Assembly: GCA_022826185.1 (NCBI GenBank) | Contig: JAJDVH010000063.1 | Location: 1-37,780 of the forward strand | Direction: 5' to 3' | DNA from: Alphaproteobacteria bacterium | GTDB taxonomy: Bacteria > Pseudomonadota > Alphaproteobacteria > Bin95 | DNA length: 37,780 nucleotides | Shown: in pieces, positions 1 through 37,780 of the stretch | How the letters are laid out: every line of letters starts with the position of its first letter | Numbering within the stretch: the stretch's first letter is position 1 | Notes under the pieces: generated by a model | Told to the model about the DNA's origin: nothing | Databases searched by the model: none | Seen by the model: the letters and a program-made list of their open reading frames with translations, nothing else | Made by a program: the position numbers and the translations under genes

Positions 1-89
1 GGGCGCGGGCGGGTGTCGGCGCCGGCGCGGTTCGCGCACCTGATTGCGCGCGCGAGACGGCGCACGCACCTCTCGCGCTTGCTCACGCC

Positions 90-158
90 GGGGGCTTTTT
101 CGGCCCCCAGCCGGTCGCTTTCTGCAGAAACGCCGAAAGGCGGCCCCGGAAGCCGCCT
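90..158. terminator. Two tandem terminator-like hairpins
   Basis: Two hairpins are visible. The first pairs GGGGGC (90-95) with GCCCCC (103-108) around a T-rich loop. The second pairs AGGCGGC (138-144) with GCCGCCT (152-158) around a 7-base loop and is followed by a pyrimidine-rich tail (CTCTCTACTTTC). Neither has a long T-run, so intrinsic termination is an inference. They would most naturally close a transcript entering from outside the left edge. The AT-richer stretch from about 176 to 252 begins just after them. I see no protein gene in 1-250. Confidence 0.4.
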
Positions 159-494
159 CTCTCTACTTTCATTCTACACCATACCGCCAAATGTCAAGCC
201 CATACAGGAACAGAAAATGAAAATATCGGGCAATTTTCTCTTAACTTATTGAAGTCCGGGAGGAAACCGCAGGCGTTCTTCCCCCTCACCCCGAACCGCG
301 TTTTCGACCGGGGCCGAGGCGACGGCCCGACCTGCGGCAGGCCAGGTAACGCCGTTGCCCGGAATTGATGAAGAAAATCTCTAATGGGTTGTATTGGAGG
401 CATTATTTTTTGTTGACAGCTTGCGACGGAAGGTCGCAGACTTGGCTTGCGAAGACGGGAATGCGATGGGCGTTGCCGGCCAGGATCGAGGAGG

Positions 495-536
495 ATGAAC
501 GCCATGACACCACCGGTCCGGGACCGCCCCTCATAG
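495..536 (+). CDS. Possible 13-codon leader peptide
   Basis: A short ORF, MNAMTPPVRDRPS, lies in the long untranslated region ahead of the CBS gene. A strong Shine-Dalgarno sequence GAGGAGG (488-494) touches the first ATG (495) and sits 9 bases from the second in-frame ATG (504), so 504 is the more likely start. The stop codon TAG (534-536) lies inside the first of a series of overlapping hairpins, as expected of an attenuator leader. The peptide has no run of one amino acid but is rich in Pro and Arg. No family is recognised. It could equally be a chance ORF. Confidence 0.25.
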   Translation: MNAMTPPVRDRPS

Positions 537-586
537 GGGCCATCCGACAAGCGATACAAGATGGCCCGACCGCGATAGCGGCGGGC
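527..586 (+). promoter_or_regulatory. Overlapping, mutually exclusive hairpins in the CBS-gene leader
   Basis: Three stems share bases and cannot all form together. Stem A is CCCCT (527-531) with AGGGG (535-539). Stem B is GGGCCATC (537-544) with GATGGCCC (560-567), 8 perfect pairs. Stem C is GCCCG-A-CCGC (564-573) with GCGGCGGGC (578-586), with one bulged A and a GATA loop. A and B overlap at 537-539; B and C overlap at 564-567. A further small hairpin, TGCGAC (422-427) with GTCGCA (433-438), lies upstream. This matches attenuators or riboswitch-like leaders, but no known RNA class is recognised. A separate small RNA ending at 659 is an alternative. Confidence 0.4.
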
Positions 587-627
587 AACAGGTTTCAGAA
601 GAGACCCATCGAAACACCATCGATAAA

Positions 628-659
628 GCCCCGCCGTGCAACCCGAGTTCCGGCGGGGC
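628..659 (+). terminator. GC-rich terminator-like hairpin before the CBS gene
   Basis: GCCCCGCCG (628-636) pairs perfectly with CGGCGGGGC (651-659) across a 14-base loop. The downstream bases CATTTCATAT are only moderately T-rich. On the opposite strand the stem is followed by TTTAT. It could end a small RNA from 360-630, or act as the conditional terminator of the leader ahead of the gene at 688. The ribosome-binding region of that gene (about 673-680) lies just outside the stem. Confidence 0.45.
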
Positions 660-687
660 CATTTCATATCCATCCGGAGAATGGGAC

Positions 688-1119
688 ATGTTCGTTGCCA
701 AGATCCTCGACGACAAGGGCCATGAGGTCGTGACGGCCGACCCGGACGAGTCGGTCGCGAGCATCGCCGCCACGCTGTCCGAGCGGCGCATCGGCGCCAT
801 GCCGGTCTCCTCCCCCGGAGGCGCCCTGGTCGGGATCGTTTCCGAGCGGGACGTCGTCGCTGCGCTTGCCGAACACGGGCGCGACGCGCTCGAGCGCCCG
901 GTCGGGGAGATCATGACGCGGCGCGTCATTACCTGCACCCGCGCGGACCATATAGACGACTTGATGGCGCGCATGACCGAGGGGCGGATGCGCCATCTGC
1001 CCGTGCTGGAAGGCGACGAGCTGGTCGGCATCGTTTCCATCGGCGATGTGGTGAAGGCCCGCATGGGCGAGATCGAAGCCGAGGCGCAGGCTCTCAAGGA
1101 TTACATCACCACCGGATAA
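688..1119 (+). CDS. Two-CBS-domain protein
   Basis: The 143-residue product is little more than a tandem CBS (Bateman) module. The first CBS repeat covers roughly residues 8-65 (motif GIVSERDVV) and the second roughly 75-135 (motif GIVSIGDVV). Such modules bind adenine nucleotides (AMP, ATP, SAM, NAD) and usually regulate a partner protein; stand-alone pairs are common in Alphaproteobacteria and their target is often unknown. The start ATG follows a purine-rich site (GGAGAATGGG). It is the first gene after a long structured leader, so its expression may be controlled there. No partner gene is obvious; the downstream oxidoreductase is 59 bases away. There is no transmembrane segment or signal peptide, so it is probably cytosolic. 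Confidence 0.88.
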   Translation: MFVAKILDDKGHEVVTADPDESVASIAATLSERRIGAMPVSSPGGALVGIVSERDVVAALAEHGRDALERPVGEIMTRRVITCTRADHIDDLMARMTEGRMRHLPVLEGDELVGIVSIGDVVKARMGEIEAEAQALKDYITTG

Positions 1120-1178
1120 TGCCGGCATCCGCTGCCGCCGGGCAGACCGTCCTTCCGTAACTCCAGGAACTTCCGGAT

Positions 1179-2492
1179 ATGGCACCGAGGATGATGGGCG
1201 CGCGAAAGCTGCCCGACGACGGACCGCGCAACGGCTGGTTCGAGACCCTGCCGCCGCCGCCGCCCGCGCGCCGGGTGGAAGGCCGGATCAGGGTCGATTT
1301 CGCGGTCGTGGGCGCGGGCATATGCGGCTGCTCGACCGCCCGGCGCCTCGCCGAGCTCCGTCCCGACGACAGCGTGGCGCTCATCGAGGCGGGGCGGGCC
1401 GGCTACGGCACCTCCGGGCGCAATGCGGGCTTCATGCTGGACAATCACAGCCATGGCGGCATGAGGCACATGGAGGCCGCGCGGAAGAATGTCCGCCTGT
1501 CCACCGCCGGCACCGACTGGCTCCGCAGGATCGTGCGGGAACACCAGATCCAGTGCCGGTGGAGCGACTGGGGGCGCATCTATGTCGCCGCCGGCGCGGA
1601 GGCGGAGCTCAGGAACGTCTCGGACGGCTTCGACTCGCTGGGCGTGCCGTGGCGGGACCTCGACCGGGACGGGGTCGAGGCCGTCACCGGCTCGCGCTAT
1701 TACGGGCGCGGCGTGCGGGTGGACGGCTCCGCCCTCGTCCAGCCGTCCGCCATGATGCGCGGCCTTGCGGCGACCCTGCCGGCGAATGTCGCGCTTTACG
1801 AGGAAAGCCCGGTTCTGGAAATGGGCACGACGGGCGGCTTTCGCCTCGTCTGCCCGGACGGCACGGTCGAGGCGCGCCAGGTCGTGCTCTGCACCCATGT
1901 CTTCACCGAGGAGATCGGCGTTCTGAAGCATCGGGCGGTGCCGCTCGCCAGCTTCGCCAGCCTGACCGAGCCGCTTACGGACGCGCAGGCGGCGATGCTG
2001 GGCGGAGAAGGGGAATTCGGCCTCCTGCCCGCCCATTCGAACGGCAGCACGGTCCGCCTGACGCAGGACCGCCGCATCCTCATGCGCAACACGCTCTTCT
2101 ATGCGCGCGAAAAGCGTTTCCCGCCGGCCCTGATGGAGCGCGTCGCCGACATCCATCGCCGCAGCATCGCGGCGCGCTGGCCGGACCTGGGCGACACAGG
2201 CTTCGCCGGCACCTGGGGCGGCATACTCGGCTTCACGCGCAATGAGGGCGCCATCTTCGGTCCAGTCCGCGAGGGTCTCTGGGCGCTCATGTCCTGCGAC
2301 GTCGCGCCCATGACCAAGGGCGCCATCGGCGGCAAGCTGCTCGCCGAGCATATCTGCGGGGAGGACAGCGAATTGCTGCAGGTCGTGCTGTCGCTTCCGC
2401 GCGCCGCGCTCCTGCCGCCCGATCCGATCCTGCGTTTCGTTGTCAACCGCAGGGTGGGCCGCCTTGCCGCCACGGGCGCCGCCGAGCGGTAA
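1179..2492 (+). CDS. FAD-dependent oxidoreductase, DAO / glycine oxidase family
   Basis: This 437-residue flavoprotein belongs to the D-amino-acid oxidase (DAO) superfamily. After a proline-rich N-terminal extension (residues 20-35) comes the dinucleotide-binding motif GAGICG (45-50) in VVGAGICG, then the segment GTSGRNAGFM typical of this family, where FAD is held near the active site. The C-terminal segment around TWGGILGFTRN closes the FAD site. The overall layout resembles gamma-glutamylputrescine oxidase (PuuB)-type enzymes, which oxidise secondary or primary amines to imines with release of hydrogen peroxide. The substrate cannot be told from sequence. There is no polyamine-pathway neighbour; purH follows after 87 bases. 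Several Met codons near the N-terminus (1179, 1191, 1194) leave the exact start open. Confidence 0.85.
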   Translation: MAPRMMGARKLPDDGPRNGWFETLPPPPPARRVEGRIRVDFAVVGAGICGCSTARRLAELRPDDSVALIEAGRAGYGTSGRNAGFMLDNHSHGGMRHMEAARKNVRLSTAGTDWLRRIVREHQIQCRWSDWGRIYVAAGAEAELRNVSDGFDSLGVPWRDLDRDGVEAVTGSRYYGRGVRVDGSALVQPSAMMRGLAATLPANVALYEESPVLEMGTTGGFRLVCPDGTVEARQVVLCTHVFTEEIGVLKHRAVPLASFASLTEPLTDAQAAMLGGEGEFGLLPAHSNGSTVRLTQDRRILMRNTLFYAREKRFPPALMERVADIHRRSIAARWPDLGDTGFAGTWGGILGFTRNEGAIFGPVREGLWALMSCDVAPMTKGAIGGKLLAEHICGEDSELLQVVLSLPRAALLPPDPILRFVVNRRVGRLAATGAAER

Positions 2493-2579
2493 GGCCAGGC
2501 GCGACATTGCCGCTGCGTGACGGCGGGGCGGGCGGGTGCTATCCGGGGCGGCGAAGCGTGAAGCCGGAGGGCCGCCCCC

Positions 2580-4148
2580 TTGACCGCCCGCGACCGCATA
2601 GCCATTCGCCGCGCCCTGATTTCCGTGTCCGACAAGGCGGGGCTGGAGGCGTTCGGGCGCTTTCTCGCGGAGCGCGGCGTCGAAATCCTCTCCACCGGCG
2701 GCACGGCCCGGCAACTGGGCGCGGCCGGCATCCCCGTCGTGGAGGTCTCGGAGCGGACGGGCTTCCCCGAAATGCTGGACGGGCGGGTCAAGACGCTGCA
2801 TCCGGCGCTGCATGGCGGGCTGCTGGGGCTGCGCGACGACCCGGCCCATGTGGAGGCCATGGACGCGCACGGCATCCGGCCCATCGACCTCTTGGTCGTC
2901 AATCTCTACCCGTTCGCGGAGACGGTGGCCGCCGGCGCGGACGAAGAGGCCTGCATCGAGAATATCGACATAGGCGGGCCGGCATTGATCCGGGCGGCCG
3001 CCAAGAACCACCGCTTCGTCGCGGTCGCCACGGCCCCGGAGCATCTGGACGACATCCGCGCCGAGATGGAGACCGACGGCGCGACGCCGCTCGCGCTGCG
3101 CCGCCGGCTCGCCGCCGAGGCTTACGGCCACACCGCCGCCTACGATGCGGCCGTCTCCACCTGGTTCGCCGGGCGGACGGGCGAGGCCTTCCCCCCGCGC
3201 GTGTCGCTGTCGGGGGTGCGCCGCCAGACCTTGCGCTACGGCGAGAACCCGCACCAGTCGGCGGCGTTCTACACCGACGGCAGCGCCCGGCCGGGCGTGG
3301 CGACCGCCGAGCAGGTGCAGGGCAGGGAGCTCAGCTACAACAACCTGAACGATGTGGATGCGGCCTTCGAGCTCGCGGGCGAGTTCGAGCGCCCGGCGGT
3401 CGTCATCGTCAAGCACGCCAATCCCTGCGGCGCGGCCGTTGCGGACGGTCTGTGCGAGGCATGGGACCGGGCGCTGGCCTGCGATCCCGTCAGCGCCTTC
3501 GGCGGCATTGTCGCCGTCAATCGCCCGCTCGATCGCGCGCTGGCGGAGCGGCTGGCCGGCCTCTTCCTCGAAGCCGTGATCGCGCCCGGTGCAGACGAAG
3601 AGGCCCGCGGGACGCTGGCCGGCAGGACGAATCTGAGACTGCTGCTGACAGGGGCGGTGCCGGACCCGCTCGCGCCGGCCATGACCTTCCGCTCGCTCGC
3701 CGGCGGGTTCCTGCTCCAGGGCCGGGACAACGGCCGCGCGGAGGCGTTCCGGACCGTTACGAAGCGCGCGCCGGGCGCAGCCGAGATGGCGGACCTGAGG
3801 GTGGCGTTCACCGTCTGCAAGCATGTGAAGTCCAACGCCATCGTCTATGTGAAGGACGGGGCGACGGTGGGCGTGGGCGCCGGGCAGATGAGCCGGGTGG
3901 ACAGCGCCCGCATCGCCGCGCGCAAGGCCGTGGACGCGGCCGGCGGCGGCGAACCGGCGACCGTCGGCTCGGTCGTGGCGTCGGACGCCTTCTTCCCCTT
4001 CGCCGACGGGCTGCTGGCCGCTGCGGAGGCGGGCGCCACCGCCGTCGTGCAGCCGGGCGGCTCGGTGCGCGACGAGGAGGTGATCCGGGCGGCCGACGAA
4101 CGGGGCCTTGCCATGGTATTCACCGGCATGCGCCATTTCCGCCACTGA
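2580..4148 (+). CDS. purH: Bifunctional AICAR transformylase / IMP cyclohydrolase
   Basis: PurH catalyses the last two steps of de novo IMP synthesis: formyl transfer from 10-formyl-tetrahydrofolate to AICAR, then ring closure. The 522 residues match the usual length. The N-terminal MGS-like IMP cyclohydrolase domain starts with ISVSDKAG and includes [14 protein letters not shown]. The transformylase domain carries RYGENPHQ (219-226) and KHANPCG (278-284), the Lys-His active-site region. The start is TTG at 2580: GGAGG (2566-2570) lies 9 bases upstream and translation begins [19 protein letters not shown], where PurH proteins normally begin. No other pur gene is present, and the downstream Mo-enzyme maturation genes start 15 bases after its stop. 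Confidence 0.97.
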
Positions 4149-4163
4149 CGGGACCCTTGCCCC

Positions 4164-5093
4164 ATGCAAACCGGAAGGGCCTTGCCCCGGTCGGTCGCCG
4201 AGACCGGCGAACTTCTCGAAGCCGGCGACTATGTGTCGGACACGGCGCTTGCGACGGCGGTGTTCCTGTCGCTGAAGCTCGGCAGGCCGCTCTTCCTCGA
4301 AGGCGAGGCGGGCACCGGCAAGACGGAGATCGCCAAGGTGCTGGCCGCGGTGCTCGGCCGCCGGCTCATCCGCCTGCAATGCTATGAGGGCCTGGATGTG
4401 GCATCCGCCGTCTATGAGTGGAACTACGCCCGGCAGATGATCGAGATCAGGCTGGCGGAAGCCTCCGGCGGGGCCGACCGCGAGAGCCTCGGGCGGGACC
4501 TGTTCGGGCCGGAGTTCCTGATCGAGCGGCCGCTGCTGCAAGCGCTCAGGGGCAGCGGTGACGGGCCGCCCGTGCTGCTGATCGACGAGCTCGACCGCAC
4601 GGACGAGCCCTTCGAGGCCTATCTGCTGGAGGTGCTCTCCGACTTCCAGGTGACGGTGCCGGAGATCGGCCCGATCCGGGCGGCGGTTCCGCCGGCCGTC
4701 GTCATTACCTCCAACCGCACGCGCGAAATCCACGACGCGCTCAAGCGGCGCTGCTTCTACCACTGGGTCGGCTATCCCGACGCCGCGCGCGAACTGGACA
4801 TCCTCGGCCGCAAGGCGCCGGCGGCCCCCGGGGCGCTGTCGCGCCAGGTCGTGGGCTATGTGCAGAAGGTGCGCGAGCTCGACCTGTTCAAGCTGCCCGG
4901 CATCGCCGAGACCATCGACTGGGTGCATGCGCTGATGCAGCTCGACGCCGTCGCGCTCGACCCGGCGATGGTGAACGACACGCTCGGCGTGCTGCTCAAA
5001 TACCAGGACGACATCGCGCGCCTGCAGGGCAGCGAGGCCGAGCGCATACTGAACGAGGTGCGCGCCGAACTCGCGGCGGCGGGGGCGGCATGA
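4164..5093 (+). CDS. coxD: MoxR-family AAA+ ATPase, CoxD-like
   Basis: A 309-residue MoxR-type AAA+ ATPase. Walker A is GEAGTGKT (47-54) and Walker B is VLLIDELD (137-144); a sensor-1 segment ITSNRTRE follows. In Oligotropha carboxidovorans, CoxD is an AAA+ chaperone needed to assemble the copper-sulfur-molybdenum site of carbon monoxide dehydrogenase. MoxR ATPases are generally paired with a VWA-domain protein, and here the next gene (CoxE-like) overlaps by 4 bases (ATGA). This and the XdhC-like and MoeA/MocA-like genes that follow place it in a Mo-hydroxylase maturation cassette. Whether the client is CO dehydrogenase or another xanthine-oxidase-family enzyme cannot be said, because no structural genes are in the window. 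Confidence 0.9.
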
Positions 5094-6295
5094 ATAGCGG
5101 GCGGCTGCCCGAGAACATCATGCATTTCGGCCGGGTGCTGCGCACCGCCGGCCTGCCTGTCGGCCCGGACCAGGTGCTGAAGGCCATCGAGGCGGTCTCG
5201 GCGGTGGATATGGCCGACCGGGCGCAATTCTACTGGGCGCTCCATGCCGCGCTGGTGAACCGGCGCGGCCAGCAGGAGCTGTTCGACCAGGCGTTCCACA
5301 TTTTCTGGCGCAATCCCCGCCTGCTGGAGCGGATGATGTCGCTGGTGATCCCGACCTCCAGCGTCGATACGGGGCAGGAAGAGTCCGAACCGCTGGCGCG
5401 GCGTCTGGCCGAAGCGCTGACGCCGCAGGAAACCGGACTTCGCGAGCGGGAGGGCGATGAGGAGGTCGAAATCCGCGCCGAGCTCACCTGGTCGGACCGG
5501 GAAGTGCTGCGCGCCATGGATTTCGAGACCATGTCGCTGGCCGAGCAGGAGGCCGCGAAACGCGCCATGGCGAAGATGCGCCTGCCGCTTCGGCCCGTGC
5601 CCGCGCGGCGCTTCCGGCTGCATCCGAGGGGGCGGCGGCCGGACCTGCGGGCGACGCTCAGGGGCGCGATGCGCACCGGCGGCGACTTCGTGGCGCTCCG
5701 CCGCAGGCGCCGCCTGCGCCGGCCGCCGCCGCTGGTGGTGATCTGCGACATTTCCGGGTCGATGGCCCGCTATTCCCGGATGCTGCTGCACTTCATGCAC
5801 GCCGTCACCAATGACCGCGACCGGGTGCATTGCTTCCTGTTCGGCACGCGGCTGACCAATGTCACCCGCCAGCTTCGCCAGAAGGATGTGGACACGGCGC
5901 TTGCGGGCGTGGCGGAGGCGGTCGAGGACTGGTCCGGCGGCACCCGTATCGGCGCCTCGCTCAGGAGCTTCAACCGGCTCTGGTCGCGCCGCGTGCTGGG
6001 GCAGGGCGCCGTGGTGCTGCTCATCAGCGACGGGCTCGACCGCGACTCCGGCGAGGGGCTGGCGGTCGAGGTCGAGCGCCTGCACAAGTCCTGCCGGCGG
6101 CTGGTCTGGCTCAACCCGCTGCTGCGCTACGACGCCTATGAGCCGAAGACGCGCGGCGCGGCGGCGCTGATGCCGCATGTTGACGAATTCCGCCCGGCGC
6201 ACAATCTGGATAGTCTTGCGGACCTGGCCGCCGCGCTCGGACGCGAGCCGGCCCGCCGGCAGGAGGGAGTAAGCGAATGGCTGATGCGGCTGTAG
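5090..6295 (+). CDS. coxE: VWA-domain protein, CoxE-like
   Basis: A 401-residue protein with a C-terminal von Willebrand factor A domain. The MIDAS motif is DISGS (220-224), followed by the GGTRIG and LLISDGLD segments that complete the metal site. The N-terminal ~200 residues are helical and charged, ending in a strongly basic patch (RRRRRLRR, about 204-211). CoxE proteins act with the MoxR ATPase CoxD in maturation of Mo-hydroxylases. Start codon and upstream stop overlap by 4 bases with coxD, and its 3' end overlaps the next gene by 19 bases, so translational coupling is likely. No transmembrane segment is seen. The family assignment is firm; the specific client enzyme is not known. Confidence 0.9.
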   Translation: MNSGRLPENIMHFGRVLRTAGLPVGPDQVLKAIEAVSAVDMADRAQFYWALHAALVNRRGQQELFDQAFHIFWRNPRLLERMMSLVIPTSSVDTGQEESEPLARRLAEALTPQETGLREREGDEEVEIRAELTWSDREVLRAMDFETMSLAEQEAAKRAMAKMRLPLRPVPARRFRLHPRGRRPDLRATLRGAMRTGGDFVALRRRRRLRRPPPLVVICDISGSMARYSRMLLHFMHAVTNDRDRVHCFLFGTRLTNVTRQLRQKDVDTALAGVAEAVEDWSGGTRIGASLRSFNRLWSRRVLGQGAVVLLISDGLDRDSGEGLAVEVERLHKSCRRLVWLNPLLRYDAYEPKTRGAAALMPHVDEFRPAHNLDSLADLAAALGREPARRQEGVSEWLMRL

Positions 6296-6612
6296 GCGAA
6301 GCGGATGCGATCCTGGACCGGGCGGCGGCATGGGCGGCGGCCGGCAGGGGCGTCGCGCTCGCCACGGTGGTCAAGACCTGGGGCTCGTCGCCGCGCGCGG
6401 TCGGCAGCCAGCTCGTCGTGGACGATGCGGGCGCCTTCGAGGGCTCGGTCTCGGGCGGCTGCATCGAGGGCGCGGTCGTGATGGAGGCCCGCCGGACCAT
6501 CGAGGACGGCGAGCCGCGCCTGCTCGATTTCGGCGTGAGCGACGAGGAGGCCTGGGAAGTCGGGCTTGCCTGCGGCGGCTCCATCGAGGTGTTTGTCGAG
6601 AAGCTGGCATGA
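6277..6612 (+). CDS. XdhC/CoxI-domain protein (N-terminal half of XdhC/CoxF)
   Basis: A 111-residue protein consisting of a single XdhC_CoxI domain, with the family segments VVKTWGSSPR and SGGCIEGAV and a Cys-Gly motif (LACGGSIEVF). In xanthine dehydrogenase maturation, XdhC binds the molybdenum cofactor, promotes its sulfuration and hands it to the apoenzyme; CoxF and CoxI do the equivalent for CO dehydrogenase. In many species this domain and the Rossmann domain form one chain, but here they are two genes overlapping by ATGA at 6609-6612. No frameshift is needed to explain this: both halves have proper starts and stops. The 5' end overlaps coxE by 19 bases. Confidence 0.88.
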   Translation: MADAAVGEADAILDRAAAWAAAGRGVALATVVKTWGSSPRAVGSQLVVDDAGAFEGSVSGGCIEGAVVMEARRTIEDGEPRLLDFGVSDEEAWEVGLACGGSIEVFVEKLA

Positions 6613-7286
6613 AGGCGGAAACGCTCGCCCGCCTGCGCGCCGCCCGCGGCGAACGGCGGCCTGTGGCCCGCGTCGCGGCGCTCGACGGCAGCGTGGATGC
6701 GGTCGTGGAGGACGGCGAGGGACCGCTGCCGGAGCCGGTTCTGGAAGTCGCGCGCGCCGCGTTGAAGCAGAACCGCAGCCATGATTTCGAACATGAAGGC
6801 GGGCGCTGGTTCGTGCAGGTCTTCAACCCGCCGCTCCGGCTGATCGTCGTGGGCGCGGTGCATATCTCGCAGCCGCTGATCGGAATGGCCGCCAATCTCG
6901 GCTACGACGTCACGCTGGTCGATCCGCGCGGTGCGTTCGCGACGGCGGCGCGGTTTCCCGATGTCGCGATCTGCGACGAGTGGCCCGACGATGCGCTGGA
7001 GGCGCTCGGCGTGGACGGGCGCACGGCCGTGGTGACCTTGACCCACGATCCCAAGCTGGACGACCCGGCCCTGCATGTGGCGCTCCGCTCCGAGGCGTTC
7101 TATGTGGGCGCGCTCGGCAGCCGGCGCACGCATGCCAAACGGGTCGAGCGGCTGGTCGAGGCCGGGTTCGACGAGGCCGCCATCGGGCGCATCCGCGCGC
7201 CCATCGGCCTCGATCTGGGCGGGCGGGCGCCGGCCGAGATCGCGCTCGCCATTGCCGCCCAGATGACGGAGGCGCTCTACCGATGA
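6609..7286 (+). CDS. XdhC Rossmann-domain protein (C-terminal half of XdhC/CoxF)
   Basis: A 225-residue protein matching the C-terminal XdhC_C Rossmann domain. The nucleotide-binding loop is around IVVGAVHISQPL, followed by VDPRGAFA and the conserved VTLTHDPKLDDPAL and YVGALGSRRTHAKR segments. The protein should work with the preceding 111-residue partner in inserting or sulfurating the molybdenum cofactor. The start chosen is the ATG at 6609 inside the ATGA overlap. Longer readings in this frame run out of frame through the preceding gene and have no family match. Its stop overlaps the next start by ATGA (7283-7286). Confidence 0.9.
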   Translation: MKAETLARLRAARGERRPVARVAALDGSVDAVVEDGEGPLPEPVLEVARAALKQNRSHDFEHEGGRWFVQVFNPPLRLIVVGAVHISQPLIGMAANLGYDVTLVDPRGAFATAARFPDVAICDEWPDDALEALGVDGRTAVVTLTHDPKLDDPALHVALRSEAFYVGALGSRRTHAKRVERLVEAGFDEAAIGRIRAPIGLDLGGRAPAEIALAIAAQMTEALYR

Positions 7287-8878
7287 AGTTCGGGCCGATC
7301 CCGGTCGAGGATGCCGAAGGGGCGTTGCTGGCCCACTCGATCCGGGTGGAGCGGGCGGTGTTCCGCAAGGGGCGGGTCCTTTCGGCAGCGGATCTGGCTG
7401 CGCTTGCCGAGGCGGGCGTGGAGCGCGTGACGGCCGCGCGGTTCGAGCCGGGCGACATGGCGGAGGACCGCGCGGCTGCGGCCGTCGCCGCGACCGTCGC
7501 CGGGGACGGGCTGGAGGTCGCCGCACCCTTCACCGGGCGAGTCAACCTGTTCGCCGAAGCGCGCGGCGTGCTGACGGTGGATGCGGCGCGGGTGGACCGG
7601 CTGAACCTTCTCGACGAGAGCGTGACCCTGGCGACGCTGCCGCCCTACAGCCTTGTCGAGCGGCGCCAGATGGTTGCGACGGTCAAGATCATACCCTTTG
7701 CCGCGCCGGGCGAGGTCGTGGAGCAGGTCGAGGGTCCGCTGATGGCCGTGCATCCGCTCGCGCCGAAGCGGGTGGCGCTCATCCAGACCGAATTGCCGAG
7801 CGTCAAGCCGAGCGTGCTCGACAAGACGGTGGAGATTACCCGCCGGCGCGTGGAGGCGCTGGAGGGAGAGCTGATCGGCGAACGGCGCTCCGCCCACGAG
7901 GAAACGGCGCTCTCCGGGGCGATCGGCGAGAGCCTGCGGGAATGCCCGGACATCCTGCTGATTGCCGGCGCGTCAGCCATCGTGGACCGGCGCGACGTGC
8001 TTCCGGCCGCCATCGAGGCGGCGGGCGGGGAGATCGAGCATTTCGGGATGCCGGTCGATCCCGGCAACCTGATACTTCTCGGGCGGATCGGGGCAGTGCC
8101 CGTCATCGGCCTGCCGGGCTGCGCCCGCTCGCCCAAACCGAACGGCTTCGACTGGGTGCTCCAGCGCCTCGCAGCGGGGCTGGAGGTCGGGCGGCGCGAG
8201 ATCATGTCGATGGGCGTCGGCGGCCTTCTGGTGGACATTCCGACCCGGCCCCAGCCAAGGACGCGGAGCCGGCCTGCCGCGGAGCCGCCCCGCCTGCCGC
8301 GCATTGCAGCCCTGGTGCTGGCCGCCGGGCAGTCCCGGCGCATGGGGTCCGCAAACAAGCTTCTGGCGGAGGTGGACGGCGCCGCCATGCTCCAACGCGC
8401 GCTGGAGGCCGCGCGCGCCTCCCAGGCGGCCTCCGTGCTGGTGGTCACCGGGCACGAGCGCAAACGCATCGAGGCGGCGGTCGATGCCCCGACGGTTCAC
8501 AATCCCGACTATGCGGACGGGCTCTCGACCTCGCTCGCCGCAGGCATCGCGGCGCTGCCGGAGGATGTTGACGGAGCGGTGGTGCTTCTGGCCGACATGC
8601 CGTTCGTCTCGGCTACGCATATCGACCGGCTGGTTGCGGCCTTCAACCCGCTGGAGGGGCGGTCGATCTGCGTGCCGACCTTCAACGGCAAGCGCGGCAA
8701 CCCCGTGCTCTGGGGCCGGGAGCTGTTCGCGGACATGCGCGGCATCTCGGGCGATGTCGGCGCCAAGCACCTGATCGGGGCGAACGGCGACCTGCTGGTC
8801 GAGGTGCCGATGCCGGATGCCGGCGTGCTGCGCGATGTCGACACCCCGGCCTCGCTCGCGGACGCGCGTTCCGGTTAG
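7283..8878 (+). CDS. MoeA-like / MocA-like fusion: molybdopterin-binding and cytidylyltransferase
   Basis: A 531-residue two-domain protein. Residues 1-~330 form a MoeA/MogA-like molybdopterin-binding region (SIRVERAVFRKGRVL near the start; the MPT-binding LLIAGASAIVDRRDV and GNLILLGRIG segments). From about 345 comes a MobA/MocA-type nucleotidyltransferase, with the signature LVLAAGQSRRMGSANKL and LLADMPFVS. MocA makes the molybdopterin cytosine dinucleotide form of the cofactor used by CO dehydrogenase and other bacterial hydroxylases, which fits the upstream coxDE/xdhC genes. The two-domain architecture occurs elsewhere as a molybdopterin-binding/glycosyltransferase-family-2 protein. The start is the ATG in the ATGA overlap with the preceding gene. 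A 29-bp inverted repeat lies downstream. Confidence 0.88.
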   Translation: MKFGPIPVEDAEGALLAHSIRVERAVFRKGRVLSAADLAALAEAGVERVTAARFEPGDMAEDRAAAAVAATVAGDGLEVAAPFTGRVNLFAEARGVLTVDAARVDRLNLLDESVTLATLPPYSLVERRQMVATVKIIPFAAPGEVVEQVEGPLMAVHPLAPKRVALIQTELPSVKPSVLDKTVEITRRRVEALEGELIGERRSAHEETALSGAIGESLRECPDILLIAGASAIVDRRDVLPAAIEAAGGEIEHFGMPVDPGNLILLGRIGAVPVIGLPGCARSPKPNGFDWVLQRLAAGLEVGRREIMSMGVGGLLVDIPTRPQPRTRSRPAAEPPRLPRIAALVLAAGQSRRMGSANKLLAEVDGAAMLQRALEAARASQAASVLVVTGHERKRIEAAVDAPTVHNPDYADGLSTSLAAGIAALPEDVDGAVVLLADMPFVSATHIDRLVAAFNPLEGRSICVPTFNGKRGNPVLWGRELFADMRGISGDVGAKHLIGANGDLLVEVPMPDAGVLRDVDTPASLADARSG

Positions 8879-8955
8879 CCGGGATCGCCCTTATACCCGC
8901 GGTCGTTGACCGGAACCCATGACAGATTCGACGACCTCCGCCCGATCGCCCCCTT

Positions 8956-9050
8956 CCGTCATGCCCGGACTTGTTCCGGGCATCTCCCTCAACCGTTTCC
9001 GTCCGGCCAAGCGGCCGCATGGATGCCCGGAACAAGTCCGGGCATGACGG
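8956..9050. repeat. Perfect 29-bp inverted repeat, likely REP-like or terminator element
   Basis: Bases 8956-8984 are the exact reverse complement of 9022-9050 (29 of 29), separated by 37 bases. Each arm is itself nearly palindromic: ATGCCCGGA, then a short centre, then TCCGGGCAT. The core ATGCCCGGACTTGTTCCGGG is of a kind found as dispersed intergenic repeats in many alphaproteobacterial genomes. It lies between the 3' end of the Mo-cofactor cassette and the 3' end of a small minus-strand gene, where it could terminate transcription in both directions. The 207-base gap (8879-9086) contains nothing else I can identify. Confidence 0.85.
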
Positions 9051-9086
9051 GAAGAAGACATGAGTCCCAAGTCGAGGCCGCTGGTA

Positions 9087-9272
9087 TTACTCGGCCGGAT
9101 GCAGCCGTCCTTCGATCCGGGCCACCCGCTCGGCAATGCTGTGAAGCTCCTTGCGCATGTCCGTCAGACCGTTGTGAACCACGAGCCATATGGCGCCGAA
9201 ACTTATCACGAACGCAGGAATCAGAACTGCGGCTAGCGGAAGTGCGGCCTCGATCAGCTCGTTCAAACCCAT
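9087..9272 (-). CDS. Small single-pass membrane protein, hypothetical
   Basis: A 61-residue product with one clear hydrophobic segment (about residues 10-32, rich in A, L, I, V and F), then a charged heptad-like C-terminus (DMRKELHSIAERVARIEGRL) likely to form a short coiled coil. This layout resembles small alphaproteobacterial membrane proteins of unknown function and, loosely, phage haemolysin/holin-type proteins, but no phage genes are near. A purine-rich stretch (GAACGAGAGAG) precedes the ATG. The clean hydrophobic/coiled-coil pattern favours a real gene, but the function is unknown. Confidence 0.55.
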   Translation of the reverse strand: MGLNELIEAALPLAAVLIPAFVISFGAIWLVVHNGLTDMRKELHSIAERVARIEGRLHPAE

Positions 9273-9383
9273 CTCTCTCGTTCTTCTGGGTCCTGCCGTT
9301 GACGGCCTTCCGGAACACGGCGAATGCCTGAACCCAGTATGGGACCCAGGTGGCAGGGAATCAACGGTCCATCAAGGTCTCGA

Positions 9384-10520
9384 CTACCGCCTCGGGGCAT
9401 AGACGAAGCCGTCCATCAGGCGCCGCGCTGTGCGGTAAACCACGGCGCGCTCGGCATGGGACCGGGCGCCGCTGCCCGAGACCTCGGCGGCGACGAGGGC
9501 AATGCCGGAGGGGTGGCCGATGCGGATGTCGTTTCCGACGGATGCGCGGCTTGCCTCCTGGACCAGCGTGCCGTCGATCCGCGCCGCAACGCCCAGGCAG
9601 AGCGCAGCCGTAAGCGGCACGGCGCGGTGGGGGCGGCCGACGGAAATCATCCGCGCCGAGAAGTCCATGTCCGCCGGCCCGAGGCGTTCGCCCGAAAGCG
9701 TCTCGAAGGCGGTTGGCGGCGCGACCATGCCGACCTTCGGGATGCTGCCCGGCACCGGGTCGAGGCCGGCGGCTTCCCCGGCGGCGCGGCGCACGGCGTC
9801 GAGCAGCGCCAGCGCATCGGCGTCGCCTTCGAGCATGGCGGGGGTCTCGACGCCGGCGAGGCCGATATCCGCCGCGCGGACGAAACAGCAGAGATTGGCG
9901 GCATCGACGATGGACACATCCAGGGCGCCGGAGCCGGGAATGTCGAGCCGGTCCACCGGCCGCCCCGTCGGCAGGAGGCTGCCGGTGCTGGCGCCGCCGG
10001 GCTCCAGGAAGTCGAGCCGCACCGGAGCGCCGGTGCCCGCCACCCCCGGCAGGGAGAAATCGCCATTGACGGCCGCGCGTCCGTCCTCGACCGGGAAGCG
10101 GGCATGGATCATGCGGGCGGTGTTGGTGTTGTGGATGCGGACCACGGCCTCCCCGTCGCCCGCGGAGACCAGCCCCTCGTCCACCGCGAACGGTCCCATG
10201 GCGGAGGACATGTTCCCGCAATTGCCGGAAATGTCGGCCTCCGCGCGGTCCACGGCGATCTGGAAGAAGGTGTAGTCGATATCGGCGTCCGGCCGGGTGG
10301 GCGGGCCGATGACGCAGACCTTGGAGAGCGAGGAGATGCCCCCGCCCATGCCGTTCAGCTGGCGGCCGTTCGGGTCCGGGCTGCCCATCGCCGCGCAGAA
10401 GAGTTCCGGCCACGTCTCCCGGTCGGCCGGCAGGTCGCGCGCGTGAAAGATGAGGGCGTTCGAGGTGCCGCCGCGCATGAAAGCGGCCGGCAGGCGTTTC
10501 TGGGCGGTCATGGGCGTCAT
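9384..10520 (-). CDS. PrpF-family isomerase
   Basis: A 378-residue member of the PrpF/DUF453 family, which has a diaminopimelate-epimerase fold. Visible family motifs are FMRGGTSNAL (near 14-23), GMGGGISSLSK (58-67) and SGNCGNM (98-104). Lys67 and Cys101 are spaced like the Lys73/Cys107 pair reported for Shewanella PrpF. Members isomerise double bonds of small tricarboxylates: 2-methyl-aconitate cis/trans isomerase (PrpF), 3-methylitaconate isomerase, aconitate isomerase or 4-oxalomesaconate tautomerase. The usual partner gene acnD is absent, so the substrate is open. A methylisocitrate lyase gene (prpB-like) lies 13 kb away in the window. Two ATGs (10520 and nine bases inside) could be the start. 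It ends a minus-strand series with plsC and ydcF, 28 bases downstream of plsC. Confidence 0.87.
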   Translation of the reverse strand: MTPMTAQKRLPAAFMRGGTSNALIFHARDLPADRETWPELFCAAMGSPDPNGRQLNGMGGGISSLSKVCVIGPPTRPDADIDYTFFQIAVDRAEADISGNCGNMSSAMGPFAVDEGLVSAGDGEAVVRIHNTNTARMIHARFPVEDGRAAVNGDFSLPGVAGTGAPVRLDFLEPGGASTGSLLPTGRPVDRLDIPGSGALDVSIVDAANLCCFVRAADIGLAGVETPAMLEGDADALALLDAVRRAAGEAAGLDPVPGSIPKVGMVAPPTAFETLSGERLGPADMDFSARMISVGRPHRAVPLTAALCLGVAARIDGTLVQEASRASVGNDIRIGHPSGIALVAAEVSGSGARSHAERAVVYRTARRLMDGFVYAPRR

Positions 10521-10548
10521 TGTAGAACGCGCCGCCGGTCGATGGCAG

Positions 10549-11262
10549 TCAGGGGCGGACGCTCTCGGCCTCGATGTTCCGGCATCCCTCCTCGATCCGC
10601 TGTTCCAGGAGAGCCATGAAGGCGCGGCGGTCCATGCCGGGCGCGATCGGCTCCAGGAAATCGAGCCGGATCGTACCGGGGCGCATCCGGTATCCGCGGC
10701 GGCTCCAGTGGTGGCCGGAATTGAGCGCGACCGGCACGACCACGGCGCCCGTCTCGCGGTAAAGCGCGGCGATGCCCGGGTGGTAAGGGCGGCGCTCGCC
10801 CGGCGCCACCCGCGTTCCCTCCGGGAACACCACGAGCTGCGCGCCGGTCTCCAGCGCGGCCCGGGCTTCCTGCACCATGTGGCGGAGCGCGGAGGCGCCG
10901 CCCTGGCGGTCCACCGCGATCTGCCCGGCGCGGCGGAAATACCAGCCGACGCCGGGGACCCGCAGCAGCTCCTGCTTCACCACATAGACCGGATCGGGAA
11001 GCAGGGCAGCCAGGACCAGCGTTTCCCAGGCCGACTGGTGCTTGGCCGCGACAATGCTGCCGGGCGGCGGCAAGCGGCCCCGGACCTCGTGCCTGACGCC
11101 AGCCAGAGCCCGGAGCAGGACGATCGTCGCCTGCCCCCAGACGGCGCCCGCCCGGCGCGCGGCGCGGCGCGACCCGAACAGCATCGGCGAGAGCAGGAAC
11201 ACGAGCAGGGCGGTCGCCGTGACGAAACCCGCCGCGAACAGCGCCGAGCGGACCATCGTCAT
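10549..11262 (-). CDS. plsC: 1-acyl-sn-glycerol-3-phosphate acyltransferase (PlsC family)
   Basis: A 237-residue acyltransferase. The acceptor/catalytic motif is KHQSAWET, with His75 followed four residues later by Glu80 instead of the textbook Asp (HX4D); this variant is common in alphaproteobacterial PlsC-like enzymes. FPEGTR (146-151) is the second motif. A hydrophobic N-terminal segment (residues 7-29) should anchor it in the inner membrane. PlsC transfers an acyl chain to lysophosphatidic acid to make phosphatidic acid; related enzymes acylate other lysolipids such as ornithine lipid. The start at 11262 overlaps the ydcF stop by ATGA, so the two are translationally coupled. Confidence 0.92.
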   Translation of the reverse strand: MTMVRSALFAAGFVTATALLVFLLSPMLFGSRRAARRAGAVWGQATIVLLRALAGVRHEVRGRLPPPGSIVAAKHQSAWETLVLAALLPDPVYVVKQELLRVPGVGWYFRRAGQIAVDRQGGASALRHMVQEARAALETGAQLVVFPEGTRVAPGERRPYHPGIAALYRETGAVVVPVALNSGHHWSRRGYRMRPGTIRLDFLEPIAPGMDRRAFMALLEQRIEEGCRNIEAESVRP

Positions 11263-11864
11263 CCGCCCTCCTTCATCGAGCCGTACCATTCGGCGAGGCG
11301 GTCCAGCGTCAGGGCGAGAAGGTATTTGTGATAGGCGCTCAGCAACACCTCCCGCGTGCCCGGCCATCGCCACCACCCGTCCAGCTTGAGCGTTTCCGGA
11401 ATGACCGGATGGGCCAGCATTTCGACGCCCGGAGCGCTGCGGCGCAAAAGATGGAGCGCGCGCGGCAGGTGGTAAGCGGCGGTGACAATGCGCAGGCTGC
11501 GCGCCTTCCGCTCCGCCGCCCAGACGGCGACCTCGGCGGCGTTGCCGACCGTGTCCTGCGCGGCGCGGCCGAGTTCGATACAGCATGTGAGGGCGGTATT
11601 CCCGGCCTGTCCCGCAAGGTCCAGCAGGCGAGCCACCGTCACGCCCTCGCCGACGCCGGAGACGAAGAGGACAGGAGCTTTGCCTTCTCCGAGCAGGCGC
11701 ACGCCTTCGGCAACGCGGTCCGCTCCGCCCGTCAGCACGACGATGGCGTCGGTTTTCCGGTCGGGCGCCTCGGGCTGTATGGGCAGCACCGCAACGAAAC
11801 GCAGAAGCCCGCCGGTCCACAGCGCGGCGAGCAGCAGCAGAAGAATAGCGATGCGCGTCGTCAA
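11259..11864 (-). CDS. YdcF/ElyC/SanA-family (DUF218) membrane protein
   Basis: A 201-residue protein with an N-terminal hydrophobic segment (about 5-28) and a DUF218 domain: AIVVLTGGADRVAEGVRLL, LFVSGVGEG, and the C-terminal IVTAAYHLPRAL region. Family members (E. coli ElyC, SanA, YdcF) affect envelope integrity and lipid-carrier or peptidoglycan metabolism; their biochemistry is not settled. It is coupled to plsC by an ATGA overlap, supporting an envelope-lipid role. In many Alphaproteobacteria I know, this pair follows ftsE-ftsX; no ftsEX is present in the 169-base gap upstream (11865-12033). Confidence 0.85.
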   Translation of the reverse strand: MTTRIAILLLLLAALWTGGLLRFVAVLPIQPEAPDRKTDAIVVLTGGADRVAEGVRLLGEGKAPVLFVSGVGEGVTVARLLDLAGQAGNTALTCCIELGRAAQDTVGNAAEVAVWAAERKARSLRIVTAAYHLPRALHLLRRSAPGVEMLAHPVIPETLKLDGWWRWPGTREVLLSAYHKYLLALTLDRLAEWYGSMKEGG

Positions 11865-11968
11865 CGCGGGTCCGGCGGCCGCAGGCGGCCGGCGAACGCC
11901 GAACGGCGGAGGCAGTCGGTTTCCTCCGCTAAAGTCCGGTATTTGCCTGGCGGCACGTTGCGGTTACC

Positions 11969-11997
11969 TTGATTGGAGTTGCCGGGCGGCCTATACA
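11969..11997 (+). promoter_or_regulatory. Putative sigma-70-type promoter for the zinc-ribbon gene
   Basis: TTGATT (11969-11974) and TATACA (11992-11997) match the -35 and -10 consensus at four of six positions each, with an ideal 17-base spacer. The start codon at 12034 is about 30 bases past the expected transcription start. It lies in the divergent gap between ydcF and the zinc-ribbon gene. Confidence 0.5.
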
Positions 11998-12033
11998 AAT
12001 TCGCCCTCTGGCAGGGGATTTAGAGGCACCTGC

Positions 12034-12501
12034 ATGATCCTCGCTTGCCCAAACTGTATGGCACGATATCGCGTCCGGGTCGAGGCGCTGGGCGCATTGG
12101 GGCGGCGCGTCAGGTGCAGCAGATGCGGGCATATCTGGCATGCGGAACCGCCGGGATACAGGGTTGAAATCATCCACGCCGAACCGGAACCCGCGCCCGC
12201 AGCAACCGGACCGGAACCCATCCCTCCCGTTCCCGAGGCGGACTCCGCCCCGGCCGCCGACGCCTCGAAAGCCGACCCGCCGAGGCCGCAGCTTCCGGTG
12301 CCCGCGCGCCCGGCGCCGCAGAGTCGCGGGCCCTCGCTCTGGACCTGGATCCTGAGCCTTCTGATACTGGCCCTGTGCGTGGTGGCGTACGAGGCCCGGC
12401 ATTCCATCGCGAAGGAATGGCCCTGGCTGGCGCCTGCATATGAAGCCCTCGGCATGGCCGTGGAGGACGGGCAGGAAACGAAGACAGGCCAGCCGGAGTA
12501 G
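12034..12501 (+). CDS. MJ0042-type zinc-ribbon membrane protein
   Basis: A 155-residue protein with an N-terminal zinc ribbon (Cys5-x2-Cys8 ... Cys28-x2-Cys31, matching the MJ0042 pattern CPNC...RCSRCGHIW). A long Pro/Ala/Glu-rich linker (about 45-105) follows, then one transmembrane helix (about 106-127: WTWILSLLILALCVVAY) and a short tail. The layout puts the zinc ribbon in the cytoplasm with a single-pass anchor. Function is unknown in this family; many alphaproteobacterial copies sit next to ftsE. A promoter-like pair lies 36-65 bases upstream, and the DUF1045 gene starts 9 bases after its stop. Confidence 0.9.
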   Translation: MILACPNCMARYRVRVEALGALGRRVRCSRCGHIWHAEPPGYRVEIIHAEPEPAPAATGPEPIPPVPEADSAPAADASKADPPRPQLPVPARPAPQSRGPSLWTWILSLLILALCVVAYEARHSIAKEWPWLAPAYEALGMAVEDGQETKTGQPE

Positions 12502-12510
12502 CGCCGCGCC

Positions 12511-13152
12511 TTGCGATACGCCGTCTATTACACGCCGCCGCCGGAAAGCGCGCTGGCGCGCTTCGGCGCGGCCTGGTTCGCCCGCAAGGCGTCCTGTCTC
12601 GATGCCCCGCGCCGCTACGGCTTCCACGGCACGCTGAAGGCGCCGTTCCGGCTGGCGGACGGGACGAGCGAAGACGGGCTGTTGAGCGCGGTCGGGGGAT
12701 TTGCGGCCTCGCGTCGGACACTGCCGGGTCCGCCATTGCGTCTTGCCGCGCTGGCCGGCTTTCTGGCGCTCGTGCCGGCCGCGCCGTTTCAGGCTCTCGA
12801 CCGGCTCGCCGCCGACTGCGTCGCGGCCTTCGACCGGTTCCGGGCGCCCGGGACGGAAGCGGAGCTGGCCCGCCGGCTGAGCGCCGGTCTCAGCCCCCGG
12901 GAGGAAGCGCTGCTGCGGCGCTGGGGCTACCCTTATGTCATGGGTGCGTTCCGGTTCCACCTGACGCTGACCGAACGCCTGGACGAGGCGGGACTGGACC
13001 GGGAGCGCGCTCTCGCGGAGTCGATGCTGGGGGAGGCGGCTTCACCGCTGTTCATCGATGCGGTTACGGTGACGGTCGAGCCGGCGGACGGCGCGGCCTT
13101 CCGGATTCTCCGGCGCTTCGAATTCGGGAAGCAGGACGGTTCGGCCGCGTGA
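12511..13152 (+). CDS. DUF1045 family protein, 2H phosphoesterase superfamily
   Basis: A 213-residue protein with the two HxT/S motifs of 2H phosphoesterases: His39-Gly-Thr41 in FHGTLKAPF and His150-Leu-Thr152 in FHLTLTERL. The DUF1045 family is usually annotated as a putative phosphonate metabolism protein because it accompanies phn genes, but no phn gene is present here, so the substrate is unknown (2H enzymes typically act on cyclic or 2',5' phosphodiesters). The start is TTG at 12511, giving MRYAVYYTPPP, where family members begin; no ATG alternative is available. It lies 9 bases after the zinc-ribbon gene and is probably co-transcribed. Confidence 0.85.
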   Translation: MRYAVYYTPPPESALARFGAAWFARKASCLDAPRRYGFHGTLKAPFRLADGTSEDGLLSAVGGFAASRRTLPGPPLRLAALAGFLALVPAAPFQALDRLAADCVAAFDRFRAPGTEAELARRLSAGLSPREEALLRRWGYPYVMGAFRFHLTLTERLDEAGLDRERALAESMLGEAASPLFIDAVTVTVEPADGAAFRILRRFEFGKQDGSAA

Positions 13153-13214
13153 CCGGTCTGGCGCGGGCCTTTTCGGGAGTGTTACAAACCGCCGCACAAC
13201 AAGAGGAGGGAACG

Positions 13215-13727
13215 ATGGGAAATCCGAATTGGGTCGGGCTGCTGGCGGGCCTTGCGCTATCTGTCGCCGGGTTCAATGCGGCCGGCGCGGCCGAGCAGGC
13301 CCGGGCTGCGATGGCGAATGCGAACGGTGAGTCGGTGGGCGAGGTCGTCCTCATGCAGACGCCGCAGGGCACGTTGCTGCACGCAAAGCTGACGGGCCTC
13401 CCGGCGGGCGCGCACGCCTTCCATGTCCACACGGTCGGCAAATGCGAGCCGCCCTTCAAGTCCTCGGGCGGGCATTTCAACCCCGACGGCAAGAAGCACG
13501 GCATCCTCGCCGAAGACGGCATGCATGCCGGCGACATGCCGAACATCCATGTGCCGGAATCGGGCGCTCTGGAAATCGAGGTGCTTAACGCCCTCCTGGC
13601 GCTGGATGCGAACCTCTTCGACGACGACGGCGCGGCCATCGTGATCCATGCGGGTCCCGACGACTACAAGACCGACCCGGCCGGGGCCGCCGGCCCGCGC
13701 ATCGCCTGCGGCGTGATCGTCAAATAG
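13215..13727 (+). CDS. sodC: Periplasmic Cu/Zn superoxide dismutase
   Basis: SodC converts superoxide to peroxide and oxygen in the periplasm. The 170-residue product has a signal peptide (about 1-25, ending AAGAAEQ). All metal ligands fit the eukaryotic/bacterial spacing: copper His70, His72, His87 and His145; zinc His87, His95, His104 and Asp107. The disulfide pair is Cys77-Cys165 and the active-site Arg is in GPRIACGVI (Arg162). The start is the ATG at 13215 after a strong AGAGGAGGG site; an upstream in-frame start would overlap the DUF1045 gene and spoil the signal peptide. Cytochrome b561 follows after 24 bases, making a plausible periplasmic redox-defence unit. Confidence 0.96.
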   Translation: MGNPNWVGLLAGLALSVAGFNAAGAAEQARAAMANANGESVGEVVLMQTPQGTLLHAKLTGLPAGAHAFHVHTVGKCEPPFKSSGGHFNPDGKKHGILAEDGMHAGDMPNIHVPESGALEIEVLNALLALDANLFDDDGAAIVIHAGPDDYKTDPAGAAGPRIACGVIVK

Positions 13728-13751
13728 CGCGTCGGCGGACGCGAAGGGGCC

Positions 13752-14450
13752 ATGGCCGAAGGCAAGGACGAGCGAACGCAGGAACGCCGGGAGGCGCCGG
13801 TCTGGGACCGCCCGACCCGGATCTTCCACTGGGTTCTCGTCGTGCTGGTTGTCGTCTGCTACCTGAGCGGGCGCAACGGCCGGTTCGATATCCACATACC
13901 GGCCGGGCAGGCGCTTCTCGTGCTCGTCGCCGCGCGGATCGTCTGGGGCTTCGCGGGCAGCACGTCCTCCCGCTTCCGCGCCTTCGTCCGCCCGGTGCGG
14001 GAAATCGCCGCCTACCTGCCGACACTCACCCGGCGCGAACCTGACGGGCGGGCCGGGCACAACCCGCTCGGCGGGCTGTCGGTCGTCGCATTGCTCCTCG
14101 TCCTGGCCGCCCAGGCGAGCCTCGGTATCTTTGCGGTCGACGTGGACGGCCTCAACGAAGGTCCGCTCAGCTTCCTCGTCAGCTACGACGCCGCTCGCGA
14201 GGCGGCGGAACTGCACGCGATGATCGTGGACGGCCTGCTCATACTTGTCGGTCTCCACATCGCCGCGGTGCTGTTCCACCTTCTCTACAAGCGGGAGAAC
14301 CTGACCGGGACGATGCTGACCGGGCGCGCGCGGCTCGCGGAAGGGCAAACGCCGCCCCGCCTCGTCTCCGATTGGCGTGCGCTTCTCGTGCTCATACTGG
14401 CGGCGGCGGCGGTCCTCGGTGCAATCGAGATCGCCGCGCGCGTCTTCTAG
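13752..14450 (+). CDS. Cytochrome b561 family membrane cytochrome
   Basis: A 232-residue membrane protein of the bacterial cytochrome b561 / Ni-Fe-hydrogenase b-type family. Four main hydrophobic segments are visible (about 26-42, 52-68, 108-130, 155-178), with a further C-terminal helix (208-230). Candidate haem ligands are His26 (WDRPTRIFHW), His48, His155 and His169/176. Such proteins bind two b haems and pass electrons between quinol and periplasmic partners. The next gene, on the opposite strand, encodes a periplasmic cytochrome c', a frequent companion of b561. It converges on that gene with only 6 bases between the two stops. Confidence 0.9.
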   Translation: MAEGKDERTQERREAPVWDRPTRIFHWVLVVLVVVCYLSGRNGRFDIHIPAGQALLVLVAARIVWGFAGSTSSRFRAFVRPVREIAAYLPTLTRREPDGRAGHNPLGGLSVVALLLVLAAQASLGIFAVDVDGLNEGPLSFLVSYDAAREAAELHAMIVDGLLILVGLHIAAVLFHLLYKRENLTGTMLTGRARLAEGQTPPRLVSDWRALLVLILAAAAVLGAIEIAARVF

Positions 14451-14478
14451 CCCCGGCTAGTTCCGTTTTTCGCGGAAC
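14447..14478. terminator. Overlapping hairpins at the convergent b561/cytochrome c' junction
   Basis: CTAGCC (14447-14452) pairs with GGCTAG (14455-14460), and both stop codons lie in these arms. Next to it GTTCCG (14460-14465) pairs with CGGAAC (14473-14478) across a T-rich loop inside the 3' end of the cytochrome c' gene. This compact structure may act as a shared terminator; no T-run follows on either strand. Confidence 0.3.
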
Positions 14479-14942
14479 ACGCGGTGGCAGCCGCCGCAGC
14501 CATTCTTGCCGAGATCGCCGAACGCAGCGCCGGCGGCGCCTGCATCCCCGGACGTCAGAGCGGTCTGGAGGGCCGCCGCCTTGTCTCCGAGCAGGCTCGC
14601 CGCCGCGGTGAAGTCATCCCACTTTTCCCAGATGAGGTCCCTGGATTCGGACTTGGGGTCCGCGCCCATGCCGGTGCCCGGCGGGAAGACATCGGTAATT
14701 TTCGGCGCCGCCGCAGCGATGGTTGCGGCCGCCTGCGATGCCTCCTCGGCCGAGTTCCGGCCCTCAACGAAGCCCTTGAGGGTGCGCATCGCGCCGCCCA
14801 TGCCCTTCATGAGCTTGCTTCGCTCTTCCATCACCTTGCCGTGCTGATCGGCGACTGCGGCCTGCTCCGGGCTGAATGCCGTAAACGCCACCGCGAGGGC
14901 GAGAGCCCCAACGGTCGTCCATCTCAATATCCTCGTCTGCAT
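14457..14942 (-). CDS. Periplasmic class II c-type cytochrome (cytochrome c' / c556 type)
   Basis: A 161-residue exported protein. A signal peptide covers about residues 1-32 (hydrophobic core VGALALAVAFTAF). The single haem-binding motif CGGCH (149-153) lies near the C-terminus, as in the four-helix class II cytochromes c' and c556, and an N-terminal helix contains the MKGMGGAMRTLKGF segment. It should receive or deliver electrons in the periplasm, or bind NO/CO if it is a true five-coordinate c'. A Met near the start of the mature chain (Met38, Met45 or Met48) could be the sixth ligand, which would make it c556-like; sequence alone does not decide. It converges with cytochrome b561 and is transcribed from 14942. 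Confidence 0.9.
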   Translation of the reverse strand: MQTRILRWTTVGALALAVAFTAFSPEQAAVADQHGKVMEERSKLMKGMGGAMRTLKGFVEGRNSAEEASQAAATIAAAAPKITDVFPPGTGMGADPKSESRDLIWEKWDDFTAAASLLGDKAAALQTALTSGDAGAAGAAFGDLGKNGCGGCHRVFREKRN

Positions 14943-15016
14943 GGCTCCTCCCGATGTCGCCGTTTCACCGATCGTTCAGACCCTTCACAGTAAACCATGG
15001 CCGGGCGGCGCGCGAC

Positions 15017-15886
15017 CTATGGCAGCCGGGCCAGCCGGATGTCGAACTCGGCGGCGCAGAAGGGGGACTCCATGCCGAGTTCGCGCGCCCGCGCGGCGTC
15101 GTCCTGCTCCCTGAATTCGACCAGCAGCGAGTCCTTGACCCCGAACACGGCGTCCGAGTCGATATAGGGGTCGTCGTGGGCGAAGATGTGCGTCACGAGC
15201 CGCCGGTAGCCGGGTTTGGTCACGATGAAGTGGATATGCGCCGGCCGCCATGCGTGGCGGCCCATGCGGTTGAGGATATCTCCCACCGGGCCGTCGGTAG
15301 GCACCGGATAGGACACCGGCTTGACCGTGCGAAAGGCGTAGCGCCCCTCCGGGTCCGTGACGAAGCGTCCGCGAAGGTTCATCGCGGGCTGCAGGTCCGG
15401 CTGCTGGACGTCGTAGTAGCCGTCGGCGTTGGTCTGCCAGACGTCCAGGCTCGCGCCGGCCAGGGGCTCGCCGTCACTATCCGTGACGCGGCCCGAGACA
15501 TGGCAGGGCATTCCCTTGCCGTCCCGGCAGATGTTGCCGCCGGGTTCGAGCTGCGGCGCGCCCTCCACATGGAAGGGGCCGAGCACCGTTGCCTCCGTGC
15601 ATCCGTCCTGGGCCCGGTTGTTGAGGGTCTCCATCAGCATGGAAACGCCCAGCACATCGGAAGCCAGCACCCACTCCTGGCGCCGGTCGTCGCACATCTG
15701 CCCGGTGGCGGTCAGGAATTCGATGGCCCTGGACCATTCCTCGACCGTGGGCTCGACTTCCTTCACGAAGGCGTGCAGGTGCCGGATGGCGGCCTCCATG
15801 ACCTCCCGGAAACGGGGATCCTCGCAGGAGGCCAGCCGCTCGACGACGATGTCCGCAGAGTCGGCCTCGGTGAACAATCGGTTCAT
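15017..15886 (-). CDS. Intradiol ring-cleavage dioxygenase (hydroxyquinol or catechol 1,2-dioxygenase)
   Basis: A 289-residue non-haem Fe(III) dioxygenase that cleaves the aromatic ring between adjacent hydroxyls. The helical N-terminal dimerisation domain covers about 1-100. The catalytic beta-sandwich carries TEATVLGPFHVEGAP, the Tyr ligands near 157/158 (NADGYYDVQ) and Tyr193 (VSYPVPTDGPVG), and the His ligands 217 and 219 (RPAHIHF). The length and N-terminal domain fit hydroxyquinol 1,2-dioxygenase as well as catechol 1,2-dioxygenase, and I lean to the former. No maleylacetate reductase or muconate cycloisomerase is adjacent. The ATG at 15886 has a GGGAG site upstream; longer readings run into the HEPN gene. 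The gene to its 5' side is the AT-rich insert. Confidence 0.85.
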   Translation of the reverse strand: MNRLFTEADSADIVVERLASCEDPRFREVMEAAIRHLHAFVKEVEPTVEEWSRAIEFLTATGQMCDDRRQEWVLASDVLGVSMLMETLNNRAQDGCTEATVLGPFHVEGAPQLEPGGNICRDGKGMPCHVSGRVTDSDGEPLAGASLDVWQTNADGYYDVQQPDLQPAMNLRGRFVTDPEGRYAFRTVKPVSYPVPTDGPVGDILNRMGRHAWRPAHIHFIVTKPGYRRLVTHIFAHDDPYIDSDAVFGVKDSLLVEFREQDDAARARELGMESPFCAAEFDIRLARLP

Positions 15887-15984
15887 GTCGGACTCCCGCG
15901 TTGCGCCGCCCGGGCCCCGGTTAGGCCTTGAGGTATCGCTCGGACCGCCGGCGGCGGATGGAACCACTGTCTTTGGATTTAGGC

Positions 15985-16863
15985 CTAGAAGCCATGTCTC
16001 TCCATCCACTCGATAACTTCGGGAAGCGTCGCAAAATACTGATTTTGCATATGATATCCCCCAATACGCCAAGGCATTCCGGATGAATGTCTCCTGCGAT
16101 GTCTTCGTACATATACCGTCATCGTTCCGTCGCCCTTTTGAACCGTAAGTTCAGCTTCGGCGCTACTCCCGAATTCAGCGCCCCGCGGCTGAAAATGATC
16201 CACAATTGTTCGCAATTCGTGCAAAACACCACTATGGATGAAGCGGTCCCATTGTTTCAATCCTTGCGGGCGAAGGTTCGATGGCGTGGTGGCCATCCCG
16301 GGCGTTCGGCCTGGATTGATACTCGCCGTCGGTTTGATCGCCCCCGCTACGGATGCAGGAGCCTCATTACTTTCCGACTTGGTGGAGGGCTGTTCCTCGG
16401 CAATTGCTTCTTCCGGAACCGTAACCTTCGGAACCATTGCCGCTAGAGCCGCTAGCTTGGCTCTTTCGACGGTCGCCCGAGAGCCTTCCTCGGCGTCTAG
16501 AAGGTCGAGTAAACGGACAAGAGTATCGGCGTCACGATATTGGTCGTTAGCGGATGTCTCTTCAATGGATTGATGCGCCCACCTGTTTCGCATCGTCTGA
16601 AGCTCTTTGACCCAGTTTCTTCCTTCTCGCGGCAGCTTGAGATTGTCCTGCAGATCAAACCAGTTCTGGTCAAAAACCCTGAGAAGAGCGGCTAAATCGA
16701 GTTGCCTCAATCTGCTGTAGCCTTGCTCTTGAACTTGCCGCTGCTGTGGGAATGTGAGTTTGTCCAAAACATGTTTCTCCCACCAATCATCGGACATGGT
16801 AGGCAGGTGCTTCGAGAGGAAACGCTTGAGTTCAACAGTTGTGATGCGGTATAGATCGTTCAT
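15985..16863 (-). CDS. Candidate Swt1-type HEPN-domain protein, horizontally acquired
   Basis: The 292-residue product has an N-terminal helical domain (about 1-125) ending in RNRWAH (92-97), which fits the R-N-x3-H active-site motif of HEPN ribonucleases. The tryptophan-rich start (SDDWWEKHVLDKL, NWFDLQDNLKL) resembles Swt1-type HEPN domains found in bacterial defence proteins; that family assignment is from memory. A Ser/Pro/Ala-rich linker (about 150-195) follows, then an unrecognised C-terminal domain (about 200-292) with Arg/His-rich VRRHRRRH and a final helix VIEWMERHGF. Two sampled lines of this gene are about 48-52% G+C against about 67% in a neighbouring line, so it was probably acquired by transfer. 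No MNT antitoxin or restriction gene is adjacent. A TTATAT box (16926-16921) lies upstream. Confidence 0.75.
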   Translation of the reverse strand: MNDLYRITTVELKRFLSKHLPTMSDDWWEKHVLDKLTFPQQRQVQEQGYSRLRQLDLAALLRVFDQNWFDLQDNLKLPREGRNWVKELQTMRNRWAHQSIEETSANDQYRDADTLVRLLDLLDAEEGSRATVERAKLAALAAMVPKVTVPEEAIAEEQPSTKSESNEAPASVAGAIKPTASINPGRTPGMATTPSNLRPQGLKQWDRFIHSGVLHELRTIVDHFQPRGAEFGSSAEAELTVQKGDGTMTVYVRRHRRRHSSGMPWRIGGYHMQNQYFATLPEVIEWMERHGF

Positions 16864-16944
16864 CAGTCATCCTCAGTTGCAACCGCCTACCGTTTCTCGA
16901 CTTGTTTCAGACGTTGCGCCATATAACGATCAGTTCTCGCGATT

Positions 16945-18150
16945 CTACATGCGCTGCGCTGCCGGCTGGAGATAACCATCTCGCGTCTGGGGCAGTTTCT
17001 TGCCGAGGATGGCGCCGGCGACGACATTGCGGAGCACCTCCGCCGTGCCGCCGCCTATGGTGAACATGCGCACGTCGCGCGCCATGCGCTCCAGCGGGCG
17101 GTTCCGGGAATATCCCCGCGCGCCGAAGAGCTGCAGGGCGTCGTTGACCACCTGGATCGCGCTTTCCGAGGTCATCACCTTCGCCTGTGCGGCCAGCAGC
17201 ATGTCGGGAAAGCCGCCTTCGCCGCTTCGCGCTGCGCCATAAACCAGCGCCCGGCTGGCGGCGAGCTTGATCGACATGTCCGCGAGTTTCCATTGCAGGC
17301 CCTGGAACTCGTTGATCGGCCGGCCGAACTGCTCTCGCTCCTCCGACCAGTCGAGTGCCAGCCGGTAGGCGCCTTCGGCGATGCCGAGCGCCACGGTAGC
17401 CGCGCCGACGCGCTGGCTGTTATAGGCGGTCATCAGGTCCGCGAAGCCCTTTTTCAGCCCTCGCGGCGGCATGAGCATCATGGAGGGAGGCACCTCCATC
17501 TCCTCGAAGGCGATCTCCGCCTCCGGGATGCCGCGCAGCCCCATGGTCGGCTCGCGCTTCACGATGCGCAGCCCTTCGGTCTCGTCACGAATGGCGAGGA
17601 AGCCGCCGATACCCTCCTCCGCGCCGTCCTCGTCGAAGACGCGGGCGAAAATCAGGTGGAGCCGCGAGACGCCCCCGCCGGTAATCCAGTGCTTGCCGCC
17701 GTTCAGCACATAGCGGTTGCCGCGCCGGTCGGCCCTGGTGGTCATCTCGCCGGCGGAAGACCCGGCCTCCGGCTCCGTGATGCAGATCGCCGGCTTGTCG
17801 CCCGCCAGCACCATGTCGGCGGCCATGCGCTTCTGTTCTTCCGTGCCGTAAGCCATGACGGCGCTGATGGCGCCCATATTGGTTTCGACGACGATGCGGC
17901 CGGTGACCGAGCAGGCTTTCGACATCTCCTCGATGACCAGCACGGCATCGAGCCAGGACCGCCCCTGGCCGCCATAGGCTTCGGGAATCGTCATGCCGAC
18001 GAAGCCGCCTTCGACCAGCCGGTCCACATGGTCCCAGGGATAGGACTCGGTGCGGTCCACTTCCGCGGCGCGCTCCTGCACCGGCCCTTCGGCCAGTTCC
18101 TGCGCCGCCGATTGCAAGGCGCGCTGCCGGTCCGTCAGTTCGAATGTCAT
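16945..18150 (-). CDS. Acyl-CoA-dehydrogenase-fold flavoprotein, candidate 3-sulfinopropanoyl-CoA desulfinase
   Basis: A 401-residue member of the acyl-CoA dehydrogenase (ACAD) superfamily, with CITEPEAGSSAGEM and WITGGG flavin-binding segments and REQFGRPINEFQ. Both usual positions of the catalytic Glu are changed: the helix-G position is Gln246 (YNSQRV) and the C-terminal position reads IGGGT instead of YEGT. Arg85 (SVTGRIVVET) is also present. Arg84 and Gln246 are the substrate-binding and Glu-replacing residues described for the desulfinase AcdDPN7 of Advenella mimigardefordensis, which releases sulfite from 3-sulfinopropanoyl-CoA without net redox change. The divergent CoA-transferase could supply its thioester substrate. 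An ordinary dehydrogenase with another base remains possible. The start ATG is 42 bases from the divergent ORF. Confidence 0.85.
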   Translation of the reverse strand: MTFELTDRQRALQSAAQELAEGPVQERAAEVDRTESYPWDHVDRLVEGGFVGMTIPEAYGGQGRSWLDAVLVIEEMSKACSVTGRIVVETNMGAISAVMAYGTEEQKRMAADMVLAGDKPAICITEPEAGSSAGEMTTRADRRGNRYVLNGGKHWITGGGVSRLHLIFARVFDEDGAEEGIGGFLAIRDETEGLRIVKREPTMGLRGIPEAEIAFEEMEVPPSMMLMPPRGLKKGFADLMTAYNSQRVGAATVALGIAEGAYRLALDWSEEREQFGRPINEFQGLQWKLADMSIKLAASRALVYGAARSGEGGFPDMLLAAQAKVMTSESAIQVVNDALQLFGARGYSRNRPLERMARDVRMFTIGGGTAEVLRNVVAGAILGKKLPQTRDGYLQPAAQRM

Positions 18151-18192
18151 GGGCTTGCGTCCCCGCCGCAGGTCCGTCCAGACTAGCCCATC

Positions 18193-18450
18193 ATGGACGA
18201 GGGGTCAGCAGAGCTGCCGCCGGAAGACTGGCATCCGGTGCGCATCCTTCCGAAACGCAGCATATGGCGTCCCCGGAGCGCGCCGCCCGTCCGGCGAGAC
18301 CCGCAGCCGATGATCGCGTGGTGCGAGAAGAGGGTGCGACATCCATGGAAGGCCGTGCTGGAGCCCGATCTGACGCAGGTGTTCTGGTTCGAGCACAATG
18401 ACGATGCGCAGCGTTTCGCGCTCCGTTTTTTCCCGTTCAAATGCAGCTGA
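18193..18450 (+). CDS. Small conserved-looking hypothetical protein
   Basis: An 85-residue protein rich in Trp, Arg and Pro, with an aromatic C-terminal half (VFWFEHNDDAQRFALRFFPFK) that looks like a folded alpha/beta unit. No family is recognised. It begins 42 bases from the divergent acyl-CoA-dehydrogenase-like gene and ends 3 bases before the CoA-transferase ATG, so it is likely the first gene of that operon. The tight spacing and non-random composition favour a real gene, but function is unknown. Confidence 0.6.
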   Translation: MDEGSAELPPEDWHPVRILPKRSIWRPRSAPPVRRDPQPMIAWCEKRVRHPWKAVLEPDLTQVFWFEHNDDAQRFALRFFPFKCS

Positions 18451-18453
18451 CGG

Positions 18454-19686
18454 ATGGAAGTCTGTCCCCTGGACCGGCTCGACTTCGCTCGGGTCATTCC
18501 TCCCGGCGCGCTCGTCACCTGGTCCGAGGGCGCGGGAGAACCGACGGCGCTGACGACCCGCCTGATCGCGCAACAGGACCGCCTTGAGGCTGAGCTCTTC
18601 ATCGGCGTCACCCTGTCCGACACGCTGCGGGACCTCGATCCCTCCCGCTTCGCCGTCTCCAGCTACTGCACACTGTTTCGTTATTTCGACCTGTTCGAGC
18701 GCGGAGGCGTCGATATCCGTCCTTCGCATTATTCCCGCATGGCGGACCTGCGTCCCGATGTCCTGCTCATCCAGGTGACGCCGCCGGACGGGGCCGGCCG
18801 GCGGAGCCTCGGCACCGTCGTCGGCCACAATCCCGCCTACATGGCCGCCGGGGCGAAGGTGGTGGCTCAGGAAAATCCGAACCTGCCCTGGACCGGGGGC
18901 GATGCGGTTATCGGCGAAGACTGCATCGACATCCTGGTGCCGGAAGCCGCCCCTCTGGAGCAGCTCGTTCCGCGCCGCCCCGGCCCGGTCGAGCACGCCA
19001 TCGGCGCACATGTGGCGCGGCTGGTGCCGGATCGCGCAACGCTGGAATTCGGCATCGGCTCGATCCCGGCCGCGGTCCAGCAGGCGCTTGCCGGCAAGCG
19101 CGACCTTGCGATCCACACGGGCCTGCTGGACGAGGCGGCGGTGGACTTCATCGAAAGCGGCGCCGTCACCAACCGCTACCGCGAAACACACCCGGGCCTC
19201 GTCTCGGCGGGTTTCCTGTTCGGCACGCCCCGGCTCTACCGCTACGCCGACCGCAATCCCCTGTTCGGCATGCGCGGGTCCGACCATATCCACGGCGCGC
19301 GAGTGCTCGCGGCGCTGGACCGTTTCTTCGCCGTCAACTCCGCCATAGAGGTCGATCTGACCGGGCAGGTGAATGCCGAGGCCCTGAACGGTCGTTATAT
19401 CGGCGCCATAGGCGGGCAGGGGGATTTCCAGCGCGCGGCCCTGCACAGCCCCGGCGGGCGCGGCATCGTCGCCCTGCCGTCCACCGCCGGGCGGCATTCG
19501 CGCATCGTCGCCCGGCTGTCGGGGCCGGTGACGACGGCGCGCGCGGACGCCGACGCCGTCGTGACCGAGCACGGCATCGCGGAACTGGCCGGCCGCACCC
19601 TGCAGGAGCGCGCCCGCGCGATGATCGCGATCGCCGACCCGGCGCACCGGCGGCAATTGGAAGGCGCCCTCGACGGGCTTGCCTGA
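18454..19686 (+). CDS. Acetyl-CoA hydrolase/transferase family CoA-transferase
   Basis: A 410-residue class I CoA-transferase of the acetyl-CoA hydrolase / 4-hydroxybutyrate CoA-transferase type. The catalytic Glu that forms the enzyme-CoA thioester is Glu299 in NSAIEVDLTGQVNAE. GIGSIP (200-205) and the GGQGDF loop (about 326) help form the CoA site. Such enzymes move CoA from acetyl-CoA or another donor to an organic acid. Here it lies between a divergent candidate desulfinase and a downstream dehydratase and thioesterase, so it probably activates the acid used by that pathway. The specific acceptor is unknown. It starts 3 bases after the preceding small gene. Confidence 0.92.
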   Translation: MEVCPLDRLDFARVIPPGALVTWSEGAGEPTALTTRLIAQQDRLEAELFIGVTLSDTLRDLDPSRFAVSSYCTLFRYFDLFERGGVDIRPSHYSRMADLRPDVLLIQVTPPDGAGRRSLGTVVGHNPAYMAAGAKVVAQENPNLPWTGGDAVIGEDCIDILVPEAAPLEQLVPRRPGPVEHAIGAHVARLVPDRATLEFGIGSIPAAVQQALAGKRDLAIHTGLLDEAAVDFIESGAVTNRYRETHPGLVSAGFLFGTPRLYRYADRNPLFGMRGSDHIHGARVLAALDRFFAVNSAIEVDLTGQVNAEALNGRYIGAIGGQGDFQRAALHSPGGRGIVALPSTAGRHSRIVARLSGPVTTARADADAVVTEHGIAELAGRTLQERARAMIAIADPAHRRQLEGALDGLA

Positions 19687-19733
19687 CGGGTTCTATAAAG
19701 CCCCGGCTTCACGAAACCCCAAGGGATTCGCCC

Positions 19734-20855
19734 ATGGCGCACAGCCGGATTACGGAAGCGGACGTCGCCGCGCTTCGCGCCCGCATCGGCGAGCCCGTGC
19801 GCCGCGTCACGCCGCCGTTCTATACGGAGGTCAACGCCGATGCGGCGAGCCGCTTCGCCTGGGCGATCGGGGACGACAACCCGCTCTACCACGATGCAGG
19901 CTATGCGGCGGCCACGCGCTGGGGCCGGCAGTTGGCGCCGCCTTCCATCCTTTACAGCCTGGAGAACACGGTGTCCGGCGCGGTGGAGGGCCTGCCGGGC
20001 GTCCATGCGATGTTCGCCGGCACCGATTTCCGCTGGAAGAAGCCGATCGAGGTCGGGATGAAGTGCCGCGCGGAATCCCGCCTCCACGATATCGTCGAAC
20101 ACCGGACCCGCTTTGCAGGCGCCGCCATCCAGCAGATCTACCGCATCCGCTTCTTCGACCAGCACGACCGCGAAGTCGCGGAGGCGGACTCGTGGTGTTT
20201 CCGCACCGAACGCGATACGGCGCGCACGGAAGGCTCCAAATACGAGCCCCGGCTGAAGGAGCCGCACCGCTACAGCGATGACGAGATCGCCGCCTTCCAG
20301 GAGCAATATCTTTCCGAGAGCCCGCGCGGGGCCGAAACGCGCTATTTCGAGGATGTGAAGGTGGGCGACCCGGTCGGGCCGATCCTGAAGGGGCCCTATA
20401 CGGTCACCGCGGCGGTCGCCTTCATGCAGGCTTGGGGCAACTACGCGGTCCGGAACCACCGGCAGGCCTGGCAGTATTACAACCGGCACCCGAAGCTGGC
20501 CGCGCGCAACCGCAACAACGTGCCGGAGCCTCCCGTGCGCGTGCATTGGGACCGCGAATTCGCACAGGAGGTCGGCGTGCCGGGAGCCTATGATTTCGGC
20601 CCGGAGCGGATCGCATGGCTCGGCCACCTGGTGACCGACTGGATGGGCGATGACGGGTTCCTGAAACGCCTCAATGTCCAGGTTCGGGGCCATAATGTCG
20701 TGGGGGACGCCACCTGGTGCCGGGGCGAGGTGGTCGAGACGGGAATCGTGGACGGAGAAGGCCGGGTCGAGTGCGCGGTGCGTTGCATCAACCAGCACGA
20801 GCGAACCTCCGCGCTCGGCACGGCGACCGTCGTCCTGCCGCGAAAACCAGCCTGA
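19734..20855 (+). CDS. FAS1-like dehydratase / MaoC-family double-hotdog protein
   Basis: A 373-residue protein made of two hotdog domains. The N-terminal half (about 1-165) carries the FAS1-like dehydratase pattern, including AWAIGDDNPLYHD with the Asp/His of hydratase-2 enzymes. The C-terminal half (about 185-370) is MaoC-like, with a GPYTVTAAVAFMQAWGNY region and GAYDFGPERIAWLGHLVTDWMG. Family members hydrate enoyl-CoA or dehydrate 3-hydroxyacyl-CoA thioesters. It lies between a CoA-transferase (47 bases upstream) and a thioesterase (22 bases downstream), which fits a CoA-thioester pathway. The substrate is not evident, and the second domain may be non-catalytic. Confidence 0.85.
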   Translation: MAHSRITEADVAALRARIGEPVRRVTPPFYTEVNADAASRFAWAIGDDNPLYHDAGYAAATRWGRQLAPPSILYSLENTVSGAVEGLPGVHAMFAGTDFRWKKPIEVGMKCRAESRLHDIVEHRTRFAGAAIQQIYRIRFFDQHDREVAEADSWCFRTERDTARTEGSKYEPRLKEPHRYSDDEIAAFQEQYLSESPRGAETRYFEDVKVGDPVGPILKGPYTVTAAVAFMQAWGNYAVRNHRQAWQYYNRHPKLAARNRNNVPEPPVRVHWDREFAQEVGVPGAYDFGPERIAWLGHLVTDWMGDDGFLKRLNVQVRGHNVVGDATWCRGEVVETGIVDGEGRVECAVRCINQHERTSALGTATVVLPRKPA

Positions 20856-20877
20856 GAAACCGATATGGAAGCGAGAC

Positions 20878-21363
20878 ATGTCTGTCCTGTTCGATGAACA
20901 TCGCGAAGTCGTCCAGCCCGAATGGATCGACTATAACGGCCATATGAATGTCGCCTTTTATTTCCTCGCCTTCGACCATGCCACGGACGCATTTTACGAT
21001 GCGGTCGGTTGCGGCGAGCACTACAAGGCGAACGGAAACTATTCGACCTTCACGCTCGAGGGCCACATTACCTACGATCAGGAAGTGCTGGAAGGCGACC
21101 CGTTGCGGTTCACGACGCAATTGCTCGATTTCGACGAGAAACGCCTTCACTATTTCCATGTGATGTACCATGCCGAACAAGGCTATGCGGCGGCGACCAA
21201 CGAGTTGATTGCCATGCATGTCGACATGGACCAGCGCAGATCCGCGCCGTTTCCGCCTGAAATACTGGAAAAACTGGCGGAAGTAAGGGAGCGGCACAGC
21301 ACCTTGCCGCGCCCCGACAAAGCCGGCCGCGTCATCGGCATCCGGCGAAAATCCGGCGCTTGA
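20878..21363 (+). CDS. Hotdog acyl-CoA thioesterase
   Basis: A 161-residue thioesterase-family protein with the single-hotdog fold of the 4-hydroxybenzoyl-CoA thioesterase/YbgC group. The key segment WIDYNGHMNVAFYF (17-30) contains the likely catalytic Asp18, and TFTLEGHITYDQEV continues the sheet. Related proteins hydrolyse short polar acyl-CoAs, including betainyl-CoA in carnitine catabolism; no carnitine genes are here. It follows the MaoC-like gene by 22 bases and could release the free acid or clear dead-end thioesters. The ATG at 20878 is preceded by GAAGCGAGAC; an upstream ATG at 20865 is out of frame. Confidence 0.88.
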   Translation: MSVLFDEHREVVQPEWIDYNGHMNVAFYFLAFDHATDAFYDAVGCGEHYKANGNYSTFTLEGHITYDQEVLEGDPLRFTTQLLDFDEKRLHYFHVMYHAEQGYAAATNELIAMHVDMDQRRSAPFPPEILEKLAEVRERHSTLPRPDKAGRVIGIRRKSGA

Positions 21364-21397
21364 TTGCGGCGCCGGCAAAGAGGATGATGGCTGGTCC

Positions 21398-21886
21398 ATG
21401 CTGGTGCGGACCGTAATCCTCTTCCTTGTCGGTTTCGCCGGTCCCGCTGCGGCGTTCTGCACCGACGCGGCCGCGCCCGGCGTCGAATGGAACCGCTGCT
21501 TGTTCGACGAGCGCAACATGCCGGAAGCCACTCTGGCCGGTGCGAAAATCCGTTCGTCGTCGTTCAAGCGGGCAAATCTCGAAAAGGCGGATTTCACCGG
21601 CGCCGTCGGGTCGCGCGCCAAGTTCATCTCGGCCGGACTTCGCGATGCGCGGTTCGAAGGAGCGAGGCTGAACGATGCGGACTTCACCAAGGCGGACCTG
21701 AGGGGCGTGGTCTTCAGGAAGGCGGACTTGCGCCGGGCCCGGTTCTTCCGGGCCAGGCTGGAGGGCGCGGACTTCACCGGCGCACGCCTCCAGCAGGCCG
21801 ATTTCTTCGACGCCGATCTTTCCGGGGCCGTGTGGACCGACGGCAAGCATGTCTGCGCGCCGGGGTCCGTCGGCCAGTGCAGATAG
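21398..21886 (+). CDS. Exported pentapeptide-repeat protein
   Basis: A 162-residue protein with a signal peptide (about 1-19: VILFLVGFAGPAAAF) followed by some 15 tandem A(D/N)LXX-type repeats (for example ANLEKADFTGA, ADLRGVVFRKADLRRA) from about residue 45 to 140. These fold as a right-handed quadrilateral beta-helix. Flanking Cys pairs (Cys21/Cys34 and Cys154/Cys161) suggest disulfides in the periplasm. Function is not predictable; cytosolic members such as MfpA mimic DNA, which an exported protein would not. The ClC gene begins 10 bases downstream. Confidence 0.85.
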   Translation: MLVRTVILFLVGFAGPAAAFCTDAAAPGVEWNRCLFDERNMPEATLAGAKIRSSSFKRANLEKADFTGAVGSRAKFISAGLRDARFEGARLNDADFTKADLRGVVFRKADLRRARFFRARLEGADFTGARLQQADFFDADLSGAVWTDGKHVCAPGSVGQCR

Positions 21887-21896
21887 GTCATCCAGG

Positions 21897-23669
21897 GTGA
21901 GCCCGGCCAGGGAGCTGCTCCAGCGCACCGCCACCGGGCTTCGACAAGCCTTCGACGACGAACAGATAGCCCTGGTGGCAGTCGCGCTCGTGGTCGGGCT
22001 CGCCGCCGGATGTTGCGCCGTGCTGTTCCGGGAGCTGCTCGCGATTTTCCAGTCGATCTTCCTCGGCACGGGCGAGGAAGACCTGACCGAGTTCATCTCG
22101 GAGCTGCCGGCCTGGAAAATCGTGCTTGCGCCCACGGTCGGCGGTCTGCTCGTGGGCATCTATATCCGCGTCTTTCTACGCGGCCGGCCTGTGGGTGTGG
22201 CGCAGGTGATGGAAGCGAGCGCCGCCGGCGGGCGCATGGAGCTTGCGCCGGCCCTGCACGGCGCCGTGGCCAATGCTCTGACACTCGGCGCCGGCGGGTC
22301 GTCGGGCAGGGAAGGGCCGGTGGTGCATCTGGGCGCGGCCGTCGCCTCCTGGCTGGCGCGGCGGTTCCACAACCGGAGGGGCGCTGCCCGCACGCTGCTC
22401 GCCTGCGGCGTCGCCGGGGCGGTGGCGGCTTCGTTCAACGCGCCGTTCGCGGGCATTTTCTTCGCCCAGGAGGTCGTGATCGGCCGGTACGCGTTCGGCG
22501 CGCTCGTGCCGGTCGCCGTGTCCTCCGTGGTCGCGACCCTGATCTCGCACGCGGTCTACGGGGCGTATCCGGCTTTCATCGTGCCTGAGTTCAGCCTGGG
22601 CTCCTGGCTGGAATTTCCGGCCTTCGTGCTGCTCGGCGGCGTGACGGCGGTGACGGCGGTCATCTTCATCCGCTCCATCCGGATCACGGCCCGGCTCGCG
22701 GAAGCCTCGACCGTGCCGGCATGGATGCGCCCCGCGCTCGCAGGGCTGGCGGTGGGGCTGATCGCGGTGGTCTTCCCGCAGGTGCTGGGCGTCGGATACG
22801 GCGCGACCGACAATGCGCTGAAAGCGGAATACGGGCTCTGGCTGCTGATCGGGCTGATCGTTGCCAAGACGGCCGCGACATCGCTCACAATCGGGGGCGG
22901 CATGGGCGGCGGGGTGTTCAGCCCGTCACTGTTCCTGGGCGCCATGCTCGGCGGGGCGTTCGGCTCCGTAGCCGGTTCGGTGGCGCCGCACCTCTTCGCC
23001 GGGCTCGGCGCCTATGCGCTGGTCGGCATGGGCGCGATGGCCGGCGCGGTTCTGGGTGCGCCGATCTCGACCATCCTCATCATGGTCGAGCTTACCGGCG
23101 ATTATCAGCTGACCATGGCGGTCACGCTCGCCACGGTAACGGCCGCCATGCTGACGCGAGCATTGAACGGCGCCTCCTATTTCCGCACCGTGCTGGCGGA
23201 GAGCGGCATCGACCTGGACGAGAGCCTCGAGACGGACGCCATGCGGCAGATGCGGGTACGCGGCGTGATGAGCCAGTCCTTCTCCTCCGTGCCGCGCACC
23301 ATGAAGATGCGGGAGTTGCGGGTCGCGCTCGCGACGGCCCCTTACGGCGAGCTTTTCGTCGTTGATCCGTCGAACCGCCTGTTCGGCACCATCACGCTGG
23401 CGGACCTGGACGAAGCGGCGTTCGATCCCGTGATCCAGGACCTGATCTGCGCCGGAGACGCCGCAAGGCTGAACCCGCCCATGCTGACGGTGGAAGATGA
23501 TCTCGAAAGCGCCTTCAACCTGATGGAGACGCGGCACGAGGAGCATATCGCCGTGGTGGACAACCGGGTGGACCGGCACCTGGTCGGCTTCATCCACGAG
23601 CGCGACGTGATGCTTGCCTACAACCGCGCCCTGGTCGATATGCACCGCCGCGGGGGAACGGCTTACTGA
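21897..23669 (+). CDS. ClC-family chloride channel/antiporter with CBS domains
   Basis: A ClC transporter of about 590 residues. The gating-Glu motif is GREGP (137-141, Glu139), followed by the anion-filter segment GGGVFSP (337-343). Glu192 (FFAQEVV) occupies the place of the internal proton-transfer Glu of E. coli ClC, so I infer a chloride/proton antiporter. About ten hydrophobic segments fill residues 20-430. The C-terminal ~150 residues form a pair of CBS domains (VRGVMSQSFSSVP, LVGFIHERDVM). I chose GTG at 21897, after the pentapeptide-gene stop; an in-frame ATG at 21849 is possible but would overlap that gene by 38 bases. It converges with the methylisocitrate lyase gene, 7 bases apart. 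Confidence 0.9.
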   Translation: MSPARELLQRTATGLRQAFDDEQIALVAVALVVGLAAGCCAVLFRELLAIFQSIFLGTGEEDLTEFISELPAWKIVLAPTVGGLLVGIYIRVFLRGRPVGVAQVMEASAAGGRMELAPALHGAVANALTLGAGGSSGREGPVVHLGAAVASWLARRFHNRRGAARTLLACGVAGAVAASFNAPFAGIFFAQEVVIGRYAFGALVPVAVSSVVATLISHAVYGAYPAFIVPEFSLGSWLEFPAFVLLGGVTAVTAVIFIRSIRITARLAEASTVPAWMRPALAGLAVGLIAVVFPQVLGVGYGATDNALKAEYGLWLLIGLIVAKTAATSLTIGGGMGGGVFSPSLFLGAMLGGAFGSVAGSVAPHLFAGLGAYALVGMGAMAGAVLGAPISTILIMVELTGDYQLTMAVTLATVTAAMLTRALNGASYFRTVLAESGIDLDESLETDAMRQMRVRGVMSQSFSSVPRTMKMRELRVALATAPYGELFVVDPSNRLFGTITLADLDEAAFDPVIQDLICAGDAARLNPPMLTVEDDLESAFNLMETRHEEHIAVVDNRVDRHLVGFIHERDVMLAYNRALVDMHRRGGTAY

Positions 23670-23676
23670 CTTCAGC

Positions 23677-24633
23677 TCATTCCTCGCCGGAAGGCGCGCG
23701 GCCGATATTGTGGCCGCGAAGGTCCCGCAGGTCGGGGGGCACGACACTGGCCGCGATGGAGGCGTCAAGGGCCTCGAATTCGCTGTAGCCGATCGTTTCG
23801 TAGAGCTCCGCCCGGCTCTGCATCGCGTCCAGCAGGGCCTCGGTGCTGTCGGCGTCGGCCAGGTGCGCATACATGTCGGCCATGGCCTTCGCCGCGATGC
23901 GCAGGGACGAGACCGGCCAGATCACCACCTTGCAGCCCATCGCCTCGAACTGCGCGCCGGTGAAATAGGGGGTGCGGCCGAACTCCGTCATGTTCGCCAT
24001 CAGCGGTGCGTTGACCGCTTGAGAGAACCGCCGGAACATCGCTTCGCTGATGAGGGCATCCGCGAAAACGATGTCGGCGCCCGCCTCTATATAGAGGTTG
24101 GCGCGTTCGATGCCCGCTTCCAGGCCCTCCTGGGCGACGGCGTCCGTGCGCGCGATGATGCGCAGATGCGTGCGCGCCCGGTGCGCGGCCTCCACCTTGC
24201 GCGCCATCTCTTCCGGGGCTGCGAGCTGCTTGTCGTTCAGGTGGCCGCATTTCTTCGGCAGCAGCTGGTCCTCGATCTGCACGGCGGCGGCGCCGGCGGC
24301 CTCCAGTTCGCGGACCGTGCGCATGACATTCAGCACTTCGCCATAGCCGGTGTCGGCGTCCACGATGAGCGGCAACTGCGTCGCGCGGTAAATGCTGCGG
24401 ACGTGGTGGCAGAGCTCGTCCAGTCCGATCACGCCCAGGTCCGGCAGGCCCATCGAAGCCGTGACCGCCGCGCCGGAGACATAGAGGCACCGGAAGCCCG
24501 CCCGCTTGGCGAGCAGGCCGGCCATCGCATTGTGCGCGCCGGGCGCCCGCAGGATACCGGGCCGGGCCAGCAGGGCGGCGAAGCGCTGTCCCGAAGGCTC
24601 CTTGATCCACCGGTCATTGGTAAGCCAGGTCAT
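23677..24633 (-). CDS. prpB: 2-methylisocitrate lyase (isocitrate lyase/PEP mutase family)
   Basis: A 318-residue enzyme of the isocitrate lyase/PEP mutase superfamily. It has DADTGYG (92-98) for Mg2+ binding and the catalytic loop KKCGH (127-131, Cys129), close to the KRCGH of PrpB. The C-terminal MQSRAELYETIGYSEFE also matches PrpB-type enzymes. Methylisocitrate lyase splits 2-methylisocitrate into pyruvate and succinate in propionate catabolism. No prpC or prpD is adjacent, so a related C-C lyase function (for example on dimethylmalate) is possible. The start is the ATG at 24633; the gene stands alone on the minus strand, about 90 bases beyond the neighbouring operon's last ORF. Confidence 0.85.
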   Translation of the reverse strand: MTWLTNDRWIKEPSGQRFAALLARPGILRAPGAHNAMAGLLAKRAGFRCLYVSGAAVTASMGLPDLGVIGLDELCHHVRSIYRATQLPLIVDADTGYGEVLNVMRTVRELEAAGAAAVQIEDQLLPKKCGHLNDKQLAAPEEMARKVEAAHRARTHLRIIARTDAVAQEGLEAGIERANLYIEAGADIVFADALISEAMFRRFSQAVNAPLMANMTEFGRTPYFTGAQFEAMGCKVVIWPVSSLRIAAKAMADMYAHLADADSTEALLDAMQSRAELYETIGYSEFEALDASIAASVVPPDLRDLRGHNIGRAPSGEE

Positions 24634-24725
24634 CGAACCTCCTCCGGCGGCCTGTCTCTGGCCGCACCCCGGTCTCCGCGTTTCCCCTGCTCAGGGTAGC
24701 CGACGATAGGAGTCGTTGCTCCCGG

Positions 24726-24941
24726 CTACCGTTCGGCTTCCCACTCCACATCGACCGGAGCCGTCAAATCGGTTCCCGGCGGAATTTTGACGGTTCCCTT
24801 GAGAGCACCGAAGATTTGCGAGAAAGACCCGGGATTGCCCGTTCCCGTCGAACCTTCCGCATTCTCTTGCTGCGGTAATCCGGCGCCGGATTTCCGGGTC
24901 CGTCGGGCAGCTCTTTCTCCGGATGACTCGCTCATTGCCAT
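24726..24941 (-). CDS. Small hypothetical protein at the operon end
   Basis: A 71-residue protein: a disordered Ser/Gly/Arg-rich N-terminus, then a compact C-terminus (IFGALKGTVKIPPGTDLTAPVDVEWEAER). The tail vaguely resembles C-terminal segments of some antitoxin-like small proteins, but I cannot place it in a family and see no toxin gene beside it. It starts 4 bases after the stop of the PaaK-like ligase gene, so it is probably the last cistron of the ABC operon; the second ATG (24935) has better spacing to the AGG in TGAGGCA. Confidence 0.5.
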   Translation of the reverse strand: MAMSESSGERAARRTRKSGAGLPQQENAEGSTGTGNPGSFSQIFGALKGTVKIPPGTDLTAPVDVEWEAER

Positions 24942-24945
24942 TGCC

Positions 24946-26184
24946 TCAGTCGTAGCTGCGCTGGTCGTCGATCACCTTGCCGTCGTTCGGCAGGGAGTCG
25001 GCGAACTCGATGCGGCCGCGCATCTTGCACTCGGCGCGGAAGCTCTCGGCGACGGCGTCGCGGAAGCCGTCACCGCGGGCGGGCGCCTCGACCATCAGGG
25101 TGGCGGTGTCGAGATTGTTCTCGGAGCCGACCACGAGCCTGAGCCGCGCAATCTCCGGGTGGCGGGCCAGCACGCGGTTCACCTGCTCCGGGCGGATGAA
25201 CATGCCGCGCACCTTTGCCGTCTGGTCCGCCCGGCCCATCCAGCCCTTGATGCGGGTGTTCGTGCGCCCGCAGGAGCTTTGCCCCGCATCGACGGCGGAC
25301 ATGTCGCCGGTCGCGAAGCGGAACAGCGGATAGTCGTCGGTCAGGGTCGTCACCACGACCTCGCCGACCTCGCCGTCCGGCACCGGGTCGCCGGAGCCGG
25401 GCCGGACGATCTCCACGATCACGCCCTCGGCAAGCACCATGCCTTCCAGCGCAGGCGTTTCATAGGCGACCAACCCGACATCGGCCGTGCCGTAGTTCTG
25501 CATCACATTGACGCCCTTGCCCCGGATTTCCGCCCTGAGCGAGGGGAAGAGCGCGCCGCCGCCGACCAGCGCCTTTGAGAGCGAGGGCAGCGCCGTGCCC
25601 ATCTCTTCGGCCTTGTCCAGCACGATCTTCAGGAAATCGGGCGTGCCCATGAAGCCGACGGCGCCGAAATGCCGGATCGCCTCGACCTGCTGTTCGGTCT
25701 GGCCGACGCCGCCGGGAAACACCGTGCAGCCGAGCGCCTCCGCCGCGCTCTCCATCATGAAGGCGCCGGGGGTGAAGTGGTAGCTGAAGGTGTTGTGGAC
25801 GACATCGCCCTTGCGGAAGCCCGCGGCATAGAGCGAGCGCGCGCCCCGGAACCAGTCGGGTTTCGCGCCCATGGGCTCGCAGATCGGCCCGGGCGAGCGG
25901 AACACGCGCCGGAACTCGCCCACGGGCACGATCGTCATGCCGCCGAAGGGCGGGTCCGCCGCCTGCACTTCCATCAGGTCTGATTTGCGGGTGACGGGCA
26001 GGGCCGCCAGCGCTTCGCGGGAGGTGATGTCGCCGGCCTCGACCCCGGCGAGCGCCCGCCGCCAGTAAGGCGCCTTGTCCTTGGCAAGGGCGATCAGACC
26101 GCGCAACTCGTCGAACTGCTCGCGCTCACGCTGCTCCGGGTCCCGGATCTCCAGCTTGTCGTAAAAGTCGCCGTTTGCGGTCAT
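24946..26184 (-). CDS. Phenylacetate-CoA ligase-like (PaaK family) adenylate-forming enzyme
   Basis: A 412-residue ANL-superfamily ligase of the PaaK type. It shows the shortened N-terminus of this group, a motif near FRSPGP in place of the usual SSGTTG phosphate loop, QNYGTADVG (A5), LFRFATGDMS (A7-like) and a C-terminal GKVIDDQRSYD bearing the probable catalytic Lys. It should convert an aromatic or other carboxylic acid to its acyl-CoA via an acyl-adenylate. It lies 6 bases downstream of livF within the branched-chain-type ABC operon. The altered phosphate loop makes a specific substrate, or even full activity, uncertain. Confidence 0.85.
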   Translation of the reverse strand: MTANGDFYDKLEIRDPEQREREQFDELRGLIALAKDKAPYWRRALAGVEAGDITSREALAALPVTRKSDLMEVQAADPPFGGMTIVPVGEFRRVFRSPGPICEPMGAKPDWFRGARSLYAAGFRKGDVVHNTFSYHFTPGAFMMESAAEALGCTVFPGGVGQTEQQVEAIRHFGAVGFMGTPDFLKIVLDKAEEMGTALPSLSKALVGGGALFPSLRAEIRGKGVNVMQNYGTADVGLVAYETPALEGMVLAEGVIVEIVRPGSGDPVPDGEVGEVVVTTLTDDYPLFRFATGDMSAVDAGQSSCGRTNTRIKGWMGRADQTAKVRGMFIRPEQVNRVLARHPEIARLRLVVGSENNLDTATLMVEAPARGDGFRDAVAESFRAECKMRGRIEFADSLPNDGKVIDDQRSYD

Positions 26185-26190
26185 GGTGCC

Positions 26191-27003
26191 TCATACCCAG
26201 CGTTTGCGCCGACGATAGAATTTGATGTCCCGGTAGCTCCTGCGTCCGGTCGAGCTGATGCCGAGATAGAACTCCTTGACGTCCTCGTTCTCGCGAAGAT
26301 CGGCGGCCTCGCCGTCCATGACGATGCGCCCGTTCTCCAGGATGTAGCCGTAATGGGCGTATTTGAGCGCCATGTTGGTGTTCTGCTCGGCCAGCAGGAT
26401 CGAGCAGTTTTCCTCTTCGTTGATGCGCTTGACGATCTCGAAGATCTGTTCGACGAGCTGCGGGGCGAGACCCATGGAAGGTTCGTCCAGCAGGATCATC
26501 TGCGGCCTCGACATGAGCGCGCGGCCGATGGCGCACATCTGCTGCTCGCCGCCGGAAATATAGCCGGCGAGGCTTTTGCGACGGCTCTTGAGAGCCGGGA
26601 AATATCCGTAAACCGCATCGAGGTCGTCATTGAGTTCCGACCGGCGGGCATGGCGCGTATAGGCGCCCGTCAGCAGGTTTTCCTCGACGGTCAAATGTTC
26701 GAAACAATGGCGGCCTTCCATCACCTGGATGACGCCCTTGCGCACGAGGTCGGTCGGCGTCAGCGCATCGATCTGCTCGCCCTGATAGAGGATCGAGCCC
26801 TTGGTGACCTCGCCGCGCTCGGCGCGCAGCAGGTTGGAGACGGCCTTGAGGGTTGTCGTCTTTCCGGCCCCGTTCGCGCCGAGGAGGGTGACGATACCCC
26901 CCTTCGGCACGTGGAGGGAGACGCCCTTCAGCACGAGGATGACGTGGTCGTAAATGACCTCGACATTGTTGACTTCGAGGACGTTGCCAACGGTCTCGTT
27001 CAT
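26191..27003 (-). CDS. livF: ABC transporter ATP-binding protein, LivF type
   Basis: A 270-residue ATPase of a branched-chain-amino-acid-type importer. Walker A is GANGAGKT (42-49), the signature is ISGGEQQM, and Walker B is MILLDEPSMGLAP. The characteristic basic tail YRDIKFYRRRKRWV is typical of LivF homologues from clusters that also carry acyl-CoA ligases. I start at the ATG at 27003; a TTG 24 bases upstream would add eight residues without family support. It pairs with LivG to drive the LivHM permease. Confidence 0.93.
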   Translation of the reverse strand: MNETVGNVLEVNNVEVIYDHVILVLKGVSLHVPKGGIVTLLGANGAGKTTTLKAVSNLLRAERGEVTKGSILYQGEQIDALTPTDLVRKGVIQVMEGRHCFEHLTVEENLLTGAYTRHARRSELNDDLDAVYGYFPALKSRRKSLAGYISGGEQQMCAIGRALMSRPQMILLDEPSMGLAPQLVEQIFEIVKRINEEENCSILLAEQNTNMALKYAHYGYILENGRIVMDGEAADLRENEDVKEFYLGISSTGRRSYRDIKFYRRRKRWV

Positions 27004-27042
27004 GGGCTTCCGGGCCTCTCCCGCCAATGGGGCCGCGCCGCT

Positions 27043-28347
27043 CTACGAGCAGTCGCGCGGGGTGATGTTGTTGTCCTTCGCGTACTGGGCTGCATCCTGC
27101 TCGATCAGCGGGCGCACGACATCGCTCATCGCCGGGATCCAGTCGGTGATGATGTCCCAGCCCTTGCCGTTCCACTGCTGGATCAGGATCGCCGGGTTGG
27201 TGCCTTCGTGGTTCAGGCAGGTCACCTTGGTCGGCGGCATCAGCCCCGTCAGGCCGAGACCCTCGATATCCTCTGCGGTGAGATCGAGATTCTCGAACGC
27301 CCAGCGCACCTGTTCGCCGGTGACGCGCTTGCCCTTGCCGTATTTCTCCTGGGCCAGCCGCACCGCTTCCACGATATAGGCGGCGTTCACCATGCCGCGG
27401 TTGTAGAGCACCGTGCCCCTGTCGCCGTCGTCGCTCAGGCCGCTCATACCCTCCATGTCCTCGAAGACCTTGTAGTCGGTCCCGGCTCCGTTGAAGGTCG
27501 CGCCCTTGTAGCCGATGGCGCCGTCGCCGGCCGGCAGCACGTCCTGCTCGGAAGCGGACCACCAGTTGCCGATGAACTTGCTCATGTCGAACTTGATGTT
27601 CGCGGCTTCCTTGACGGCGGTGGCGTTCATCACGCCCCAGCCCCACATGATGATGTAGGCCGGCTTGGTGCGGCGGATCTGGAGCCAGACCGACTTCTGC
27701 TCGGTTCCCGTCGCGAACGGAACCGGATACTTGTCGTAGGTGAAGCCGAACTTCTCGGCCAGGATGTCGAAGGTCGGGATCGGCTCCTTGCCGTAGGGAT
27801 GATCGAGGAAGATGAAGGCGAACCGTTGCCCCTTCAGCGCCTCGAGCCCGCCCATCTCGTTGGCGATGTACTGGATGACGGCCGTGGCCTGGCTCCAGTA
27901 GGTTGCCGGGAAGTTGAAGACGTAGGGGAAGACCCGCCCGTCAGCGGCGCTGGTGCGGCCATAGCCCATCGACAGGATCGGAATCTTGTCGGCCGTGGCC
28001 TTGTCGATCAGCGCATAGGTCGTGCCGGTGGAATACGGGCTCACGGCGGTCGCGCCGCCATGCTTGTCCTTCAGCCGGTCGTAGCATTCGACGCCGCGGT
28101 CGGTCTTGTAGCCGTATTCGCACTCCTCGACGATGAACTTGACGCCGTTGACGCCGCCGTCGCGTTCGTTGATGAGGTGGAAGTAATCGACATAGCCGTT
28201 GGCGGTCGGAATACCGCCGGGCGCGAAGGGGCCTGTGCGGTAGGTGAGCGCGGGGATGAACTGGCCTTCCTCGGCCTGGGCAACGCCGATGGCGCCGGCC
28301 GCAATGGCTGCGGCCACACCGGCCATCACCAGTTTTTTCGTGAGCAT
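27043..28347 (-). CDS. Periplasmic substrate-binding protein of a branched-chain-type ABC importer
   Basis: A 434-residue exported type I periplasmic binding protein (LivK/receptor family ligand-binding). The signal peptide covers about 1-25 (LVMAGVAAAIAAGAIGVAQA, cut before EEG). The ligand domain includes GATAVSPYSTGTTYALIDKA, KIPILSMGYGR and a long VGNWW-type region; Cys residues near 81, 90, 401 and the C-terminus may form disulfides. The strong site GGGAGG lies just upstream of the ATG at 28347. The ligand is unknown; linkage to two CoA ligases suggests a carboxylate (aromatic or fatty-acid-like) rather than an amino acid. Confidence 0.93.
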   Translation of the reverse strand: MLTKKLVMAGVAAAIAAGAIGVAQAEEGQFIPALTYRTGPFAPGGIPTANGYVDYFHLINERDGGVNGVKFIVEECEYGYKTDRGVECYDRLKDKHGGATAVSPYSTGTTYALIDKATADKIPILSMGYGRTSAADGRVFPYVFNFPATYWSQATAVIQYIANEMGGLEALKGQRFAFIFLDHPYGKEPIPTFDILAEKFGFTYDKYPVPFATGTEQKSVWLQIRRTKPAYIIMWGWGVMNATAVKEAANIKFDMSKFIGNWWSASEQDVLPAGDGAIGYKGATFNGAGTDYKVFEDMEGMSGLSDDGDRGTVLYNRGMVNAAYIVEAVRLAQEKYGKGKRVTGEQVRWAFENLDLTAEDIEGLGLTGLMPPTKVTCLNHEGTNPAILIQQWNGKGWDIITDWIPAMSDVVRPLIEQDAAQYAKDNNITPRDCS

Positions 28348-28406
28348 GATGGGGAACCTCCCTTGGGTTTCTGCCTCGTCGGCATTGCGGCCGGTTTCCG
28401 CCATGG

Positions 28407-29483
28407 TCAATAGGGAAACGGCCAGAGGCGCAGCTTCTCCTTGGCAATCTGCCACAGCCGCGCCAGACCATGCGGTTCGACGATCAGGAAGAAGATGATG
28501 AGAACGCCGAACAGCATGAATTCGATATGGGTAATCGTATCGCTCGCCACGGAGTAGCCGAACCATCCAGGCGCGCTGTTGAGGAAGATCGGAAGCAGGA
28601 AGATGAACGCGGCGCCAAGGAAGGAGCCGAGCACGCTGCCGAGACCGCCGACGATGACCATGAACAGCACCTGGAAGGACCGGTTGATGTCGAAGGCGGT
28701 CGGTTCCACGGAGTTGATGTAGCACATGGCCCAGAGGGCGCCCGCGACACCGCAATAGAAGCTGGAGATCGCAAAGGCGGAGAGCTTCGTCGGGAGCGGC
28801 CGGATGCCGACCAGCTCCGCAGCGATGTCCATGTCCCGGATCGCCATCCAGGACCGCCCGATGCGCGAACGCGCCAGATTGCGCGCAATCCAGGCGAGCA
28901 CGATGACAAAGGCCAGCACGAACAGGTATTTCGCCTCATCGCCTGCCGCGGCGCCCGTGACCTGGAAGCCGAAGACGGTGCGCGGCGGCGCCGGCGGCAC
29001 GCCCGAGATCGAGTCGTTGACGAACCACGGCACCTTGACGAACAGCCAGAGCAGGAAGAACTGCGCCGCCAGCGTGGCAACCGCAAGGTAGAAGCCCTTG
29101 ATGCGCAGGCTCGGCAGGCCGAAAGCGATGCCGATGGCGGCCGCGCAAAGCCCGGCCAGCGGGATGACGACCCAGATCGGCAGCCAGGTGATGTTGGTTG
29201 CGATCTTGTAGGCGAGATAGGCGCCAGCGGCCATGAAGGCGCCGGTGCCCAGCGAAAGCTGGCCGCAATAGCCGGTCAGGATGTTGAGGCCCAGCGCGGC
29301 GATCGAAAGGATCAGCACCGGGAGCAGGATCGAGACCATCAGATATTCGCTCGCGAGGAGCGGCACTCCGACGATTGCAAAGGCGGCCAACGCGAACACG
29401 AACCAGCGGTCGAGCGGGATCGTGAGCATCGCCTGGTCGGCGGAATAGCTGGTCTTGAACTGTCCGGCTTCGCGGTAAAGCAT
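28407..29483 (-). CDS. livM: Branched-chain-type ABC permease, LivM family
   Basis: A 358-residue inner-membrane permease with about ten hydrophobic segments. The LivM signatures GLNILTGYCGQLSLGTGAFMAAGAY and the cytosolic coupling loop WMAIRDMDIAAELVGI are present, followed by VGGLGSVLGSFLGAAF. It forms the translocation path with LivH. It lies 4 bases after livH and 59 bases before the substrate-binding-protein gene. Confidence 0.94.
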   Translation of the reverse strand: MLYREAGQFKTSYSADQAMLTIPLDRWFVFALAAFAIVGVPLLASEYLMVSILLPVLILSIAALGLNILTGYCGQLSLGTGAFMAAGAYLAYKIATNITWLPIWVVIPLAGLCAAAIGIAFGLPSLRIKGFYLAVATLAAQFFLLWLFVKVPWFVNDSISGVPPAPPRTVFGFQVTGAAAGDEAKYLFVLAFVIVLAWIARNLARSRIGRSWMAIRDMDIAAELVGIRPLPTKLSAFAISSFYCGVAGALWAMCYINSVEPTAFDINRSFQVLFMVIVGGLGSVLGSFLGAAFIFLLPIFLNSAPGWFGYSVASDTITHIEFMLFGVLIIFFLIVEPHGLARLWQIAKEKLRLWPFPY

Positions 29484-29487
29484 CAGG

Positions 29488-30438
29488 TCATACCCGTTCG
29501 ATGATCTTCTCGCCGAACAGGCCCTGCGGCCTGAAGAACAGGAAGATCATGGCGACGATATAGGCGAACCAGTCCTCTGTCGCACCCTCGAGCAGGGGAA
29601 CGCCCCAGTAGTTCTCGAACACCTTCTCGCCGGCCCCGACGATCAGCCCGCCGATGATGGCGCCCGGGATCGAGGTGAAACCGCCGAGAATCAGGACCGG
29701 CAGCGCCTTGAGCGCAATGGTGGAGAGCGCGAACTGCACGCCGAGCTTGGCTCCCCACATGATGCCGGCCGCGAGCGCCACGAAACCGGCCACCGCCCAC
29801 ACGATCACCCAGATATTGTTGAGCGGGATGCCGACCGAGAGCGCCGCCTGGTGGTCGTCGGCGACCGCGCGCAGCGCCCGCCCGACGGGCGTGAAGTGGA
29901 AGAAGAGCGCCAGCGTGGTAACCAGGAAGGCTGCGATCACGCCGGCGAACAGGTCGGCGGACTGCACCAGGATTTCGCCGAAGCCCGCCTCCCAGAAGAG
30001 CGCCTCGTCCGGGATGCCGACGCGGACCGGGCGCACGTCGCCGCCCCAGAGCGTCTCCCCGAAGCCTTCCAGGAAGAAGGCGATGCCGATGGTCGCCATG
30101 AACAGGATGATCGGGTCCTGGTTCACCAGCGGCCGCAGCACCAGCCGGTCCACGACGAACGCAAGCGCGGTCATGATGCCGATCGTGATGACGAACGCGA
30201 GGATCGGATGGACGCCAAGGTCCATCAGCCCGACGAAGTTCAGCGCCGCGAACAGGACGAAGATGCCCTGGGCGAAGTTGAAGATGCCGGAGGCCTTGAA
30301 GATCAGCACGAAACCGAGCGCCACCAGCGAATACATGACGCCTGAAGTCAGCCCGCCGATCAGCACCTCCACCAGGAAGGCCGGCTCGACGACCATCTGG
30401 ACGAACGGGTCGATGAAGATGAGGTAAAGGGTTTCCAT
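29488..30438 (-). CDS. livH: Branched-chain-type ABC permease, LivH family
   Basis: A 316-residue membrane permease with eight or more hydrophobic segments. The LivH features GGLTSGVMYSLVALGFVLIFKASGIFNFAQG and the coupling loop VGRALRAVADDHQAALSVGI are clear, as is ILGGFTSIPGAIIGGLIVGAGE. It pairs with LivM. It lies 12 bases after livG in the operon. Confidence 0.94.
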   Translation of the reverse strand: METLYLIFIDPFVQMVVEPAFLVEVLIGGLTSGVMYSLVALGFVLIFKASGIFNFAQGIFVLFAALNFVGLMDLGVHPILAFVITIGIMTALAFVVDRLVLRPLVNQDPIILFMATIGIAFFLEGFGETLWGGDVRPVRVGIPDEALFWEAGFGEILVQSADLFAGVIAAFLVTTLALFFHFTPVGRALRAVADDHQAALSVGIPLNNIWVIVWAVAGFVALAAGIMWGAKLGVQFALSTIALKALPVLILGGFTSIPGAIIGGLIVGAGEKVFENYWGVPLLEGATEDWFAYIVAMIFLFFRPQGLFGEKIIERV

Positions 30439-30450
30439 CGCCGAACCGTC

Positions 30451-31233
30451 CTAGTCGTGGCTCACGCCCAGATAGGCGTCGATGACATCCTGGTTGCCGC
30501 GGACTTCGTCCGGCGTGCCTTCGGCGAGCTTCTTGCCGTAGTCGAGCACCACCACCCGGTCGGACAGGTCCATGACCACGCCCATATCGTGCTCGATCAG
30601 CGCGATCGTGGTGCCGAGCTCATGGTTGGTGGAGAGCACGAAGCGGCACATGTCCTCCTTTTCCTCGACATTCATGCCCGCCATCGGCTCGTCGAGCAGA
30701 AGCAATTCGGGCTCCGCCGCCAGCGCCCGCGCCAGCTCCACCCGTTTCTGCAGGCCGTATGGCAGGCGCCCGACGGGCGTCTTGCGGATCGACTGGATTT
30801 CCAGGAAGTCGATCACCTCCTCGACCTTCTCGCGATGCTCGATCTCCTCGCGCCGGCCGCGCCAGAAATAGAGCGCCTGTTCCGCCAGGGTGGCCCGCAT
30901 CTTGAGCATGCGGCCGGTCATGACGTTCTCCAGCGTCGTCATGCCCTTGAAGAGCGCGATGTTCTGGAAGGTGCGGCTGATGCCCTGCGCCGCCGCCTCG
31001 TGGGGGCGCATCTGGCGGCGTTCCGCGCCCTTGAAGGTGATGGTGCCTTCCTGCGGATGATAGAAGCCGTTGATGCAATTCAGCATTGACGACTTGCCGG
31101 CGCCGTTGGGGCCGATGATGGCGAAGATCTCGCCTTCGTGGATATCGAAGCTCACATCCGTCAGCGCGCGGACGCCGCCGAAGCGCAGCGAAATTTCCTT
31201 GACGCTGAGCAGGATGTCTCCCGGCCGCGTCAT
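30451..31233 (-). CDS. livG: ABC transporter ATP-binding protein, LivG type
   Basis: A 260-residue ATPase. Walker A is GPNGAGKS (41-48) and Walker B is LLLLDEPMAGMN. The signature motif is degenerate (GRLPYGLQKRVELARAL instead of LSGGQ), as is usual for LivG homologues. It forms the ATPase pair with LivF. It overlaps the upstream acyl-CoA synthetase by ATGA (31230-31233), evidence for translational coupling of acid activation and transport genes. Confidence 0.94.
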   Translation of the reverse strand: MTRPGDILLSVKEISLRFGGVRALTDVSFDIHEGEIFAIIGPNGAGKSSMLNCINGFYHPQEGTITFKGAERRQMRPHEAAAQGISRTFQNIALFKGMTTLENVMTGRMLKMRATLAEQALYFWRGRREEIEHREKVEEVIDFLEIQSIRKTPVGRLPYGLQKRVELARALAAEPELLLLDEPMAGMNVEEKEDMCRFVLSTNHELGTTIALIEHDMGVVMDLSDRVVVLDYGKKLAEGTPDEVRGNQDVIDAYLGVSHD

Positions 31234-33179
31234 GCAGCGGCCCTCTCGCCGCCGGCCCCGGATATGCGGGCGTCGCGGATGGCGAGGTCGCCGGTGATCG
31301 TGCCCGAGCGCCCGTCCTCGAAGGTGACCGGGGTTTCCAGCACGATGCTGCCTTCGCCGCCGTAAAGCGCGTCGATGGCCGGAGCGTAGCGCTCGGAGAT
31401 GAAACGGCGGCGCACCTTCTGCGTGCGGGTGAGTTCGCCGTCATCGGCGTCGAGCATCTTGTGCAGCACGATGAAACGGTGAATCTGCGAGCCGGCGAAT
31501 TGCGGGTCGGCCGCCAGGCCCGCATTGAATTCCGAAACATGGCCCTCGACGATGTCGAGCACCTCCGGCCGGGCGGCGAGTTCCTGGTAGCTCGAATACG
31601 CGATATTGCGCCTTTCGGCCCAGTTGCCGACCGCCTCCATGTCGATGTTTATCATCGCGGTCACGAAGTCCCGCTCATGGCCGAAGGTCACCGCTTCGCG
31701 AATGTTCGGGTAGAATTTCAGCTTGTTCTCCAGGTATTTCGGCGCGAAGAGCGTGCCATTGGCGAGCCGGCCGACATCCTTGGCGCGGTCGATGATCCGC
31801 AAATGGCCGTCATCGTCGATCACGCCCGCATCCCCGGTGTGGACCCAGCCGTCGCCGGTCTTGGTCTCGGCTGTGGCCTCGCTGTTCTTGTAATACTCCT
31901 GGAAGACGCCGGGGCTCCGGTAGAGCACTTCGCCTTCCTCGGTAATACGCAGCTCGACGCCCGGCGCCGGCGGACCCACGCTGTCGGGGCGCACATCGTC
32001 ATTGGTCTGGATGGTGACGAACACGCTCGCCTCGGTCTGGCCGTAAAGCTGTTTCAGGTTGATGCCGAGCGAACGGAAGAAGCGGAAGATCTCCGGACCG
32101 ATGGCCTCGCCGGCGGTATAGCCGACCCGGAGCCGGGAGAGGCCGAGAACATTCTTGAGAGGGCCGTAGACGAGGACTTCGCCCATCCGGTAGAGAAAAC
32201 GGTTCGCAAGGCCGACCTTCCGGCCTTCCAGAATGTCGGCGCCGGCCCGTTCGGCGACATTCATGAAGAAGCGGAACACGCGCTGTTTCAGCGGGGCCGC
32301 GTCTTCCATGCGGATCGTCACCTGGGTCAGCAGGTTCTCGAACACGCGCGGCGGCGCGAAGAAATAGGTCGGTCCGAGCTCGCGCAAATCGTGCGGCACC
32401 GTCTCCGGCGATTCCGGGCAGGCGAAGGAGAAGCCGACCAGATGCGCCTGGCAATAGGAGAGCACATTGTCGCCGACCCACGCCATCGGCAGATAGGCCA
32501 GCACGACCTCGTCCTCGCGCAGATGCTCGAAGTCCGCGCCGATCTTCGCGCACAGCAATAGGTTGTCGTAGGAGAGCACCACGCCCTTTGGCGTGCCGGT
32601 GGTGCCGGAGGTGTAGAGAATGATCGCGGTGTCGCCGCCCTTGCCGAGATCGACCTCTTCGTCCCAGCCGCCTTCCCTGCCCATGCCGACGACATCGTCA
32701 TAAGCGTGAAGGAACGACTCGCTGTAGTCCCGCATGCCGCGCGCATCGTCGTAGATGATCGTCCTGAGCGCCGGGAGATGTTCCTTCTGGGACAGGACCT
32801 TATCGACTTGTTCCTGATCCTCGGCGACAATGAATGCGGCTTCGGCGTGGTCCAGCACGAAGCGCATCTCGTCCGCTACCGCGTCCTGATAGACCGGCAC
32901 CGGAATGGCGCCGAGGCTCTGCGCGGCGCTCATGGCGAAATAGAGCCGCGGCCGGTTGTCGCCGACGATGGCGACCTTCTCGCCCCGCTTGAGGCCGAGC
33001 GCCTTCATGCCGCCCGCAAGCTTGCGCACCGCGTCGCGGAAGTCCGCCCAGGTCCAGGTCTGCCAGATGCCGAGGTCCTTCTCGCGGACGGCCGCTACAG
33101 AAGCGCGGTGTTCTGCGTTGTAGCGCAGCAGCTTCGGGAAGGTGTCGTGTTGCGCAACATCCGGTAGGGCGCCGGCCAT
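31230..33179 (-). CDS. AMP-forming long-chain-type acyl-CoA synthetase
   Basis: A 649-residue ANL-superfamily ligase of the long-chain fatty-acid-CoA ligase (FadD/AAE) type. It has the P-loop YTSGTTGTPKG, the A5 motif QLYGQTEASVFV, the A7 motif WVHTGDAGVIDDDGHLRIIDR and a C-terminal LTRTQKVRRR with the catalytic Lys. It activates a carboxylic acid to its CoA thioester via an adenylate. It is the first gene of the operon; the ATG at 33179 follows a GGGGGAG site by 10 bases. In-frame upstream sequence to 33605 overlaps the divergent selA and is not part of it. In many Proteobacteria such genes head livGHMKF clusters. Confidence 0.92.
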   Translation of the reverse strand: MAGALPDVAQHDTFPKLLRYNAEHRASVAAVREKDLGIWQTWTWADFRDAVRKLAGGMKALGLKRGEKVAIVGDNRPRLYFAMSAAQSLGAIPVPVYQDAVADEMRFVLDHAEAAFIVAEDQEQVDKVLSQKEHLPALRTIIYDDARGMRDYSESFLHAYDDVVGMGREGGWDEEVDLGKGGDTAIILYTSGTTGTPKGVVLSYDNLLLCAKIGADFEHLREDEVVLAYLPMAWVGDNVLSYCQAHLVGFSFACPESPETVPHDLRELGPTYFFAPPRVFENLLTQVTIRMEDAAPLKQRVFRFFMNVAERAGADILEGRKVGLANRFLYRMGEVLVYGPLKNVLGLSRLRVGYTAGEAIGPEIFRFFRSLGINLKQLYGQTEASVFVTIQTNDDVRPDSVGPPAPGVELRITEEGEVLYRSPGVFQEYYKNSEATAETKTGDGWVHTGDAGVIDDDGHLRIIDRAKDVGRLANGTLFAPKYLENKLKFYPNIREAVTFGHERDFVTAMINIDMEAVGNWAERRNIAYSSYQELAARPEVLDIVEGHVSEFNAGLAADPQFAGSQIHRFIVLHKMLDADDGELTRTQKVRRRFISERYAPAIDALYGGEGSIVLETPVTFEDGRSGTITGDLAIRDARISGAGGERAAA

Positions 33180-33433
33180 GGCTTCGGTCTCCCCCTGGGC
33201 GAGTGCGAACGCTCGGATCGGTCGATTACGGTCGCGATGTCTGAGGCGTGTGCGGAGAGGTTGGTAGCCAAGCAGCGCGCCGAGTCCAAGCAAAAAATGA
33301 TAGAGACGGCCGCCTTTGGTGTCGCAGCGGGCGCGGCGGGGATATGTTAGCCGCCCGGTTGCCGCAGGCGCGGCGCCCTGGGAGAGAGCGTTCGGCGATG
33401 GCTCGGGTGGCAAGGCGCAGGGGTTCCTGAAGG
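33180..33433. promoter_or_regulatory. Divergent control region between the ABC operon and selAB
   Basis: This 254-base gap must hold promoters for both directions. A direct repeat CGGTCG (33219-33224 and 33229-33234, 10-base period) lies 40-55 bases upstream of the acyl-CoA synthetase start and is a possible operator. A weak -10-like TATGTT (33343-33348) faces selA. No good consensus promoter stands out, and no tRNA-Sec gene is present here. Confidence 0.25.
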
Positions 33434-34780
33434 ATGGCAAGTCCGGATTTCTCGGTCCTGCCTTCCGTGGACCGCCTGCTTGAGGACCCCGCCCTGGCCG
33501 CGGCGGCCGCGGAATACGGGCGGGCGGAAGCGCTGGCGGGCGCGCGGCAGGCGCTCGCGGATGCGCGGCGGACGCTCGGGGCCGGCGGCGCGCTCGACCC
33601 TTCATCGCTCGGCCCGGCGGCGGCGGCGCATATTGCGGCGCGGGGGCGGCCGTCGCTCCGGCGGGTGTTCAACCTGACCGGCGTGGTGCTGCACACAAAC
33701 CTTGGCAGGGCGCCGCTCCCGCAGGAGGCGATTGCCGCGGTCGCGGAGGCCGCCGGCAATTGCAATCTCGAATACGACCTGGAGACGGGCCGGCGGGGAG
33801 ACCGGGACTCCCATGTCGAGGCGCTGCTGACCGAACTCACCGGCGCGGAAGCGGCGCTGGCGGTCAACAACAATGCCGCTGCGGTCCTGCTGGTGCTGAA
33901 CAGCCTTTCCGCGGGGCGCGACGCGCTGGTTTCGCGCGGAGAGCTGGTCGAGATCGGCGGCTCCTTCCGCATGCCGGAGATCATGGCCCGCGCCGGCGCC
34001 CGCATGGTCGAGGTCGGCACGACCAACCGCACGCATGCGAGCGATTTCGAGGCTGCCATCGGTCCGGACACCGGCTGCGTGATGAAGGTGCACACCTCCA
34101 ACTATGAGGTCGTCGGCTTCACGGCGTCGGTGCCGGACGACCGCCTGGCCCGTATCGCGGAAGCGGCGGGCGCGCCCTATGCGGTCGATCTGGGCGCGGG
34201 CCAGCTTGTCGATCTCGCGCGCTACGGGCTGCCGCAGGAGCCGATGCCGGGCCAGGCGCTCGCCGCCGGGGCCGGGCTCGTCACCTTCAGCGGCGACAAG
34301 CTGCTGGGCGGCCCGCAGGCCGGTATCGTCGTCGGCCGCGCAGACCTTGTCGCCCTGCTCAAGCGGAACCCGATGCGCCGGGCCATGCGGCTCGGCAAGC
34401 TCTCCCTCGCGGCGCTGGAAGCGGTGCTGCGGCTCTACCGGGACCCGGACCGGCTGGCCGAGCGCCTGCCTGCGCTCCGTGCACTGACCCGCTCCGTCGA
34501 GGAGATCGAGGCCCAGGCGCACCGGCTCGCGCCGGCGATGGAGGGCGCGGAGGTCGTGACCGTCGCGAGCCGGATCGGCTCCGGGTCGCTGCCGGTGGAG
34601 CGCCTCGAAAGCCGGGCGCTGGCGCTGTCCGCGCCCGGCGGCAAGGCGCTGGAGGCGCGCGCGGCGGCCTTCCGCCGGCTGCCCGTCCCGGTCATCGGGC
34701 GCATCGCCGAAGGGCGGCTGCTCTTCGACCTGCGCACGCTTGACGACGAAGACGCATTCCTGTCCCAACTGGCCCCATGA
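33434..34780 (+). CDS. selA: L-seryl-tRNA(Sec) selenium transferase
   Basis: SelA is the PLP enzyme that converts Ser-tRNA(Sec) to Sec-tRNA(Sec) with selenophosphate. The 448 residues are close to the normal length. Family motifs include [20 protein letters not shown] (78-97), the Gly-rich [12 protein letters not shown], and [13 protein letters not shown] with the PLP Lys289. It overlaps selB by ATGA (34777-34780), so SelA and SelB are made together. The partner genes selD (selenophosphate synthetase) and selC (tRNA-Sec) are not in the window, and no selenoprotein gene with an in-frame UGA was recognised here. Confidence 0.96.
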
Positions 34781-36666
34781 TCGTCGCGACGGCCGGGCAT
34801 ATCGACCACGGCAAGACCTCGCTGGTGAAGGCGCTGACCGGCACCGACGCCGACCGGCTGCCGGAGGAAAAGGCGCGGGGGCTCACCATCGACCTGGGCT
34901 TCGCCTACTGGCAGGCCGGCCCCGGCCAGACCGTCGGCTTCATCGACGTGCCGGGGCATGAGCGGTTCATAAAGAACATGCTGGCCGGCGTCACCGGCAT
35001 CGACGCGGCGCTGCTGATCGTGGCCGCCGACGACGGGCCGATGCCGCAGACCCGCGAGCATCTGGCGATCCTCGACCTGCTGGGCGTGCAGCGCGGCATT
35101 ATCGCCGTGACCAAGGCCGACCGCGCCGAGCCGGAGCGCGTGCGGGCGGTTGCCGAAGAGGCGCAGGCGCTGGCTGCGGATACCGGGCTCGCCGGGGCGC
35201 CGGTGCTCCCCGTCTCCGCGATAACGGGCGCGGGCGTGCCGGAATTGCAGCGCCTGCTGCAGCGGCTTGCGGGCGCGGTCGGGCGGCGGCGGGCGTCGGG
35301 GCGGTTCCGGCTGGCGGTGGACCGCAGCTTCACCCTGCGCGGCGCGGGCCTCGTGGTCACCGGCACGGCCTTTTCGGGCGCGGTCAAGGTCGGCGACCGG
35401 CTGCTGGTCTCGCCCGGCGGGGTCGAGGCGCGGGTGCGCGCCATCCACGCCGAGAACGTCGAGGCCCATGCCGCCCAGGCCGGGCAGCGGGTGGCGCTCA
35501 ACCTCGCCGGGTCGGGCCTGCGCCGCCACGCCGTCTCGCGCGGCGACTGGCTGCTGGCGCCCGAGGCCCACGGGCCGACGCGCCGGATTGACATAAGGCT
35601 GAGGGTGCTCGGCAGCGAGGCGCGGCCGTTGCGGGACCGCACGCCCGTGCATGTCCATCTGGGCGCGGCGGATGTGACCGGTAGGGTCGCGGTGCTGGAC
35701 GGCCCGTCCATCGCGCCGGGCGCGGCCGGCTGGGCGCAATTGCTGCTGGACCGCCAGATCGGCGCGCTTGCCGGCGATGGCGTCGTGCTGCGCGACCAGT
35801 CGGCCATGCGCACCATGGCCGGCGGCCGCGTCGCCGATCCGTTTCCCCCGGCGCGCGGCCGGGCGCGGCCGGAGCGGCTGGCGGAACTTGTCGTGCGCGC
35901 CGGGGACGACCCGTTCGGCGGGCTGGTGGAGGCGGCGGCCTTCGGCTTCGATTTCCCCCGCTTCGCGCTCGCGCACAATCTGAACGACGCGGAACAGGCG
36001 GCGCTGAGGCGGCGGCAGGGCGTGGTGTTCGCGGGTCCGGTCGCCGTCGATGCCGGGCGCTGGCAGGCGCTCTCGGATGCCTTCGAGCGCGAGGTGGACG
36101 CCTGGACGGCGGCGCATCCCGACAGCCAGGGACTCGGTCCCGTGGCGCTCCGCCGGCGGCTCGACCCGGTGCCGCCGCGCGATATCGCGGAGGCGGCGCT
36201 GGCGGCGCTCGCCTCCACCGGCAAGCTCGCGCGGTCCGGCGGTTTCGTCCACCGGCCGGGCCACCGCGCGGCGCTCGCCCCGGAGGAGGAGGCGCTCTGG
36301 AAGCGCATCGAGCCGCTGGTAGTCGAGGGAGGCCTGCGCCCGCCGCGCGTCCGCGAACTGGCCGACATGCTCAAGGTCGATCACGCGAGGGTGGAGCAGG
36401 TGTTGCGGCAGGCCGGGCGCTTCGGCCTGGTGCGAAGGGTGGCGGACAATCGCTGGTTCCCGCCGGATGCGCTCAGGGGGCTGGCGGACATTGCCGAAAC
36501 CCTGGCGGCTGAGAGCGCCGACGGGCGTTTCACGGCGGCGGCCTACAAGGACCGCTCCGGCATCGGGCGCAATGTCACCATCGAGTTGCTGGAGTTTTTC
36601 GACAAGGAAGGTTTCACCCGGCGCGAGGGCGACGCCCGCCGGATCGTCCGGGAGTGGCGGGGATAA
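34777..36666 (+). CDS. selB: Selenocysteine-specific elongation factor
   Basis: SelB is the GTPase that delivers Sec-tRNA(Sec) to UGA codons marked by a SECIS hairpin. The 629-residue product has G1 GHIDHGKT (7-14), G3 DVPGHE and G4 TKAD, then the EF-Tu-like beta-barrel domains. The C-terminal ~250 residues form the winged-helix repeats that bind SECIS RNA (segments around [22 protein letters not shown] and [22 protein letters not shown]). All domains are intact. It is translationally coupled to selA. The enolase-superfamily gene begins 29 bases downstream but has no obvious functional link. Confidence 0.96.
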
Positions 36667-36695
36667 AGGCGAACGGTGAGAGGGAGACTGATTCC

Positions 36696-37667
36696 ATGCG
36701 CATAGAAGACATCCGCGTTCACCTGCTGGTGCTGCCCTGGCGGGAGCAGCCGGCCTTCCAGCGCGGCTATGCGCGGGAGCGCAATGTGCTGGCGGTCGAG
36801 ATCGAGACGCGCTCGGGCCATGTCGGTCTCGGCTACCAGCTCTATCTGCGCGAAGGCTTCCGCACGGTGAAGGAATGCCTGGAAGAGACGATGGCGCCCC
36901 ACCTGATCGGGCGCGATGCGAGCGAGGTCGAGGCGATCTGGCGCGAGCTGTGGACCGCCTCGCTGGCGGACGGGCGCGGCGGGGCGCCGGTGCTGGCGCT
37001 CTCGGCCGTCGATGTCGCGCTCTGGGACATTGTGGGCCAGGCCGCCGGGATGCCGCTGCACCGGCTCTGGGGCCATTACCGCGCGGAGGCGCCCGCCTAC
37101 GGCTCGGGCGTCTGGCGGGGTCTGGAGCCGGACGCGATGGTGGAGAAGGCGCTGCGCTTCAAGGCGGAGGGCTACCCGGCGGTCAAGATGCAGGTCGGCC
37201 ACGCCTGGACCGACGCGCAGGACCTGGACCATGTCCGCCGGGTGCGCGAGGCCGTCGGGCCGGAGACCGACATCATGGTCGATGTCAACATGGCCTGGAC
37301 GGCCGACCACGCCATCCTGCAGGGCCGCAAGCTGGAGCAGTACGGCATCTACTGGCTGGAGGAGCCGGTGGTGCCGGACGATTTCGCCGGCTATTTCCGG
37401 ATTGCCGACGCGCTCGACCTCCGGGTCGTCGGCGGCGAGAGCCACATGACGCGCTACGACCTCAAGCCCTTCTTCGAGAACCCGAAGCTGCCGATCCTGC
37501 AGCCGGACGTGGTGCGCGGCGGGCTGACGGACCTGCGCAAGACGGCGGCGATCGCCGATACCTGGGGCATGACCATCGCCCCGCACCTCTATCCCGAACT
37601 GATGATCCAGCTCATGGCCTCGATCCCGAACGGGCTGATCCTAGCCCGGATTTCTCACCGGGGGTAG
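36696..37667 (+). CDS. Mandelate racemase/muconate lactonizing enzyme family protein, 3' end disrupted by an IS
   Basis: An enolase-superfamily protein read for 323 residues. After the capping N-terminal domain, the barrel carries VKMQVG (the KxK position reads Lys-x-Gln), metal ligands in DVNMAW, LEEPV and GGESH, then Asp in QPDVVRGG and the catalytic-type His in IAPHLYPEL. That is a mandelate-racemase-like layout with the second Lys of the KxK pair replaced by Gln. The family normally continues some 50 residues past NGL; here NGLI runs into an insertion sequence at about 37640, and the last ~9 residues (LARISHRG) are IS-encoded. The ATG at 36696 follows GAGAGGGAG. It is probably a broken sugar-acid dehydratase gene, but the substrate is unknown. 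Confidence 0.85.
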   Translation: MRIEDIRVHLLVLPWREQPAFQRGYARERNVLAVEIETRSGHVGLGYQLYLREGFRTVKECLEETMAPHLIGRDASEVEAIWRELWTASLADGRGGAPVLALSAVDVALWDIVGQAAGMPLHRLWGHYRAEAPAYGSGVWRGLEPDAMVEKALRFKAEGYPAVKMQVGHAWTDAQDLDHVRRVREAVGPETDIMVDVNMAWTADHAILQGRKLEQYGIYWLEEPVVPDDFAGYFRIADALDLRVVGGESHMTRYDLKPFFENPKLPILQPDVVRGGLTDLRKTAAIADTWGMTIAPHLYPELMIQLMASIPNGLILARISHRG

Positions 37668-37669
37668 GT

Positions 37670-37743
37670 GCATCGGGGCTCTGCATATGAGAAAGTTCTT
37701 TTGCAACAAAGCCTTGCCCGGTTGCAGAGGAGCGCCCCGATGC
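37670..37743 (+). promoter_or_regulatory. Inverted repeat over the IS transposase ribosome-binding site and start
   Basis: GCATCGGGG (37670-37678) pairs with CCCCGATGC (37735-37743), and directly inside it CTCTGCA (37679-37685) pairs with TGCAGAG (37723-37729); the right strand carries a 5-base bulge. The right arms cover the GAGGAG ribosome-binding site and the ATG at 37740. Transcripts entering from outside the IS would fold and hide the start, whereas a transcript starting inside the hairpin loop would not. This mirrors known protective structures in IS10 and IS50; the function here is inferred. Confidence 0.5.
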
Positions 37744-37780
37744 TTACAGAGTGTAACCCGACCCCGATGCGATTTGCACG
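37740..37780 (+). CDS. IS transposase, N-terminal fragment (probably IS1380 family), cut by window edge
   Basis: Only 13 codons are inside the window: MLTECNPTPMRFA. The ATG at 37740 follows a GAGGAG site by 8-9 bases. The position about 100 bases inside a putative IS end, and the ECN-containing N-terminus I associate with IS1380-type transposases, support the call. No catalytic motif is visible in so short a fragment. Confidence 0.6.
   Translation, partial: MLTECNPTPMRFA

Follow-up and report, generated by a model that had tools for sequence, protein, structure and literature searches.

The window, by which we mean the whole 37,780-nucleotide stretch of alphaproteobacterial DNA that was analysed, starts at a contig edge, and the locus considered here, which is read from the forward strand, consists of two genes and the region ahead of them. 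The first gene (688-1119) codes for a 143-residue protein with two CBS domains (Pfam CBS, E-value 3e-24, two stretches) and has a Shine-Dalgarno sequence, GGAG, at 676-679; it is followed by a gene for a DAO-type FAD oxidoreductase (1179-2492; Pfam DAO, E-value 6.2e-44) that is likely the second gene of the same unit, and that also lies directly 3′ of the CBS gene in the related genomes G002, G004 and G007. Upstream of the CBS gene is a conserved block (407-666), set apart by its conservation as an orphan structured RNA together with its promoter region.

Two genes past the CBS gene there is a PurH-type open reading frame (2580-4148) with AICARFT/IMPCHase and MGS-like domains, and at 4164-8878 there follow, in a row, genes for a MadB-related AAA ATPase, a CoxE-type VWA protein, and XdhC-type and MobA-like proteins, a grouping that suggests a cluster for the maturation of a molybdenum hydroxylase. 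A perfect 29-nt inverted repeat with 37 nt between its arms (8956-9050; core ATGCCCGG..CCGGGCAT) is probably a dispersed REP-like element, and similar palindromic pieces are present 5′ of the leader in G003. Farther to the right, 34777-36666 codes for SelB, the selenocysteine-specific elongation factor, from which it appears that the organism may make selenoproteins.

Conservation and range of the leader

A search with positions 360-690 gives one match in the window's own genome and six more among other members of its genus, such that the block is present as a single copy in seven of the eight genomes of the genus, the window's own counted. The sole genome in which this search does not find it is G001, which contains no close CBS relative (best E-value 1.6e-13) and no oxidoreductase match at a cut-off of 1e-60. 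A covariance model built from the seven sequences is positive in 7 of 14 family genomes, all seven positives belonging to the window's genus; the six representatives of other genera are negative, and the order sample consists of these same 14 genomes. Across the class, where the best five or fewer candidates per genome were considered under strict filters that weak relatives could escape, the model is positive in 2 of 385 genomes, both among the three genus members included. No such block was seen when the sequence 5′ of the CBS relatives was inspected by eye in G008 (where it amounts to about 100 bases only), G009, G010, G012 and six genomes from outside the family.

DNA searches, of which the class-wide ones considered the best two or fewer candidates per genome and could also be escaped by weak relatives, gave matches beyond the genus that we judge to be due to chance. 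Those in G009, G283 and G379 lie inside open reading frames, the latter two coding presumably for an NADH-dehydrogenase subunit and a TonB-type receptor respectively, and that in G375 spans 23 bases only. A 32-base match in G055 (L008, 1501-1532), with 88% identity to 424-455, recurs in two DNA searches and lies 5′ of an open reading frame that we take to be hfq; it falls in the same E-value class as the other outside matches and is probably also fortuitous.

The conservation is sharply bounded, and in the genus alignment it sets in at TTTTTGTTGACA (407) and ends right after the TTTC tail of the last hairpin, T. Mean pairwise identity is 0.91 in the block and 0.40 in the 100 bases of flank at 300-399; it is 0.76 at 667-687 and 0.88 in the CBS gene (0.75 at its third codon positions), the figures 3′ of 666 excluding G006, whose contig stops there. 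Single-base insertions or deletions occur at two places inside the block in the alignment of all seven sequences, arguing against one long coding frame on either strand, and from these and the identity profile we infer that the block is strongly constrained, though not as protein. The sample behind these figures comprises seven closely related genomes with little sequence variation.

A CBS relative with 89-100% protein identity lies about 20 nt past the block in six of the seven genomes, and the spacing is near-constant in these six, in which the contig continues; in the seventh, G006 (75% complete, and with no oxidoreductase match at a cut-off of 1e-60), the contig ends. The gene upstream of the block varies, encoding a Usp domain in G007 and an amidase in G004, with the upstream frame in G005 and G006 terminating like that of G007. 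Because the upstream gene changes while the CBS gene stays, the block is associated with the latter, and because the gap of about 20 nt includes the Shine-Dalgarno sequence and has no space for another promoter, the CBS gene would be transcribed through the block. Judged by these comparisons this stretch of about 260 bases is a genuine RNA leader under strong conservation, known so far in one bacterial genus only; its link to CBS is established, and in our reading it serves the CBS(-oxidoreductase) unit as a structured 5′ leader.

The leader had been predicted to belong to no known RNA family, and Rfam indeed gives no match in the window at its curated scores, including no common small RNA ending at 659. 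The best relaxed match is to a trypanosomatid snoRNA (E-value 0.32; 19.2 bits, the cut-off being 50), and identity with a known riboswitch or a known small RNA was thus set aside, Rfam having no family for the leader. No paper on leaders of CBS-domain genes was found among the titles and abstract openings of the part of the literature covered.

Candidate promoter and terminator signals

The block opens with TTTTTGTTGACA (407-418), a 12-nt run that is invariant in all seven genomes and consists of a T-tract and a perfect −35 hexamer, TTGACA (413-418), making it a candidate promoter. A promoter scan gave no full promoter, and there is no good −10 box at the usual distance from 413-418, the best by eye being CAGACT at 437-442. 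Between the −35 element and the candidate −10 region lies a dyad, TTGCGAC/GTCGCAG (421-439), which is paired in all seven genomes, with one A-U to G-U change in two of them, and which could act either in the promoter as an operator or in the RNA as a 5′ hairpin.

At the other end of the block, the strong GC hairpin predicted ahead of the CBS gene at 628-659 is confirmed as hairpin T, a 9-bp GC stem (628-636/651-659) that is invariant in the seven genomes and ends 28 nt before the CBS start at 688. Hairpin T and its tail, [A/G]TTTC, form a weak terminator-like element (628-665), with a U-tract score of 1.01-1.23 from the stem end and of 2.80-3.41 from the first T. Because the T-tract is poor T may not terminate, and termination there, though plausible, is at best partial; the halt of conservation just past the tail is as expected of a terminator. 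A search for a C-rich, G-poor Rho bubble gave no clear signal, C exceeding G mildly with the largest gap (0.36 to 0.23) at 600-677.

The mini-ORF

The original prediction placed a Shine-Dalgarno sequence and a 13-codon open reading frame at 495-536. The Shine-Dalgarno sequence (GGAGG, 490-494), the ATG at 495 and the stop codon (TAG, 534-536, inside stem A) are all found, but there is a second in-frame ATG at 504 that, judged from its position, is the likelier start: it lies 9 nt past GGAGG and opens a frame of 10 codons (504-536), M[T/K]PPV[R/E][D/G/V]RPS-stop, while ATG 495 abuts GGAGG directly. Conservation of the mini-ORF had been suggested as a check, and GGAGG, an ATG and the stop codon are retained, with the frame open, in all seven genus genomes, providing at the level of sequence the leader ORF of an attenuator. 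A mini-ORF with an ATG so spaced from GGAGG arises by chance in 496 of 20,000 shuffles (2.5%).

Substitutions in the mini-ORF are confined to codons 2, 6 and 7 and are mostly non-synonymous; the remaining codons, including those for the invariant residues Pro-Pro-Val and Arg-Pro-Ser, do not vary and contain no synonymous changes, so that selection is seen at the RNA or nucleotide level and not specifically on the peptide. The sequence CATCC at 541-545, invariant in all seven genomes, could form a helix with GGATG (493-497) at the Shine-Dalgarno sequence of the mini-ORF, and this pairing is a possible gate on the mini-ORF, its invariance leaving covariation uninformative.

The proposed three-stem switch

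The leader was further proposed to switch among three mutually exclusive stems, A, B and C. All three are present in the window, with stem A corresponding to 526-531/535-540 rather than 527-539, and stem B (537-544/560-567), which has eight perfect base pairs in the window, overlaps both A (537-540) and C (564-567) and so excludes both. Stem A, which contains the stop codon, is invariant in all seven genomes, and stem C (564-573/578-586, with one bulge) is paired in 100% of alignment cells with a single change, from G-C to G-U. Conservation fails for stem B: 76.8% of its cells are paired in the seven-sequence alignment, all eight pairs form in two of the seven genomes and five or six in the other five, and the last (outer) two pairs are broken in five genomes and the third-last pair in three, in each case uncompensated.

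Folding was computed at equilibrium from an assumed start at 448, with which a kinetic mechanism remains compatible, and three ribosome states were modelled, namely none (default), stalled (498-530 unpaired) and at the stop codon (519-549 unpaired). In the stalled state, with transcripts to 626, the probability of stem B ranges from 0.05 to 0.99 across the sequences; when stem A is blocked, B and C respond differently among the seven, B displacing C in some only. In full transcripts hairpin T has a probability of 1.0 in all seven sequences and all three states. The best candidate for an antiterminator of T, 578-585/630-637, involves the 3′ arm of stem C and is pairable in all seven sequences, yet it was rejected: together with stem B it has a probability of 0.0 in full transcripts in each of the three states, its energy being some 25-27 kcal/mol higher than that of the default fold. 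In transcripts to 645, where T is not yet closable, the 578-585/630-637 pairing reaches 0.57-0.98 in G007 in all three states; G005 attains 0.64, but only when the ribosome is stalled, and the other sequences stay at 0.15 or less. Two further helices were discarded: a closing helix in the window's own fold (559-565/658-664) is broken in five of the seven genomes, and a start-region helix (466-474/498-505) is perfect in five and lost in G002 and G006, which could instead form 465-470/498-503, two lineages only being involved.

With stem B unconserved, the responses of B and C inconsistent, and T forming in every full-length state, the switch as drawn does not hold, and a three-stem switch via stem B is, on these models, probably not the mechanism. 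The attenuator-like order of the parts (mini-ORF, hairpins, terminator-like hairpin, gene) is as predicted and is conserved, but no conserved antiterminator emerges from the folding; the leader may still act as an attenuator.

The 3′ hairpins

Stem C is followed by stem D (591-606), paired in 100% of cells with a U-G to C-G change in two of the seven genomes, and stem E (608-624), which includes the sole compensated pair (A-U, G-U, G-C). The folding of the leader (440-666) has a z-score of −3.77, with none of 200 shuffles as stable, and 1 of 90 random window segments reaches this z, that segment containing the 29-bp inverted repeat at 8956-9050. In the alignment the 3′ part comprising C, D, E and T (548-665) has a z-score of −7.83 against column shuffles (0 of 200), and of −7.09 (0 of 200) with hairpin T removed; the mini-ORF part with stems A and B is hardly above column shuffles (440-550, z −1.45, 18 of 200; 484-565, z −1.51, 15 of 200). 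The interval 495-666 contains two Watson-Crick helices of at least 8 bp, a number matched by 3 of 1000 dinucleotide shuffles, and three of at least 6 bp, matched by 114 of 1000. The row of four 3′ hairpins is thus well supported by the modelling. The invariant runs of the block mostly lie outside them, as at 452-464 and 467-484.

A test for covariation, suggested with the original prediction for stems A-C, is less informative. Every cell is paired in the 52 pairs of the default structure and there are five further pair types, but one pair of the 52 is compensated (in stem E, with both sides changed in one genome), which 138 of 500 shuffles equal. Covariation does not therefore serve as proof of structure; it is scant because the seven sequences are close, and the same low variation limits its weight against structure.

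Interpretation of the leader

We favour the interpretation, to which we assign a probability of about one half, that the leader acts in cis as a kind of attenuator whose terminator is weak and whose input is probably translation of the mini-ORF. RNA synthesis would start in or just past the TTGACA region, and the 10-codon mini-ORF would be followed in the transcript by hairpins A, C, D and E and finally by T, which has a short T-rich tail. A fraction of transcripts would stop at T and the remainder continue into the CBS gene, and ribosomes on the mini-ORF would open hairpin A and the adjoining anti-Shine-Dalgarno segment and thereby set the extent of onward transcription.

As the main alternative, the block could encode a small RNA of about 215 nt, made from its own promoter, ending at T and acting in trans, with a possible second function through the mini-ORF; the CBS gene would then be reached by read-through. 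The block has a −35-like element at one boundary and a terminator-like hairpin at the other, its identity exceeds that of the CBS gene, its four 3′ hairpins are clean, and its invariant runs (452-464, 467-484) lie largely off those hairpins, all of which is consistent with such a gene; however, the T-tract is weak, and the CBS gene adjoins in all six genomes in which the contig continues, at near-constant spacing and with the upstream gene varying, and we consider an independent small RNA gene less likely than the cis-acting leader. The poor T-tract would also suit a 5′ UTR that controls translation or stability without termination, in which the very stable hairpins protect the mRNA or position ribosomes and T, sitting just 5′ of the CBS Shine-Dalgarno sequence, is an insulator. 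Computed access to that Shine-Dalgarno sequence is, however, about equal with or without the leader (0.37-0.42, for the window sequence only), and such a UTR would have no need of the TTTC tail that is conserved outside the stem, so that we regard a non-terminating UTR as unlikely.

The original prediction also raised the sensing of a metabolite. A conserved structured leader that has no name, precedes a CBS gene and contains invariant unpaired stretches is what one might expect of a new riboswitch class with a metabolite ligand such as an adenine nucleotide. Its range of one genus only (7 of 14 family genomes and 2 of 385 class genomes, from the best five or fewer candidates per genome) makes this unlikely in itself, and with no alternative fold reaching T and the CBS Shine-Dalgarno sequence little changed we consider a riboswitch very improbable. 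We give almost no credence to chance hairpins in a GC-rich spacer or to an overlooked coding sequence: some such stems are expected, with a mean of 1.22 helices of at least 6 bp per shuffle, but the identity of 0.91 against 0.40 in the flank refutes chance, and the single-base insertions or deletions at two places argue against coding.

A more elaborate proposal, for which we would give rather long odds, is that of a lineage-born leader whose Pro-Pro mini-ORF reports the state of translation, such as the supply of proline or elongation factor P, and sets expression of the CBS-pair sensor and the oxidoreductase, acting via co-transcriptional kinetics or Rho and not an A/B/C switch, and freeing as a by-product a stable four-hairpin RNA that may act in trans.

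Pending a transcript or a signal the find is a modest one. An orphan leader that is more conserved than its gene and present in one genus only offers a case of regulatory RNA arising within a lineage, and since CBS-pair proteins are often without a known ligand or control, the attenuator-type leader would provide a concrete regulatory handle.

Comparison with known leaders

In Salmonella, mgtL (of mgtA) and mgtP (of mgtCBR) are leader ORFs with proline codons, and ribosome stalling sets transcription into the gene (PMC5021804). The leader described here is likewise structured and contains a short ORF that includes proline codons, a likeness that, being drawn here from sequence alone, is a lead; it differs in that no competing stem reaches the terminal hairpin, the genes are others, and there is no link to Mg2+. 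The Sinorhizobium meliloti leader peptide peTrpL shows that an attenuator peptide can act beyond its own operon (PMC7298713), and it too comes from an alphaproteobacterial leader with a mini-ORF, whereas here folding revealed no antiterminator, and the mini-ORF has no run of codons for a single amino acid related to the gene downstream. While our leader also differs from the SAM-II riboswitch leaders of S. meliloti metA and metZ, having no Rfam riboswitch match in the window and a single-genus range, in those leaders the terminator yields a discrete small RNA besides the read-through mRNA (PMC9373788).

Follow-up and report, generated by a model that had tools for sequence, protein, structure and literature searches.

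A solitary HEPN_Swt1 gene as a candidate derivative of HEPN-SNF2 defence helicases

The locus and its gene

The window, meaning the whole stretch of 37,780 nucleotides that was analysed, carries a solitary gene of the HEPN_Swt1 family among metabolic genes (Table 1). The open reading frame and its low G+C content, both noted in the original prediction, were confirmed, with 52.3% G+C in the gene against about 67% nearby and a local profile that falls to 51-58%. By codon position, G+C amounts to 0.60/0.43/0.54 in the HEPN gene as against 0.68/0.47/0.86 in the adjoining acyl-CoA dehydrogenase gene, and the third-position value of 0.54 compares with 0.85-0.89 for the neighbours. A genome-wide search found the gene to be single-copy in its 4.48-Mb genome, with no second HEPN_Swt1 gene anywhere in that assembly of 279 contigs, and the gene is missing from 13 other genomes of the same order.

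The neighbouring genes encode a catechol-type dioxygenase, an acyl-CoA dehydrogenase, a CoA hydrolase/transferase, a MaoC-like dehydratase, a cytochrome c', a cytochrome b561 and a Cu/Zn SOD, and those tested belong to metabolism or transport. Farther along the window, selA and selB (selenocysteine synthesis and insertion) adjoin at 33434-36666 on the + strand, and at about 21400-21880 on the + strand, just upstream of a chloride channel gene, lies the gene of a short protein that begins with a signal-like stretch and contains pentapeptide-like repeats. Searches for RNA genes found none, and no tRNA gene was found in the window. Promoter and terminator signals stood at chance level, and no upstream region common to the HEPN gene and its relatives was found.

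Table 1. Features of the HEPN_Swt1 locus (window positions)
Feature	Position	Strand	Basis
Catechol-type intradiol dioxygenase gene, flanking	15017..15883	-	Start as in relatives; ORF list extends to 16072
Inserted segment, approximate, ~1.03 kb	15937..16966		Missing at the orthologous site in three genomes of the same genus; the acyl-CoA dehydrogenase 3' end is imperfectly copied at the edges
Solitary HEPN_Swt1 gene, 292 aa	15985..16863	-	ORF, ATG at 16863; PF18731 E 8e-17; sole copy in genome
Orphan C-terminal region, residues 174-292 (119 residues)	15988..16344	-	No detectable relative; low-confidence helix-helix-three strands-helix
Linker, residues 126-173, homologous to the stretch linking HEPN and helicase in the closest fused relative	16345..16488	-	65% identity to residue 171; profile homology stops at 165
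HEPN_Swt1 domain, residues 1-125, predicted RNase	16489..16863	-	Pfam match; conserved columns
RNRWAH, residues 92-97, R-x4-H HEPN active-site motif	16573..16590	-	Conservation in relatives
Acyl-CoA dehydrogenase gene, flanking	16945..18150	-	C-terminus GYLQPAAQRM vs GYLKA in relatives, at insertion edge

Insertion site

In three same-genus genomes the dioxygenase and acyl-CoA dehydrogenase genes are directly joined, without the approximately 1,030 bases present here, so that relatives lacking the gene at this exact junction, which the original prediction had proposed to look for, do exist. The insertion point is the stop codon of the acyl-CoA dehydrogenase gene, an imperfect copy of whose native 3' end lies beyond the insert. 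Low G+C together with the empty site bears out the foreign origin suggested at the outset, and we conclude that the HEPN gene is horizontally acquired. No integrase, transposase or tRNA was found at the insert, and a search for the terminal inverted repeats of a transposon gave nothing convincing. A GCCTAAC-like motif 3' of the stop codon raised the question of an integron cassette; this was rejected, as by eye there is no GTTRRRY end on that strand and the motif belongs to the native dehydrogenase 3' end.

HEPN domain and active site

The Swt1-like N-terminal domain originally recognized by eye was recovered by profile search, PF18731 (HEPN_Swt1) matching residues 11-121 at 62 bits, well above the cut-off of 27.5 (E 8e-17, Pfam). 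The RNRWAH motif likewise proved to be the R-x4-H of the HEPN active site. HEPN domains with R-x4-6-H are RNases, as established for the superfamily (PMC3710099). The two residues on which the original prediction rested are conserved, R92 in 62 of 63 full-length relatives and H97 in all 63, and the window gene departs at none of the 35 columns whose conservation among these 63 proteins reaches 90% or more. The HEPN core of the window protein is intact, and RNA cleavage through R92/H97, probably as a dimer, is predicted.

Fused relatives and ancestry

Relatives were sought in one genome per species across 84,980 species, and the best 80 of 140 relatives were kept. The first close relative is a 1192-aa protein from a Rhodospirillaceae MAG, which shares 65% identity with the window protein over residues 1-171 and then continues as a SNF2 helicase matching PADLOC DrmD at 379 bits; the gene that follows it encodes a 1030-aa sacsin/HSP90-like ATPase to which PADLOC TmtA matches. 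Complete fusions of more than 1000 aa (about 1190-aa HEPN-SNF2 proteins, DrmD-like) make up 60 of the 80 best loci out of 140, and a sacsin-like gene lies in the locus in 58 of these 60 and is directly adjacent in 54. Hosts of the relatives include proteobacteria, planctomycetes, verrucomicrobia, actinobacteria, Bacillota and methanogens, and full-length fusions were also seen on three viral contigs. As the original prediction would have it, the relatives are defence-type fusions and do not sit consistently in housekeeping contexts, and the existence of the PADLOC TmtA models means that the sacsin-like ATPase family already figures among the catalogued defence candidates.

The pair itself is an observation in its own right: an approximately 1190-aa HEPN_Swt1-SNF2 helicase followed by an approximately 1030-aa sacsin/HSP90-like ATPase is widespread in bacteria and methanogens (loci L049-L128, e.g., L049:10001-16665). 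No name for it was found in the literature searched, the coverage of which left out most subscription journals.

A tree built from 81 HEPN domains places the window gene and three full-length fusions in one clade with 100/99 support, and on it ten separate changes are required to account for the ten short genes. Since the window HEPN domain is nested within a fully supported clade of fusions, the solitary form is, as read from this tree, derived and not ancestral. The single-gene system that had been thought possible therefore holds as far as solitude is concerned and fails as a founding single-gene family, the gene being derived from the N-terminal module of an approximately 1190-aa HEPN-SNF2 protein.

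The absence of a partner, also part of the original prediction, was borne out, with metabolic genes on both flanks and no sacsin-like partner among the neighbours or anywhere in the source genome, in which a search with the helicase part gave weak generic helicase matches only. It could be argued that the protein is a toxin whose antitoxin, or whose partner in a larger system, is encoded at another site in the genome, given that HEPN domains act as toxins in MNT-HEPN pairs (PMC3710099) and that an assembly of 279 contigs makes a distant partner possible. We consider this improbable, because neither a sacsin-like partner nor more than generic helicase matches could be detected, no notable small ORF is adjacent, and no nucleotidyltransferase partner stands beside the short relatives, whose neighbours were read by eye.

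Linker and C-terminal region

Downstream of residue 165-171, no helicase or sacsin-gene homology was found in any frame of the insert, frameshifted remains included. The C-terminal domain had been described as unrecognised and basic, and both points stand: residues 195-292 have a pI of 9.8, and nothing rose above cut-off for the C-terminus in Pfam, PHROGs or PADLOC. Roughly 700 to 780 genomes were sampled for relatives of this region, and among 398 phylum and 385 class genomes only weak, scattered and chance-like matches appeared, several of them in stop-containing frames; the plasmids, phages and viral contigs searched held no relative. One weak match (E 0.006), not taken as homology, was to a 114-aa protein that looks CyaY/frataxin-like. 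The structure prediction that had been proposed for the C-terminal part gave the order of helix, helix, three strands and helix but no confident fold (pLDDT about 50). AlphaFold run without an alignment reached a mean pLDDT of 41 for the whole protein and 50 for the C-terminus, too poor for use, and Foldseek returned no match under E 1 for the predicted C-terminus.

The C-terminal stretch is probably coding, since 119 codons without a stop have a chance probability of 0.017. An open frame is no proof of a domain, and the region cannot be shown to be one because it has no relative anywhere searched.

Short relatives

Homology to the fusions stops within the linker, at residues 139-175, in six of the 12 genes that are not full-length, a clustering with P about 1e-6 against uniform breaks for a range that was chosen after the data had been seen. 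In one of these six genes (L111) a McrB N-terminal-type domain of about 80 residues replaces the helicase. It shares 46% identity with residues 105-184 of a McrB-like ATPase that is plasmid-encoded, with a restriction endonuclease or McrC gene next to it, and because the matched segment is a domain from the interior of a different protein and not the tail of a gene, L111 looks like a true domain swap.

Further short forms were observed. The HEPN_Swt1 genes with a McrB N-terminal-type domain in Robiginitomaculum (L111:4993-5748 and L115:10001-10756) directly follow infB within a translation operon, and another solitary HEPN_Swt1 gene (L060:3031-3948) encodes a protein of 305 aa that ends in a C-terminal region of its own, again unrecognised. 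An in-frame chimera resembling a deletion scar (L112:9977-10660) joins HEPN to a macro-domain-like tail, by its appearance presumably a broken macro domain, for which Pfam gives no call. In L124:570-2495, likewise a chimera, half of the helicase runs on into the end of the gene for the sacsin-like partner through an in-frame deletion. L082 and L088 are truncated genes, and we count all four as clear decay products within the family.

Function or decay

The ratio of nonsynonymous to synonymous rates on the window branch is 0.23-0.32, below 1, as compared with 0.03-0.07 on the sister branches by the strictest count and up to 0.17 by looser counts, and the window branch is 0.43 long against 0.09-0.29 for its sisters. 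The longer branch and raised ratio would fit relaxed constraint. Intact conserved columns cannot date a loss, because the apparent scar gene L112 is also unchanged there; L085 likewise shows no departures.

We favour, with a probability of roughly 0.52, the reading that the gene derives from a HEPN-SNF2 defence helicase, now stands alone and is a still-functional predicted RNase effector in which the helicase has been exchanged for another, possibly sensing, region. In favour of function are the unchanged conserved columns, the rate ratio below 1, the clustering of breaks in the linker and the domain swap in L111. The analysis shows the HEPN identity, the conserved core, the descent from fusions, the insertion and the lack of partners; RNase activity, a defence role, a role for the C-terminus and continuing selection on the window gene are inferred. 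Alternatively, a HEPN-SNF2/sacsin island may have been acquired and then have shed most of its length through an internal deletion that brought HEPN and linker into frame with the last part of a different gene of the island, leaving a stub that is nonfunctional or incidental. We regard this as a possibility to be taken seriously, if not the one we would choose: similar events are seen in L112 and L124, plain truncations occur in L082 and L088, the tail is without homologue and the gene without partner, the rate on its branch is raised, and the insert is only about 1 kb long with neither integrase nor transposase. Arguing in the other direction, the break coincides with a domain boundary, which also holds for five further short genes and is more than would be expected of uniform breaks, the catalytic core is fully retained, and an independent solitary gene possesses a complete and recognisable swapped-in domain.

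A role in host RNA metabolism outside defence, fixed after a chance transfer, is very unlikely in our view. The position of the gene between catabolic genes and that of one solitary relative in the infB operon would suit such a role, but the gene is absent from 13 other genomes of its order, its spread is patchy, and its fused relatives are of the R-M/DISARM-like type.

Proposed mechanism and its meaning

The ancestor of the window gene would have been the N-terminal HEPN_Swt1 module and linker of an approximately 1190-aa HEPN-DrmD-like helicase paired with a sacsin/HSP90-like ATPase. By analogy, helicase and ATPase may have sensed invading DNA and released the HEPN domain. In the window lineage the helicase would then have been lost, and an unrelated region of about 119 residues joined at the linker. 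The most likely use of the resulting protein would be as a growth-arresting RNase effector, with its basic C-terminal region (pI 9.8) possibly taking over regulation, restraint or target recognition from the helicase and ATPase. HEPN domains fused to restriction-type ATPases have been proposed to serve as a suicidal backup effector (PMC3710099; PMC12839542).

It is tempting to speculate, with more doubt than confidence, that bacteria repeatedly excise the HEPN_Swt1 effector from HEPN-helicase proteins and reuse it as a one-gene system with an exchangeable recognition domain joined at the linker (McrB-type in L111, unrecognised in the window gene and L060), in which case the window C-terminus would be a new sensor domain.

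If the gene is functional, it shows that the RNase effector of a multi-part defence system can be detached and equipped with another domain within one small gene, which would offer a compact and testable unit for studying the control of HEPN effectors. If it is a stub, it would be a clean example of how defence islands decay and leave behind orphan toxin-like genes that are easily taken for new systems. Either reading points to the widespread pair of HEPN-SNF2 helicase and sacsin-like ATPase.

Comparison with known systems

No PADLOC defence model matches the window protein, whereas the helicase (DrmD) and ATPase (TmtA) of its fused relatives do find matches. With respect to MNT-HEPN pairs, no minimal nucleotidyltransferase gene is adjacent at the window locus, where the neighbours are metabolic. 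The likeness to DISARM lies in the helicase part lost from the ancestor, which matches DrmD models at about 375-400 bits; in the fusions the matched model sets in downstream of the HEPN part, and the window gene lacks the helicase.

HEPN-DUF499 ATPases belong to the Hma / BREX-related Type-1 systems (PMC12839542), in which HEPN_Swt1 is likewise N-terminal, there on a large ATPase; examples were seen in one of the genomes compared (G285) and in Thermus plasmids. Their HEPN domain is more distant (29-45% identity over parts), they have methyltransferase and helicase partners whereas the window gene has none, and Pfam gave no DUF499 match in the window protein.

The Robiginitomaculum genes L111 and L115 resemble the window gene in being solitary, about 250 aa long and broken from the helicase at the linker, with a new domain at the C-terminus. 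That domain is recognisable from McrB-like ATPases, whereas the window C-terminus is not recognised.

Fusions of HEPN_Swt1 to SWI2/SNF2 were listed in 2013, WQE_15321 being one example (Anantharaman et al.; PMC3710099). The window gene has the HEPN family, linker and active-site motif in common with them, at 65-69% identity to the nearest over the HEPN part; it differs from them in having neither the SNF2 helicase nor the sacsin-like partner and in carrying 119 unrelated residues instead. HEPN-Swt1/SNF2 fusions are thus already known, and the window gene is a variant on them.
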